Below are positions 1 through 49,293 of a stretch of 49,293 nt of DNA, in pieces. A program made the position numbers and the translations under genes. Source of the stretch: Candidatus Azobacteroides sp. (GTDB taxonomy: Bacteria; Bacteroidota; Bacteroidia; Bacteroidales; WRGA01); contig JAJQEC010000068.1 in assembly GCA_021201815.1 (NCBI GenBank), positions 1 through 49,293 on the forward strand. The letters are read 5' to 3'. Position 1 is the stretch's first letter. Each line of letters starts with the position of its first letter. The notes under the pieces were generated by a model, which saw nothing but the letters and a program-made list of their open reading frames with translations, made no database searches and was not told the origin of the DNA.

Positions 1-12
1 TCTCATGCAAAC

Positions 13-56
13 GTACGAGGGGAGTACCTTTGGCTTCGCCAAACGGGTGGGGTTTG
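13..56 (-). repeat. Interspersed hairpin element, copy D (diverged)
   Basis: Read on the minus strand this matches the core of the copies at 90-157 and 1446-1502: a short inverted repeat around GGCGAAGCC, then CCAAAGGTACTCCCCT. It is less conserved than the other copies and probably truncated by the window edge. No coding potential is seen. Confidence 0.5.
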
Positions 57-89
57 GTGAAAAGTAGCTGGGCTACCTTTCTGTTTTTT

Positions 90-157
90 CAACCGTGGGT
101 TAACCCTTCCCCTTTTCCGCAGGAAAAGGTACTTCCCTTCCAGGAAGGGAAGAGTGG
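90..157 (+). repeat. Interspersed hairpin element, copy A
   Basis: The element reads TCAACCG, GGGTTAACCC, TTCCCCTTTT, a short variable loop, AAAAGGTACTTCCCTT, a second loop, then AAGGGAAGAGT. It can fold as two consecutive hairpins (CCTTTT/AAAAGG and CTTCCCTT/AAGGGAAG). Almost the same sequence lies in inverted orientation at 1272-1342, so the two copies bracket the palindrome array and the broken HU-family gene. Confidence 0.75.
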
Positions 158-197
158 CAGCTTCCCGTAAAAAACACCCGGAAAACTTGACTTTCCC

Positions 198-347
198 TCA
201 AAAAAGCAGTATCTTTATATCCCGAGGATAGACCATGTGATAAATGTATTCAGGGGCATTAAAAAAGCCCTGATACCCTTCACCAGCCTCTTGCAGGATG
301 TCCTCCCTTACTTCCGCAAGGAAACATTTTAATCTCCATTTGGGATT
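198..347 (-). pseudogene. Possible coding remnant, about 45 codons
   Basis: On the minus strand one frame stays open for about 45 codons, ends at TGA (198-200), and reads like real protein, including AEVREDILQEAGEGYQGFF and HMVYPRDIKILLF. It has no ATG before an upstream stop. The local GC is higher than in surrounding intergenic DNA. It could be the C-terminal scrap of a degraded gene. I do not recognise the family, and a chance open frame cannot be excluded. Confidence 0.25.
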
Positions 348-357
348 TCATCGTCTG

Positions 358-511
358 ACATATGTGAGACGAACGCCCCACATATGTAGAACGATCGTCT
401 CACATATGTGGGGCGTTCGTTCCACATATATGCAACGATAACATTATGCTTTCATTTGTACGACATTGGCCTTTCATTTGTATGACATTACGCTTTTATT
501 TATCTAACTTC
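358..511. repeat. 22-bp-register palindrome array 1
   Basis: The palindrome ACATATGT starts at 358, 380 and 402, and a one-base variant ACATATAT at 424, so the spacing is exactly 22 bp each time. The register continues with a different unit: CTTTCATTTGTAYGACATT starts at 449 and 471, and a decayed copy (CTTTTATTTATC) at 493, again 22 bp apart. Between the ACATATGT cores lie smaller symmetric centres (CGAACG, CGATCG, CGTTCG) offset by 11 bp. As a result 370-419 is one large inverted repeat with CGAACGCCCCACATATGT as its left arm. The repeat is too short and too variable for a CRISPR. Function unknown. Confidence 0.8.
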
Positions 512-587
512 AGAATGTTAGTAACTTGTAAATAGTTTTTCTTAATTTTACCACAAGAAAAACGATCCGCTCTTAAAAATACAAACA

Positions 588-1192
588 ATAAAAGCGAAAT
601 ACGATGTGTATGAGATGCCGGTTGCCGGTGAAGATAAAGGGAAAAAACAGTATTGTGCCCGGCTGGTGCCTTCAGGAACAGTAAATATAAAGCAACTGAC
701 TGAAAAACTTCAATATGGACGGTCCATCACGTTGGTAGAGATCCAGGGAGTGCTTGCCGGCTTAATCCACGAATTGGAGGTTGCCCTGCAGCAGGGAGAA
801 CGCATTCACCTGGACGGGCTGGGGTATTTCCGGATGAAGATCAGCAGTGAACCGGTGAAGATCCGGAGAAAATGCGGGCGGAGTATGTACGGTTTAAATC
901 CATTGCTTTCCTTCCGGAAAAGAGCCTGAAAAAGAAGCTGGCCGGGACGAAGTTTATCCGTTCTCCCAGGAAGAACCATTCCCAAAATCATTCTGAGGAA
1001 ATCATGAAGGAAAAACTGGCTTCTTATTTTCTGGAGCATCCTTTTATTACCCGCGCGGAATTCCAGAAGTTATGTGGTTACACAAAAAACATGGCGCTCC
1101 AGAAACTGAATGAGATGATCAAAGAGGGGAAATTAAAAAAGGAAGGAATAAACCGTTTCCCGGTATATGCGCCGATAAAAGGGAAGAAGTAA
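588..1192 (+). pseudogene. HU-family (HU-related, TIGR01201-like) DNA-binding protein with C-terminal winged-helix-like extension, broken
   Basis: Read through one frameshift this would be a protein of about 200 residues. The first two thirds match the Bacteroidota HU-related family: AKYDVYEMPV, YCARLVPSGTV, GERIHLDGLGYFRM, then in another frame RAEYVRFKSIAFLPEKSL. About 65 basic C-terminal residues (ITRAEFQKLCGY, ALQKLNEMIKEGKLKKEG) look like a winged-helix domain. There are two lesions. Homology runs upstream to codon ATA at 588, where the family would have ATG. A single missing base near 858-862 would restore ...EPVKDPEKMRAEY...; as it stands the first frame ends at 929. Fallback starts are GTG 606 or ATG 615. 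A -1 slip at GAAAATG (868-874) is a less likely way to make the full protein. It lies directly downstream of palindrome array 1. A sequencing error at the frameshift is possible. Confidence 0.7.
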
Positions 1193-1271
1193 AAGCAGGA
1201 GCACAACCGGATTGTCATTCGAAGTTTTAACTTCTTTTGGTGAAGGAAAAAGAGATGGTTATCACGAAATC

Positions 1272-1342
1272 CTACTCTTCCCTTCTGCGAAGGGAAGTAC
1301 CTTTTGGCTTTGCCAAAAGGGGAAGGGTTAACCCTCGGTTGA
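1272..1342 (-). repeat. Interspersed hairpin element, copy B
   Basis: Its reverse complement matches copy A (90-157) nearly base for base outside the two loops: TCAACCGAGGGTTAACCC, TTCCCCTTTT, loop GGCAAAGCC, AAAAGGTACTTCCCTT, loop, AAGGGAAGAGT. The loops differ while the stems are conserved, which suggests the structure is what is maintained. Confidence 0.75.
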
Positions 1343-1445
1343 ATAACCCGCAAGAAAACAGAAGTTACACAGAATAAAATAAATCAGTTAGGTATCAAAA
1401 AGGTCTAAGCATTTTTCTTGTCTGGTTGCTCTAATACTTATCAAC

Positions 1446-1502
1446 AAACCCCTCCCCTTTTCCGAGGGAAAAGGTACTCCCCTTCTCCGAGGGGAGAGTT
1501 GG
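1446..1502 (+). repeat. Interspersed hairpin element, copy C
   Basis: It contains CCCCTCCCCTTTT, loop CCGAGGG, AAAAGGTACTCCCCTT, a short loop, then AGGGGAGAGTT. Base changes in one arm are mirrored in the other (CCCCTT with AGGGG, against CCCTT with AAGGG in copies A and B), so pairing is preserved. Confidence 0.7.
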
Positions 1503-1544
1503 TAAAAAACCGGAGAAGAAACTATCCTGAAATGTACGAGAGTT

Positions 1545-2183
1545 TTAATAGGAAATTAATCCGAAAGCAGGAGTATCTATTGCATTTTCCTTCTCAATAA
1601 AACCCTTTAAGTCAACCGTTGCTATGATAACAGGTTCTATTTTCATTATTCCGATTTGTTTGCTTTCCTCATCTTCATCCGAAAGTAACTCAGTTAACCC
1701 GGAAAATGTCAACTGAAGACTTTTTCCTTCCTGAACAAAGTCGCAGATATCCTGAAAGTAACTGATAAAAGATGAATCGGAATAATCTTCCAACCTGGTC
1801 TGCTCCGGAAGCTCAAAATCGGCAAACAATTCATCATTTATATAGGTCCTGCTGGCAAAATTGATGGTCGTCTCTTTTATTTCCCCTTCATTATCCATGA
1901 TAGTAATAAACAACTCCTTAACAAACAACTCAATTGGCTGATTCCGGTATTTATCTAACTCGCTGAATAAAGATTGCTGAATATAAAAACTTAACACTTC
2001 TCCGTAGAAAGGAGAGAATCCGGCAGGGACAGTTTCTGCATCAGATAAGAACAAAGGGATCTCCAGAGAAACATGACTCAATTCAATTTCCCGGAGATTA
2101 GATTCCTTTTCCGTACAGGATAATTGAAAAAAAGATAACAATATAAATACACAAAAGGGTAAAAAAATCCCTGTAATCTTCAT
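1545..2183 (-). CDS. Hypothetical lipoprotein
   Basis: A 212-residue protein with a lipoprotein signal peptide (MKITGIF, hydrophobic stretch, then QLSC). It would be anchored to an envelope membrane. The mature part is acidic, with a conserved-looking core (VSLEIPLFL, SPFYGEVLSFYIQ, LTFSGLTELL). I do not recognise the family. The start is the ATG at 2183; an upstream open extension lacks a signal peptide and runs across the promoter. A promoter (TAAATTTG at 2252-2259, TTG 18 bp further upstream) gives a leader of roughly 60 bases. It is divergent to a similar-sized lipoprotein gene followed by a DUF5723-type outer-membrane protein, so the three may form one envelope locus. Confidence 0.75.
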   Translation of the reverse strand: MKITGIFLPFCVFILLSFFQLSCTEKESNLREIELSHVSLEIPLFLSDAETVPAGFSPFYGEVLSFYIQQSLFSELDKYRNQPIELFVKELFITIMDNEGEIKETTINFASRTYINDELFADFELPEQTRLEDYSDSSFISYFQDICDFVQEGKSLQLTFSGLTELLSDEDEESKQIGIMKIEPVIIATVDLKGFIEKENAIDTPAFGLISY

Positions 2184-2251
2184 ATTACATACACTATTTA
2201 AAGAATAAAGTCTACACACCCAGGAATAATTCCACAGATTGAAACCGGGTA

Positions 2252-2280
2252 CAAATTTAATATTTTCATTGTAAATACAA
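2252..2280 (-). promoter_or_regulatory. Promoter for the 1545-2183 lipoprotein gene
   Basis: The minus strand reads TTG (2278-2280), 18 bp, then TAAATTTG (2252-2259), fitting the Bacteroidota sigma-ABfr consensus. It is divergent from the plus-strand -7 box TATATTTG at 2319-2326. Confidence 0.6.
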
Positions 2281-2318
2281 TAAGGCAACTCTCCTAATCG
2301 AAAAAGAAAAATTATCCT

Positions 2319-2326
2319 TATATTTG
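2319..2326 (+). promoter_or_regulatory. Promoter -7 box for the 2354-4470 operon
   Basis: TATATTTG matches TAnnTTTG and lies 28 bases before the ATG at 2354. No clear TTG is seen at -33. Confidence 0.5.
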
Positions 2327-2353
2327 CCGCCTCAATCAAAAATCACACGAACT

Positions 2354-2971
2354 ATGAAAAAAATAACTTTTACGAAAGTTTTTCTTTCCCTGCTCTCCTT
2401 TTTGCTCTTTTTCTCTTGTATCGATAGCAAATATGATATAAATGATCTGCAGGATGAAGTAATTCTCAGCCAGAATGGAATCATCTTACCTATTGGCAAT
2501 CTTCAGAAATGGGACTTTGAACGGTATGTATATATTGAAGACGGGAAATTGGTATTTACTGAAAATACGGACATATTCACCGAAGACTTTTTCGATTACT
2601 TCATTTATACTTATAAAGGTGAAGAAAAAAGCATCGGAGCGCTTCAATTAAGTGGCAATATACACGCACAGGTTTTCAGATGTGAGGCAAATACAACCCT
2701 GGAAGTAGAAGCAATAGTAGTCTCTGCCAATGGAGAAGAGATCGGATCTCCGCTGGTTCAGACGGCATACAGGGTAACGGACCTGCAGCAAGGAGGACAA
2801 AAAATAGTATTAGAGATTTCGGAAGATGAAATATTATTGATGAAATACAAACAAGCAAAAAGCCTTCTTTTCAAATTTACTCTTAATATAGACCTTCTTT
2901 CACTAACTCCTGAAGATTATATCCAGCTAAAAAATCTGAAACTTATATCAGAAGGAGGAATCCATATTTAA
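2354..2971 (+). CDS. Hypothetical lipoprotein upstream of a DUF5723 gene
   Basis: A 205-residue protein with a lipoprotein signal (MKKITFTKVFLSLLSFLLFF then SCIDSKYDIN). The mature region looks like a beta-rich envelope protein (GIILPIGNLQKWDFERYVYI). I do not recognise the family. The ATG at 2354 is chosen because it starts the signal peptide and lies just downstream of the -7 box; an open extension to 2324 overlaps that box. The next gene begins 35 bases after its stop on the same strand, so the two are probably co-transcribed and may act in the same envelope process. Confidence 0.75.
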   Translation: MKKITFTKVFLSLLSFLLFFSCIDSKYDINDLQDEVILSQNGIILPIGNLQKWDFERYVYIEDGKLVFTENTDIFTEDFFDYFIYTYKGEEKSIGALQLSGNIHAQVFRCEANTTLEVEAIVVSANGEEIGSPLVQTAYRVTDLQQGGQKIVLEISEDEILLMKYKQAKSLLFKFTLNIDLLSLTPEDYIQLKNLKLISEGGIHI

Positions 2972-3006
2972 ATACGACCATTTATTTCCATTAAAAAATT
3001 AATACG

Positions 3007-4470
3007 ATGAAAAGTTATATTACTCCTATTTATATAGTAGTTTGCTTATTTTTTTATATTTCAATCACACAGGCACAATCGGTTTCTTCTGATTATTTTA
3101 TAAAGACCTCCCCTACCCGATCTTCTTTAAATCCGGCTTTCAGGCCATTACAGGGTTACATAGGAATACCTTTTCTTACCAATATACAAGCCGATGTAAA
3201 AACAAATACCATTAATTTAAAACACTTGACATTTTTTAACGACGGAGAACTGGTAAGCTTTCTGCACCCTAGTGTAAATGCCCGCTCTTTCTTAGCCGAT
3301 ATGGCAAGCAACAATTATATTTCAGCCAATGTAAATTATAAAATTTTCTCCTTAGGTTTCTACAAGGAAAACACCTTCTGGACGGTAGACCTGGGTATTC
3401 GCGCACATAGTGACCTGAGGGTCCCTAAAGACCTCTTTTCTTTCCTGAAAGAAGGGTTTACTCACGAAGAAGATAAATTACCATCTAAATTATACGATCT
3501 TAAAAATACAAATGCAACCTTATCTGCCTTTTATGAAGCAGGAGTGGGATATTCAAAATCTTTTCCGGACAAACATTTATCGGTAGGAGCGAAAGCAAAA
3601 GCACTCGTCGGAATAGGAAATTTCGATCTTAATGTAAAACAACTGAATATACAGGCTTTTGATGAGGAGTGGATCATAAAGGGAAAATCTACTTTCACCG
3701 GAACCCTTCCGGGTCTTAAAGCAAACTATGATATGAATGACGAAGGAGAAGAAGTTTTTGATGATTTTGATATAGATGGAGGTCTGGGAGTTGCCGGGAT
3801 CGGACTGGGTTTTGACCTGGGAGCTGTATATGATTTCAAAGGAATCGCAGAAAACATGAGTAATAATAACATGGCTGAAATACTCAGAAAAACAAAAATC
3901 TCCCTGGCTTTTACAGACATAGGTTTTGTTTCGTGGTTTGGAAACCATACGGTGAAACAAACATCTTCGGACATAGACAAAGTGGTTTCGGCAAAAGATT
4001 ATAACGATGATACGCCATTAGGAGATCGACTGGACGATATTATCGATGATTTTGAAAATATCCTGGATTTTAAAAGAGATAATGAATCCAACAAAGGGTA
4101 CTCAACAAGGTTATTTACAACAATGAACCTGGGACTAGAATATGAAGTATGGGAAAACAATATGACCGCAGGACTTCTTTCCTCTACTCAATTCGGCAAA
4201 TATCATACAAACACGGAATTTACATTATCAGCTAACTATCACAATCCACAAAGAGAATGGTTAGCAGCTACCCTTAGCTATTCTTTTATCCATAGCTATT
4301 TTAATACATTCGGGCTGGCGATACATCTGGCTCCGCGAAAAGGAATAAATTTCTTCCTGGCAAGTGATTACATTATTTTCCATGTGAACAATCAATTTAT
4401 CCCGACAAGCTCTAAAGCGGTTAATTTTCAGATAGGGTTTTCTATCCCGATGGGAGAAAGAAAAAGCTAA
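3007..4470 (+). CDS. DUF5723-like outer-membrane protein
   Basis: A 487-residue protein with a signal peptide ending near ISITQAQ. The mature N-terminus (DYFIKTSPTRSSLNPAFRP) and the alternating beta-strand pattern through the C-terminus resemble the Bacteroidota DUF5723 family, annotated as outer-membrane beta-barrel proteins of unknown function. An acidic Gly/Asp-rich loop lies around residues 245-265 (DEGEEVFDDFDIDGG), and the C-terminus returns to barrel-like strands (VNFQIGFSIPMGERKS). It is the second gene of an operon with the lipoprotein at 2354-2971 and is followed by a terminator hairpin at 4484-4514. The family call is from recall of the N-terminal pattern. A function cannot be given. 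Confidence 0.75.
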   Translation: MKSYITPIYIVVCLFFYISITQAQSVSSDYFIKTSPTRSSLNPAFRPLQGYIGIPFLTNIQADVKTNTINLKHLTFFNDGELVSFLHPSVNARSFLADMASNNYISANVNYKIFSLGFYKENTFWTVDLGIRAHSDLRVPKDLFSFLKEGFTHEEDKLPSKLYDLKNTNATLSAFYEAGVGYSKSFPDKHLSVGAKAKALVGIGNFDLNVKQLNIQAFDEEWIIKGKSTFTGTLPGLKANYDMNDEGEEVFDDFDIDGGLGVAGIGLGFDLGAVYDFKGIAENMSNNNMAEILRKTKISLAFTDIGFVSWFGNHTVKQTSSDIDKVVSAKDYNDDTPLGDRLDDIIDDFENILDFKRDNESNKGYSTRLFTTMNLGLEYEVWENNMTAGLLSSTQFGKYHTNTEFTLSANYHNPQREWLAATLSYSFIHSYFNTFGLAIHLAPRKGINFFLASDYIIFHVNNQFIPTSSKAVNFQIGFSIPMGERKS

Positions 4471-4483
4471 GCACTAAGTATTA

Positions 4484-4514
4484 AAAAAGGTTGATTTATG
4501 TAATCAACCTTTTT
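4484..4514. terminator. Bidirectional terminator between the DUF5723 gene and typA
   Basis: AGGTTGATT pairs with AATCAACCT around a 5-base loop, with A-rich sequence on the left and TTTT on the right. It can serve both converging genes. Confidence 0.8.
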
Positions 4515-4534
4515 AATTCTTGTTTCTTAATTTA

Positions 4535-6334
4535 TTATTTTTTAGCCAGACGTTTCCGTTCATTTTCATCCAGAATAATTTTCCGGAGACGCATATAGTT
4601 GGGAGTCACTTCTACATATTCATCTTCTTTAATATATTCCAGTGCTTCTTCCAGACTGAACACAACAGGCGGAGCAAGTTTCACTTTATCATCTGCCCCA
4701 GATGCCCGCATATTCGTTAACTTTTTAGATTTGGTTACGTTTACGACCAGATCTCCTTCTTTATTATTTTCCCCGACAACCTGTCCGGCATACACTTCTT
4801 CTTGCGGATGAACAAAGAAACGTCCCCGGTCCTGCAATTTATCCAACGCATAGGCAAATGCCGTACCTGTTTCCATTACAATAATAGAACCGTTCACACG
4901 CCGTTCGATATTTCCTTTCCAGGGCTGGTATTCCAGAAAGCGGTGAGCCATAATCGCTTCTCCGGATGATGCCGTAAGCACATTATTTCTTAAGCCGATG
5001 ATACCTCTTGAAGGAATTTGAAATTCCATATGAACACGATCTCCCTGACGTTCCATAGATAATAAATCTCCTTTTCTGCGGGTTACCATATCTATGATTT
5101 TACTTGAAAATTCATCCGGAAGGTTAATCGTCAACTGCTCTACAGGTTCACATTTTTCAGCCCCTATATCTTTCAGGATTACCTGAGGCTGTCCCACCTG
5201 CAATTCATATCCTTCCCGGCGCATGGTTTCAATCAATACGGAAAGATGCAATACCCCTCTTCCGAAAACGGTCCATACATCCGAATCCGGTGATTTTTCT
5301 ACCCGCAAAGCCAGGTTACGGTCCAGTTCTTTTATAAGACGTTCATGAATATGCCTGGAAGTTACATATTTTCCATCTTTACCAAAAAACGGACTATCAT
5401 TTATAGTAAAGACCATACTCATAGTAGGTTCATCAATAGCAATAGGATCCAGTGGTTCCGGCTGTTGCAGGTCAGTAATCGTATCCCCGATTTCAAAACC
5501 GTCGATTCCGACCAACGCACATATATCACCGGAAGAAACCGATTGTGTTTTTGTCCTACCCAGCCCTTCAAATACATGCAATTCCTTTATGCGGGATTTA
5601 ACAATAGAACCGTCTCTTTTACAAAGTGCCACATCCATTCCCTCTTTCAGTTCTCCCCTATGTACACGTCCGACAGCAATTCGTCCGACATAAGAAGAAA
5701 AATCCAATGAAGTAATCAGCATCTGAGGAATTCCGTCCCGTTTTTTCGGAGCCGGAATATGCTCTACAATAGCATCCAGCAAGGTAAAAATATCCTCTTT
5801 AGGTGCTTTCCAGTCATCAGACATCCATCCTTGTTTCGCCGAACCATAAATAGTAGGAAAGTCCAACTGTTCCTCCGTAGCATCCAGATTAAACATCAGA
5901 TCAAATACCATTTCCTGTACTTCTTCCGGACGACAATTCGGTTTATCGACTTTATTAATGACAACAATAGGTTTTAAACCTAAACTTAATGCTTTCTGAA
6001 GCACAAAACGAGTTTGAGGCATAGGGCCTTCAAACGCATCTACCAGCAACAGACAACCATCGGCCATGTTCAGTACCCGTTCTACTTCCCCTCCGAAGTC
6101 GGCGTGTCCGGGAGTATCTATGATATTAATTTTATGGTCTTTGTAGTTTATAGAGACATTTTTTGAAAGGATAGTTATCCCCCGTTCCCGTTCCAGATCA
6201 TTATTATCAAGAATCAATTCACCGGTTTGCTGATTCTCCCTGAAAAGATGGCCGGCCATCAGCATTTTATCTACCAGTGTGGTTTTTCCATGATCCACAT
6301 GGGCTATAATAGCAATATTTCTTATTTTTTGCAT
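4535..6334 (-). CDS. typA: GTP-binding protein TypA/BipA
   Basis: A 599-residue translational GTPase of the EF-G/LepA superfamily that binds the ribosome and is needed for normal 50S assembly and stress or cold growth. G motifs are in order: AHVDHGKT (about residues 11-18), [18 protein letters not shown] and NKVDKP. Domain II, the domain III-like region and the BipA C-terminal domain ([16 protein letters not shown]) follow. The length is normal. The start is ATG 6334 ([14 protein letters not shown]); a 7-codon upstream extension would begin inside the promoter (TACCTTTG at 6353-6360). It is a single-gene unit converging on the DUF5723 operon. Confidence 0.96.
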
Positions 6335-6352
6335 ACTTATTTTTTTGGGCTG

Positions 6353-6360
6353 CAAAGGTA
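6353..6360 (-). promoter_or_regulatory. typA promoter -7 box
   Basis: The minus strand reads TACCTTTG (TAnnTTTG), 18 bases before the ATG at 6334. It fixes the typA start. The rest of the 6361-6648 gap is AT-rich and I see no further feature in it. Confidence 0.6.
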
Positions 6361-6648
6361 CGATAAAAAAATAAACATTTTAATATAAATATCTGATACA
6401 TCTTTTGTCCCCTTTCTAAACCCTTAAAATTACGGTTCTATAAAAAATCCTTATTTTCATGAAACATACAAAAGCTTAGAATTCAAAATACTAATTACAA
6501 ACACGTTATCCAATTAAAAAAGTTGCATAAAGGAAAGCAATTTCAATCGTTTGCATAATATATTAATGGATTTTAATGCAACAAATAACATGATTTTCAT
6601 ATTTTACTCACCTTTGTCATAATTTTAAATTGTCGTAAAAGCGTAACA

Positions 6649-8295
6649 ATGACAAAAGAATACATACAGCCTGATTATATATTCGAGGTTAGCTGGGAAG
6701 TATGCAACAAAATCGGCGGAATTTATACCGTACTTTCAACAAAAGCTAAAACTCTTCAGAAAATATATAATCAAAGAACTATTTTTATCGGACCAGATCT
6801 TTCTCAGGAAAATATATATTTTATAGAAGATGCGACGGTTTTTCCCGACTGGTGTGAACATGCACGCATAAAAAACGGATTGAAGGTACGCACCGGTTAT
6901 TGGGACATTCCTGGAAAACCTTACGTGATCTTAATTGACTTTCAATCCTTGTTTCCACAAAAAGACATTTTATATGCCAACATGTGGAAATGGTATAAAG
7001 TAGATTCTCTACATGCCTATGGCGATTATGATGAAGGTTGTATTTTTGCTTTTTCTACTGCGTTGGTAATTGAAAGTTTCTATACCTTTTATAAATTAAG
7101 TGATAAAAAGGTGATCGCCCATTTCAATGAATGGACAACAGGAATGGGAGCACTATATATTAAACAATATTTTCCTGAAATAGGCACCTTATTTACAACA
7201 CATGCCACCTGTATAGGCAGGTCTATAGCCGGCAACAATAAGCCTCTTTACAGCCACCTGGCAAATTATAACGGGGACCAGATGGCACAGGAATTAAACA
7301 TGGTTGCCAAACATTCGCTGGAAAAGCAGACAGCCCACCATGTAGACTGTTTCACAACTGTCAGTGATATAACGGCAAAAGAATGTGAACAATTGCTGGA
7401 ACGTCGTCCGGATGTAGTAGTATTGAACGGTTTTGAAGATAACTTTGTTTCCAAAGGGAAAAATTATAAAATAAAAAGAGAAGAAGCACGCCACAGCTTA
7501 TTATATGTAGCTGAGAATATGCTTGGATACCGACCTTCTTCCGAGACCTTCCTTATCGCAACAAGTGGAAGGTATGAGTATAAAAATAAAGGCATTGATG
7601 TCTTTATTGATGCACTGCACCAGTTAAATATGCAGGAAAATCTGAAGAAAGATGTTATTGCATTTATAATGGTACCAGGATACGTAGATTGTCCAAGAGC
7701 AGATTTACTGGCAAATATGGACAATTCCGTACTTGATGACCCACTCCAGTTTCCGTTTACCACTCACTGGCTGCACGATCAGGAACATGATAATGTATTG
7801 AATCACATTACTTACCGGGGATTTAAAAACCAGCAACAGGATAAAGTTAAAATTATTTTTGTCCCTTCTTATCTGACAGGCTCTGATGGTATTTTCAATA
7901 AATCTTATTATGACCTTTTAATAGGAATGGATGCTACGGTCTTTCCTTCTTACTATGAACCCTGGGGATATACACCGTTGGAAAGTATTGCATTTTCCGT
8001 GCCTACCATAACAACAGATCTGGCAGGATTCGGTTTGTGGGCTCAGAAAGTAAAAGAGGAAGACGGACTGGATTCCGGTGTCGATGTAGTTCATAGAACA
8101 GATTATAATTATTTTGATGTAACAAATGATATTTGCAACCATTTGCAAAAGCTTATCAATGTTTCACAAAAAGAAATGACTTCTATAAGAAAAAATGCAT
8201 TATATATTTCCAATAAAGCTCATTGGGAATTCTTTATACAAAATTATTTATACGCATACGATTTTGCATTAAAACAAAAAAGAAACAGGTATTAA
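6649..8295 (+). CDS. Glycogen synthase, GT3 (eukaryotic-like) family
   Basis: A 548-residue cytosolic glycosyltransferase that elongates alpha-1,4-glucan from nucleotide-glucose. The N-terminal FEVSWEVCNKIGGIYTVLSTKA is the GT3 signature for the donor/acceptor cleft, and YYEPWGYTPLES near residue 435 carries the two conserved glutamates of GT3 enzymes. HFNEWTTGMGAL and TTHATCIGRS also fit. This is the glycogen synthase used by Bacteroidales instead of the GT5 GlgA. It is followed after 12 bases by the glucan phosphorylase gene, so the two form a glycogen synthesis and degradation operon. No branching enzyme is in the window. A degenerate -7 box (CACCTTTG) lies near 6608. Confidence 0.93.
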   Translation: MTKEYIQPDYIFEVSWEVCNKIGGIYTVLSTKAKTLQKIYNQRTIFIGPDLSQENIYFIEDATVFPDWCEHARIKNGLKVRTGYWDIPGKPYVILIDFQSLFPQKDILYANMWKWYKVDSLHAYGDYDEGCIFAFSTALVIESFYTFYKLSDKKVIAHFNEWTTGMGALYIKQYFPEIGTLFTTHATCIGRSIAGNNKPLYSHLANYNGDQMAQELNMVAKHSLEKQTAHHVDCFTTVSDITAKECEQLLERRPDVVVLNGFEDNFVSKGKNYKIKREEARHSLLYVAENMLGYRPSSETFLIATSGRYEYKNKGIDVFIDALHQLNMQENLKKDVIAFIMVPGYVDCPRADLLANMDNSVLDDPLQFPFTTHWLHDQEHDNVLNHITYRGFKNQQQDKVKIIFVPSYLTGSDGIFNKSYYDLLIGMDATVFPSYYEPWGYTPLESIAFSVPTITTDLAGFGLWAQKVKEEDGLDSGVDVVHRTDYNYFDVTNDICNHLQKLINVSQKEMTSIRKNALYISNKAHWEFFIQNYLYAYDFALKQKRNRY

Positions 8296-8307
8296 AATTC
8301 AATAGAT

Positions 8308-10878
8308 ATGAAAGTGAAAGTTAGCAATGTGAATCAACCCGTATGGAAAGATATCATAGTAAAGTCTCAGGTTCCGAAAGAACTGCAGGTACTGGAAGAA
8401 TTATCCTATAATTTATGGTGGGTATGGAATTCCGAAGCAACTAATCTATTCCAGAAAATAAACAGTGAATTATGGAAAGAAAGCGGTCATAATCCGGTTT
8501 TATTCCTTGATAAGGTTAGCTATGAGCGCCTGAAAGAAGTAGTAGGTGACAAGCTACTGATGGATGAGATTAATATTGTATACAGCAAATTCAGAAAATA
8601 CATGGACGTAAGTCCTGACACCAACATTCCTTCTATTGCTTATTTCAGTATGGAATACGGACTGGCAAATATCCTGAAGATATTTTCCGGAGGGCTTGGG
8701 GTATTAGCAGGAGATTATCTGAAAGAAGCAAGTGACTGTCGGGTAGATATGACTGCTGTCGGTTTCCTTTACCGGTACGGATATTTTACCCAGAGCCTTT
8801 CCATGGAAGGCCAGCAAATTGCAAATTATGAATTTCAGAATTTCGGACAATTACCGGTTGAGCAGGTATTAAATCCGGATGGGAGTAATTTTATCCTGGA
8901 AGTTCCTTATCCGGACCGTATTGTGTATGCCAACATCTGGAAAGTAAATGTCGGACGTATTTCTTTATATCTGATGGATACGGATATGAACATGAACAGT
9001 GAATTTGACCGTTCCATTACTCATCATTTATATGGTGGAGACTGGGAAAACCGGATGAAACAGGAGTATCTTCTTGGAATCGGAGGTATCCTGCTGTTAA
9101 ACAAATTAGGAATCAAAAAAGATGTATATCATTGCAATGAAGGACATGCTGCCCTGATTAATGTACAACGTCTTGTTGATTATATCCGGAATGAAGGACT
9201 GACATTTGACCAGGCTCTTGAAATAGTACGCGCCTCCTCCTTGTATACTGTCCATACTCCTGTTCCGGCAGGACATGATAGCTTTGATGAATCCCTTTTC
9301 CTTAAATACATGCATAAATTTTCGGAAAAACTGGGTATTAGTGCCAGTGACCTTATGGATATGGGTAGAGAAAACCCGGGAACAAATGAAAAATTCTCCA
9401 TGAGTGTATTTGCCTGCAATACTTGTCAGGAAGTCAATGGAGTAAGCTGGTTACATGGGAAAGTATCGCAAAAAATATTCCAGCCTATCTGGAAAGGATA
9501 TAGTCCTGATGAACTACATGTAAGCTATGTAACAAATGGAGTACACATGCCTACATGGACAGCATCCGAATGGAAACAGCTATATTCGGAAAATTTCAGC
9601 AAAGACTGGATGTCCGATCAGTCAAATAAAAGGATCTGGGAAGCTATTTACAATGTACCGGATGAAAAAATATGGGAAACCCGTCAGACATTAAAGAAAA
9701 AGCTACTGGATTACATTATAGTGCAATTTAAAGATGGATGGTTAAAAAATCAGGGAGATCCGTCCCGTATCATTTCTATTCTTGAGCAGATAAATCTGAA
9801 TGCACTCCTTATTGGTTTCGGTCGACGTTTTGCCACATACAAACGTGCACACTTATTGTTTACAGATCTGGAAAGATTATCTAAAATTGTTAATAATCCT
9901 CATTATCCGGTTCAATTTATTTTTACAGGGAAAGCGCATCCTGCCGATGGTGAAGGACAGGCACTGATTAAAAATATCATTGAAATTTCCTGCAGACCGG
10001 AGTTTTTAGGAAAAATTATTTTCCTGGAAAATTATGATATGCGTCTGGCAAAAAGGTTAATATCCGGAGTCGATATCTGGTTAAATACCCCTACTCGTCC
10101 GCTTGAGGCCTCAGGAACTTCCGGACAGAAAGCCGAAATGAATGGAGTATTGAACTTCTCGGTTCTTGACGGCTGGTGGTACGAAGGATATGTAAAAGGT
10201 GCAGGATGGGCGCTGACTGATAAAATTACATATGAAAATAATGATTATCAGGACCAATTGGATGCCGTAACAATCTACGAAATGCTGGAAAATCAGATTG
10301 TACCTTTATTTTATGCTAAAAATAGCAAAGGATACTCCCCTGAATGGATCCAATACATTAAGAATTCTATTGCACAAATTGCTCCTATTTATACAACCAA
10401 ACGAATGCTGGACGATTATATTGACCGTTTCTACAATAAATTGTCAGAGCGTTCCAAAGCATTAAAAGCAAATTCTTTTGCTAAAGCAAAAGAAATTGCA
10501 GCCTGGAAAGAAATGGTAGCAGAAAAGTGGGATACAATTAAAGTAGTTTCTATCTTAGAAGTTACGGGAGCAGATCACCATAATCTGGTTTCAGGACAGG
10601 AATATCCGATTGAAGCTGTGATAGATAAAGGAGAAATAACAGATTATTGCCTGGGACTGGAAATGGTAGTAGTATCTACAGACCAGAATGATAGTAATAA
10701 AACAAATATTGTATCAATCTCTGAGTTTGATCTGGTAAAAACAGAAAATAACTTAATGTATTTCAAATTAGACTTTGAAGAACAATATGGAGGAGCCTTC
10801 AAATACTCCTTCCGAATCTTCCTGAAAAATCCGGATCTTCCTCACAGGATGGATATGAGTTATGTATTATGGGTATAA
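8308..10878 (+). CDS. glgP: Alpha-glucan (glycogen) phosphorylase
   Basis: An 856-residue GT35 enzyme releasing glucose 1-phosphate from glycogen or maltodextrins with pyridoxal phosphate. The family pattern is clear: [26 protein letters not shown] near the N-terminus, HCNEGHAAL, the active-site stretch [17 protein letters not shown] with the PLP lysine, and [12 protein letters not shown]. It belongs to the shorter GlgP-like branch with an N-terminal DUF3417-type region ([16 protein letters not shown]). It lies 12 bases after the glycogen synthase gene and is followed by a strong terminator. The overlap of catalytic roles suggests regulated glycogen turnover. Confidence 0.94.
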
Positions 10879-10895
10879 GCCATAAATAAACTAAT

Positions 10896-10934
10896 AAAAA
10901 AGGAGCTTATTTAATAAATTAAGCTCCTTTTTTA
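10896..10934. terminator. Bidirectional terminator after glgP
   Basis: AGGAGCTTA pairs with TAAGCTCCT around a 10-base loop; A-run on the left, T-run on the right. It serves glgP and the converging yqgE locus. Confidence 0.8.
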
Positions 10935-10978
10935 ATTTTTTTATCAGGAATATTTTTCCCGATCTACTTTCTTTTCTA

Positions 10979-11581
10979 TTAATTCAAATAAGGACTTTTC
11001 GGATAATTAACCCATTTCCTATATTCATCTTCTAATGCTAAAAGAGAAGTTTTCCATAATTCATCATCTTTTCCTTCAAATAAATCTTTCTGGTTTAACT
11101 TACTTACCAACTAGGTGTTTTCTTTTATTTCTTCCTCCAGTTGTCCGGAAGTCCAACCTGAATAGCCCAAGAAAAATTTAATTTTTCCTTCTACCGGATT
11201 TTCGTTATTTATGTAATCACAGATCGTGTCAAAATTTCCATTCATATAAATTTCCTTATAAATATGTAAGGAATCAGGCAATATATCACCTAATGTATGT
11301 AGAAAAAATAATTTATCGCTCCCGACGGGACCTCCAAGAAAAACCGGGATTTCTTTTCCGGTTTTTATTCCGGGAAAGAAACTACTTAAGAAGATACCGG
11401 TAGGCTTATTAAGGATAAAGCCCATGGAACCTTCTTCCTCATTATGGCTGGTTAGCATTATTACAGAACGCTGAAAACAGACCTCACTCAGAAAAGGTTC
11501 CGATATAAGGGTACAACCCTTTTTAGAAGCAACCCCATTATGAAGTATTTTAAATCTATCATTTCCGGCGTTTGTTTTCAT
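10979..11581 (-). pseudogene. yqgE: YqgE/AlgH family protein interrupted by an in-frame amber codon
   Basis: The gene encodes a UPF0301 protein (ISEPFL, RSVIMLTSHNEEEGSMGFIL, FLGGPVGSDKLFFLHTLGD, FFLGYSGWTSGQLEEEIKENT). The reading frame meets TAG at 11111-11113, leaving 156 residues. In the same frame after it are 43 more codons (LVSKLNQKDLFEGKDDELWK ... RKWVNYPKSPYLN) ending at TAA 10979-10981, which match the usual C-terminus of the family. The stop sits where YqgE proteins have a conserved tryptophan (ENTW), so it is one base away from TGG. It is either a nonsense mutation, a sequencing error or readthrough. TAG also ends the PorE-like gene at 17342, so amber is an ordinary stop here. The molecular role of YqgE is not established. 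Confidence 0.85.
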
Positions 11582-11759
11582 AATACATCATACATTAAAT
11601 TGGTAATGGTTCTTTTTCTTCTTAAAAGTGTAGCAATTTAAATATAATAATTCTAAAAAAAAAGTTTTTCTTATCAAATAGAATTAATAAAATGAAAATA
11701 ATTCCTTAAAAGGCTACCTTATAATTAAATTTTTATTTCCCAGTTATATTATATACCTT

Positions 11760-12455
11760 CTACAAAAAATCATTTAATAAAATATCTTTCATTTGCTTCA
11801 TTCCTTCCGAAGCTCCTTTAGCAATAACAAACAATTTATCAGAAACCATATAAGCCGGATTTGGATCTATGAGAAAAACCGGAACTTTTCTTTTCGCATA
11901 ATGTACAAGGCTGGCAGCCGGATACACCTGCATAGAAGTTCCTATAATAATCAGTATATCTGCAGTTTTTACAATTCTTATTGCCTCTTCAATTGCCGGA
12001 ACCGACTCTCCGAACCATACAATATGAGGCCTTAACTGAAACCCATTGGGACATTTATCTCCTACATTAATATCCGACTTATTGGGATCAACGTCATATA
12101 TTTCCTCTCCTGCTCCACAGGAACGAACCTTCATTAACTCTCCATGCAAATGTAATATCTTTGTACTTCCGGCTCTTTCATGAAGATTATCTACATTCTG
12201 TGTAATAATTTCCACATCAAAGTATGCTTCTAATTCCGCAAGTAATTTATGACCATTATTAGGTTTAGCTCCCAGAAGCTGTCTTCTTCTCTGATTGTAA
12301 AATTCAAGAACTAATTCCGGATTTTTGTGCCAGCCTTCCGGAGTTGCTACATCCTCCACTTTATATTCTTCCCAAAGTCCCCCGGAATCCCTGAAGGTAG
12401 CAATTCCGCTTTCCGCACTCATGCCGGCACCTGTTAATACAACTATCTTTTTCAT
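11760..12455 (-). CDS. cobB: NAD-dependent protein deacylase (sirtuin)
   Basis: A 231-residue Sir2-family enzyme that removes acyl groups from lysines using NAD. It has the Rossmann motif GAGMSAESGI at the N-terminus, TQNVDNLHERAG, catalytic HLHG, and GTSMQVYPAASL. The Y-x-x-R pair in FYNQRR fits class III sirtuins (SIRT5/CobB-like) that prefer succinyl or malonyl groups. The zinc-binding region keeps only isolated cysteines (RSCGAG, DKCPNG) and not two CxxC pairs, so zinc is probably absent, as I recall for other Bacteroidales members. A -7 box on the minus strand (TATATTTG, 12521-12528) precedes it. It stands alone, divergent from the SDR gene. Confidence 0.9.
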   Translation of the reverse strand: MKKIVVLTGAGMSAESGIATFRDSGGLWEEYKVEDVATPEGWHKNPELVLEFYNQRRRQLLGAKPNNGHKLLAELEAYFDVEIITQNVDNLHERAGSTKILHLHGELMKVRSCGAGEEIYDVDPNKSDINVGDKCPNGFQLRPHIVWFGESVPAIEEAIRIVKTADILIIIGTSMQVYPAASLVHYAKRKVPVFLIDPNPAYMVSDKLFVIAKGASEGMKQMKDILLNDFL

Positions 12456-12520
12456 ATTGTGTCAGTTACATTCCTACCATTTCATGAAAAGAATAGGATT
12501 GGAATCCATTAACCTATATA

Positions 12521-12528
12521 CAAATATA
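12521..12528 (-). promoter_or_regulatory. Sirtuin gene -7 box
   Basis: The minus strand reads TATATTTG, a match to TAnnTTTG, about 65 bases before the ATG at 12455. Confidence 0.45.
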
Positions 12529-12686
12529 GCTTTTTTCACAAAAAAGACAGTGAGAAAACAAAATAATAAAAATATTTATTATATTTATCACTGAAAAAAG
12601 GTTAGAAAAAGATCCTGTTCCTCATTATACTTACCTGAATAAGAAATATACTTATCTACAATAATTTTTTCTTAAGTACTAACCTG

Positions 12687-12694
12687 TAAATTTG
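12687..12694 (+). promoter_or_regulatory. SDR gene -7 box, probably giving a leaderless mRNA
   Basis: TAAATTTG ends 5 bases before the ATG at 12700. With the usual distance from this box to the start site, transcription would begin at or very near the start codon. Confidence 0.5.
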
Positions 12695-12699
12695 CAATT

Positions 12700-13455
12700 A
12701 TGAAACTTTTAGAAGGAAAAACAGCTATTGTAAGCGGTGGCGGATCAGGCTTCGGAAGAGCCATGTCTCTCCTATATGCAGCAGAAGGAGCCTCTGTTGC
12801 AGTTTCAGATATCGATACGGAAAAAGGAGAAGAAACCGTAGAAGAAATACTGAAAAACGGAGGGAAAGGGATTTTTATAAAAGCAGATGTTTCACAACCG
12901 GAAGAAAATGCAAAAACTGTTCAATGTACAGTCAGTCACTTCGGAAAGCTGGATATTGCTTTTAATAACGCCGGAATAGGAGGAGCAAGTGCGTCACTTG
13001 CTGATTATCCGATTGAAGCATGGGATAAAATCATTAGAATCAATCTTTCCGGTGTTTTTTATGGTATGCATTACCAGATTCCCGAAATGCTCAAACAAGG
13101 TGGAGGAGTGATTGTAAATATGGCGTCTATTCTTGGACAAGTCGGTTTTGCAGGAGCATGCGGATACGTAGCTGCAAAGCACGGAGTAGTCGGACTGACC
13201 AAAAACGTAGCGCTGGAATACGGAATGCTGGGAATAAGAGCAAATGCTGTAGGACCGGGTTTCGTAGAAACAAACCTTACCCGGAATCTGATGGAAGAGA
13301 AAGAAGCCTATGACTTTCTGGTTGCCAAGCATCCTATGGGAAGATTAGGAAAAGTAGAAGAAATTGTAGACCTTGTGTTATGGCTAAGCAGTGACAGAGC
13401 CTCCTTTTGCAACGGCGGATATTATACTGTAGACGGCGGATATCTGGCAAAGTAA
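12700..13455 (+). CDS. SDR family NAD(P)-dependent oxidoreductase
   Basis: A 251-residue classical short-chain dehydrogenase. It has the cofactor motif GGGSGFGRA (residues 13-21), NNAG, catalytic serine in MASILG, Y156 and K160 in YVAAK, and the C-terminal VDGGY. An acidic residue after the second strand (VSDID) suggests NAD preference. Overall it resembles glucose 1-dehydrogenase/LinC-type SDRs, but the substrate cannot be told. Start ATG 12700 fits the family N-terminus (LLEGKTAIVSGG). It is monocistronic, divergent from the sirtuin gene, with a -7 box so close that the mRNA may lack a leader. Confidence 0.9.
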   Translation: MKLLEGKTAIVSGGGSGFGRAMSLLYAAEGASVAVSDIDTEKGEETVEEILKNGGKGIFIKADVSQPEENAKTVQCTVSHFGKLDIAFNNAGIGGASASLADYPIEAWDKIIRINLSGVFYGMHYQIPEMLKQGGGVIVNMASILGQVGFAGACGYVAAKHGVVGLTKNVALEYGMLGIRANAVGPGFVETNLTRNLMEEKEAYDFLVAKHPMGRLGKVEEIVDLVLWLSSDRASFCNGGYYTVDGGYLAK

Positions 13456-13753
13456 AAGATAAAATGGGAAATAGTATTTTTTAAACGACAATAAATTTTT
13501 TCACTTTTTCATACATAAGGATGTTTTTTCATTTATTGTCCGATAAGAAATAAAAATTAAATTAAAACAAATTACATGATGAAACATTTTATATTTAAGC
13601 AATAATATTATATGAAAAATACTCTACATTCCCCGATGTAAAGGGGAAAAAAGAAACCTTAAAAACTTCAAAAACATCCGATTTTCGCTATGGTATTTTC
13701 ATTAATTATTTATCTTTGTTGCTAAAGCTTCAATCTATAAATTAATAACAACT
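13456..13753. other. Intergenic region with a long inverted repeat
   Basis: CGACAATAAA at 13486-13495 is mirrored by TTTATTGTCCG at 13532-13542, with one mismatch in the outer pair. No T-run follows, so a terminator is doubtful. A -7 box TATCTTTG lies at 13711-13718 before the gene at 13754. Otherwise nothing stands out. Confidence 0.4.
13711..13718 (+). promoter_or_regulatory. Promoter -7 box of the TPR lipoprotein gene
   Basis: TATCTTTG matches TAnnTTTG, 35 bases before the ATG at 13754. Confidence 0.5.
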
Positions 13754-15451
13754 ATGACTAAAAAACTCTTTTACTTTGCACTTTTTTTGTTCTGCCTGGG
13801 AGGACTCTCATCATGCAGCAAAAAAATGAATCCGCTTTCTGCAGATTATTTTTCCGTAACTCCACAACCACTGGAGGTAATAGGTAATAAAATTGATGTA
13901 ACTATTGCCGGCAACATTCCACCTAAGTATTTTAAAAAGAATGCGACACTTAGTATTACACCGATCTTAAGGTACAGCTACGGAGAAGTAGCGGGTGAGA
14001 CCTTTGTTTATCAGGGAGAAAGTGTACAAGGGAATAACCAAACCATATCTTATGATAGAGGAGGCAATATCAATATGGTTACTTCCTTTGATTATAAACC
14101 GGAACTGGCTTATTGTGAATTATATCTGAAAGTAAAAAGTACCATAAAAGGTAAAACTGCCGAAATGCCGATGGTAAAAATCGGAGAAGGAGTCATAGCC
14201 ACTTCTACGATAAGCTCTCCCTTGGCTGAGGCTCCTGCCATTGCTCCTGATAAATTCCAACGGATTATAAAAGAAAGACGGGATGCCAGTATTATGTTCC
14301 TTATAGAACAGGCAAATCTTCGTCCTTCCGAATTAAACAAATCAGAAATAAGAGAACTGCAGAATACATTAGAAAATGCCGTAAGGTCGGAAAATCAACG
14401 GATTGCCGAAGTGGAAATATCTTCCTATGCTTCTCCGGATGGTGGTATCGAATTAAATGAAAAATTAGCCGCTAACAGAGAAAAGAATACGGTAGAGTAT
14501 ATGCAGAAAGAATTTTCAAAAAATTCGATCTATGCTCCACTTGATGCTCATTTCACCGCTCAGGACTGGGAAGGATTCAAAGAACTGGTAGAAAGATCAA
14601 ATATACAGGATAAAGACATTATTTTACGTGTTTTGTCTATGTATTCCGACCCGGAAAGAAGAGAACAGGAAATCAAAAATATTTCCACTACATACCAGAA
14701 TCTTGCAGAAGAAGTTTTACCTCAGCTAAGACGCTCCCGTCTGACAGCTACAATCGAAATAATCGGCAAATCGGATGCTGAGATTTCTTCACTGGCAGCC
14801 AATAACCCGAAAGCGTTAAATGTAGAAGAATTATTATATGCTGCCACCTTGGAAAAAACAGATGATGACAGAGCAATGGTATACCGTACTGCTATCGATT
14901 TATATCCCAATGATGCCCGCGGCTATAACAACCTGGGAGTATTATTATACAGAAACGGAGATATTGAAGAAGCAAAAGATATGTTTGCAAGGGCATTAAG
15001 AATGGATCCTTCTTCTCCAGAAGTAAATATGAATAGCGGTCTGATTGCTTTATTAAATGGAAATACAACGGATGCACAGGCTTACTTCGGAAAATCGGCA
15101 GGTGTTCCTGAATTGAATTCTGTAATGGGCTTGTTATATACTCAAAATGGAAATTATACACAAGCTGTCAATTCATTCGGGGAAACCAAAAGTAATAATG
15201 CAGCTATTGCCCAAATCCTTGCTAAGGATTACAATAAAGCCCGCATGACTTTATCTTCCATTCCGAATCCGAATGCAACTACTGATTATTTAATGGCTAT
15301 TGTAGGCGCAAGGACAAACAATTCTTCCGTAGTTATAAATAGTCTCAGAGATGCTATTGCCAAAGATCCTTCTATGGCAAATAAAGCAAAAACAGACATG
15401 GAATTCTACAAATATTTCAAAAATGAAGCATTCGAAGCTTTAGTTAAATAA
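13754..15451 (+). CDS. TPR lipoprotein with OmpA-like domain
   Basis: A 565-residue envelope lipoprotein: signal MTKKLFYFALFLFCLGG ending at SSC. Residues 30-130 form a beta-rich N-terminal region. Residues 190-330 contain an OmpA-like segment (VEISSYASPDGGIELNEKLAANRE), the kind that contacts peptidoglycan. TPR repeats follow from about 375 (YPNDARGYNNLGVLLYRNGD; RALRMDPSSPEVNMNSGLIA). This architecture is widespread and abundant in Bacteroidales, where it is thought to anchor outer-membrane components to the cell wall; the exact role is unknown. It is monocistronic with a good -7 box and a near-perfect terminator, fitting a highly expressed single gene. Confidence 0.85.
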   Translation: MTKKLFYFALFLFCLGGLSSCSKKMNPLSADYFSVTPQPLEVIGNKIDVTIAGNIPPKYFKKNATLSITPILRYSYGEVAGETFVYQGESVQGNNQTISYDRGGNINMVTSFDYKPELAYCELYLKVKSTIKGKTAEMPMVKIGEGVIATSTISSPLAEAPAIAPDKFQRIIKERRDASIMFLIEQANLRPSELNKSEIRELQNTLENAVRSENQRIAEVEISSYASPDGGIELNEKLAANREKNTVEYMQKEFSKNSIYAPLDAHFTAQDWEGFKELVERSNIQDKDIILRVLSMYSDPERREQEIKNISTTYQNLAEEVLPQLRRSRLTATIEIIGKSDAEISSLAANNPKALNVEELLYAATLEKTDDDRAMVYRTAIDLYPNDARGYNNLGVLLYRNGDIEEAKDMFARALRMDPSSPEVNMNSGLIALLNGNTTDAQAYFGKSAGVPELNSVMGLLYTQNGNYTQAVNSFGETKSNNAAIAQILAKDYNKARMTLSSIPNPNATTDYLMAIVGARTNNSSVVINSLRDAIAKDPSMANKAKTDMEFYKYFKNEAFEALVK

Positions 15452-15500
15452 TTAACTAACTGTTAGTTATTAAATATTTTATTTTAATCTATAAAAACGA

Positions 15501-15533
15501 AAAACTCCTGGCTTGAGCCAGGAGTTTTTTATT
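15501..15533. terminator. Terminator after the TPR lipoprotein gene
   Basis: CTCCTGGCT (15505-15513) pairs perfectly with AGCCAGGAG (15516-15524) around a very tight loop, flanked by A4 and T6. Confidence 0.9.
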
Positions 15534-15658
15534 TATGAGAATTACTATATTGTTATTTCTTTTTCTATTCTTTTATCCGGAATTCATTCATTAGAGATGA
15601 CTATATAATTTTAAGAAAATATTTATAGGAAATAACCTTCTAGGATATTCTTTATCCA

Positions 15659-15748
15659 ATGGAAAGAAGCAAATATATTTTCCTTAGGTCGGAAAATTAT
15701 ACCGAATTTAAAGATGTTTTTAAAGAAAGAGCGAATGAGGAAAAATAA
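15659..15748 (+). CDS. Possible 29-residue small protein
   Basis: ATG at 15659 opens a frame of 29 codons (MERSKYIFLRSENYTEFKDV followed by a charged end) closing at TAA. Composition looks protein-like and it lies in a gene-free gap, but there is no clear promoter and it could be chance or a remnant. The 3' end overlaps the inverted repeat at 15734-15768. Confidence 0.2.
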   Translation: MERSKYIFLRSENYTEFKDVFKERANEEK

Positions 15749-15803
15749 TGATGAGACTGTTCCTCATTATAAAAAATCTTTAAACAAAAAATCAAACCCC
15801 GGA

Positions 15804-15838
15804 TAAAAAAAGCTGCATCTTGTAATAAGATACAGCTT
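15804..15838 (-). terminator. Terminator of the thyA-folA operon
   Basis: On the minus strand AAGCTGTATCTT and AAGATGCAGCTT pair around a 5-base loop, followed by a T-run ending near 15804. Confidence 0.8.
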
Positions 15839-15867
15839 CTGAAATATTTTATAATAACTTTTACCTG

Positions 15868-16365
15868 TTACTTTTTTCTTACATATTTATATATAGTATA
15901 ATCATAGGCATGGCTTTCATCTGCTCTGTGTTCTTCTTTTTCTACTTCCTGCCATTGAGAAAAATCAATTTCCGGGAAAAATGTATCTGCATCCGGAAAA
16001 ATATGGTGAACGCGGGTAAGATATAAGGTATCGGCCATAGGAAGTGCCTGCCTGTAAACCAATGCCCCTCCGATCATGAAAACTTCCTCCTCCTTTTCAC
16101 AAAGAGTTAGTGCCTCCTTAATGGAAGTACATGCAAATACATTATCAATAATAGCTTCAGGCACTCCGGTTAATACGACATTTTTCCGATTAGGCAAAGC
16201 ACCGGCAGGTAAAGACTCAAAGGTACGGCGTCCCATAATGATAGCATGTCCGGAAGTTATTTTTTTAAAATTCTTAAGGTCATAGGGCAAATGCCAAAGC
16301 AGTTGCTTATTTTTTCCGATCGCGTTGTTTTCATCAACTGCAACGATGATGGATATTTTTTGCAT
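15868..16365 (-). CDS. folA: Dihydrofolate reductase
   Basis: A 165-residue cytosolic enzyme reducing dihydrofolate to tetrahydrofolate with NADPH. It has IIVAVDENNAIGKNKQLLWHLPYDLKNF, including the substrate-binding acidic residue after LPY, then IIMGRRTFESL for NADPH and MIGGALVYRQAL. Length is normal. It follows thyA by 53 bases on the same strand. Thymidylate synthase oxidises methylene-tetrahydrofolate to dihydrofolate, so this pair regenerates the cofactor. A terminator lies 30 bases downstream. Confidence 0.96.
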   Translation of the reverse strand: MQKISIIVAVDENNAIGKNKQLLWHLPYDLKNFKKITSGHAIIMGRRTFESLPAGALPNRKNVVLTGVPEAIIDNVFACTSIKEALTLCEKEEEVFMIGGALVYRQALPMADTLYLTRVHHIFPDADTFFPEIDFSQWQEVEKEEHRADESHAYDYTIYKYVRKK

Positions 16366-16418
16366 GGCTGGTACTGATTTTAATTAATAAAATATAGTTG
16401 TGTTGTGATTAGGTCTTT

Positions 16419-17213
16419 TTATACGGCAACAATGCCTTTTATATGGGGATGAGGATCGTAATTTATTAATTCGAAGTCCTCATACTTGAAATCAAAGATA
16501 TTTTTTACTTCCGGATTTAATTTCATTTCCGGCAGTGGTCGAAAGTCCCGTTTCAATTGTAATTCGATTTGTTCTATATGGTTGAGATAAATATGAGCAT
16601 CCCCGAATGTATGGACAAAATCTCCGGCTTTCAGTCCGGTTACCTGTGCCATCATTTTTAATAATAAAGCATAAGAAGCGATATTAAAAGGAACACCGAG
16701 AAAAATGTCCGCACTCCGTTGATAAAGCTGCAAACTTAATTTGCCATCCGCCACATAGAATTGAAAAAAAGCATGACAGGGAGGAAGATTCATATTTCTT
16801 AAGTCACCTACATTCCAGGCACTCACAATAATTCTTCTGGAATCAGGATTAGTTTTGATTGTTTCTACGACTTCGCTGATCTGATCGATAAACCCACCTT
16901 CATAATCAGGCCATGAACGCCACTGATATCCATAGATATGTCCTAAGTCTCCATTTTCATCGGCCCATTCATTCCATATTCTTACTCCATGTTCCTGTAA
17001 ATAACGCACATTCGTGTCCCCTTTAAGAAACCAGAGCAATTCATAAATAATGGATTTCAGATGTAATTTTTTGGTAGTTAAAAGAGGAAAACCGTCTTCC
17101 AGGTTAAAACGCATTTGATGACCGAAAACACTTCTCGTACCGGTTCCCGTACGATCTTCTTTTTTTACGCCCTGGTCCATCACACGGCGAAGCAGTTCAA
17201 AATATTGTTTCAT
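16419..17213 (-). CDS. thyA: Thymidylate synthase
   Basis: A 264-residue enzyme, the normal length for ThyA, making dTMP from dUMP with methylene-tetrahydrofolate. Motifs: [13 protein letters not shown] near the N-terminus, [18 protein letters not shown], the catalytic cysteine in [12 protein letters not shown], and [20 protein letters not shown] for dUMP binding. It is the first gene of a two-gene operon with folA. A full Bacteroidota promoter lies just upstream. Confidence 0.97.
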
Positions 17214-17251
17214 ATCTATACTTTCCAGTTAAAAACAAAAGCTGCTTTTTA

Positions 17252-17280
17252 CAAAAATATAACTTTACATACCCTGCAAA
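17252..17280 (-). promoter_or_regulatory. thyA-folA promoter
   Basis: The minus strand reads TTTG (17277-17280), 17 bp, then TATTTTTG (17252-17259). Both elements fit the Bacteroidota consensus, 39 bases before the thyA ATG. Confidence 0.65.
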
Positions 17281-17341
17281 CTTGTTCAAAATGAGACAAG
17301 GCTACAAAACTACACATTATTCTTGAAAATGTGCAATTTTT

Positions 17342-19348
17342 CTAGAATAATTTATAGGTTACCTTAAGTACCTGAAATTCTGTCCGGCGGTTTATCTGGT
17401 GAGCAATTTCCTGTTGTTCGGGTGTAAGTGCCAATATAAACTCTTCTGTTAATACATCTCCTTCATTTAAAAAATCATGTTCGGAAGCCATCTTTTTATT
17501 TATGGTTTTCGGAACCGATTCTCCGTATCCGACCGGAGTAAGCCGTTCCGGATCAATTCCTCCGTTTATCAGATAATCTACGACCGATTTAGCACGACGC
17601 TGGGATAAATTCATATTATATTCATCGCTACCCCTCATATCCGTATGAGCAGCCAGTTCAATAGTCACATGCGGATTATCATTCAGAAGCGCAATCAATT
17701 CATCCAATGCCTCTTTAGATTCGGGTCGTAAGGTAGCTTTATCAAAATCATAGAATATATTTTCAATAAGCACAGGCTTGGTAATTGATGCCAGAATAAA
17801 ATCAACCGGATAAGTTTGATTTTTTTCTTCAAGGGTAGTAGAGAAACGTCGGTTGCCATTCATATACCCAGGAGCTGATGCCATCATCACATATTCTGTT
17901 CCTCGTTCCAGTTGTAGACTATAATGTCCGTCTTTTCTGGATGTAGTGCGGTAAATATTACCATCGTCACCAACAACCCTGATGATCGCATCCGGAATAA
18001 TTTCATCATCCTTATCCACAACCCACCCTTCCACTTCTACAAAAAGCGAAGGTAAAGCAAAACTATAAATCTTATCATATCCGCGAGCATCATTTCTATT
18101 CGAACTGAAATACCCTCTTTCTTCCAACCCCTCAAAAGTAATCCCGAAATCATCAGCATTAGAATTTATAGGAGCTCCCATGTTCTGCACTTCCCAGGAA
18201 CCATCTTCCTTTTCTATTGCCCTGTAAATATCTAAGCCTCCCATACCCGTGTGGCCATTGGAAGCAAAATAAAGTTCCCCATTTTCCCGGATATAAGGAA
18301 ACATTTCATCTCCTTCCGTATTGATTTCTTCTCCCAGATTTTCCACAGCAGCAACTATTCCGTCATTTAAAATAGCACGCCAGATATCTTTTCCACCATA
18401 TCCATTGGCAATATCGGAACAAAAATAAAGGTACTCTCCATTGGCCGATACAGAAGGATGGGCTACGGACCAGGTGGTATCTCTGAATATTCTCAGTTCG
18501 GTAGGTTCACTCCATTGAGCTCCGGAACGCATGGAGTAAAAGATTTTCGCAGACTGAGGTCCTTCATCACTGACACTGCAACGGGTAAAATACATGGTAT
18601 TTCCGTCGGAAGTAAACGAGCACACCCCATCGTCATAATCGGAATTAATAGGATCTGAAATTGTCTCCGGCGCCTGCCATACCCCCTTTTCATCTTTTTT
18701 AATCAGAAAAAAGTCATTGTATTTAAGACCGGTAACACCACTTTTTGTTTCTCCTTTTGCATCTTCCCGCGAGGAAGTAATATAAAGCTGGTCATAATCT
18801 TTTCCCACAAACATAGGAGAAAAATCACTCCTGCGGGAATTAAATTTATCCATCTTTTTAACTTCATATCGGGTGGGACTCTTTTTCCATAAAGGAGCAA
18901 GTTCCGTAGATAACTTTCCCTCTTGTGCCAAACGATTTGCCGGTTCCGATGATAAATAAATATCAAAATACTTGGCCGCATCTCCGTACTTTCCGTTTTT
19001 CAGCAGCATCATACCGGTATACAGGTACACAATACTATCCGGATAATCATACCGGATTGCGTTCTGATACCCTCCGAGAGATTTTGCCGTACTATTTATC
19101 ATCCGGTTACTTTCGCCTACCATAAAAGCAAGTTCTGCCCTCAAATCCCGCTTTTTAGGAGAAGTCTTGTTATAGATCCTACGGTACATTTGAGAGGCTT
19201 CATAATATTCTCCGATATCAAAACGCCGGTTTGCTTCCTCCAGCTTCGGTGTTTTACAGGAATAAGACATCCCTATCAGGAAAATCCCGGCAAGGAAAAT
19301 AAAAAGTTTACTGGAAAATATAATATATAAATGAAAATTTTTCTTCAT
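17342..19348 (-). CDS. porE: PorE-like type IX secretion protein (TPR, PD40 propeller, CRD, OmpA)
   Basis: A 668-residue lipoprotein (lipobox near MSYSC, Cys 31). Domains in order: TPR-like helices (about 35-150; EANRRFDIGEYYEASQMYRR), PD40/WD40-like propeller (about 190-430; YDDGVCSFTSDGNTMYFTR, GYFSSNRNDARGYDKIY), a carboxypeptidase regulatory-like domain (about 433-510; VEVEGWVVDKDDEIIPDA), and a C-terminal OmpA domain (about 540-640; YDFDKATLRPES, HTDMRGSDEYNMNLSQRRA). This exact order is that of PorE, which connects the T9SS to peptidoglycan. Similar proteins outside T9SS exist, so the call rests on architecture. The T9SS cargo at 46362-48179 supports it. The stop is TAG. A -7 box lies at 19429-19436. 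Confidence 0.75.
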   Translation of the reverse strand: MKKNFHLYIIFSSKLFIFLAGIFLIGMSYSCKTPKLEEANRRFDIGEYYEASQMYRRIYNKTSPKKRDLRAELAFMVGESNRMINSTAKSLGGYQNAIRYDYPDSIVYLYTGMMLLKNGKYGDAAKYFDIYLSSEPANRLAQEGKLSTELAPLWKKSPTRYEVKKMDKFNSRRSDFSPMFVGKDYDQLYITSSREDAKGETKSGVTGLKYNDFFLIKKDEKGVWQAPETISDPINSDYDDGVCSFTSDGNTMYFTRCSVSDEGPQSAKIFYSMRSGAQWSEPTELRIFRDTTWSVAHPSVSANGEYLYFCSDIANGYGGKDIWRAILNDGIVAAVENLGEEINTEGDEMFPYIRENGELYFASNGHTGMGGLDIYRAIEKEDGSWEVQNMGAPINSNADDFGITFEGLEERGYFSSNRNDARGYDKIYSFALPSLFVEVEGWVVDKDDEIIPDAIIRVVGDDGNIYRTTSRKDGHYSLQLERGTEYVMMASAPGYMNGNRRFSTTLEEKNQTYPVDFILASITKPVLIENIFYDFDKATLRPESKEALDELIALLNDNPHVTIELAAHTDMRGSDEYNMNLSQRRAKSVVDYLINGGIDPERLTPVGYGESVPKTINKKMASEHDFLNEGDVLTEEFILALTPEQQEIAHQINRRTEFQVLKVTYKLF

Positions 19349-19650
19349 TACGCGTTAAAGGTACATCTTTAAAACTTGATTTGTGCCTGTTTATTGTGAT
19401 AAAAAACAAAAAATCAGTTTTTCTGCTGCAAAGATATAAAATATCACCTGTTTGTCTGTTTTAACAAAAAATTAATTATCTCCCGGTTCTTAAAAAGAGT
19501 TTTCTGTCACTAAAAATAACAAACGAATAGGGACTTTGTTAAAAAAATTTTAATTTTGCAGAAGCATCCGAATAAATAAGGTTGGCATAGAACCGTCTTT
19601 TTACCTGAAAAAGACTTCTTTTTTCCGTATTGTTTAATAGATAAATAAAA
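19349..19650. other. Divergent intergenic region
   Basis: It carries the minus-strand -7 box at 19429-19436 and a plus-strand -7 box TAATTTTG at 19551-19558 (93 bases before the methylase ATG). No repeats or RNA genes are seen. Confidence 0.45.
19429..19436 (-). promoter_or_regulatory. PorE-like gene -7 box
   Basis: The minus strand reads TATCTTTG, 80 bases before the ATG at 19348. No -33 box is evident. Confidence 0.45.
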
Positions 19651-20355
19651 ATGCCTGCAGCCCTTTACTTAATCCCCGTAACACTGGGAGAAATTTTACC
19701 TTCCCGGGTATTACCTGCATACAACACGCAGGTAATAGAAGGAATATCATACTTTATTGTGGAAAATGTAAGGACGGCCCGCCGTTTTTTAAAAAGTGTC
19801 CTGCCTGAAATAAATATTGATTCACTCACATTTTTCACACTAAATAAACATACAAATCCGGCAGATATTGAAACTTTCCTTCGTCCTATTAGGGAAGGTC
19901 ATTCCATAGGTATAATTTCCGAAGCCGGATGTCCTGCCATTGCAGATCCGGGAGCGGATGTAGTGGCTATAGCCCAACAAAAGAATTACCGGGTAATCCC
20001 TCTTACCGGCCCGTCCTCTATCCTGTTGGCTCTTATGGCATCAGGCTTCAATGGACAAAGTTTTGCCTTTAACGGATATCTTCCGATTGACAATTCGGAC
20101 AGAGCAAAAACATTAAAAAGCCTCGAGCAGAAAGTTTATACTAATGATCAGTCCCAAATCTTTATAGAAACTCCCTTTCGTAATGACAAAATGCTAAAAG
20201 ATATTCTTGCTTTCTGCCGTCCCAATACCAAACTCTGTATTGCCGCAGATATTACATGTGATACGGAGTTTATAAAAACAAAAAGTCTTCAGGATTGGAA
20301 AAAAGATTTACCTGACCTGAATAAAAGACCCTGTATTTTCATTTTATATAAATAA
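19651..20355 (+). CDS. RsmI-like SAM-dependent methyltransferase (tetrapyrrole methylase fold)
   Basis: A 234-residue protein of the RsmI/tetrapyrrole methylase superfamily. LYLIPVTLGE opens the first domain, GIISEAGCPAIADPGADVV is the SAM-binding region (RsmI: SDAGTPGISDPG), and IPLTGPSSILLALMASGF follows. It differs from true RsmI (16S rRNA C1402 2'-O-methylase) in having no long C-terminal domain and a diverged N-terminus. Bacteroidales commonly carry this as a second paralogue beside RsmI; its substrate is unknown. It is followed after 8 bases by the ZnuA-like gene, probably in the same transcript. Confidence 0.85.
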   Translation: MPAALYLIPVTLGEILPSRVLPAYNTQVIEGISYFIVENVRTARRFLKSVLPEINIDSLTFFTLNKHTNPADIETFLRPIREGHSIGIISEAGCPAIADPGADVVAIAQQKNYRVIPLTGPSSILLALMASGFNGQSFAFNGYLPIDNSDRAKTLKSLEQKVYTNDQSQIFIETPFRNDKMLKDILAFCRPNTKLCIAADITCDTEFIKTKSLQDWKKDLPDLNKRPCIFILYK

Positions 20356-20363
20356 TTAGTACA

Positions 20364-21290
20364 ATGAATATTTTTTCAGATTACATAACCAGACATATTC
20401 GGTTTTATTTTACTATACTGATTTTATTTTTACTTCTGTGTATTTCCTGTCAGTCCGGGAAGAATCAGGAAGAAAAGCAGATAGCTGTCACAATCCTTCC
20501 TCAACAGTTCTTTGCAGAGCGGATAGCCGGAGATAAATATAAAGTAATTTGCATGGTTCCTTCCGGCAGCAGTCCGGAAAGCTATGAACCGGCTCCTTCA
20601 CAATTAATGGCGTTAAGCCGATGCAATGCTTATTTTAAAATCGGATACATCGGATTTGAAATGACATGGATGGATAAACTGAAAAAAACAAATCCACAGA
20701 TGGAAATTTTCAATACTGCCGATAGAATTAATCTGATCCACGGACACGCCTGTAACCATGATCATCATGGTCATGATCATGGTCATTCCCACCCTCACAA
20801 GCATGATACCGGAATTGATCCGCATACATGGAGTTCTCCGAAGGCTGCAGCAATCATAGTAAAGAACATGCAACAAGCTTTTATCAAGCTGGACCCGGAA
20901 AATGAACTTTTTTATACTGCTAATACGAATATTCTACTGGAGGAAATCCATCAGGCAGACAGTTTATTGGAAAATATTTTACAAACAACCAGGCACAAAA
21001 CCTTTCTCATTTACCATCCGACTCTTACTTATTTTGCGAGGGATTACGGATTAAATCAGATTGCAATCGAACAGGAAGGCAAAGAGCCCTCTCCGACCCA
21101 ACTGAAAGAACTTATCCGACAGGTAAAAGAACAGGATATAAAATTAATTTTTGTGCAGAAAGAATTCGATGAGCGCAACGCACAGGCAATTGCCCGGGAA
21201 ACCGATTGTAAACTGGTAACCATCAATCCTCTGGATTATGACTGGATAACTGAAACAAAGAATATATCACAAGCATTCAAAGATGAATAA
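20364..21290 (+). CDS. znuA: Zinc ABC transporter substrate-binding lipoprotein (ZnuA-like)
   Basis: A 308-residue periplasmic metal-binding protein of the cluster 9 family, with lipoprotein signal (hydrophobic run ending CISC). The zinc-type histidine-rich loop (HDHHGHDHGHSHPHKHD) is at about residues 132-148. Expected ligand positions are seen: DPHTWSSPKAA and YHPTLTYFARDYGL histidines, and the late aspartate. The first ligand position has glutamate (SSPESYEPAPSQL) where E. coli ZnuA has histidine; I recall this as usual in Bacteroidota. It overlaps the ATPase gene by 8 bases (ATGAATAA). No permease gene follows. Confidence 0.88.
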   Translation: MNIFSDYITRHIRFYFTILILFLLLCISCQSGKNQEEKQIAVTILPQQFFAERIAGDKYKVICMVPSGSSPESYEPAPSQLMALSRCNAYFKIGYIGFEMTWMDKLKKTNPQMEIFNTADRINLIHGHACNHDHHGHDHGHSHPHKHDTGIDPHTWSSPKAAAIIVKNMQQAFIKLDPENELFYTANTNILLEEIHQADSLLENILQTTRHKTFLIYHPTLTYFARDYGLNQIAIEQEGKEPSPTQLKELIRQVKEQDIKLIFVQKEFDERNAQAIARETDCKLVTINPLDYDWITETKNISQAFKDE

Positions 21291-21921
21291 ACTTATAGAT
21301 ATAAAAAATTTATATGCAGGTTATGAAAATAAGGTCGTTATCCATAATCTATCGTTTAGTGTAGAGGAAAAAGATTTTCTTTGTATAAGCGGGCCGAACG
21401 GGAGTGGAAAAACCACTCTTATAAAAGCCCTCCTGGGATTATTGCCTATCACAAAAGGAAACATTTACTTCTATCGGAATGGAGTAAATGTTCCGAAAAT
21501 CAATATCGGCTATCTTCCGCAATTAAATGTAATTGACAGGAACTTCCCAATTTCTGTAAAAGAAACGGTTCTTTCCGGATTGGCAGGAAAAGAAAAATGG
21601 AAAAGGAGATTTTCTCCTGAAGAAAAAGAACAAGTTACTCATACGCTGCATCAGGTAGGAATGTTTCATATGAAGAAATATCCGATCGGGCAACTTTCCG
21701 GAGGACAATTACAACGTGTTTTACTGGCCCGGGCAATAGTATCCGCACCTGAAGTAATTATCCTGGACGAACCGGATACCTATATGGACAAAGAATTCAA
21801 AATGCAATTGGTTGATATTTTAAGAAAAATTAATCAACAAACAGCTATCATCCTCATTTCACATGAAGAAAATGCCTTTTCTACGCTTATAAAGCATTCC
21901 CTGTATATTGGCAACAGATGA
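21283..21921 (+). CDS. znuC: Metal ABC transporter ATP-binding protein (ZnuC-like)
   Basis: A 212-residue ATPase with Walker A GPNGSGKTTL, Q-loop in GYLPQL, signature LSGGQLQR, Walker B VIILDEPDT and switch histidine in LISHEE. The family match is with zinc/manganese importers. Its start overlaps the end of the ZnuA-like gene, so the two are translationally coupled. The usual third gene, the ZnuB permease, is absent: after the stop come about 120 non-coding bases and then PBP1A. It is somewhat shorter than typical ZnuC. Confidence 0.88.
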   Translation: MNKLIDIKNLYAGYENKVVIHNLSFSVEEKDFLCISGPNGSGKTTLIKALLGLLPITKGNIYFYRNGVNVPKINIGYLPQLNVIDRNFPISVKETVLSGLAGKEKWKRRFSPEEKEQVTHTLHQVGMFHMKKYPIGQLSGGQLQRVLLARAIVSAPEVIILDEPDTYMDKEFKMQLVDILRKINQQTAIILISHEENAFSTLIKHSLYIGNR

Positions 21922-22001
21922 GAAGATATGAAAAATAAATAAAAATATTTGAAAGGCATTAATTTTTTGATAGGCAACATCGCTAAAAAAGGTATTTTAT
22001 G

Positions 22002-22009
22002 TACTTTTG
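22002..22009 (+). promoter_or_regulatory. Promoter -7 box of the PBP1A gene
   Basis: TACTTTTG matches TAnnTTTG, 36 bases before the ATG at 22045. Confidence 0.5.
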
Positions 22010-22044
22010 TCCACATTTACATTATAAAATAATGTTTTATATAC

Positions 22045-24492
22045 ATGGCTAAGAAAAAAACGAGGAAAGCAAAAAGTAAAAGTAAAGTTGCTAAGATCAT
22101 TATAGGAACCTTCTGGGCGATTTTTGCTCTGGGTATTTTCTCTCTGTTTTTTGTATTTTCATTAATCAGCGAAGGAGCAATCGGTTATATGCCTCCTGTA
22201 GAGGAACTGGAAAATCCGAAGAGTAAATTTGCTTCGGAAATTTATACGGATGACGGGCTTGTAATGGGGCGTTATTATCAAAGTAAAGCAAACAGAATTT
22301 ATGTTTCTTATGAAGAAATGTCTCCCTATCTGGTAAATGCTTTGATCGCAACAGAAGATGTCCGTTATAACAGACATTCGGGCATCGACCCGATAGCACT
22401 AGCAAGGAGCGGTGTAAAAACAGTCCTTCTCAGACAAAAAAGTGCAGGAGGAGGCAGTACTATTACCCAACAACTTGCAAAACAATTATACTCACCAAGC
22501 GCAGGAAACCTGACAGAACGAGTGTTACAAAAACCGATCGAATGGGTGATTGCCGTAAACCTGGAAAAGAATTACACCAAAGAAGAAATTATTAATATGT
22601 ACCTGAATCAGTTCGACTTCCTGTACAATGCAGTAGGAATACAGTCTGCAGCATATGTATATTTCGGAATCAAACCGCATGAACTGAAAATAGAACAGGC
22701 AGCCATGTTGATCGGAATGTGTAAAAATCCTTCTTATTATAATCCGGTAAGACGCGAAGAAATCACTAAAACCCGTCGGAATGTAGTACTGGAACAAATG
22801 TACAAATACCGGGATGAATTGAAAAAATACAATCCCGATGCCAGATATTTGATTAATAGTCAGGCAGAATTGGATTCATTGAAAAAACTTCCTCTGGAAA
22901 TTAACTTCCACAAGGTAGACCATAAAGACGGTATTGCAGCTTATTTTCGCGAATATCTCCGTATGATGATGACTGCTCCGGAGCCCAGAAAAAGTAACTA
23001 TTTGGACTGGCAACAACAAAAATATTATGAAGACTCTCTCGCATGGGCTACCAATGATTTATACGGTTGGTGCGCGAAAAATCGCCGGAATATCTACACA
23101 GATGGTTTGAAAATATATACAACGATTGACTCCCGGATGCAACAATATGCGGAAGAAGCTGTAAAAGAACATTTGGGAAACACTTTGCAACCAGCTTTTT
23201 TTAAAGAAAAAAAGGGACGTAGTTATGCACCGTTTGCCCGAAACATTCCTCAGGCCCAGATCGACAGTATCATGGTACGCTCCATGAGATTATCCGACCG
23301 GTATAGAAGCATGAAGAATGCAGGAAAATCGGAAGATGAAATTATTAAAGTATTTAATACCCCTATGGAAATGCAGGTATTTTCCTGGGATGGAATACGG
23401 GATACGGTCTTCTCTCCGATGGACTCAATACGGTATTATAAATATTTCATCCGTTCAGGCTTTATGTCCATGGACCCGGAAAACGGATATGTAAAAGCAT
23501 ATGTCGGAGGACCGGATCTCAAGTACTTCCAGTATGATATGGCAAGTGTAGGAAGGCGGCAGGTAGGATCGACGATCAAACCATATTTATATGCCCTTGC
23601 AATGATTGAAGGATATACACCCTGTGACCAGGTCCTAAATATTGCATACAAAATACCATTACCTAATGGAAAAGTATGGGAGCCTAAAAACGGTTCGAAA
23701 AGCCGGTATGGAGAAATGGTCACACTAAAATGGGCGTTGGCAGCATCTAACAACTGGATATCTGCTTTCCTGATTAAAAATCTTTCGCCACATCAGTTTG
23801 TGGAAATGTTGTATGCATTCGGTGTAAAAAATAAACAAATCATTCCAACGTATGCCACCGCACTTGGGTCGTGTGAAATATCAGTGTCAGAAATGGTATC
23901 CGCATACACAGCTTTTCCATCGAATGGAATCCGCGTAGAACCTTTTCTGGTAACCCGGATTGAAGATAACAATGGAAATATTATTGCAGAATTTAAGCCT
24001 TATAAACAGGAAGTATTCAGTCCGGAAGTATCTTATAAAATGATCGATCTTATGCAGGCCGTTGTAGACGGTGGAACAGGAAGCAGAGTACGATTCCGGT
24101 ATAATATAAAAGCACCAATGGGAGGAAAAACAGGAACAACCCAGAACCACTCGGATGGTTGGTTCATGGGATACACCCCCAAACTCGTTTCAGGTGTGTG
24201 GGTAGGTGGCGAAGACCGTTCTATCCATTTCGACACCATGCTTCACGGACAGGGAGCAAGTATGGCATTACCTATCTTCGGATTATTTATGCAAAAAGTA
24301 TATGCCGATACTACCCTTGGATACTCTCAACAGACAAAGTTCAATATTCCTGCAGGATTTAACCCATGTCAGGGAGGAGGCAGAGTACACTATGATTCTT
24401 CCTATGGCAGAGGTGGTGGCGAAGGTGATTACTATCCTGAGGATTCCGGTAGTGAATTTACCGGAGAAGGGATCGATTCATTTTTTGATTAA
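22045..24492 (+). CDS. mrcA: Penicillin-binding protein 1A (bifunctional transglycosylase/transpeptidase)
   Basis: An 815-residue class A PBP that polymerises and cross-links peptidoglycan. A basic N-terminus precedes one membrane anchor (about residues 12-38). The GT51 domain has catalytic E104 in ATEDVRYNRHSG and GGGSTITQQLAKQLYS. The transpeptidase domain has S509-T-I-K (VGSTIKPYLYA), the SNN motif (AASNNW) and K695-T-G (GGKTGTTQNHSDGWFMGYTP). The C-terminal tail is Gly/Tyr-rich and acidic, probably disordered. It has its own promoter. Confidence 0.95.
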   Translation: MAKKKTRKAKSKSKVAKIIIGTFWAIFALGIFSLFFVFSLISEGAIGYMPPVEELENPKSKFASEIYTDDGLVMGRYYQSKANRIYVSYEEMSPYLVNALIATEDVRYNRHSGIDPIALARSGVKTVLLRQKSAGGGSTITQQLAKQLYSPSAGNLTERVLQKPIEWVIAVNLEKNYTKEEIINMYLNQFDFLYNAVGIQSAAYVYFGIKPHELKIEQAAMLIGMCKNPSYYNPVRREEITKTRRNVVLEQMYKYRDELKKYNPDARYLINSQAELDSLKKLPLEINFHKVDHKDGIAAYFREYLRMMMTAPEPRKSNYLDWQQQKYYEDSLAWATNDLYGWCAKNRRNIYTDGLKIYTTIDSRMQQYAEEAVKEHLGNTLQPAFFKEKKGRSYAPFARNIPQAQIDSIMVRSMRLSDRYRSMKNAGKSEDEIIKVFNTPMEMQVFSWDGIRDTVFSPMDSIRYYKYFIRSGFMSMDPENGYVKAYVGGPDLKYFQYDMASVGRRQVGSTIKPYLYALAMIEGYTPCDQVLNIAYKIPLPNGKVWEPKNGSKSRYGEMVTLKWALAASNNWISAFLIKNLSPHQFVEMLYAFGVKNKQIIPTYATALGSCEISVSEMVSAYTAFPSNGIRVEPFLVTRIEDNNGNIIAEFKPYKQEVFSPEVSYKMIDLMQAVVDGGTGSRVRFRYNIKAPMGGKTGTTQNHSDGWFMGYTPKLVSGVWVGGEDRSIHFDTMLHGQGASMALPIFGLFMQKVYADTTLGYSQQTKFNIPAGFNPCQGGGRVHYDSSYGRGGGEGDYYPEDSGSEFTGEGIDSFFD

Positions 24493-24543
24493 CAAAAAAT
24501 CATCCGTCTTTAAGTAAATAAAAAGAAAATAACCAATCTTTAT

Positions 24544-24587
24544 GCGGTTGAAATTTGTTTTAAAAATAAAGAACAACTTTCAACCGT
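24544..24587 (+). other. Long-stem hairpin upstream of the serine acetyltransferase gene
   Basis: CGGTTGAAA (24545-24553) pairs with TTTCAACCG (24578-24586), with further partial pairing inside (TTTGTT with AACAAC). No T-run follows, so it is not a typical terminator. It sits 20 bases before the ATG at 24607 and might be a leader structure or a weak terminator of the PBP gene. Confidence 0.4.
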
Positions 24588-24606
24588 ATTATTATCTTCT
24601 CATTAT

Positions 24607-25509
24607 ATGGCTATTATAAACGAAAAATACTCTACTATTATTCAGGATACAGTAGAACAACTCTCAGGAGGAGAACATTATCTTTCTCCCTGTTTTTTTA
24701 AACAGAACGGACAACCATTACCTTCAGAAAAAAAATTAAAGGAAATTGTTCAACTGACACGATCCGTTCTTTTTCCCGGGTATTTCGGGAACTCCCGGAT
24801 TAACGCACATACCATTCGATATTCTATCGGTATAAGTACAGAAAGAATTTATGAATTACTTTGCAATCAGATCCATGCAGGGCTATGCTTTGAATGTTGT
24901 TATGACGAGGAACTTTTTTCCGGAAACCGGAAAAAAGCACAGGATCTGGCTGCTTCATTTATTGCAAAGCTTCCGGAACTGCGGCTAAGCCTTGAGACCG
25001 ATGTAGAAGCAACTTATAACGGAGATCCCGCAGCGGAAAGTATGGGTGAGGTGATTTATTGTTATCCGGCTATCCGTGCAATCAGTAATTACCGTATTGC
25101 TTATACTTTACTCAACCTGAATATCCCGATTCTACCCCGCATTATTTCGGAAATGGCACATTCGGAAACCGGAATTGATATACATCCCGGAGCCAAAATA
25201 GGAAAATCTTTTACGATAGATCATGGTACGGGAGTTGTGATCGGAGCCACTGCCATAATAGGAGAACGAGTGAAATTATACCAGGGAGTAACACTGGGAG
25301 CAAAAAGTTTCCCTCTGGATGAAGAAGGAAATCCCATAAAAGGAATTCCCCGCCATCCTATTATTGAAGATGATGTAATTATTTACTCCAATGCTACCAT
25401 ATTGGGAAGAATTACGATTGGGAAAGGTGCGGTAATCGGTGGAAATATCTGGGTTACGGACAATGTCCCTGCCGGAGAAAGAATTGTGCAAATGCCTGTC
25501 AAACCTTAA
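24607..25509 (+). CDS. cysE: Serine O-acetyltransferase (EpsC/CysE type)
   Basis: A 300-residue enzyme acetylating L-serine for cysteine synthesis. The N-terminal half is helical; the C-terminal half is a left-handed beta-helix of hexapeptide repeats from about residue 190 (IDIHPGAKIGKSFTIDHGTG, VVIGATAIIGERVKLYQG). Catalytic histidines lie in DIHPG and DHGTG, and AHSETGIDIHPG is the typical entry motif. It belongs to the long EpsC-like branch. A hairpin lies in its presumed leader. No O-acetylserine sulfhydrylase gene is nearby. Confidence 0.92.
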   Translation: MAIINEKYSTIIQDTVEQLSGGEHYLSPCFFKQNGQPLPSEKKLKEIVQLTRSVLFPGYFGNSRINAHTIRYSIGISTERIYELLCNQIHAGLCFECCYDEELFSGNRKKAQDLAASFIAKLPELRLSLETDVEATYNGDPAAESMGEVIYCYPAIRAISNYRIAYTLLNLNIPILPRIISEMAHSETGIDIHPGAKIGKSFTIDHGTGVVIGATAIIGERVKLYQGVTLGAKSFPLDEEGNPIKGIPRHPIIEDDVIIYSNATILGRITIGKGAVIGGNIWVTDNVPAGERIVQMPVKP

Positions 25510-25682
25510 AAAGGCAGAAACCAGGAATTAAGAGGTTAGAGAAAGGTGCTAAAAGAAAAAAGGAAAAATATTCGGAATATTATTTTTCCATAAAAATGTA
25601 TTTTAGATATTCCCTTCTATTTCATATCCTTTATGCGTTAAACTTTTTACATTTTACTTTATCACCTATATATTTTATTTTA

Positions 25683-26834
25683 ATGGAAGAATACAAATTA
25701 ATAGCCAAAACATTTCAGGGGCTGGAAGATGTGCTGGCCAAGGAACTCTGCGAAATGGGAGCCAATAATGTGGAACTGGGTCGCAGGATGGTTTCTTTTA
25801 CCGGTAACAAAGAAATGATGTATAAGGCAAACTTGCAATGCCGTACTGCCTTACGCATCCTGAAGCCAATAAATGAATTCAAGGCAGTCAACGCAGAAGA
25901 AGTGTATGACAAAGTTAAAAAGATTCCCTGGGATAATTATTTTGGTCTTGAAAATACCTTTGCCGTCGACTCTGTGGTATTTTCAGAAGATTTTTGCCAT
26001 TCAAAATTCGTTGCTTATAAAGTAAAAGATGCTATTGTAGATTACTTTAAGGAGAAATATGGCAAACGTCCTTCCGTAAGAGTAGTAAATCCGGACATTT
26101 ATATTAATATTCACATTTCTCATCACCAATGTACCATTTCTCTTGATAGTTCCGGTGAGTCGCTTCATAAAAGAGGATATCGGGTAGCACAAACAGAAGC
26201 TCCCCTGAATGAAGTACTGGCGGCCGGAATGATCCTGAAAACAGGATGGAAAGGGAACAGCCCGTTTGTAGATCCGATGTGCGGTTCCGGAACATTGCTT
26301 ATAGAAGCCGCTATGATTGCGCTTAATATTCCGCCGGGTATATACAGAAATTCTTTTTCTTTCGAAAACTGGCCGGATTTTGACAAAGATCTTTTTGACA
26401 GATTATATAACGATGAAAGTGGTGAAAAAGAATTCCATCATAAAATATATGGTTCGGACATTTCAGCTCAGGCTATCCAAATTGCAGAAAAGAATATTAA
26501 ATCTGCCGGTCTGGCAAAACATATTTCCCTGACAGTAAAACCTATTCAGAAATATTCTGATCCACCGGAGAACGGAATCCTTATTACTAATCCCCCCTAT
26601 GGTGAACGGCTATCTTTAAAAAATCTGACCGAACTATATGAAGTATTAGGCGAAAGACTGAAACACGCCTTCCCTAATTATAATGCCTGGGTATTAAGTA
26701 GTAGTGAAGAATGTTTCAAATATGTCGGTCTGAAACCTACTGCCAGAATAAAGCTCAAAAACGGAGACCTTGACTGTGAATTCCGGAATTATAAAATATT
26801 CGAAGGAAAATATAAGAAAAAAAACAATAATTAA
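25683..26834 (+). CDS. THUMP-domain RNA methyltransferase (RlmL N-domain/YpsC type)
   Basis: A 383-residue class I SAM-dependent methyltransferase. The N-terminal ferredoxin-like and THUMP domains (about 1-160) bind RNA. The catalytic domain has DPMCGSGTLLIEAAMIA (SAM motif) and the NPPY motif in ITNPPYGERL. This matches the RlmL-like enzymes forming m2G in 23S rRNA (G2445). The start is ATG 25683 (MEEYKLIAKTFQGLEDVLAKEL); an open upstream extension encodes unrelated hydrophobic residues and is not conserved-looking. No clear operon partner. Confidence 0.92.
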   Translation: MEEYKLIAKTFQGLEDVLAKELCEMGANNVELGRRMVSFTGNKEMMYKANLQCRTALRILKPINEFKAVNAEEVYDKVKKIPWDNYFGLENTFAVDSVVFSEDFCHSKFVAYKVKDAIVDYFKEKYGKRPSVRVVNPDIYINIHISHHQCTISLDSSGESLHKRGYRVAQTEAPLNEVLAAGMILKTGWKGNSPFVDPMCGSGTLLIEAAMIALNIPPGIYRNSFSFENWPDFDKDLFDRLYNDESGEKEFHHKIYGSDISAQAIQIAEKNIKSAGLAKHISLTVKPIQKYSDPPENGILITNPPYGERLSLKNLTELYEVLGERLKHAFPNYNAWVLSSSEECFKYVGLKPTARIKLKNGDLDCEFRNYKIFEGKYKKKNNN

Positions 26835-26975
26835 AAGGCAAGTCAGGAAAAGAGGAAAAATAATATTATTTATAAGAAGGATTTGTTCGATAAGTAGTAT
26901 TTTTAACCGAAAAAAAATTTTAATATCCCGGTGTTTCTGAATTTTTGTTTTTATTTTTAAAGTAATTTTTATCTT

Positions 26976-29570
26976 ATGAAAAAAACACACCTTTTATCTT
27001 TTCTATTAATGGCCTTGGTTATCAATAGTATAACGGCAAGAGAAAGAATTTCATTGAATGAAGGATGGAAATTCTCGAAAATAGATTCCTCTGAGATCAG
27101 AAACTCTTTAAGTTATGAAGAAATAAAAGAATGGATGTTGCCGTCTGGCAATCTGTTTCTTTCCGAAAATAAACAATATTCACGCCCCGGGATTCCTCTT
27201 GATGGAGGAACATATGCTCAACGGGAATTTGATGACAGCAGTTGGAGAATACTGAATCTGCCTCATGATTGGGGAATTGAAGGACCGTTTACTCAGGAAT
27301 ACGCCGGAACAACAGCAAAACTACCCTGGTGGGGAGTTGCATGGTACAGAAAAGAGATTTTTATTGATGAAAAAGACGCCGGAAAAAAATTTATATTGGA
27401 AATAGATGGTTCCATGTCTTATACCAATGTATGGTGTAACGGCTACTATGCCGGAGGATGGCCTTATGGATACGCTTCTTTTTCACTGGATCTTACTCCT
27501 TATTTAAATCCCGGCAAAAAAAATGTAATTGCTATCCGGCTGGATAATCCGGACGAATCCTCCCGGTGGTACCCCGGAGGAGGAATATACAGAAATGTAT
27601 GGCTGGTTAAAAAGAATCCGGTAAGCATTTCGCAATGGGGAACTTTTATTACCACTCCGGAGATAAACAAAGAGAAGGCAATTGTATGGCTTCGTGCGGA
27701 TATAGACAAACCGGGTAACTCTCCTGTGACCGTACAGATAAAAACAGAAATTTTTAAAATCGATACAAACGGGAAAACAGAAAAGAAGGTTCTTTCAGAA
27801 AGTATTACAACGACAGAGCTCCAACAGAAAAAGAATAGGGTAGAACAAAAATTTACGCTGAATAATCCTGAATTATGGGACCTAGAAAGTCCTCATTTAT
27901 ATCAGGCCGTAACAACCATTTTACAGGATGGTAAATCAATAGATACCTACAAAACCACCTTTGGAATACGAACAATTGAATTTACGGCCAATGATGGATT
28001 TCATCTGAATGGAAAAAGAATACCCCTTAAAGGCGTATGTATGCATCATGACCTTGGCTCTCTGGGAGCAGCTTTTAATTACCGGGCCATGGAACGACAA
28101 CTGGAAATTCTGCAGGAAATGGGAGTAAATGCTATCCGTACGGCACATAATCCGCCTGCACCCGAATTTCTGGATCTCTGTGACAAAATGGGACTTATGG
28201 TCATTGATGAGTTTTCTGATACATGGAAATCTCCCAAAAAACAGAATGGTTACGGACTATTATTTGATGATTGGCACGAACAGGATATCCGGGCTTTCAT
28301 AAGAAGAGACAGGAATCATCCGTCCATTATCCTGTGGAGTACAGGAAATGAAATAAACGAACAGGTAACAGAAACCGGACCGGAAATTTCCCGCATGCTT
28401 ACGGAAATTGTCAGAGAGGAAGATACGACCCGGCCGACAACTGTAGGATGTAATCTCGAACAATCCGCATTTAACGGGTTTCAGTATACGTTTGATGTCT
28501 ATGGTTTTAATTACAAACCTTACCTTTATAAAGAGTTCCATGAAAAAAATCCTTCCATACCTTTTTTTGGAAGTGAAACTTCTTCCTGTATCAGTAGCCG
28601 CGGAGAATATTTATTTCCGGTAGATGAAGATAAAGACGGTGGAAAAATCGGATTTCACGTAAGTTCTTATGACTTGTATGCTCCTTCCTGGGCAACTCCT
28701 CCGGATTGGGAATTTAAGGGACAAGATAAGAATCCTGCTTCAGCCGGAGAATTTGTCTGGACAGGTTTTGACTATCTCGGAGAACCGACTCCTTTTGATA
28801 AAGATCTGTCTATTCTGGGGAATTTTAATACGCTGGAAGAAAAAGCACGTGCTGAAAAAGAACTGAATGAAATAGGAAAAATAAAAGTTCCTTCCCGTAG
28901 CTCCTATTTTGGAATTGTAGATATGGCCGGTTTCAAAAAAGACCGCTTTTATATTTATCAGGCCCGATGGCGTCCGGAACTTCCGATGGCTCATATTCTG
29001 CCTCACTGGAACTGGCCCGACCGTATAGGGAAAGTAACTCCGGTCCATGTATATACGTCCGGAGATGAAGCGGAATTATTCCTTAATGGAAAATCTCTTG
29101 GCCGGAAAATCAAAGGTACGTATGAATATCGGTTAAAATGGGAGGAAGTAGTATATGAACCCGGCGAATTAAAAGTACTCACTTATAAAAATGATACCTT
29201 ATGGGCAGAAGATGTTGTAAAAACCAGTGAAGATCCTGCGTCATTATTTGTTCAGGCTGACAGAAGTACCTTTTCAGCTGATGGCAATGATCTGATATTT
29301 GTTTCTGTAGAGATAAAAGATAAAAACGGTTTATTTGTACCTACAGCCAACAACCTGATTCAGTTTGAAGTATCTGGCCCGGCTGAAATAATAGCGACAG
29401 ATAATGGAGACCCGACCAGCCACGAATCCTTCCGGAATCCTTATATAAAGGCATTTAATGGGTTATGTCTTGTTATTCTTCGTTCTATAAAAGGAAAAAC
29501 CGGTGAAATACAATTAAAAACGTCCACTGAAGGAATGCAGCCCATAGAAACGAAGCTCTACGCTAAATAA
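26976..29570 (+). CDS. Glycoside hydrolase family 2 (beta-galactosidase-like)
   Basis: An 864-residue secreted glycosidase with signal peptide MKKTHLLSFLLMALVINS. Order: sugar-binding jelly-roll domain (about 25-215; NLPHDWGIEGPF, WYRKEIFIDE), immunoglobulin-like domain (about 215-330), GH2 TIM barrel with acid/base E459 in WSTGNEINE and nucleophile E534 in FFGSETSS, then a DUF4982-type domain and a further Ig-like domain. The enzyme cleaves beta-linked galactose or related sugars in the periplasm. Substrate cannot be set. No SusC/SusD pair is nearby, so it is not an obvious polysaccharide-utilisation locus. A strong terminator follows. Confidence 0.92.
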   Translation: MKKTHLLSFLLMALVINSITARERISLNEGWKFSKIDSSEIRNSLSYEEIKEWMLPSGNLFLSENKQYSRPGIPLDGGTYAQREFDDSSWRILNLPHDWGIEGPFTQEYAGTTAKLPWWGVAWYRKEIFIDEKDAGKKFILEIDGSMSYTNVWCNGYYAGGWPYGYASFSLDLTPYLNPGKKNVIAIRLDNPDESSRWYPGGGIYRNVWLVKKNPVSISQWGTFITTPEINKEKAIVWLRADIDKPGNSPVTVQIKTEIFKIDTNGKTEKKVLSESITTTELQQKKNRVEQKFTLNNPELWDLESPHLYQAVTTILQDGKSIDTYKTTFGIRTIEFTANDGFHLNGKRIPLKGVCMHHDLGSLGAAFNYRAMERQLEILQEMGVNAIRTAHNPPAPEFLDLCDKMGLMVIDEFSDTWKSPKKQNGYGLLFDDWHEQDIRAFIRRDRNHPSIILWSTGNEINEQVTETGPEISRMLTEIVREEDTTRPTTVGCNLEQSAFNGFQYTFDVYGFNYKPYLYKEFHEKNPSIPFFGSETSSCISSRGEYLFPVDEDKDGGKIGFHVSSYDLYAPSWATPPDWEFKGQDKNPASAGEFVWTGFDYLGEPTPFDKDLSILGNFNTLEEKARAEKELNEIGKIKVPSRSSYFGIVDMAGFKKDRFYIYQARWRPELPMAHILPHWNWPDRIGKVTPVHVYTSGDEAELFLNGKSLGRKIKGTYEYRLKWEEVVYEPGELKVLTYKNDTLWAEDVVKTSEDPASLFVQADRSTFSADGNDLIFVSVEIKDKNGLFVPTANNLIQFEVSGPAEIIATDNGDPTSHESFRNPYIKAFNGLCLVILRSIKGKTGEIQLKTSTEGMQPIETKLYAK

Positions 29571-29590
29571 AAATCATACATAAAAATTAT

Positions 29591-29628
29591 AAAGGCACAA
29601 AGGAATAATACTTTCTTTGTGCCTTTTT
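29591..29628 (+). terminator. Terminator after the GH2 gene
   Basis: AAAGGCACAAAG pairs with CTTTGTGCCTTT around a 12-base loop, followed by TTT. Confidence 0.85.
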
Positions 29629-29680
29629 GTATGATATGTTCTTATTTTTTAATCCGGACTTTTAATTCTTAGTTTTTTTC

Positions 29681-29688
29681 TATCTTTG
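29681..29688 (+). promoter_or_regulatory. Promoter -7 box of the aldo/keto reductase gene
   Basis: TATCTTTG fits TAnnTTTG, 25 bases before the ATG at 29714. Confidence 0.55.
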
Positions 29689-29713
29689 TGTCTATTCTTA
29701 AAAAATCTTTATC

Positions 29714-30904
29714 ATGAAAAAGAATCAGGTAAACCGACGAACCTTTCTTAAACTCTCCGCAACGACTGTAGCAGGCAGCCTGTTTATACCGGGAGCAAGT
29801 GCATCCATCACAGAGAAAATGTCCGAAAAAGAAAATGATAAAACTATTCCCGAGCGTATGCTGGGACGAACGGGTATCCGGTTATCTATTTTAAGCATGG
29901 GGGTGATGCGTGCTGACAATTCGAATGTTGTAAGAGCAGCTTATAACTCAGGACTGATTCATTTTGATACCGCTCATGGATACCAGAATGGGAAAAATGA
30001 AGAAATGCTCGGCAGCTTTTTTAAGGGAAAACCTCGTGATAAATATGTGATTGCGACCAAAGTAAAATTCGATTATCCATTGCAGGATAACTTCGAAAAA
30101 GAGGTGGAAGAAAAGCTGGAGACTAGTTTAAAACGACTTCAAATGGATTACGTAGATATTTTCTATGCACACGCATTCGATCAACCGGAAGAAGTGAGGG
30201 ACCCCAGGATAATAGAAAAATTAAAACAAATTAAAGACAGCGGCAAAGCCAAATATATCGGTTTTTCTACTCATGCTCATAAACCGGAACAAATCCACGC
30301 TGCTGTAGATGCCGGAATTTATGATGTGATTCTTTTAAGTTATAATTTTAAACTTCAGAATCTGCAAGAAACAGAAGAAGCGATCAAACGGGCCGGAGAA
30401 GCCGGTATCGGACTGGTAGCGATGAAAACAATGACAGGTGGCACAGAAGATGCCGAAGGAAAGAAAAAAATTAATGCGCAGGCCTGCCTTAAGTGGGTAT
30501 GGAATAACAAATATATCACTACTATTATTCCGGGCTTTTCCAATTACGATGAATTGGAAGAATGTCTGGCTGCCGCACACAATCCGGGTATTACTGCGGC
30601 CGAAGAGGAATATCTCGCCGCTTTATGTAATAAAGAATCCCTTTTTTGCCAGCAATGCGGTAAATGCAGGACACAATGCCCGGAGAAACTACCTATACCG
30701 GACATGATGCGGGCTTATATGTATGCCTATGGTTACAAATATTCCCGTCTTTCAAAAGAAACCCTTCAGGAACTTGATCTGCCGGATGAAGTGTGTGCCT
30801 CCTGCAAAATATGTAAGGTAACCTGCCCTTCGGGGTTTAATGTAGCCGGGAAAATTGCAGCCATTACTCCTGTCAGAGATATTCCATATGAATTATTATC
30901 TTAA
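29714..30904 (+). CDS. Tat-exported aldo/keto reductase with 4Fe-4S ferredoxin-like C-terminus
   Basis: A 396-residue oxidoreductase. The N-terminus has a twin-arginine signal (NRRTFLKLSATTVAGSLF), so it is exported folded to the periplasm. Residues 45-300 form an aldo/keto reductase barrel (LGRTGIRLSILSMGVM, IHFDTAHGYQNGKNEEMLG, YVDIFYAHA). The C-terminus has two cysteine clusters, CQQCGKCRTQCP and CASCKICKVTCP, typical of 4Fe-4S binding. Such fusions are common in Bacteroidota; the substrate is unknown. The following gene starts 17 bases after its stop and is probably co-expressed. Confidence 0.9.
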   Translation: MKKNQVNRRTFLKLSATTVAGSLFIPGASASITEKMSEKENDKTIPERMLGRTGIRLSILSMGVMRADNSNVVRAAYNSGLIHFDTAHGYQNGKNEEMLGSFFKGKPRDKYVIATKVKFDYPLQDNFEKEVEEKLETSLKRLQMDYVDIFYAHAFDQPEEVRDPRIIEKLKQIKDSGKAKYIGFSTHAHKPEQIHAAVDAGIYDVILLSYNFKLQNLQETEEAIKRAGEAGIGLVAMKTMTGGTEDAEGKKKINAQACLKWVWNNKYITTIIPGFSNYDELEECLAAAHNPGITAAEEEYLAALCNKESLFCQQCGKCRTQCPEKLPIPDMMRAYMYAYGYKYSRLSKETLQELDLPDEVCASCKICKVTCPSGFNVAGKIAAITPVRDIPYELLS

Positions 30905-30920
30905 AATAAATAGAAAATTT

Positions 30921-31802
30921 ATGAAGTATATCCGACTTGTATTTATCGTTTTCATATTTTGTATTTACCCGGTAGCTGCGCAAAACCCGGAAGAGCTCCG
31001 CTCTTTTTTACCGGAAGAAATAGAAGGCTGGGTTTTATCAGACAAAATGGAAATTTTTCATGAAGATAATCTCTTCGACCGTATCAACGGAGCTGCTCCA
31101 TTATTCATTGAAAATAACTTTCTGGAAATGACTGCCATGGAATATAACCGTGGAGAAGATTATATTACCATTCAGGTTTACCGCCATGCAACTCCGGAAG
31201 ATGCTTTTGGGATGTACGCTTCAGAGCGTTCTTCCGACCTTCCTTACTTATCCATCGGAGGAGAAGCCCAGGGAGATGATAGTCACCTGTATTATTTTGC
31301 CGGGGAAACCTATGTGAAAATATGGAGTAATACAAATGCATCTCCTGTTTTGCAGGAAATTGCTTCCCGTCTGGCTGTTCATACAAATCCCCATGCAACT
31401 TATCCGGCTCTAACAAGGATATTTCCCAAAAAGAATCTCCTACCCTACTCTTTGGAATATATCACAGCCAATTACCTGGGACATTCTTTTTTACATGCTG
31501 CCTATACAGCGAAATATGATCTGGAAGGGGAATTAGTGCATATTTTTATTCTGGATGCAAACACGCCACAAGAAGCAAGAAAAATGCTGGATAGCTATTT
31601 TGAGTTTGCAGGACAAGCTCATGAATACGAACAAGGACCGCTACTGGTAAAAGATAAATACACCGGTACTATTCCTCTTATCTGGAAAGGTCAGTATATT
31701 ACCGGAGCTTTTACAGATGACTCCGGAGCATATGAAAGAAAAGCAGGTGAAATGGAAGAAATATTAAGAGAAATAGAACAAAACATTGAAAATATTAAAT
31801 AA
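30921..31802 (+). CDS. DUF6599-like exported protein
   Basis: A 293-residue protein with signal peptide MKYIRLVFIVFIFCIYPVAAQ. The core LPEEIEGWVLSDKMEIFHED, FDRINGAAPLFIENNF and VYRHATPEDAFGMYASERS resembles a Bacteroidota family I recall as DUF6599; function unknown. The start is ATG 30921, since the open upstream part overlaps the previous gene and has no signal peptide. It lies immediately after the Tat-exported Fe-S aldo/keto reductase gene, suggesting that the two act together in the periplasm. Confidence 0.75.
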   Translation: MKYIRLVFIVFIFCIYPVAAQNPEELRSFLPEEIEGWVLSDKMEIFHEDNLFDRINGAAPLFIENNFLEMTAMEYNRGEDYITIQVYRHATPEDAFGMYASERSSDLPYLSIGGEAQGDDSHLYYFAGETYVKIWSNTNASPVLQEIASRLAVHTNPHATYPALTRIFPKKNLLPYSLEYITANYLGHSFLHAAYTAKYDLEGELVHIFILDANTPQEARKMLDSYFEFAGQAHEYEQGPLLVKDKYTGTIPLIWKGQYITGAFTDDSGAYERKAGEMEEILREIEQNIENIK

Positions 31803-31911
31803 AAGAAGATGTGTCAAAAAAAGTGCCGGGGGCTGAAGCCTCACGGCTCTCTTGTCAACTCACGAATCGCAATCTCATCCCATCTGAAATTTACTTTTCA
31901 AATACCCTCTT

Positions 31912-33096
31912 TTATTTTATATTTTCACAGATAAGCATTATTTTTTTATTATTCCCTATTGTTGTAGCAAATAAATAAATTTCACTCCCTTCTTTTATTT
32001 TATATTTTTTCCGTATTTCCTCTACAGATAAAGGAAAATTTCTGACAGTTATATTAGCTTTCCTGTCAGGCAGAAAAGAATATAAATGACCTGGGAAAGA
32101 ATACAATACTTCTTTTATTCTGAAAATCCTGCCGGGAAAATCTTCTACCAGCTTATCATTTGTATATAAATGAGTATTCACATGCAATTTTTTCAGGCCG
32201 AACTGCTCACTGATCAACTTAAAAGCCCCGGCTTTGAGAACTGTTACATTCGGTTCATACAGATATTTTTCAAGGTTGTCCGCATAAAGTACATTCGCCT
32301 CTTCTTCCCTGGTTTTTCGAAAACAAAAGTGCTCCGTTTTACCTGTCCCTATATTAACACAATGGATTAACGGATCGGTATGTTGATTACAGCATACAAA
32401 CAAAAGTTCTTTGCAATCATTTTTAACGGATAAAATATGGATATCACTTACCATATAGTTTAGTTCCCTGAGAGCTCTGGAAATGTCAAGCATAGGAGAT
32501 ACCTTAAGTAGGATTTTTTCTGCTTTAGAAAAAAATAAAGGCATATGTTTTACAACATCAGGTTCACAATCCGTCAGCAGGAAAACTTTATTTCTGGACA
32601 CATCCCTTCTGGCAGGATCCGCATATAACCAATCAAATTTTTTGTCATATCCGGATAAAAAAGAGGCCGAATCCGTACAAACCGGAATAATATTCTGAAT
32701 ATGAAGAGCAGAAAAGTTTTGTACGGTAATATCAAATAGATTTTTATTTTTTTCAATATAAGTCACCTTTTCGTTTACTGCTGCCATAAATATACAGTCA
32801 ATACCCAATCCCCCCGTCACATCAATTAAAGATCCTCCTTTACAGATGCTGGCTTTATATTGTGCCGTAGCTTCCGAAGAACATTGTTCCAATGACAATT
32901 TTTCAGGAAAAATAAAATTATCATTTGTTACAAAAGAAGGTAACTTATTTTTTGCTTTTTTTCTGCCTTCTATTTGTTGAACAGCTAATTTTAAATTAAT
33001 ATCCGGAGATAAATTTTTCTTCAATAAGATTTCAGCAATTTCTTTATCCTTATTTTTTTCAATAAAATCTTTTGTTTCCCTATTCAAAATAGTCAT
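31912..33096 (-). CDS. THUMP-like domain class I SAM-dependent methyltransferase
   Basis: A 394-residue protein. A Rossmann methyltransferase core (SLIDVTGGLGIDCIFMA as SAM motif; DWLYADPARRD as the catalytic-loop equivalent) is followed by a C-terminal THUMP-like domain (VRNFPLSVEEIRKKYKIKEG). This Bacteroidota family is annotated as THUMP-like; an RNA substrate is likely but unproven. It is monocistronic on the minus strand, next to a long AT-rich gene-free stretch. A possible -7 box lies at 33167-33174 (minus-strand TATCTTTG). Confidence 0.88.
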   Translation of the reverse strand: MTILNRETKDFIEKNKDKEIAEILLKKNLSPDINLKLAVQQIEGRKKAKNKLPSFVTNDNFIFPEKLSLEQCSSEATAQYKASICKGGSLIDVTGGLGIDCIFMAAVNEKVTYIEKNKNLFDITVQNFSALHIQNIIPVCTDSASFLSGYDKKFDWLYADPARRDVSRNKVFLLTDCEPDVVKHMPLFFSKAEKILLKVSPMLDISRALRELNYMVSDIHILSVKNDCKELLFVCCNQHTDPLIHCVNIGTGKTEHFCFRKTREEEANVLYADNLEKYLYEPNVTVLKAGAFKLISEQFGLKKLHVNTHLYTNDKLVEDFPGRIFRIKEVLYSFPGHLYSFLPDRKANITVRNFPLSVEEIRKKYKIKEGSEIYLFATTIGNNKKIMLICENIK

Positions 33097-33829
33097 CTTT
33101 AATCTCTTTTTATTTTCAAAGTCAAAAAAGCATTTCTGGTTGCCGGATTACTAATAATTCAGAACTCAAAGATAAAAGATACCCTTTATATTTGTATGAG
33201 AAAATAAAAACTTTTCCATCTATTTCTGCTACGTAATAAGTTAAAGACTAATAATATTTCCAATTAAACAGTTTTTATTTATTCATTTTATTGAAAATAA
33301 TTAGAATTTATCTATAGAAAAAAAGAATAAAATGAAAATTTATTTAAGTTTTAAATAAAAAAATTTCTCTCTCCACCTTCCATTTATGGTACTTTTTGCC
33401 GTATTTAATTAATATAAATTCAATATTTAATACTTTTTAATAAATCTAACATTTTAAAATAAAAATAATTTGTTAATTTTACCACATGATGAAAAGTTCC
33501 TGGGAACTGAACCAACTTACTTATCGTTTGTTATAATTCTGAATGCTACTGGAAAATCTTTATTAAGATTCTGTAAAAAATAATTAATAGAGGATTTTTA
33601 CTTACATTTTATTGAGGTGTTATTTTTTTACTTTTCAAAACGAAGTTCTTTTAATATTCATTGAGCAGATCAAATATTCATAAGAATATCTGATTTCTTT
33701 ATTAAATATTAAAGGCATCTATTGTAAACTTTATTAAGTATTTACCCGGAATTTATTAAAGATAATATAAATAATCCGACAGTAGAAATTAAAGTTTGAA
33801 TATTACCCATTAAACACAAAATAACTCTT
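33097..33829. other. AT-rich gene desert
   Basis: 733 bases with no credible gene. A plus-strand -7 box (TATATTTG, 33187-33194) and a minus-strand one (33167-33174) lie back to back. A small inverted repeat GTTCC-GGAAC is near 33492. A 16-codon frame starts at 33487. The 14-mer TTAATTTTACCACA at 33473-33486 also occurs at 542-555. It may hold an sRNA or a long leader, but nothing is firm. Confidence 0.4.
33187..33194 (+). promoter_or_regulatory. Orphan plus-strand -7 box
   Basis: TATATTTG fits TAnnTTTG, but the next plus-strand gene starts about 640 bases away. It could drive a non-coding RNA. Confidence 0.3.
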
Positions 33830-34330
33830 ATGAAAAAAATATTAATTTCAACTCAACCCTGGCACCAGGAATCTACTGAAGCATTATGGAAAAGAATCAG
33901 TCATCTCATTCCCCATGCCAAAGAAGATTTCCGTTCTTTTGATGAAGAACTGAATGAAGAAAGGGAGTTTCTGGAAAAATTTATTTCCGATTATGAAAAA
34001 AGCTCCTATACACAGCATTATCTGGATCTTATTGATGATCTTGAAAAATACGGTTATATCGGAAGTGAAAACGAGAATAGTGAAGCACTGTTATTAAAAA
34101 GTATTATAGCTGTTACAGAAAAAAAACAAAAACGGCCTTTATTTGAAGTATTACACATGATAATCTTTAACAAAGCCAGCTATAAAAGATTTTTTGAAAT
34201 TTATATTCCACTTCCTAATAAAGTCCGAAACTACCTGGGGAGTATTATTGCCAGGCTTGAAAATCAACAAAAAGCCATCGAAAAAGATCTCAGATTGATA
34301 AATATCTGGGAAGACCCCAAAACAGCCTGA
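33830..34330 (+). CDS. Hypothetical protein, helical
   Basis: A 166-residue cytosolic protein without signal peptide or membrane segment. It is rich in charged helices (EDFRSFDEELNEEREFLEKF, YLDLIDDLEKYGY, LENQQKAIEKDLRLI). I do not recognise the family. Start ATG 33830 is preceded by an AT-rich leader. A terminator follows, so it is a single-gene unit, between the desert and a convergent AraC gene. Confidence 0.7.
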   Translation: MKKILISTQPWHQESTEALWKRISHLIPHAKEDFRSFDEELNEEREFLEKFISDYEKSSYTQHYLDLIDDLEKYGYIGSENENSEALLLKSIIAVTEKKQKRPLFEVLHMIIFNKASYKRFFEIYIPLPNKVRNYLGSIIARLENQQKAIEKDLRLINIWEDPKTA

Positions 34331-34355
34331 TAAAAAAGAAAAAATCCAATAAGAA

Positions 34356-34391
34356 AAGGTTGTCTCAAAATCACATTGAGACGGCCTTTTT
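34356..34391. terminator. Bidirectional terminator between the 33830 gene and the AraC gene
   Basis: AAGGTTGTCTCA pairs with TGAGACGGCCTT (two G-U pairs) around a 9-base loop, followed by T-rich sequence. Confidence 0.75.
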
Positions 34392-34404
34392 TTCTTTCAA
34401 ATAC

Positions 34405-35244
34405 TTATCTTACTTCTTCATGGAATATAATTTTTCTGATTTGTCCCGGAGATATTCCGTATTTCTGTTTGAAACAACGGTTAAAATGAGCTTGTGTTTC
34501 AAATCCTACCTCCAGATATATTTGCACAGGTTTAACTGTTCCGGTCGCTAATCTTTTGTAAGCCTCCTCCAGGCGTCTGGAAAGAAGCCATCGGGTGGGA
34601 GTTGTATTAAAGAATTTCTCGAATTCCCTGCGGAAAGTTGAGAGACTTCGTCCTGAATACTCGGCAAAAACTTTTAAGGGTACATTAAACATATAGTTTT
34701 GTTCCATATATTCCTGCAGATCTTTTCTGGGAAACTCATCGGAATGAAACAATGAAAACATTAAATCTTTCTCTAAAAGGTTCAGTATATAAAGCGTCTG
34801 CTGTGATTTCATATTCATCAGATTCCTGTCCAGTATATAGTTTTTGTTGATGGATAATTTCAGGTCTGAAAACAGAATATCCCACAAATCATGGGATGGT
34901 AATTTCTTAACAGTTACAGGGATATAATGTCTGTTCTCCGGATAGGTGTTTTGTTGCAAGTATCGTTTTAAAGCCTTATTCGAAATGTTTACACATATCA
35001 GCCTGAAATAACCGCTTCGGGGTGAAGGAATCATTTTTATTCGCGCCAGATTACCTTTAGCTAATAGCATATATTCTCCTGTCTGTGCCTCATACTCTTT
35101 GCCGGAAATGGTGATATGAAAAGAACCTTCCATTATATGGATTAACCGATGAAAAGGTTCGTTTATTTCACGGTAAGTAACCTGATTATAGCAGGTGTAA
35201 TATACAGGGTCATTAAATTTATAAAGCTTCTGTTTGGTTCGCAT
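34405..35244 (-). CDS. AraC family transcriptional regulator
   Basis: A 279-residue regulator with an N-terminal cupin-like sensing domain (MEGSFHITISGKEYEAQTGEYMLL) and a C-terminal AraC DNA-binding domain with two helix-turn-helix motifs (KVFAEYSGRSLSTFRREFEK and IYLEVGFETQAHFNRCFKQK, ending YGISPGQIRK). The start is ATG 35244; a TTG two codons upstream is less likely. A -7 box (35248-35255) sits just before the ATG, so the mRNA may be leaderless. It is divergent from an MFS transporter gene, its most probable target. A small palindrome GTCA-6-TGAC (35256-35269) lies in the shared region. Confidence 0.92.
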   Translation of the reverse strand: MRTKQKLYKFNDPVYYTCYNQVTYREINEPFHRLIHIMEGSFHITISGKEYEAQTGEYMLLAKGNLARIKMIPSPRSGYFRLICVNISNKALKRYLQQNTYPENRHYIPVTVKKLPSHDLWDILFSDLKLSINKNYILDRNLMNMKSQQTLYILNLLEKDLMFSLFHSDEFPRKDLQEYMEQNYMFNVPLKVFAEYSGRSLSTFRREFEKFFNTTPTRWLLSRRLEEAYKRLATGTVKPVQIYLEVGFETQAHFNRCFKQKYGISPGQIRKIIFHEEVR

Positions 35245-35247
35245 ATA

Positions 35248-35255
35248 CAAAAATA
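35248..35255 (-). promoter_or_regulatory. AraC gene -7 box, possibly leaderless
   Basis: The minus strand reads TATTTTTG ending 3 bases before the ATG at 35244. Next to it GTCAAATTGATGAC (35256-35269) is an imperfect palindrome that might be an operator. Confidence 0.45.
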
Positions 35256-35326
35256 GTCAAATTGATGACTTTTACAGACAAATAAAAATGAGAGTTAAGG
35301 ATAAAAATAAACGGTTCGTTCCTCTA

Positions 35327-35334
35327 TACCTTTG
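35327..35334 (+). promoter_or_regulatory. MFS transporter gene -7 box
   Basis: TACCTTTG matches TAnnTTTG, 24 bases before the ATG at 35359. It is divergent from the AraC promoter. Confidence 0.6.
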
Positions 35335-35358
35335 CAGGCAAAAATATAATAGTAAACA

Positions 35359-36540
35359 ATGAAAGATAAATTATTGACCCCGGCCTATATCTGGTCTTTT
35401 CTAAGCAGTTTCCTGATGTTTTTCTCTTTTTATCTTTTACTTCCTATTTTACCTTTGTATTTGATAACCCAGTTTCACGCAGGGAAGTCATTAGTAGGTA
35501 TCATCCTTTCTTCCTACACGATTACCGCTCTGTTTATACGTCCTTTTGGTGGTTATCTGGTGGATTCGCTTCCCCGCAAAGGCTTACTGATTATTTGCTA
35601 TTGCCTCTTTGTCGCATTTTTCGGAGGTTATATATTGGCTACTACCCTGCTCGTTTTTGCTATCTTACGGGCACTGCATGGAGTAGCATTCGGCATGGTT
35701 ACCATATCCAATTCAACAGTGGCCATAGATGTCATGCCTGCTTCCCGACGTAACGAGGGGATCGGGTATTATGCTCTTTCTACTAACCTTGCCATGGCTG
35801 CCGGTCCTACTGCATCCCTTTTTCTGTTTGATAGTTTCCGAAATTATACCTATGTTTTTATGACTTCCCTGATTGCCGGCATTATAGGAATTATCTGTGC
35901 CGGTATGATAAAAACAGTCCCTATCCGATCTATTAAAAAGAATAAAGAACCCATCTCTCTGGATCGTTTTTTTCTGGTTAAGGGCCTACCCTGTGCTTTG
36001 ATTTTTACTTTAATTTCCTTTAGTTATGGTATTCTGACCACTTATGTAGCCATTTATGGTGCTGACGAGGTGGGACTATTAACCGGTACAGGCATGTTTT
36101 TCGCTATTTTTTCTATGGGCTTGGTTAGTTCACGCCTGCTGGCAGCCGGTTTAATGAAAGCCGGTAAATTAAACAAAGTAATATTTATAGGGGTCAGCCT
36201 GATGATTGCCGGTTATGGGATGTTTATTTTTCTGAAAACAGCTCTATCATTCTATTTTTCAGCCTTTACGCTGGGTATTTCTTATGGATATGTTTTTCCT
36301 GCATTTCAGGCTGTTTTTGTCAATCTGGCAACCCACAATCAACGTGGAACAGCTAATTCATCCTATTATATCTCCGGAGATCTGGGAATCGGTATTGGAG
36401 TGCTGGCCGGAGGATATATTGCGGATTTAAACAATTATACCACAGCTTATATCACAGGATTGGGACTGGTTATATTGGGGGGAATTTTGTATAAAATAAT
36501 TGGGGCAGGCTATTATGAGAAGAATAAAACAATAGAATAA
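35359..36540 (+). CDS. MFS transporter
   Basis: A 393-residue inner-membrane protein with 12 predicted membrane segments. It shows the MFS loop 2-3 pattern (RPFGGYLVDSLPRKGLL) and helix 4/5 signatures (LRALHGVAFGMV, GYYALSTNLAMAAGPTAS). It resembles the drug/sugar exporters of Bacteroidales; the substrate is unknown. It is divergent from, and probably activated by, the AraC regulator. No second gene follows closely. Confidence 0.9.
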   Translation: MKDKLLTPAYIWSFLSSFLMFFSFYLLLPILPLYLITQFHAGKSLVGIILSSYTITALFIRPFGGYLVDSLPRKGLLIICYCLFVAFFGGYILATTLLVFAILRALHGVAFGMVTISNSTVAIDVMPASRRNEGIGYYALSTNLAMAAGPTASLFLFDSFRNYTYVFMTSLIAGIIGIICAGMIKTVPIRSIKKNKEPISLDRFFLVKGLPCALIFTLISFSYGILTTYVAIYGADEVGLLTGTGMFFAIFSMGLVSSRLLAAGLMKAGKLNKVIFIGVSLMIAGYGMFIFLKTALSFYFSAFTLGISYGYVFPAFQAVFVNLATHNQRGTANSSYYISGDLGIGIGVLAGGYIADLNNYTTAYITGLGLVILGGILYKIIGAGYYEKNKTIE

Positions 36541-36702
36541 TAGTTACCTGCTTCATTAGGCCATAATACCCGAACTTTTTCCCTTTTATTATGGTTGTCC
36601 GTAATTGCAATCATTCTTGAACTGACATACTTATTTTAAATAAGCTGAAACGAATATTTACTTTACTCCCGGATTGTAATTTTCTTCTTTTAAAAAGAAT
36701 AA

Positions 36703-36710
36703 TATCTTTG
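36703..36710 (+). promoter_or_regulatory. Promoter -7 box of the 36778 gene
   Basis: TATCTTTG fits TAnnTTTG, 67 bases before the GTG start at 36778. Confidence 0.45.
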
Positions 36711-36777
36711 TAAGATATATGGTCTTTATTATAAAATCATTTTAGATAGTGTCTGTAATTATAATAAAATAAGGAAA

Positions 36778-37302
36778 GTGGATCTAAGTAATTTTTCCAA
36801 AGAAGAATTAATAAACCTGGTGCATGTGTATGCCCGCAATTTAATAGCATTAGACGGAGGATGGTTTCAATCCGTAGAGAAAAGAAATGGAATGGAGAAG
36901 GCAATGTATCATGATGAAGAAGCCTGGAAGGTCTTTTCTATTGCTAAAGCCAGACGAATCAAAAAATTTCTTTTATTACCGGAACAACCGGGATTAGAAG
37001 GTCTAAAAAAAGCCCTTTCTCTCCGATACTCTACCTTAGCGAATGAAAAGATAGAATTTCCGGAAAATACATCACAGGAATTAATTTATAAAATCATTAC
37101 GTGCCGGGTACAAGCTGCAAGAAAAAACAAAGGGCTTCTCTACCATCCCTGTAAATCCGTAGGGTTGATTGAAAATTCTTTTTTTGCTAAAACAATAGAT
37201 GACCGTATAGAATGCGAAACCCTAAGCTGCTATCCGGAGATAACGGATACAAACTGCGCATGTGCATGGCGTTTTACCATAAAAGATGAAAAACCGGTAT
37301 AA
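36778..37302 (+). CDS. DUF6125-like cytosolic protein, GTG start
   Basis: A 174-residue protein, starting with GTG (36778) after an AGGAAA ribosome-site-like sequence, rare in this region. The N-terminus MDLSNFSKEELINLVHVYARNLIALDGGW and the cysteine-bearing C-terminal half (ITCRVQAARKNKGL, HPCKSVG, CETLSCYPEITDTNCACAWR) resemble a family I recall as DUF6125, which shares a C-terminal fold with L-2-amino-thiazoline-4-carboxylate hydrolase-like proteins. The conserved cysteines suggest metal binding or redox chemistry. A terminator-like hairpin lies just after the stop. Function unknown. Confidence 0.75.
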   Translation: MDLSNFSKEELINLVHVYARNLIALDGGWFQSVEKRNGMEKAMYHDEEAWKVFSIAKARRIKKFLLLPEQPGLEGLKKALSLRYSTLANEKIEFPENTSQELIYKIITCRVQAARKNKGLLYHPCKSVGLIENSFFAKTIDDRIECETLSCYPEITDTNCACAWRFTIKDEKPV

Positions 37303-37329
37303 GAGAAAAGAAATAATTTCTTTTCTCTT
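37301..37329. terminator. Bidirectional terminator
   Basis: AAGAGAAAAGAAA pairs with TTTCTTTTCTCTT around a 3-base loop. The stem is weak in GC but perfect, between converging genes at 36778-37302 and 37411-38046. Confidence 0.55.
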
Positions 37330-37410
37330 ATTATATCATAGCTTTATTTCCCGTAAAAAACCAAAAATAAAATTATAAATACCAGGCTTAATAATTTACA
37401 TCTTACTCTT

Positions 37411-38046
37411 TTAACGGATAAAGTTCGTAACAATCTTATCTTCCGGTTCCGGTGCTTTGACTAGCGGCTTAACCGCATCTTTCATTTTAAGCATCCATGC
37501 CATATTCTTACCTAAAATATTCATTACCTGCTTTCCTTCTTCATCCTGTCCGGCTTCTCCCGGTTGATGACCATGGATAATATTCCAGTAGTTGGAAGAA
37601 GGAATAAGCATTTCCGTAATAGTTAAATAATAATTCAGGCTATCCAATGTCATACTCCCACCACTACGCCTGACAGCTACCACGGAAGCTCCCACCTTAT
37701 GACGAAACCATCGTCCGTTTGCATTTGCTACATAAAAAGCACGATCCAGAAAACACTTCATTGTTCCGGCAATTCCCGAATAATACACAGGTGATCCAAG
37801 GATAAGCCCATCCACATCTTTTATCTCATGAAGAATGGAATTTAAAGCATCATTAGTGATAATGCATCTTCCATTCCTGTTACGAAAACACATGTTACAT
37901 CCGATACATCCTCTTATTGGCTTCTCTCCTACCTGAATGATATCAAAATTAATTCCTTCTTCCCGCAAAGATTCTCCCACTAATGATAAAGCATAATAAG
38001 TATTTCCCTCTTTATGTGGACTTCCGTTTATTCCTATTACTTTCAT
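37411..38046 (-). CDS. NADPH-dependent FMN reductase family / iron-sulfur flavoprotein
   Basis: A 211-residue flavodoxin-fold protein. GINGSPHKEGNTYYAL binds the FMN phosphate. The compact cysteine cluster CIGCNMC followed by RNGRC (about 47-61) is the 4Fe-4S motif of iron-sulfur flavoproteins. LILGSPVYYSGIAGTMKCFLDR completes the flavin site. Such proteins are electron carriers in anaerobes. Alone on the minus strand. Confidence 0.88.
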   Translation of the reverse strand: MKVIGINGSPHKEGNTYYALSLVGESLREEGINFDIIQVGEKPIRGCIGCNMCFRNRNGRCIITNDALNSILHEIKDVDGLILGSPVYYSGIAGTMKCFLDRAFYVANANGRWFRHKVGASVVAVRRSGGSMTLDSLNYYLTITEMLIPSSNYWNIIHGHQPGEAGQDEEGKQVMNILGKNMAWMLKMKDAVKPLVKAPEPEDKIVTNFIR

Positions 38047-38336
38047 ATAATATATTTATAATATCGATTTATATTTCAATAAAAAAATTATTTTTATGAT
38101 CTTATTTTAAGTAAATATATAAAATTTCTTCTGATTCCTTTATAACATTTTTCTCTGGCAAACTTTTCCTGTAAAAAAGTGAATAAATCAAAAAAGATAT
38201 ACATTCCAATCCGGTATATGGATCTCAAAAAACAATATTCTTTTTTCATTTACCGGAAAATAAAAAAGCAGGAACCATATATTGATCCCTGCCCTGCAAA
38301 AATAAGAAACCCCTTTTGTCCTCTTTTGCTTTTACT
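38047..38336. other. Intergenic, AT-rich
   Basis: Nothing beyond the terminator at 38262-38292 stands out. Confidence 0.4.
38262..38292 (-). terminator. Terminator of the sigma/regulator operon
   Basis: On the minus strand GCAGGGATCA pairs with TGGTTCCTGC (two G-U pairs) around ATATA, followed by TTTTTT. Confidence 0.8.
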
Positions 38337-39575
38337 TTAATAAGTAAACCTTATTCCTCCTTGAAAATTAAAGTTGAATGGACGGTCTTTCCGGATTGTT
38401 TCCACCTCACTTCCATCATCGAAATAATAAATAACACCGGGTTCCAGAAACAAACCAAAATGATCAATTAATTTAATATTCACTCCTATATTTGTAAATA
38501 TAGAAGCCTGTATCTCCGACACGTTCAGAGAGTTAGAGTTTCCATTATCGTATACTTCCTTGCCATAAACAGACTTTTCCAACATACCTCCCCCGGCTAC
38601 ATAAAGAGAAATATTTCCGGTTTGGTATAACGAATAAATTCCTTTTACCGGAATCCCCAGATAGTTTAATCGTACATCTTTTTTGCTTATTTCATTTCCC
38701 GAATGCTTTTCTTTTTCCGTAGAAGAAAGATAAGTATACATCAAACCACTTTCCAGCGCCCATTTATCTGACAATTCTTTTCTTACGGTAACTCCCACTG
38801 TGAAAGGTAATTTATAATCAATTTCAGTAGTATTTACTTGTGCATTCTTATTTTCAATCGTTAATTGGGCATTACTCTCAATTATTTCAATAGAAAAGTC
38901 CATAAGTTGATTATAGAGATAATACCGTTGGTGGATGGATTGGTTGGAGGCTAATGCGGAATTTCCCAGCGCCAGTCCGAAAGATAAATTTCTTTTTTTT
39001 CTGGTCGGAAGCACAAATGAATTTTCCTGTTTATAAGATAGCCATTCATCTTTTTTATTCTTCTTCTCAGGTTGTTTGTTCTTTTCAATAACATCAGCAT
39101 CCGGCAAAGATGGTTCCGCACCTGTTTTTTTCTTTTCCGGTATTTCATCGGGTATATCTGCTGATAAAATCAGATCCGAATCGTTTTGTTCTTCAATGAA
39201 ATTACGTTTTTGCTCTTTTTTTCTTTTTTGTTGCCTGTTATTTTTCTCAACGGAAAAATCTTCTGCCACTTCGGAAAAAGGCAAAGAAAAAGATTGACGG
39301 ATATTTTTTTCAATACCTTCCGGATAAATAATATTCTCATCTGCCATCATTTCTATGGCCGGCTCTTCCTTGATAAAAAATATGCCTATTCCTATGAGGA
39401 AAAGAGCAACAGCAGCCACAGCGGAGACAATAGCAAATAAAGATACCTTTTTCTTACCGGAAGGTATCTCAAGATCCTTTTCTATCCGGCTCCATATATC
39501 TTTTTCCACCGGATGCCTGTAGTCTTTCAATCGATTACGAAGACCTTCTGATAATATGTCTTTTCTGTCATCCAT
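38337..39575 (-). CDS. Putative trans-envelope sigma-factor regulator: cytosolic segment, one membrane helix, periplasmic linker, outer-membrane beta-barrel
   Basis: A 412-residue protein. The N-terminal 45 residues are cytosolic and resemble the short anti-sigma-like segment of such genes (LRNRLKDYRHPVEKDIWSRI). A hydrophobic helix follows (about 46-68; SLFAIVSAVAAVALFLIGIGIFF). Residues 70-190 are a charged Lys/Glu-rich linker. The last 210 residues are beta-barrel strands of the PorT/OmpA-like type (LSFGLALGNSALA, ESGLMYTYLSSTEKE, FNFNFQGGIRFTY). Its start overlaps the sigma gene end by 8 bases (ATGGATGA). Similar gene pairs are known in Bacteroidetes. Whether the N-terminus inhibits the sigma factor is inference. 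Confidence 0.8.
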   Translation of the reverse strand: MDDRKDILSEGLRNRLKDYRHPVEKDIWSRIEKDLEIPSGKKKVSLFAIVSAVAAVALFLIGIGIFFIKEEPAIEMMADENIIYPEGIEKNIRQSFSLPFSEVAEDFSVEKNNRQQKRKKEQKRNFIEEQNDSDLILSADIPDEIPEKKKTGAEPSLPDADVIEKNKQPEKKNKKDEWLSYKQENSFVLPTRKKRNLSFGLALGNSALASNQSIHQRYYLYNQLMDFSIEIIESNAQLTIENKNAQVNTTEIDYKLPFTVGVTVRKELSDKWALESGLMYTYLSSTEKEKHSGNEISKKDVRLNYLGIPVKGIYSLYQTGNISLYVAGGGMLEKSVYGKEVYDNGNSNSLNVSEIQASIFTNIGVNIKLIDHFGLFLEPGVIYYFDDGSEVETIRKDRPFNFNFQGGIRFTY

Positions 39576-40116
39576 TGACTTTAATATAATCTTTCACCTT
39601 TTTTGTAAGAATACTTCTTGCTCTGGAAAGCTGCGAGCGGGAAGCACTCTCCGTAATTCCCAGCTTTAATCCGATTTCTTTATGAGACAATTCTTCAAAG
39701 GTATATAAATTAAAAACAGAACGATACCCATCCGGCAGACCGGCAATAAAATCCATTAACACATGGTCCGGTATAAGGGTCAGTTCTTCTTCACTTTCTA
39801 TTATTTCCGCTTCTTTCCACGCATCCGGAGAAAAAGCAGTCCGGTCCGTTTCTCTCCTTCTTAGAAACTCCAGGGATATATTTACAAATAACCTGGACAT
39901 CCATGCTCTGAGAGAACCTTCGCCACGGTATTCAAATAAATGGATACGCTCAAAAACTTTAATAAATCCATCATGTAATAAGTCATAAGAAGTTTCCTGT
40001 TCTGCCATATAACGAAAACAAATCCCCATCATTTGTTCCGCATAACGTTCATAAAGCATTTTACGTGCTGTATTATCATTTTCCTGACAAGCCGTTACAA
40101 GCTCCAATTCATTCAT
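39568..40116 (-). CDS. ECF-type RNA polymerase sigma factor
   Basis: A 182-residue sigma-70 family protein. Region 2 lies at about 10-85 (ARKMLYERYAEQMMGICFRY, YDLLHDGFIKVFERI for -10 recognition), and region 4 at about 125-180 (GYRSVFNLYTFEELSHKEIG, then LGITESASRSQLSRAR helix-turn-helix). It overlaps the trans-envelope regulator gene at its end, so they are coupled. No TAnnTTTG box is seen upstream, which could mean autoregulation through its own promoter type. Confidence 0.93.
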   Translation of the reverse strand: MNELELVTACQENDNTARKMLYERYAEQMMGICFRYMAEQETSYDLLHDGFIKVFERIHLFEYRGEGSLRAWMSRLFVNISLEFLRRRETDRTAFSPDAWKEAEIIESEEELTLIPDHVLMDFIAGLPDGYRSVFNLYTFEELSHKEIGLKLGITESASRSQLSRARSILTKKVKDYIKVNG

Positions 40117-40486
40117 CTTCCGACTTTTCTCAAATTACATGTGAATATAGCAAAATGACAGATTAAAAACAAATACATGCAAATAATACTTTTTTCTTAC
40201 CGTATTGACTTCTTAACCGTCATTTCTTCTCAGCAAATAATTTTTCCAATATGCACAGATATAAACTATCTATCTTTTATTATTGTATAAAAAGAAAATT
40301 AATTCATCTTTATACTCCCACCGAACTTACAGCAGTCTACGCTTATCCTTCCGAATTAAAAAAAGAGGAAGAAACGAATTATAAAAATGTAACTTCCTCT
40401 TTTCGTTATTAAAAGATAGATAAGCTAACTCTTTAGCTGTTTTTTAGTCATATATATAGAATATTTATAAGGGCAATACCAGATAT
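40117..40486. other. Intergenic between sigma operon and NigD-like genes
   Basis: It contains the terminator at 40355-40403 and otherwise AT-rich sequence. It must also contain the sigma factor promoter, which I cannot place. Confidence 0.4.
40355..40403 (-). terminator. Terminator of the NigD-like gene 40487-41218
   Basis: On the minus strand AAAAGAGGAAG pairs with CTTCCTCTTTT around a 21-base loop, followed by T-rich sequence. Confidence 0.7.
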
Positions 40487-41218
40487 TTACTCCATTTTCA
40501 GGGTTATCGGATAATTGGGATAAGTAGCATACACATCCTGCTTCTCATTTATATCTTCATCCTCATTCGTGCCTGCAAGATAATTGATATATAATTTTAC
40601 CTCGTTAGTTGCAGGATCTTTATACTTTGACAAATACGGTTCCATATCGAATCCGAAATGCTGAACAATATCCGTCACATTTTCTGTGGTTCCGGTAATT
40701 GTCTTTTTACTTCTGATATAAAGAGCGGGTATATCCTTATTTTCTCCCTGCAAAGAATCTTCATTACAGATTATTTCGTAATCGAATATCTGTCCTCTCT
40801 CTGCTCTGTGTTTGAATTCAAAAAAGAATACATTGTTCAGAATACTCTTATAGAAAGAAACCTCAGAAATAGTATCGATATAAGTATCATTCATCGGCCC
40901 TCCTTCCTGAATTTTTATCGTACGTGTATTAATTTTTTCAAAGGAAAAATGAGTGGCAACCGTATCATTCGGAATAAACTGGTTTCCGAAATCCACCACA
41001 AAAGATACCCAGAGAAAATCTCCGACTTTTGCCGTATCCTTGGCCACTTCCGGAACTACAAACCGACCATACACTGTTTTAACGATCAGATAATCATCAT
41101 TAGCAACCACTAATGCCGGTTCATTAGAGATAAACCATACAGGTTCATTCCCTTCCAGACAGCTAAACAAGCCCAGTAAAGAAATACACAGAACAGCAAA
41201 AACAACTAATTTTCTCAT
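40487..41218 (-). CDS. NigD-like lipoprotein (copy 2)
   Basis: A 243-residue lipoprotein, signal MRKLVVFAVLCISLLGLF ending SC. It is a clear paralogue of the gene at 41361-42071: both have EPA(V)LVV, YGRF(V/T)(V/L)P, VDFGNQ, IPNDTV, D(T/S)IS and YEIICN in order. This matches the NigD-like family (BT/BF proteins with N-terminal and C-terminal beta domains), named for a Bacteroides fragilis bacteriocin locus; function unknown. It is the second of a tandem pair, with 142 bases between the two genes, and ends at a terminator. Confidence 0.85.
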   Translation of the reverse strand: MRKLVVFAVLCISLLGLFSCLEGNEPVWFISNEPALVVANDDYLIVKTVYGRFVVPEVAKDTAKVGDFLWVSFVVDFGNQFIPNDTVATHFSFEKINTRTIKIQEGGPMNDTYIDTISEVSFYKSILNNVFFFEFKHRAERGQIFDYEIICNEDSLQGENKDIPALYIRSKKTITGTTENVTDIVQHFGFDMEPYLSKYKDPATNEVKLYINYLAGTNEDEDINEKQDVYATYPNYPITLKME

Positions 41219-41360
41219 ATTTATTACTAATCTTTAAAAACGCATATAAAACTCATATGCAAGGAGAAACATTCTATTATTAAAATGCAAAACTAATGGA
41301 AACGATGCATAGTCGGGCTGTTAATAATATTTAAAATGTATTTATAAAAGAATTCACTGC

Positions 41361-42071
41361 TTATTCAAGCCTCCATTCAATAGGATAATACCTTTCATAC
41401 TTTTTATATATATCTTCTCCGTTCTTTGTTTTGTTCTTGTAATGAACATACAAGTTCAATAATTCACCGGACTTTTTATATTCGGACACATAAGGAGTCA
41501 TATCAAATACAAAACTTTCTCCTATGGTAATTATATTTCCTGATTCCGAACTATTTTTTTTGCGGCTTTTTATATATAATTTCGGAAGACTTTTACCCTC
41601 AACAGTGATAATAGAATCTGTATTGCAAATTATTTCATATTCAAAAGTATCATCTTTACGGGCCTTATGTTCAAAATAAAAAAACAATACATTCCCAAAA
41701 GTCCAAGGATAAACATCCATTGCCGAAATAGAATCCGTATAATTATCTTCCATATTACCGGTTCTGAACCGCACGACATCTCCTCCTAATTTTTTATAAG
41801 AAAAATTACTGATTACAGTATCATTCGGGATCGGCTGATTTCCAAAATCTACGGTTCCGTTCACTAACAGATAATCACCCGGGTAAAGCGGATCCTTTGT
41901 AGTGGGCAAGGTAAAACGTCCATACCCGGTTTCTATTTTGGCTTTGCTACCATCATAAACTACTACAGCGGGTTCAATATATAAACTCAAAACCGGCTCT
42001 TTATCGTCTAAACAACTGGCAAGACCTGCCATAACAAATAACAACAATACAACTTTTTTCAATGTTTTCAT
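41361..42071 (-). CDS. NigD-like lipoprotein (copy 1)
   Basis: A 236-residue lipoprotein (MKTLKKVVLLLFVMAGLASC). It shares the NigD-like pattern with the downstream copy: EPVLSLYIEPAVVVYDG, GYGRFTLPTTKD, LLVNGTVDFGNQPIPNDTV, FEYEIICNTDSI. The pair is a tandem duplication that has diverged strongly (my estimate, below 40% identity). Both are probably surface- or periplasm-exposed lipoproteins of unknown function. Confidence 0.85.
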   Translation of the reverse strand: MKTLKKVVLLLFVMAGLASCLDDKEPVLSLYIEPAVVVYDGSKAKIETGYGRFTLPTTKDPLYPGDYLLVNGTVDFGNQPIPNDTVISNFSYKKLGGDVVRFRTGNMEDNYTDSISAMDVYPWTFGNVLFFYFEHKARKDDTFEYEIICNTDSIITVEGKSLPKLYIKSRKKNSSESGNIITIGESFVFDMTPYVSEYKKSGELLNLYVHYKNKTKNGEDIYKKYERYYPIEWRLE

Positions 42072-42298
42072 AAGTTTTCAATATTATTTTAAAGATAAAT
42101 GCAGCATTAACAAAAACGCTGCATCTATTTTTATTTTTTTTCTTATTCGAAAAAATTACGGAAATACTATTATCCTTATAACTTATTTTATAATTATTCC
42201 ATTTATTACAGATAGAACTGCTGTACCTTTTGCTTATCCTTATTTGTTAGAAATAATTATAATTCTGAACACAGAATATCAAAAATTCTTTTTCCGGT

Positions 42299-44956
42299 TT
42301 ATAACCACCTGCCGAATTTCCGGATATAAAGATTTTTTACCAGCTGAGTCAATAAACAATAGCTCAATAAGATTCCGATCAGCCATGGGAAATAGGACCA
42401 TGGTAATGGGGTCAGACCGATAGAAGCTCCGAAAGAGGTAAAAGGAATAAGAATACCCACTGCCATAATAGTAAAGGTAGTGATCATTACCGGCAAAGAA
42501 GCACGACTTTGCAGGAAAGGTATTTTCCGGGTACGGATCATATGTACAATAAGCGTCTGGGAAAGAAGCCCTTCTATAAACCAGCCGGACTGGAATAAAG
42601 ACTGCATTTCCGGCACGGTACAATAAAATACATACCACATCACCAGATAAGTGATAATATCAAAAATAGAACTGATAGGTCCGATACAGATCATAAAACG
42701 TTTCAGATCCGAAGCATCCCATTTACGCGGTTTCTGAAGATACTCTTTATCCACACTGTCAAAAGGGATGGTCGTTTGGGAAATATCATACAGCAGGTTC
42801 TGTATAAGAATATGGATAGGTAACATAGGCAGAAACGGGAGGAAAGCACTGGCAACCAATACACTGAACATATTACCGAAATTTGAACTCGCTGTCATTT
42901 TAATATATTTGATAATATTCCCGAATATTTTCCGTCCTTCAATTACTCCTTTTTCCAGTACCATCAGGTCTTTTTCCAGCAAAATAATGTCGGCTGATTC
43001 TTTGGCAATATCCACCGCTGTATCTACCGAGATTCCTATGTCCGCCTGCCTTAAAGCAGCAGCATCATTGATTCCATCCCCCAGAAAACCGACAGCATTA
43101 CCCTGTTGCTGCATAATGGCTACTACCCTGGATTTCTGTAAAGGAGAAAGCTTGGCAAATATATTGGTTTCACGACACCTTAGTTCTAACTCTTCATCGC
43201 TCATTTCTTCTACCTGATGTCCTAGTAAAATATGGTCTGTATTTATTCCTACCTGCTTACAGACACTTTTTGTAACCAGCTCATTATCGCCGGAAAGAAC
43301 TTTCACTTCTACCCCATGTTCCATCAATGCTTTTACGGCAATGGAAGCAGAAGCTTTCGGCGGGTCAAGGAAAGCTAAGTAACCGATCAGCACCATTTCC
43401 GCTTCATCATCGATACCAAAAGAATGGCTTTTATTTACCCAGCTTTTATGAGCAACTCCCAATACCCGCATCCCCTGTTCATTTAACCGGATGCTGGTAC
43501 GAAGTAATTCTTCTTTTACCTCATCCGTAATTTCTTTTGGCACACCATTATATTCTGCATAACGACAGATAGAGAGGATTTCCTCAATCGCTCCTTTTGT
43601 GATAATCTGTGTTTTTCCTTTTGTATCCTCAATAACCACAGACATACGGCGGCGGTTAAAATCAAAAGGAATTTCATCGATCTTCTTGTATTCTCTTTCC
43701 AGATACTCAAATCCCAATTCATGGCAATGCGCCAGAATAGCTTTATCCATCAGATTCTTTAATCCGGTCTGGAAAAAGCTATTGAAATAGGCATGTCTCA
43801 ATACTCTTTTGTCATCTTCTCCATGGATATTAAGATACCGCTCCAATACAATCTTATCCTGTGTCAGGGTACCGGTCTTATCGGTACAAAGAATATTCAT
43901 AGCCCCGAAGCTCTGAATGGAATTGAGATTCTTGACGATGGTTTTATGCTTTGACATTTTTACCGCTCCTTTTGCCAGATTTGAAGTAACGATCATCGGT
44001 AACATTTCCGGCGTAAGACCTACCGCCACAGAAACAGCAAAAATAAAAGCATTGATCCAGTCTCCTTTAGTTAATCCGTTAATCAGAAAGACAAAAGGAA
44101 CCATCACCAGCATAAAACGTATTAACAGCAAGCTTACATTATTAATCCCTTTATCGAAACTGGTAAGCGCTCTTCTACCTACTACATTTTTTGCAATGGT
44201 ACCCAGATACGTATTCGCACCTGTAGATATAACAATTGCTTTTGCAGAACCACTAATGACGGTAGAACCCATAAAGCAGATATTATTCAGCTCAATTACA
44301 CTTCCACTTTTAGGAATATGGGCCAATAGTTCCGGTGTTTTTTCTACAGAATCGGATTCACCGGTAAGGGAAGACTGGCTTACAAACAAATCTTTTGCCT
44401 CTGTAATCCTCACATCCGCCGGGATCATATCTCCTGCCGACAGAAACAGCACATCTCCGGGTACCAGTTCATCCATATTGATATCTGTAAATCCATCCGT
44501 ACCTTTCCGGAATACAGATACCTTATTATTAACCATCTTTGTCAATGCCTGACTGGCTTTGTTAGATTTCCATTCCTGAAAAAAACGCAGGATGCCGCTC
44601 AAGGTTACCATGGTAGTAATAATGATTACTGTCATCCATTCCCTGTCCTCCGGAGCAGCCAGTAATACATCGATAATAATGGAAACCAGTGCCAGAAACA
44701 TTAATATCCCGATAAACGGATTGATAAAGGCTTTTATAAAAAGAATAAACCATTTATTGTTCTGTTCCTGTGCAATCACATTTTCTCCGTATTTTTTCCG
44801 GCGGTCTTCGACTTCGATGTTATATAACCCCTCTTTTCGTGTATCCAGAAAAGAATAAATCTGTTGTTTACTTTGATTGGCAGCAAGAAAGAGTTTCTCA
44901 CTGTCGAAACGAAAGGCAATATTTTTTTTTCTTCTGCGTGTAAATAACCTTTTCAT
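42299..44956 (-). CDS. mgtA: Magnesium-translocating P-type ATPase (MgtA-like)
   Basis: An 885-residue P3B-type transporter importing Mg2+ with ATP hydrolysis. It shows the actuator loop SLTGES, the phosphorylation motif DKTGTLT (D359), the ATP-site motif FDFNRRRMSVVI, and the hinge GDGINDAAALRQADIGISVD. Ten membrane helices are expected, and the MgtA/MgtB C-terminal tail (HILIQNLLYDISQTTIPFDS) is present. The 28-base leader between the promoter and the ATG leaves no room for an M-box riboswitch; instead an operator with four half-sites lies upstream. No MgtC gene is near. Confidence 0.94.
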   Translation of the reverse strand: MKRLFTRRRKKNIAFRFDSEKLFLAANQSKQQIYSFLDTRKEGLYNIEVEDRRKKYGENVIAQEQNNKWFILFIKAFINPFIGILMFLALVSIIIDVLLAAPEDREWMTVIIITTMVTLSGILRFFQEWKSNKASQALTKMVNNKVSVFRKGTDGFTDINMDELVPGDVLFLSAGDMIPADVRITEAKDLFVSQSSLTGESDSVEKTPELLAHIPKSGSVIELNNICFMGSTVISGSAKAIVISTGANTYLGTIAKNVVGRRALTSFDKGINNVSLLLIRFMLVMVPFVFLINGLTKGDWINAFIFAVSVAVGLTPEMLPMIVTSNLAKGAVKMSKHKTIVKNLNSIQSFGAMNILCTDKTGTLTQDKIVLERYLNIHGEDDKRVLRHAYFNSFFQTGLKNLMDKAILAHCHELGFEYLEREYKKIDEIPFDFNRRRMSVVIEDTKGKTQIITKGAIEEILSICRYAEYNGVPKEITDEVKEELLRTSIRLNEQGMRVLGVAHKSWVNKSHSFGIDDEAEMVLIGYLAFLDPPKASASIAVKALMEHGVEVKVLSGDNELVTKSVCKQVGINTDHILLGHQVEEMSDEELELRCRETNIFAKLSPLQKSRVVAIMQQQGNAVGFLGDGINDAAALRQADIGISVDTAVDIAKESADIILLEKDLMVLEKGVIEGRKIFGNIIKYIKMTASSNFGNMFSVLVASAFLPFLPMLPIHILIQNLLYDISQTTIPFDSVDKEYLQKPRKWDASDLKRFMICIGPISSIFDIITYLVMWYVFYCTVPEMQSLFQSGWFIEGLLSQTLIVHMIRTRKIPFLQSRASLPVMITTFTIMAVGILIPFTSFGASIGLTPLPWSYFPWLIGILLSYCLLTQLVKNLYIRKFGRWL

Positions 44957-44988
44957 ACCAGCATTTTTTAGGTATTAATTCAACGGCG

Positions 44989-44996
44989 CAAAAGTA
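44989..44996 (-). promoter_or_regulatory. mgtA promoter -7 box
   Basis: The minus strand reads TACTTTTG, 33 bases before the ATG at 44956. No -33 TTG is seen, consistent with an activator-dependent promoter. Confidence 0.55.
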
Positions 44997-45026
44997 AATA
45001 GTGCTTACGGATAAAGGATGTAGATA

Positions 45027-45080
45027 AGAGTTAGAAAAATATTAGAATTACCTCGCCTTCTCTAATATTTTTCTAATATT
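45027..45080. promoter_or_regulatory. Putative mgtA operator, four half-sites with 11-bp spacing
   Basis: TTAGAAAAATATTAGA (45031-45046) and TCTAATATTTTTCTAA (45061-45076) are a perfect 16-bp inverted repeat with a 14-base loop. Within the arms are direct repeats with 11-bp spacing: CTAATATT at 45062 and 45073; on the other arm AATATTAG at 45038 and AGAGTTAG at 45027. It starts about 44 bases upstream of the expected start site, where an OmpR/PhoB-type activator would bind. Confidence 0.6.
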
Positions 45081-45106
45081 GGTATTTTAGTACCGGAAAT
45101 AATACA

Positions 45107-45121
45107 AACCGGTAACCGGTT
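45107..45121. repeat. Short perfect palindrome
   Basis: AACCGGTAACCGGTT is symmetric about its central A. It lies between the operator of mgtA and the end of the HAD phosphatase gene, with no T-run, so it is not a terminator. Role unknown. Confidence 0.35.
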
Positions 45122-45157
45122 AATGGATAAAGCCTTCCGGAATAAATAAAACAGCTA

Positions 45158-45991
45158 TTAATAAAGCTGCTTTAATGTTTCTTTAATACCAAAACAATAG
45201 GAAGAATTTGTCATATGTGAAAATGACTTTGCGGCAAGAGGATCTGCATTCGCAACCAAATAGCTATTTTCGGCCTCTGCAAACATCTTGAAATCATTGA
45301 AGCTATCGCCGAATGCCCATGTGTCTTCTTTTTTAACTCCGGTATACTCGCTCAGGAAAGAAACGACATTCTCTTTGCCGCAACATTCCGGAAGCAAATC
45401 CACATCATAACAATCAGCCGGATCTCCTGCCGCCGGATTGCATTTGGTAAAGAGAACTTTTATCTTTAAATCCGCGGCAACTTCCTTTATCCGGTTATAA
45501 TCTTCCTCCAAATGTGAAGTTATTTTATAATAATATGTTCCTTTATATTTGCCTCCGTAATCTGCCGGCTGTTCTCTCAGGGAAATTCCCGTTTCTCTCA
45601 GCAAAGCAATCATCCGGGTTATATTTTCTCTTTTGAATCCGGAATGACGGATTCGTTCGAACCACTCCTCACAAGGTATTATTTCTTTTTCCTTTATCCA
45701 ATACAGCTCTGTCCCCAGACTGCTGGCAATAAAATGAGGAAGGTATGTCACATATCCCCGGGATTTTCTCAATAAAGAATCCAGGCTGCTTCCACTTACC
45801 CAGCCCATAATAAGGGAAAGGCTTTTACCGGGACCAATTAAAAAAGATTCCAGCTCAGGAATACCGCTTTTACTTTTATTAACAGGGTCATATGGCATAT
45901 ATGTCTCATCATAATCAGTAAAAACAATCCGGCTTATATACTCCGGCCAGGGAAAAGATTGCATTTCTTCTATTTTTTCTGATTTATCCAT
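45158..45991 (-). CDS. HAD-IIB phosphatase (sucrose-6-phosphate phosphatase-like)
   Basis: A 277-residue cytosolic phosphatase. FTDYDETYMPYD is HAD motif I (catalytic Asp pair), the lysine-rich region in mid-protein contains motif III, and GDSFNDFKMFAEAENSYLVANA is motif IV. The cap and overall length fit the S6PP/trehalose-phosphatase-like HAD-IIB group. The substrate is probably a sugar phosphate. It is upstream of mgtA on the same strand, but the mgtA promoter and operator separate them. Confidence 0.8.
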   Translation of the reverse strand: MDKSEKIEEMQSFPWPEYISRIVFTDYDETYMPYDPVNKSKSGIPELESFLIGPGKSLSLIMGWVSGSSLDSLLRKSRGYVTYLPHFIASSLGTELYWIKEKEIIPCEEWFERIRHSGFKRENITRMIALLRETGISLREQPADYGGKYKGTYYYKITSHLEEDYNRIKEVAADLKIKVLFTKCNPAAGDPADCYDVDLLPECCGKENVVSFLSEYTGVKKEDTWAFGDSFNDFKMFAEAENSYLVANADPLAAKSFSHMTNSSYCFGIKETLKQLY

Positions 45992-46361
45992 TTCTCATTT
46001 ATTTCTTTAATTATTGAATAAAATAATGCTCATGATACAAAGTAACCTTGAAAATTACAACTATAACTTCCTGCCTGAATGTTTCAGGCAGCCATTTTTT
46101 TATTCCGATAGCCTGCATTACAAATCTAAGGAATTTTTCTTACACCACCATCTTTCCTTTCTTCGTCATTTTCTTATAAACTTTTCCGGTAAATGAGCCG
46201 GTATATAAATATTACCAGCTCACAACAGGTAAAGACATCGTATTTATATCCACAAAAAAAGGTAAAGAACAGCAGGAATTAATTATCCGACCATTCTTTA
46301 CCTCCGAAGATATTAAATCCGGAAAAAGATAATAAATCTTTTTCCCTGTTAACAATAATAT
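45992..46361. other. Intergenic region with two hairpins
   Basis: GAGCCGGTA (46195-46203) pairs with TACCAGCTC (46213-46221) with one mismatch, and the terminator of the CotH-like gene lies at 46253-46302. A 60-codon open frame (46014-46196) starts at TTG and shows no family features. No other gene seen. Confidence 0.4.
46253..46302 (-). terminator. Terminator of the CotH-like gene
   Basis: On the minus strand GGTAAAGAA pairs with TTCTTTACC around a 24-base loop and is followed by TTTTTTT. Confidence 0.7.
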
Positions 46362-48179
46362 TTACTTCTTTTGAATGAGAATCTTTTTAGTGAAAACCTC
46401 TCCATTTGTCTGTATCTGAATAATGTAAGCTCCGTTTTCCACTTCCGGGATCAATGTATTGCCAACCTCTTTATATACAGAAAGAAGCTGCCCTACCGTA
46501 TTATATAACCTGACTTCTGTGATCGGAGAAGGAGCATCCATATAAATAATTCCGGAAACAGGATTGATATGCACATGGAAATTACTCTTGACTTCCCGGG
46601 TACCGGTAGGCAACAGCCATTGCTCGTCCAGCCAGGCAATCCGTCTTCTTAAGTAGTTTTTTGTCTGTTCCACTTCCTGTTCATAATCGTAGCTTGCGTA
46701 TCCGTATTCCCTCCATTTATTAAAATCAGCTCTTACCGCCTCCCTTATATAAGATACATATCCATCAATATAATCATAAAGAGTAGAAAGCGCAGGTTCC
46801 CTTATTTCTGTCCACCTTCTTCTTACTTCATCCTGAAAATGCGGATACAATGCAATTTCCGGAAGCCAGTTAGAAGAAAACATCATCTCAATATTCTCAT
46901 ACACAAAATAATTTTCATGTCTGTACGCATTTCCGAAGTCCCATACCGGTCCGAAAAAGATCTTCTCATCCTCTCCACGGTCTTTGGAAAAAAAACAGCT
47001 TCCATGAAAAGATTCCGTATTTCCCATGATTTCCTGAACAATATAAAAATTAATGAATGTTTCCAGGTCAATATATTTTTCCCACTCCGTGCTATTTTTA
47101 TTATATGAATAGATGGCATCCTCTACTTTCTGCAAATAACTACGAATATAGTTTTCCTGCTGATAAGATAGATAATCCGGTGATTTATAGGTGAAGCGAG
47201 GGACCCGATACGTGGAGACCTGATTTGTTTCATAATAATTATCTATTTCCATCAACCATCCGCCGGTAATACGAAAAGGGTCGGTTTCATAATCATCCTG
47301 TTCTGTTATATTCACTCTTTCGGAAGATACCTTGATATGTTCCGTCAAAAAATATAATCCCCGGTATTCTCCATTCTTTATCAGCTCTATAGGTTCATGC
47401 TGGGTAGTATACTTCATCCCTAACCGGCGGCTTAATTCAAAACCGACAGCATTCCGCAGGAAACCGGGATCATCTGCATGAGCCAGCAGCGCATAACTTT
47501 TATCCCTGCTCATATTAAGCAATGCATTCTTTTTCTCCATCTTAATGCGATAGGGCTTTTTTACAAAACTATTCCAGGTATAATTTCCACGTCCCCGTGC
47601 TTCCGTGACAATCGGATTCTCCGCTGTTCCTAAAGAAGAGAATCCGGGTAAACCCAATGCATCGATATATAAAGTAGCGCCGACATAATATTCTTTTGTC
47701 GTAATTTCAGCACCATTATCCGTATTCAGGTAAAAAACAGGCAATGTTCCCGACGGCTGGAGATCCATGCTCCACCAGCCTTGTGTCCAGTTTTCACCGC
47801 TTTCGGTCTTATAAGTGCCACCCGGAGGCATATAGGTATCCACCGTAGCCGTACGGGCATAGTTCCATCCGATATAATCTTTTATCTCGGTAAAAGTCAT
47901 ATCGGTATAAGTACCATCTGTGAAAGTCGTATTGCAGAAAGAATACCGGTAAGAATTGTAAACGGCAGTAGGGATAGTTAACTCCCAGATATCATCTTTC
48001 AGATGAGTAAGGCTGATAATAGTATATTGCCCCGGATAATCCGTACCATACAGGAACTGTACATTTACCCATCTGGTTTTGGAATTATCATAATAAAACT
48101 TCCCTGCTGAAATATCCAGCGCATAAGAAAATAAAGAAAAAAGGAATAATCCAATAGTAAAAACAATTTTTTGTTTCAT
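46362..48179 (-). CDS. CotH-like kinase with N-terminal starch-binding-like domain and T9SS type A sorting tail
   Basis: A 605-residue secreted protein with signal peptide MKQKIVFTIGLFLFSLFSYA. Residues 22-130 (GKFYYDNSKTRWVNVQFLYG) resemble a CBM26/CBM25-like module. Residues 190-480 are a CotH kinase-like domain: KKPYRIKMEKK, NGEYRGLYFLTEHIK, FINFYIVQEIMGN and GPVWDFGNAY with the putative metal-binding aspartate. The last 70 residues are a T9SS type A tail (EVRLYNTVGQLLSVYKEVG, GAYIIQIQT, KKILIQKK). It would be exported by the type IX system and attached to or released from the cell surface. Its substrate is unknown; some CotH-family kinases phosphorylate secreted proteins. Monocistronic. 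Confidence 0.85.
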   Translation of the reverse strand: MKQKIVFTIGLFLFSLFSYALDISAGKFYYDNSKTRWVNVQFLYGTDYPGQYTIISLTHLKDDIWELTIPTAVYNSYRYSFCNTTFTDGTYTDMTFTEIKDYIGWNYARTATVDTYMPPGGTYKTESGENWTQGWWSMDLQPSGTLPVFYLNTDNGAEITTKEYYVGATLYIDALGLPGFSSLGTAENPIVTEARGRGNYTWNSFVKKPYRIKMEKKNALLNMSRDKSYALLAHADDPGFLRNAVGFELSRRLGMKYTTQHEPIELIKNGEYRGLYFLTEHIKVSSERVNITEQDDYETDPFRITGGWLMEIDNYYETNQVSTYRVPRFTYKSPDYLSYQQENYIRSYLQKVEDAIYSYNKNSTEWEKYIDLETFINFYIVQEIMGNTESFHGSCFFSKDRGEDEKIFFGPVWDFGNAYRHENYFVYENIEMMFSSNWLPEIALYPHFQDEVRRRWTEIREPALSTLYDYIDGYVSYIREAVRADFNKWREYGYASYDYEQEVEQTKNYLRRRIAWLDEQWLLPTGTREVKSNFHVHINPVSGIIYMDAPSPITEVRLYNTVGQLLSVYKEVGNTLIPEVENGAYIIQIQTNGEVFTKKILIQKK

Positions 48180-48215
48180 TCTTTAAATTGGTATTATACC
48201 CCAAGCCAATCGCTG

Positions 48216-48223
48216 CAAAGATA
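48216..48223 (-). promoter_or_regulatory. CotH-like gene -7 box
   Basis: The minus strand reads TATCTTTG, 36 bases before the ATG at 48179. Confidence 0.5.
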
Positions 48224-48470
48224 GTTTTTTAAAGTAAAAAGTAAAAGCTAAAAAGTAAAAATCGGAAGAATCAGATGGATAATGGAAGAAGAAATCCTTC
48301 TGGGTTTACATTAAAATAATATATATTAATAATTATCAGTTTTATCTAGCTGAATACCTTTTATCCATTTTTAACGGTTTTTATTATACTAATTATACAG
48401 AATTCGCTTTTGTTCCGAAAAAGCCGGGTTGGTATCTTATTTATCATATTCACAAAAAGAAAATAAACAA

Positions 48471-48501
48471 TTGCCAGATACGGTAAAATTAGTTATATTT
48501 G
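48471..48501 (+). promoter_or_regulatory. Promoter of the small membrane protein gene
   Basis: TTG (48471-48473), 20 bp, then TATATTTG (48494-48501). It lies 24 bases before the ATG at 48526 and is one of the best plus-strand matches in the window. Confidence 0.65.
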
Positions 48502-48525
48502 CATGGTAAGCGGAAAAAAGAAAAA

Positions 48526-48828
48526 ATGGAAAAATTATATTTTTTAATTACAATATGCATGTTGCTTCTCTTTTGCTTGTCTGTGCCTGCATTTATTTTT
48601 TTATACAAAAGAATAAGGAAAGGGTACCGTCTGCCTATTTTCTTTTCCGAACAAAAAAATGATACAGTAACCTTTAATGAAATAAAAATTAAACCGCTTT
48701 TTATGGATAAGAAAAAAACTGTTTGCCAAGTAGCCACCATACAATGTAGCCGTCCGGTAGCATACAGAAGACAAACGTCTTTTTTTCCGAATATCCATCT
48801 GATTTCTACTCCTATTTCTATGCTATAA
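48526..48828 (+). CDS. Hypothetical small membrane protein
   Basis: A 100-residue protein with one N-terminal membrane helix (FLITICMLLLFCLSVPAFIF) followed by a basic patch (KRIRKGYRLP) and a short soluble domain with no motif I recognise. Start ATG 48526 is chosen because it follows the promoter and begins the helix; an upstream in-frame start would lie in the -7 box. The strong promoter argues that it is real. Its stop is about 85 bases before palindrome array 2. Confidence 0.55.
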   Translation: MEKLYFLITICMLLLFCLSVPAFIFLYKRIRKGYRLPIFFSEQKNDTVTFNEIKIKPLFMDKKKTVCQVATIQCSRPVAYRRQTSFFPNIHLISTPISML

Positions 48829-48914
48829 AAGGACTAGCGAATATTTACATTTACCTGCTTTCTTCCTGTTTTATAATAAATATTTCTCTTATTTTTTCAT
48901 TGAAAATATAAAAA

Positions 48915-49016
48915 TGACGCTGCGTCGACTTCCGGATGACGCTACGTCGTTTCGAAAATGACGTAGCGTCGTCAAAAAAACGACGTAGCGTCGTTCAAAA
49001 ATCGACGTAGCGTCAT
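48915..49016. repeat. 22-bp-register palindrome array 2
   Basis: Five copies of a 14-bp unit start at 48915, 48937, 48959, 48981 and 49003, exactly 22 bp apart. The core is GACGNNNCGTC: GACGCTGCGTC in copy 1, GACGCTACGTC in copy 2, GACGTAGCGTC in copies 3-5. Copy 2 is the reverse complement of copies 3-5. Spacers of 8 bp are mostly A-rich; the second has TTTCGAAA centred about 11 bp from the neighbouring cores. This is the same geometry as array 1 (358-511) with an unrelated core. Function unknown. Confidence 0.85.
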
Positions 49017-49240
49017 TCAAAAACGGCTTAAAAGCTAAAAATAACTGTTTTTGATAGTCATTATTTTGATTTTCCGAAAGAAAAACCATCCTCCTAATGA
49101 AAATAATATTTAACAAGCACTCGATATGAGCCATAATATCTAAATAAAAATTTAACAAATAAGCTATTTTATAGAGCTTCGTTTTTCATTTAATATAACG
49201 GTATCTTATCTTTTGTATGCACCCAAAGTCAGGCAGCGTA

Positions 49241-49260
49241 CCACTCTCCCCTCGAAGAAG
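49241..49260 (-). repeat. Interspersed hairpin element, partial copy E
   Basis: The reverse complement ends GAGGGGAGAGTGG, matching the 3' arm of copies A and C. Only this arm is recognisable. Confidence 0.4.
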
Positions 49261-49293
49261 ATACTATGTAAATAATCAAATTTGTTTTGCTAA

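Follow-up and report, generated by a model that had tools for sequence, protein, structure and literature searches.

Cooperative operator and centromere arrays, such as the AspA centromere, ParR/parC and TubR/tubC, consist of regularly spaced sites on one face of the DNA, located beside the gene of the protein that binds them. These are single-locus systems, and they are built on proteins with folds other than that of HU. In Bacteroidales, a family of HU-like proteins (HU_rel/HU-HIG) is expanded, and neither the family models nor the literature that we searched gives its DNA targets or its purpose. Burroughs et al. reportedly proposed in 2017 that the HU-HIG expansion of Bacteroidetes recognises invasive elements. 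Among intergenic repeats, the closest described system is the BrickBuilt MITE of Porphyromonas gingivalis, a multi-copy intergenic element with 23-nt tandem units and predicted long stem-loops (PMC4596501). Copies of BrickBuilt hold 1-22.8 units and have IS5-like terminal repeats, and 1 of 19 adjoins a gene of family PF00216 (PMC4596501).

Here we describe a palindromic array in a stretch of 49,293 nucleotides from Candidatus Azobacteroides sp. (the window, C149 in our contig numbering), together with a large family of palindrome arrays, with a step of 21-23 bp, that lie beside HU-like genes across gut bacteria of the order. No description of a palindrome array adjoining an HU-HIG gene was found in the literature searched, and the pairing seems to be previously undescribed.

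Results

The window array consists of five copies of the core GACGNNNCGTC (Table 1). The first-pass annotation had counted the five cores correctly, with each start placed 1 bp too low (the true first start is 48916), and the step that it gave, exactly 22 bp, holds for all starts (48916, 48938, 48960, 48982 and 49004). Exact matches to GACGNNNCGTC in the 49-kb window are these five alone; when one mismatch was allowed, nine matches were found against 3.9 expected from shuffles. The core centres of units 1-5 read CTG, CTA, TAG, TAG and TAG. Thus, as annotated earlier, copy 2 is inverted relative to copies 3-5 (CTA against TAG), and the centre of copy 1 is a third variant; the centre flips, with the 22-bp register unchanged. 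Each core is flanked by Y on the 5′ side and R on the 3′ side, and the fuller consensus of the unit is (A/G)A(C/T)GACG(C/T)(A/T)(A/G)CGTC(A/G)TT.

A sixth, degenerate unit, suggested earlier at about 48895-48907, did not hold up: the sequence concerned, TTTTCATTGAAAA (48894-48906), is centred on 48900, one base off the register position of 48899, contains no core and is non-dyadic in the paralogues. We also rejected a CRISPR array, because the gaps are 11 bp long, degenerate and partly shared, whereas CRISPR needs unique spacers of ~30 bp.

Table 1. Features of the window that are discussed in the text
Feature	Position	Strand	Remarks
Promoter-like site of the ACATATGT-type element	187..217	+	TTG 187-189, TATCTTTA 210-217; in aligned copies
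ACATATGT-type sister array	350..431	+	four dyads, 22-bp step; different family
Tail of the ACATATGT-type element	432..501	+	directly repeated 22-mers
HU-HIG (HU_rel, DNABII) gene after the ACATATGT-type array	591..1192	+	split: 606-929 and 872-1192
Repeated element common to window, C117 and C56	48460..49170	+	promoter-like site, leader, array, downstream block
Bacteroidales-type promoter-like site	48471..48501	+	TTG 48471-48473, 20-bp spacer, TATATTTG 48494-48501
Small ORF P0001, 100 aa	48526..48828	+	in leader; probably non-protein-coding
GACG dyad array, five units	48913..49017	.	22-bp step; kept in three paralogous loci
GACGNNNCGTC cores	48916-48926, 48938-48948, 48960-48970, 48982-48992, 49004-49014		
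Conserved block 3′ of array	49097..49156	.	AAAATAATATTTA ... CTAAATAAAAATTTAA; paralogue alignment

The core pair at 22-bp spacing was found at four loci of the genome, on contigs C149 (window), C117, C56 and C8. All four have five cores, and C8 has two extra degenerate ones. The window, C117 and C56 loci are paralogues over ~700 bp, with ~35-40% divergence and many indels outside the array, which is the best-conserved stretch of their alignment. The upstream TTG-N20-TATATTTG, which is promoter-like by the Bacteroidales promoter consensus, is kept in both paralogues. Read by eye in the alignment, the arrays of C117 and the window appear shifted by one unit, suggesting that units can come and go with the total remaining at about five. 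The 100-aa ORF of the leader had been a candidate membrane-protein gene, a reading that we rejected. No Pfam match was found for it, its paralogues have 36-40% protein identity with no conservation of the C-terminus, and substitutions are even across codon positions 1, 2 and 3 (for example, 0.37, 0.34 and 0.38); because of this evenness, P0001 is probably non-coding.

The C8 array begins ~70 bp after an HU-HIG gene and sits just before a terminator-like hairpin. No homology was found between its leader and that of the three other copies, which have the array alone in common with it. The window array is an array-only, 'orphan' copy, its sole HU-HIG-linked relative being C8, where the identical core adjoins the HU-HIG gene. 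That gene is not intact, being frameshifted with two in-frame stops in the assembly. The frameshifts of the HU-HIG genes of C8 and of the window may reflect decay or an error of sequencing or assembly, and the window array may now be without a working partner, or may be bound by another protein.

The window contains a second array, of the ACATATGT type, which, as noted in the first-pass annotation, has an unrelated core and exactly the same 22-bp step. The idea that two arrays of the same geometry but unrelated cores represent a class of element was strongly borne out by many further arrays in the same genome, unified by the HU-HIG gene. We found at least 24 ACATATGT-type arrays with variable ACNNNNGT cores and 8 ACCACTNNAGTGGT-type (ACCACT) loci. 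Roughly ten single arrays with yet other cores were also found, almost all of them next to HU-HIG genes; a 278-kb sample from 20 other contigs of the genome also contained additional 22-bp arrays with other cores. Array-only copies exist for at least three array families, that of the window array included. The ACATATGT family combines ACNNNNGT cores with a second dyad, CGNNCG, and its pattern has 43 matches in the source genome, whereas none of 148 other Bacteroidales genomes has more than one. The 24 loci that were read have a promoter-like site, a leader of ~150 nt, the dyads (four in 22 loci, three in 2) and a tail of direct 22-mers; 7 of the 8 ACCACTNNAGTGGT loci have four cores. In the ACNNNNGT family, unit 2 is the reverse complement of unit 4 across variable sequence, far above the level of shuffles (z=6), as observed at loci L132-L148 and L051-L055 and at 350-431 of the window. 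A pseudoknot reading of these units (1-3 and 2-4) was rejected, as the 2-4 pairing alone stands. A frequent REP-like palindromic repeat (AAAGGTACTTCCCTTC.., CCTTTGGCTTCGCCAAA..) is present at 1-180 of the window and near many arrays (including those of C8, C15, C20, C49, C56 and C119) and contig ends.

The C8 copy adjoining an HU-HIG gene was the key observation, and we scanned the surroundings of the HU-HIG genes. The linked genes match HU-HIG (Pfam PF18291) or HU_rel (NCBIfam TIGR01201), of the DNABII superfamily. In the AlphaFold model of the C136 HU-HIG protein (mean pLDDT 89), a winged helix follows an HU/IHF-like fold; Foldseek matched the model to 4fmr (Bacteroides vulgatus BVU_2165), HU and IHF, and the winged helix to AspA. 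Of the 21 HU-HIG matches in the genome, 18 are to genes that are full-length or nearly so. We applied a fixed criterion for an array (period 20-24, at least 30 of 44 matches, not of low complexity, within 600 bp and with no gene overlap). By this criterion, an array accompanies 15 of the 18 genes, against 8 of 164 sites taken at random in this genome (p=1e-13). The step beside the genes is 21-23 bp, and most of the cores differ; examples are GAACTACGTAGTTC (23 bp), GGGGCGCCCC and AAAGCNGATNNGCTTT (21 bp). When dyad symmetry was also required, the counts were 12 of 18 and 5 of 164. The same-genome null is conservative, because the arrays at its random sites are for the most part members of the ACNNNNGT family.

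In six other genomes, an array was found at 16 of 34 HU-HIG loci (13 dyadic) versus 2 of 338 random sites (0 dyadic; p=7e-17), and, by the same criterion, at none of 18 canonical HU loci. Since the criterion had been set while viewing the six-genome data, we ran a fresh test on 28 HU_rel loci from 28 other genomes of the order, chosen by HMM score independently of array presence. Half of them (14 of 28, 11 dyadic; p=6e-16) have an array, and the step in this set is 22 bp in 13 arrays and 21 bp in 2. Outside the source genome, about half of the HU-HIG/HU_rel genes are without an array by the criterion. The first-pass annotation had also proposed a search of Bacteroidales intergenic DNA for palindromes of any kind spaced by 22 bp; such arrays are common beside HU-HIG genes and rare at random, with no dyadic array in 335 kb of other genomes.

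Neither exact core family (GACGNNNCGTC, ACATATGT) is present in the two other genomes of the genus. A scan of genome contigs for the exact core gave terminator-like pairs in one Bacteroidaceae MAG (RGIG6920) and four further matches in GC-rich genomes, apparently by chance; the exact window core was also matched in two viral contigs. In RGIG6920 (L042:7040-7074 and L045:4747-4781), the core TGACGTAGCGTCA forms an inverted pair, 22 bp apart, between convergent genes. In the same-genus genome G001, an ATPase-like gene is preceded by a palindromic array with 23-bp units, ATTCATTTTAAATGAAT (L109:17631-17751), and no HU-HIG gene was seen near the array. Among the ORFs near a 22-bp GACGTGTCGTC repeat in G060, read by eye, there was no recognisable HU-HIG, and this repeat may be a coincidence. 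In G025, five near-identical HU-HIG proteins at separate loci (L217-L221) have no detectable array, possibly representing a recent expansion.

The array cores co-diverge with the HU-HIG proteins, weakly and with clear statistical support (Mantel test of core versus protein divergence at 27 loci; r=0.21, p=0.001). The three HU-HIG genes with a linked ACNNNNGT array group as sisters in the HU-HIG tree, and the ACCACT-linked gene is adjacent to them; the two kinds of array have a CGATCG-like second dyad in common. The HU-HIGs of C131 and C12 are sisters, and both of their arrays have a 21-bp step and AAAGC..GCTTT; five close HU-HIG paralogues of G025 all have 21-bp arrays. The C8 clade includes C14, whose array has the same half-site, AACGAC/GTCGTT. 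The side of the array also follows the tree: in the winged-helix group most arrays lie upstream of the gene, and in the C8 clade most lie downstream. However, C96, C151b and C113 are close HU-HIG relatives, yet their arrays are different or absent, and, given these, array and protein could be independent.

Discussion

We think it probable that the arrays are tandem sites for dimers of HU-HIG (HU_rel) proteins, located beside the protein's own gene and dispersed through the genome. HU-HIG would be a branch of the HU/IHF (DNABII) family that has become sequence-specific, with one dimer on each palindrome. The 22-bp step, two helical turns, would place four or five dimers on one face of the DNA, where they would bind together as one nucleoprotein block; both the binding and its cooperativity we infer. 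An HU-HIG gene tends to have a core of its own beside it, either 5′ or 3′, which points to control of its own expression or to a mark on the locus. Certain cores are dispersed as well, as array-only copies with promoter-like sequences, which may regulate their neighbours, serve silencing or be passive MITE-like copies. A broader generalization, which we put forward tentatively and think somewhat doubtful, is that each HU-like protein of Bacteroidales has a palindromic 'address' of 4-5 dyads at its gene and in copies elsewhere, and that the two co-diverge and turn over quickly, so that a single genome would hold a dozen or more nucleoprotein networks, for the most part separate. Such networks would stem from a protein family commonly regarded as tolerant of sequence.

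The arrays might instead be MITE-like intergenic repeats with an internal minisatellite, similar to BrickBuilt, non-autonomous and with no dedicated recognising protein. Their copies are indeed intergenic and dispersed, with leader, array, tail and promoter-like sequences, and BrickBuilt likewise has 23-nt repeats, a leader, a tail and promoter activity (PMC4596501). We regard this explanation as unlikely, given the near-constant number of units in the GACG, ACNNNNGT and ACCACT families, the invariant spacing within each family, the lack of terminal inverted repeats in the alignments of GACG and ACATATGT-type copies, and the linkage to HU-HIG in many genera, which a neutral minisatellite does not predict. 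Arrays of operator or centromere type that serve some other protein, for instance a partition factor or repressor that has HU-HIG genes merely among its targets, would also account for dyads at two-turn spacing, which suits many cooperative DNA-binding proteins, and the match of the HU-HIG winged helix to the centromere-binding AspA, though generic to winged helices, points the same way. However, one genome has many different cores, which lie next to separate HU-HIG paralogues and in part follow the tree of these proteins. This points to the HU-HIG protein itself, and we consider a different protein quite improbable. Least credible, and very improbable in our estimate, is a cluster of transcription terminators at gene ends: the TGACGTAGCGTCA pair of RGIG6920 resembles a bidirectional terminator with the identical core at the same spacing, and the C8 array lies next to a terminator-like hairpin, but the array units are not followed by T runs, come in fives and in many cases lie upstream of genes.

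The array could also act as RNA, being transcribed from the promoter-like site ~400 bp upstream and folding into long hairpins with a role in stability, processing or regulation. The predicted RNA folds of the arrays are very stable (-54 to -66 kcal/mol, z -6.5 to -11.8), and the reverse complementarity of units 2 and 4 in the ACNNNNGT family is in keeping with such a role. High stability is expected, though, because any palindrome array must fold well, and both strands do so about equally, a few kcal/mol apart. The pairing of units also differs in each GACG paralogue, and no Rfam match above the gathering score was found for the window array. On the gene sense strand, the non-Watson-Crick positions of the dyads are A.C in 67 cases and G.U in 61, about equally often, and in the ACNNNNGT family A.C mismatches are commoner than G.U. 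The absence of a G.U bias indicates that the symmetry is kept in duplex DNA rather than in RNA, and a hairpin needs neither exact spacing nor R/Y-symmetric degeneracy; we therefore think an RNA element quite unlikely.

If the arrays are HU-HIG sites, the targets of many members could be read from the genome, and the function of a large, neglected family would become testable. This would also show the DNABII family giving rise to a range of sequence-specific systems, and it would account for a type of intergenic repeat that is otherwise classed as a minisatellite or MITE.

Compared with the known systems, the genes described here match the models of the HU-HIG/HU_rel family, with a winged helix added in one group; PF18291 and TIGR01201 cover the protein only, whereas the adjacent palindrome array is a feature seen here. 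Unlike the arrays reported here, which are palindromic, the published 23-nt consensus of BrickBuilt has no obvious palindrome; by sequence comparison, its repeat, AGAYCATARTATCCTCTCRTRTG, and the 22-bp dyad of the window have unrelated cores, and its unit number is variable, in contrast to the five cores at all four GACG loci. The AspA, parC and tubC arrays differ in another respect, since here many HU-like paralogues, with separate cores and dispersed copies, are found in one genome.
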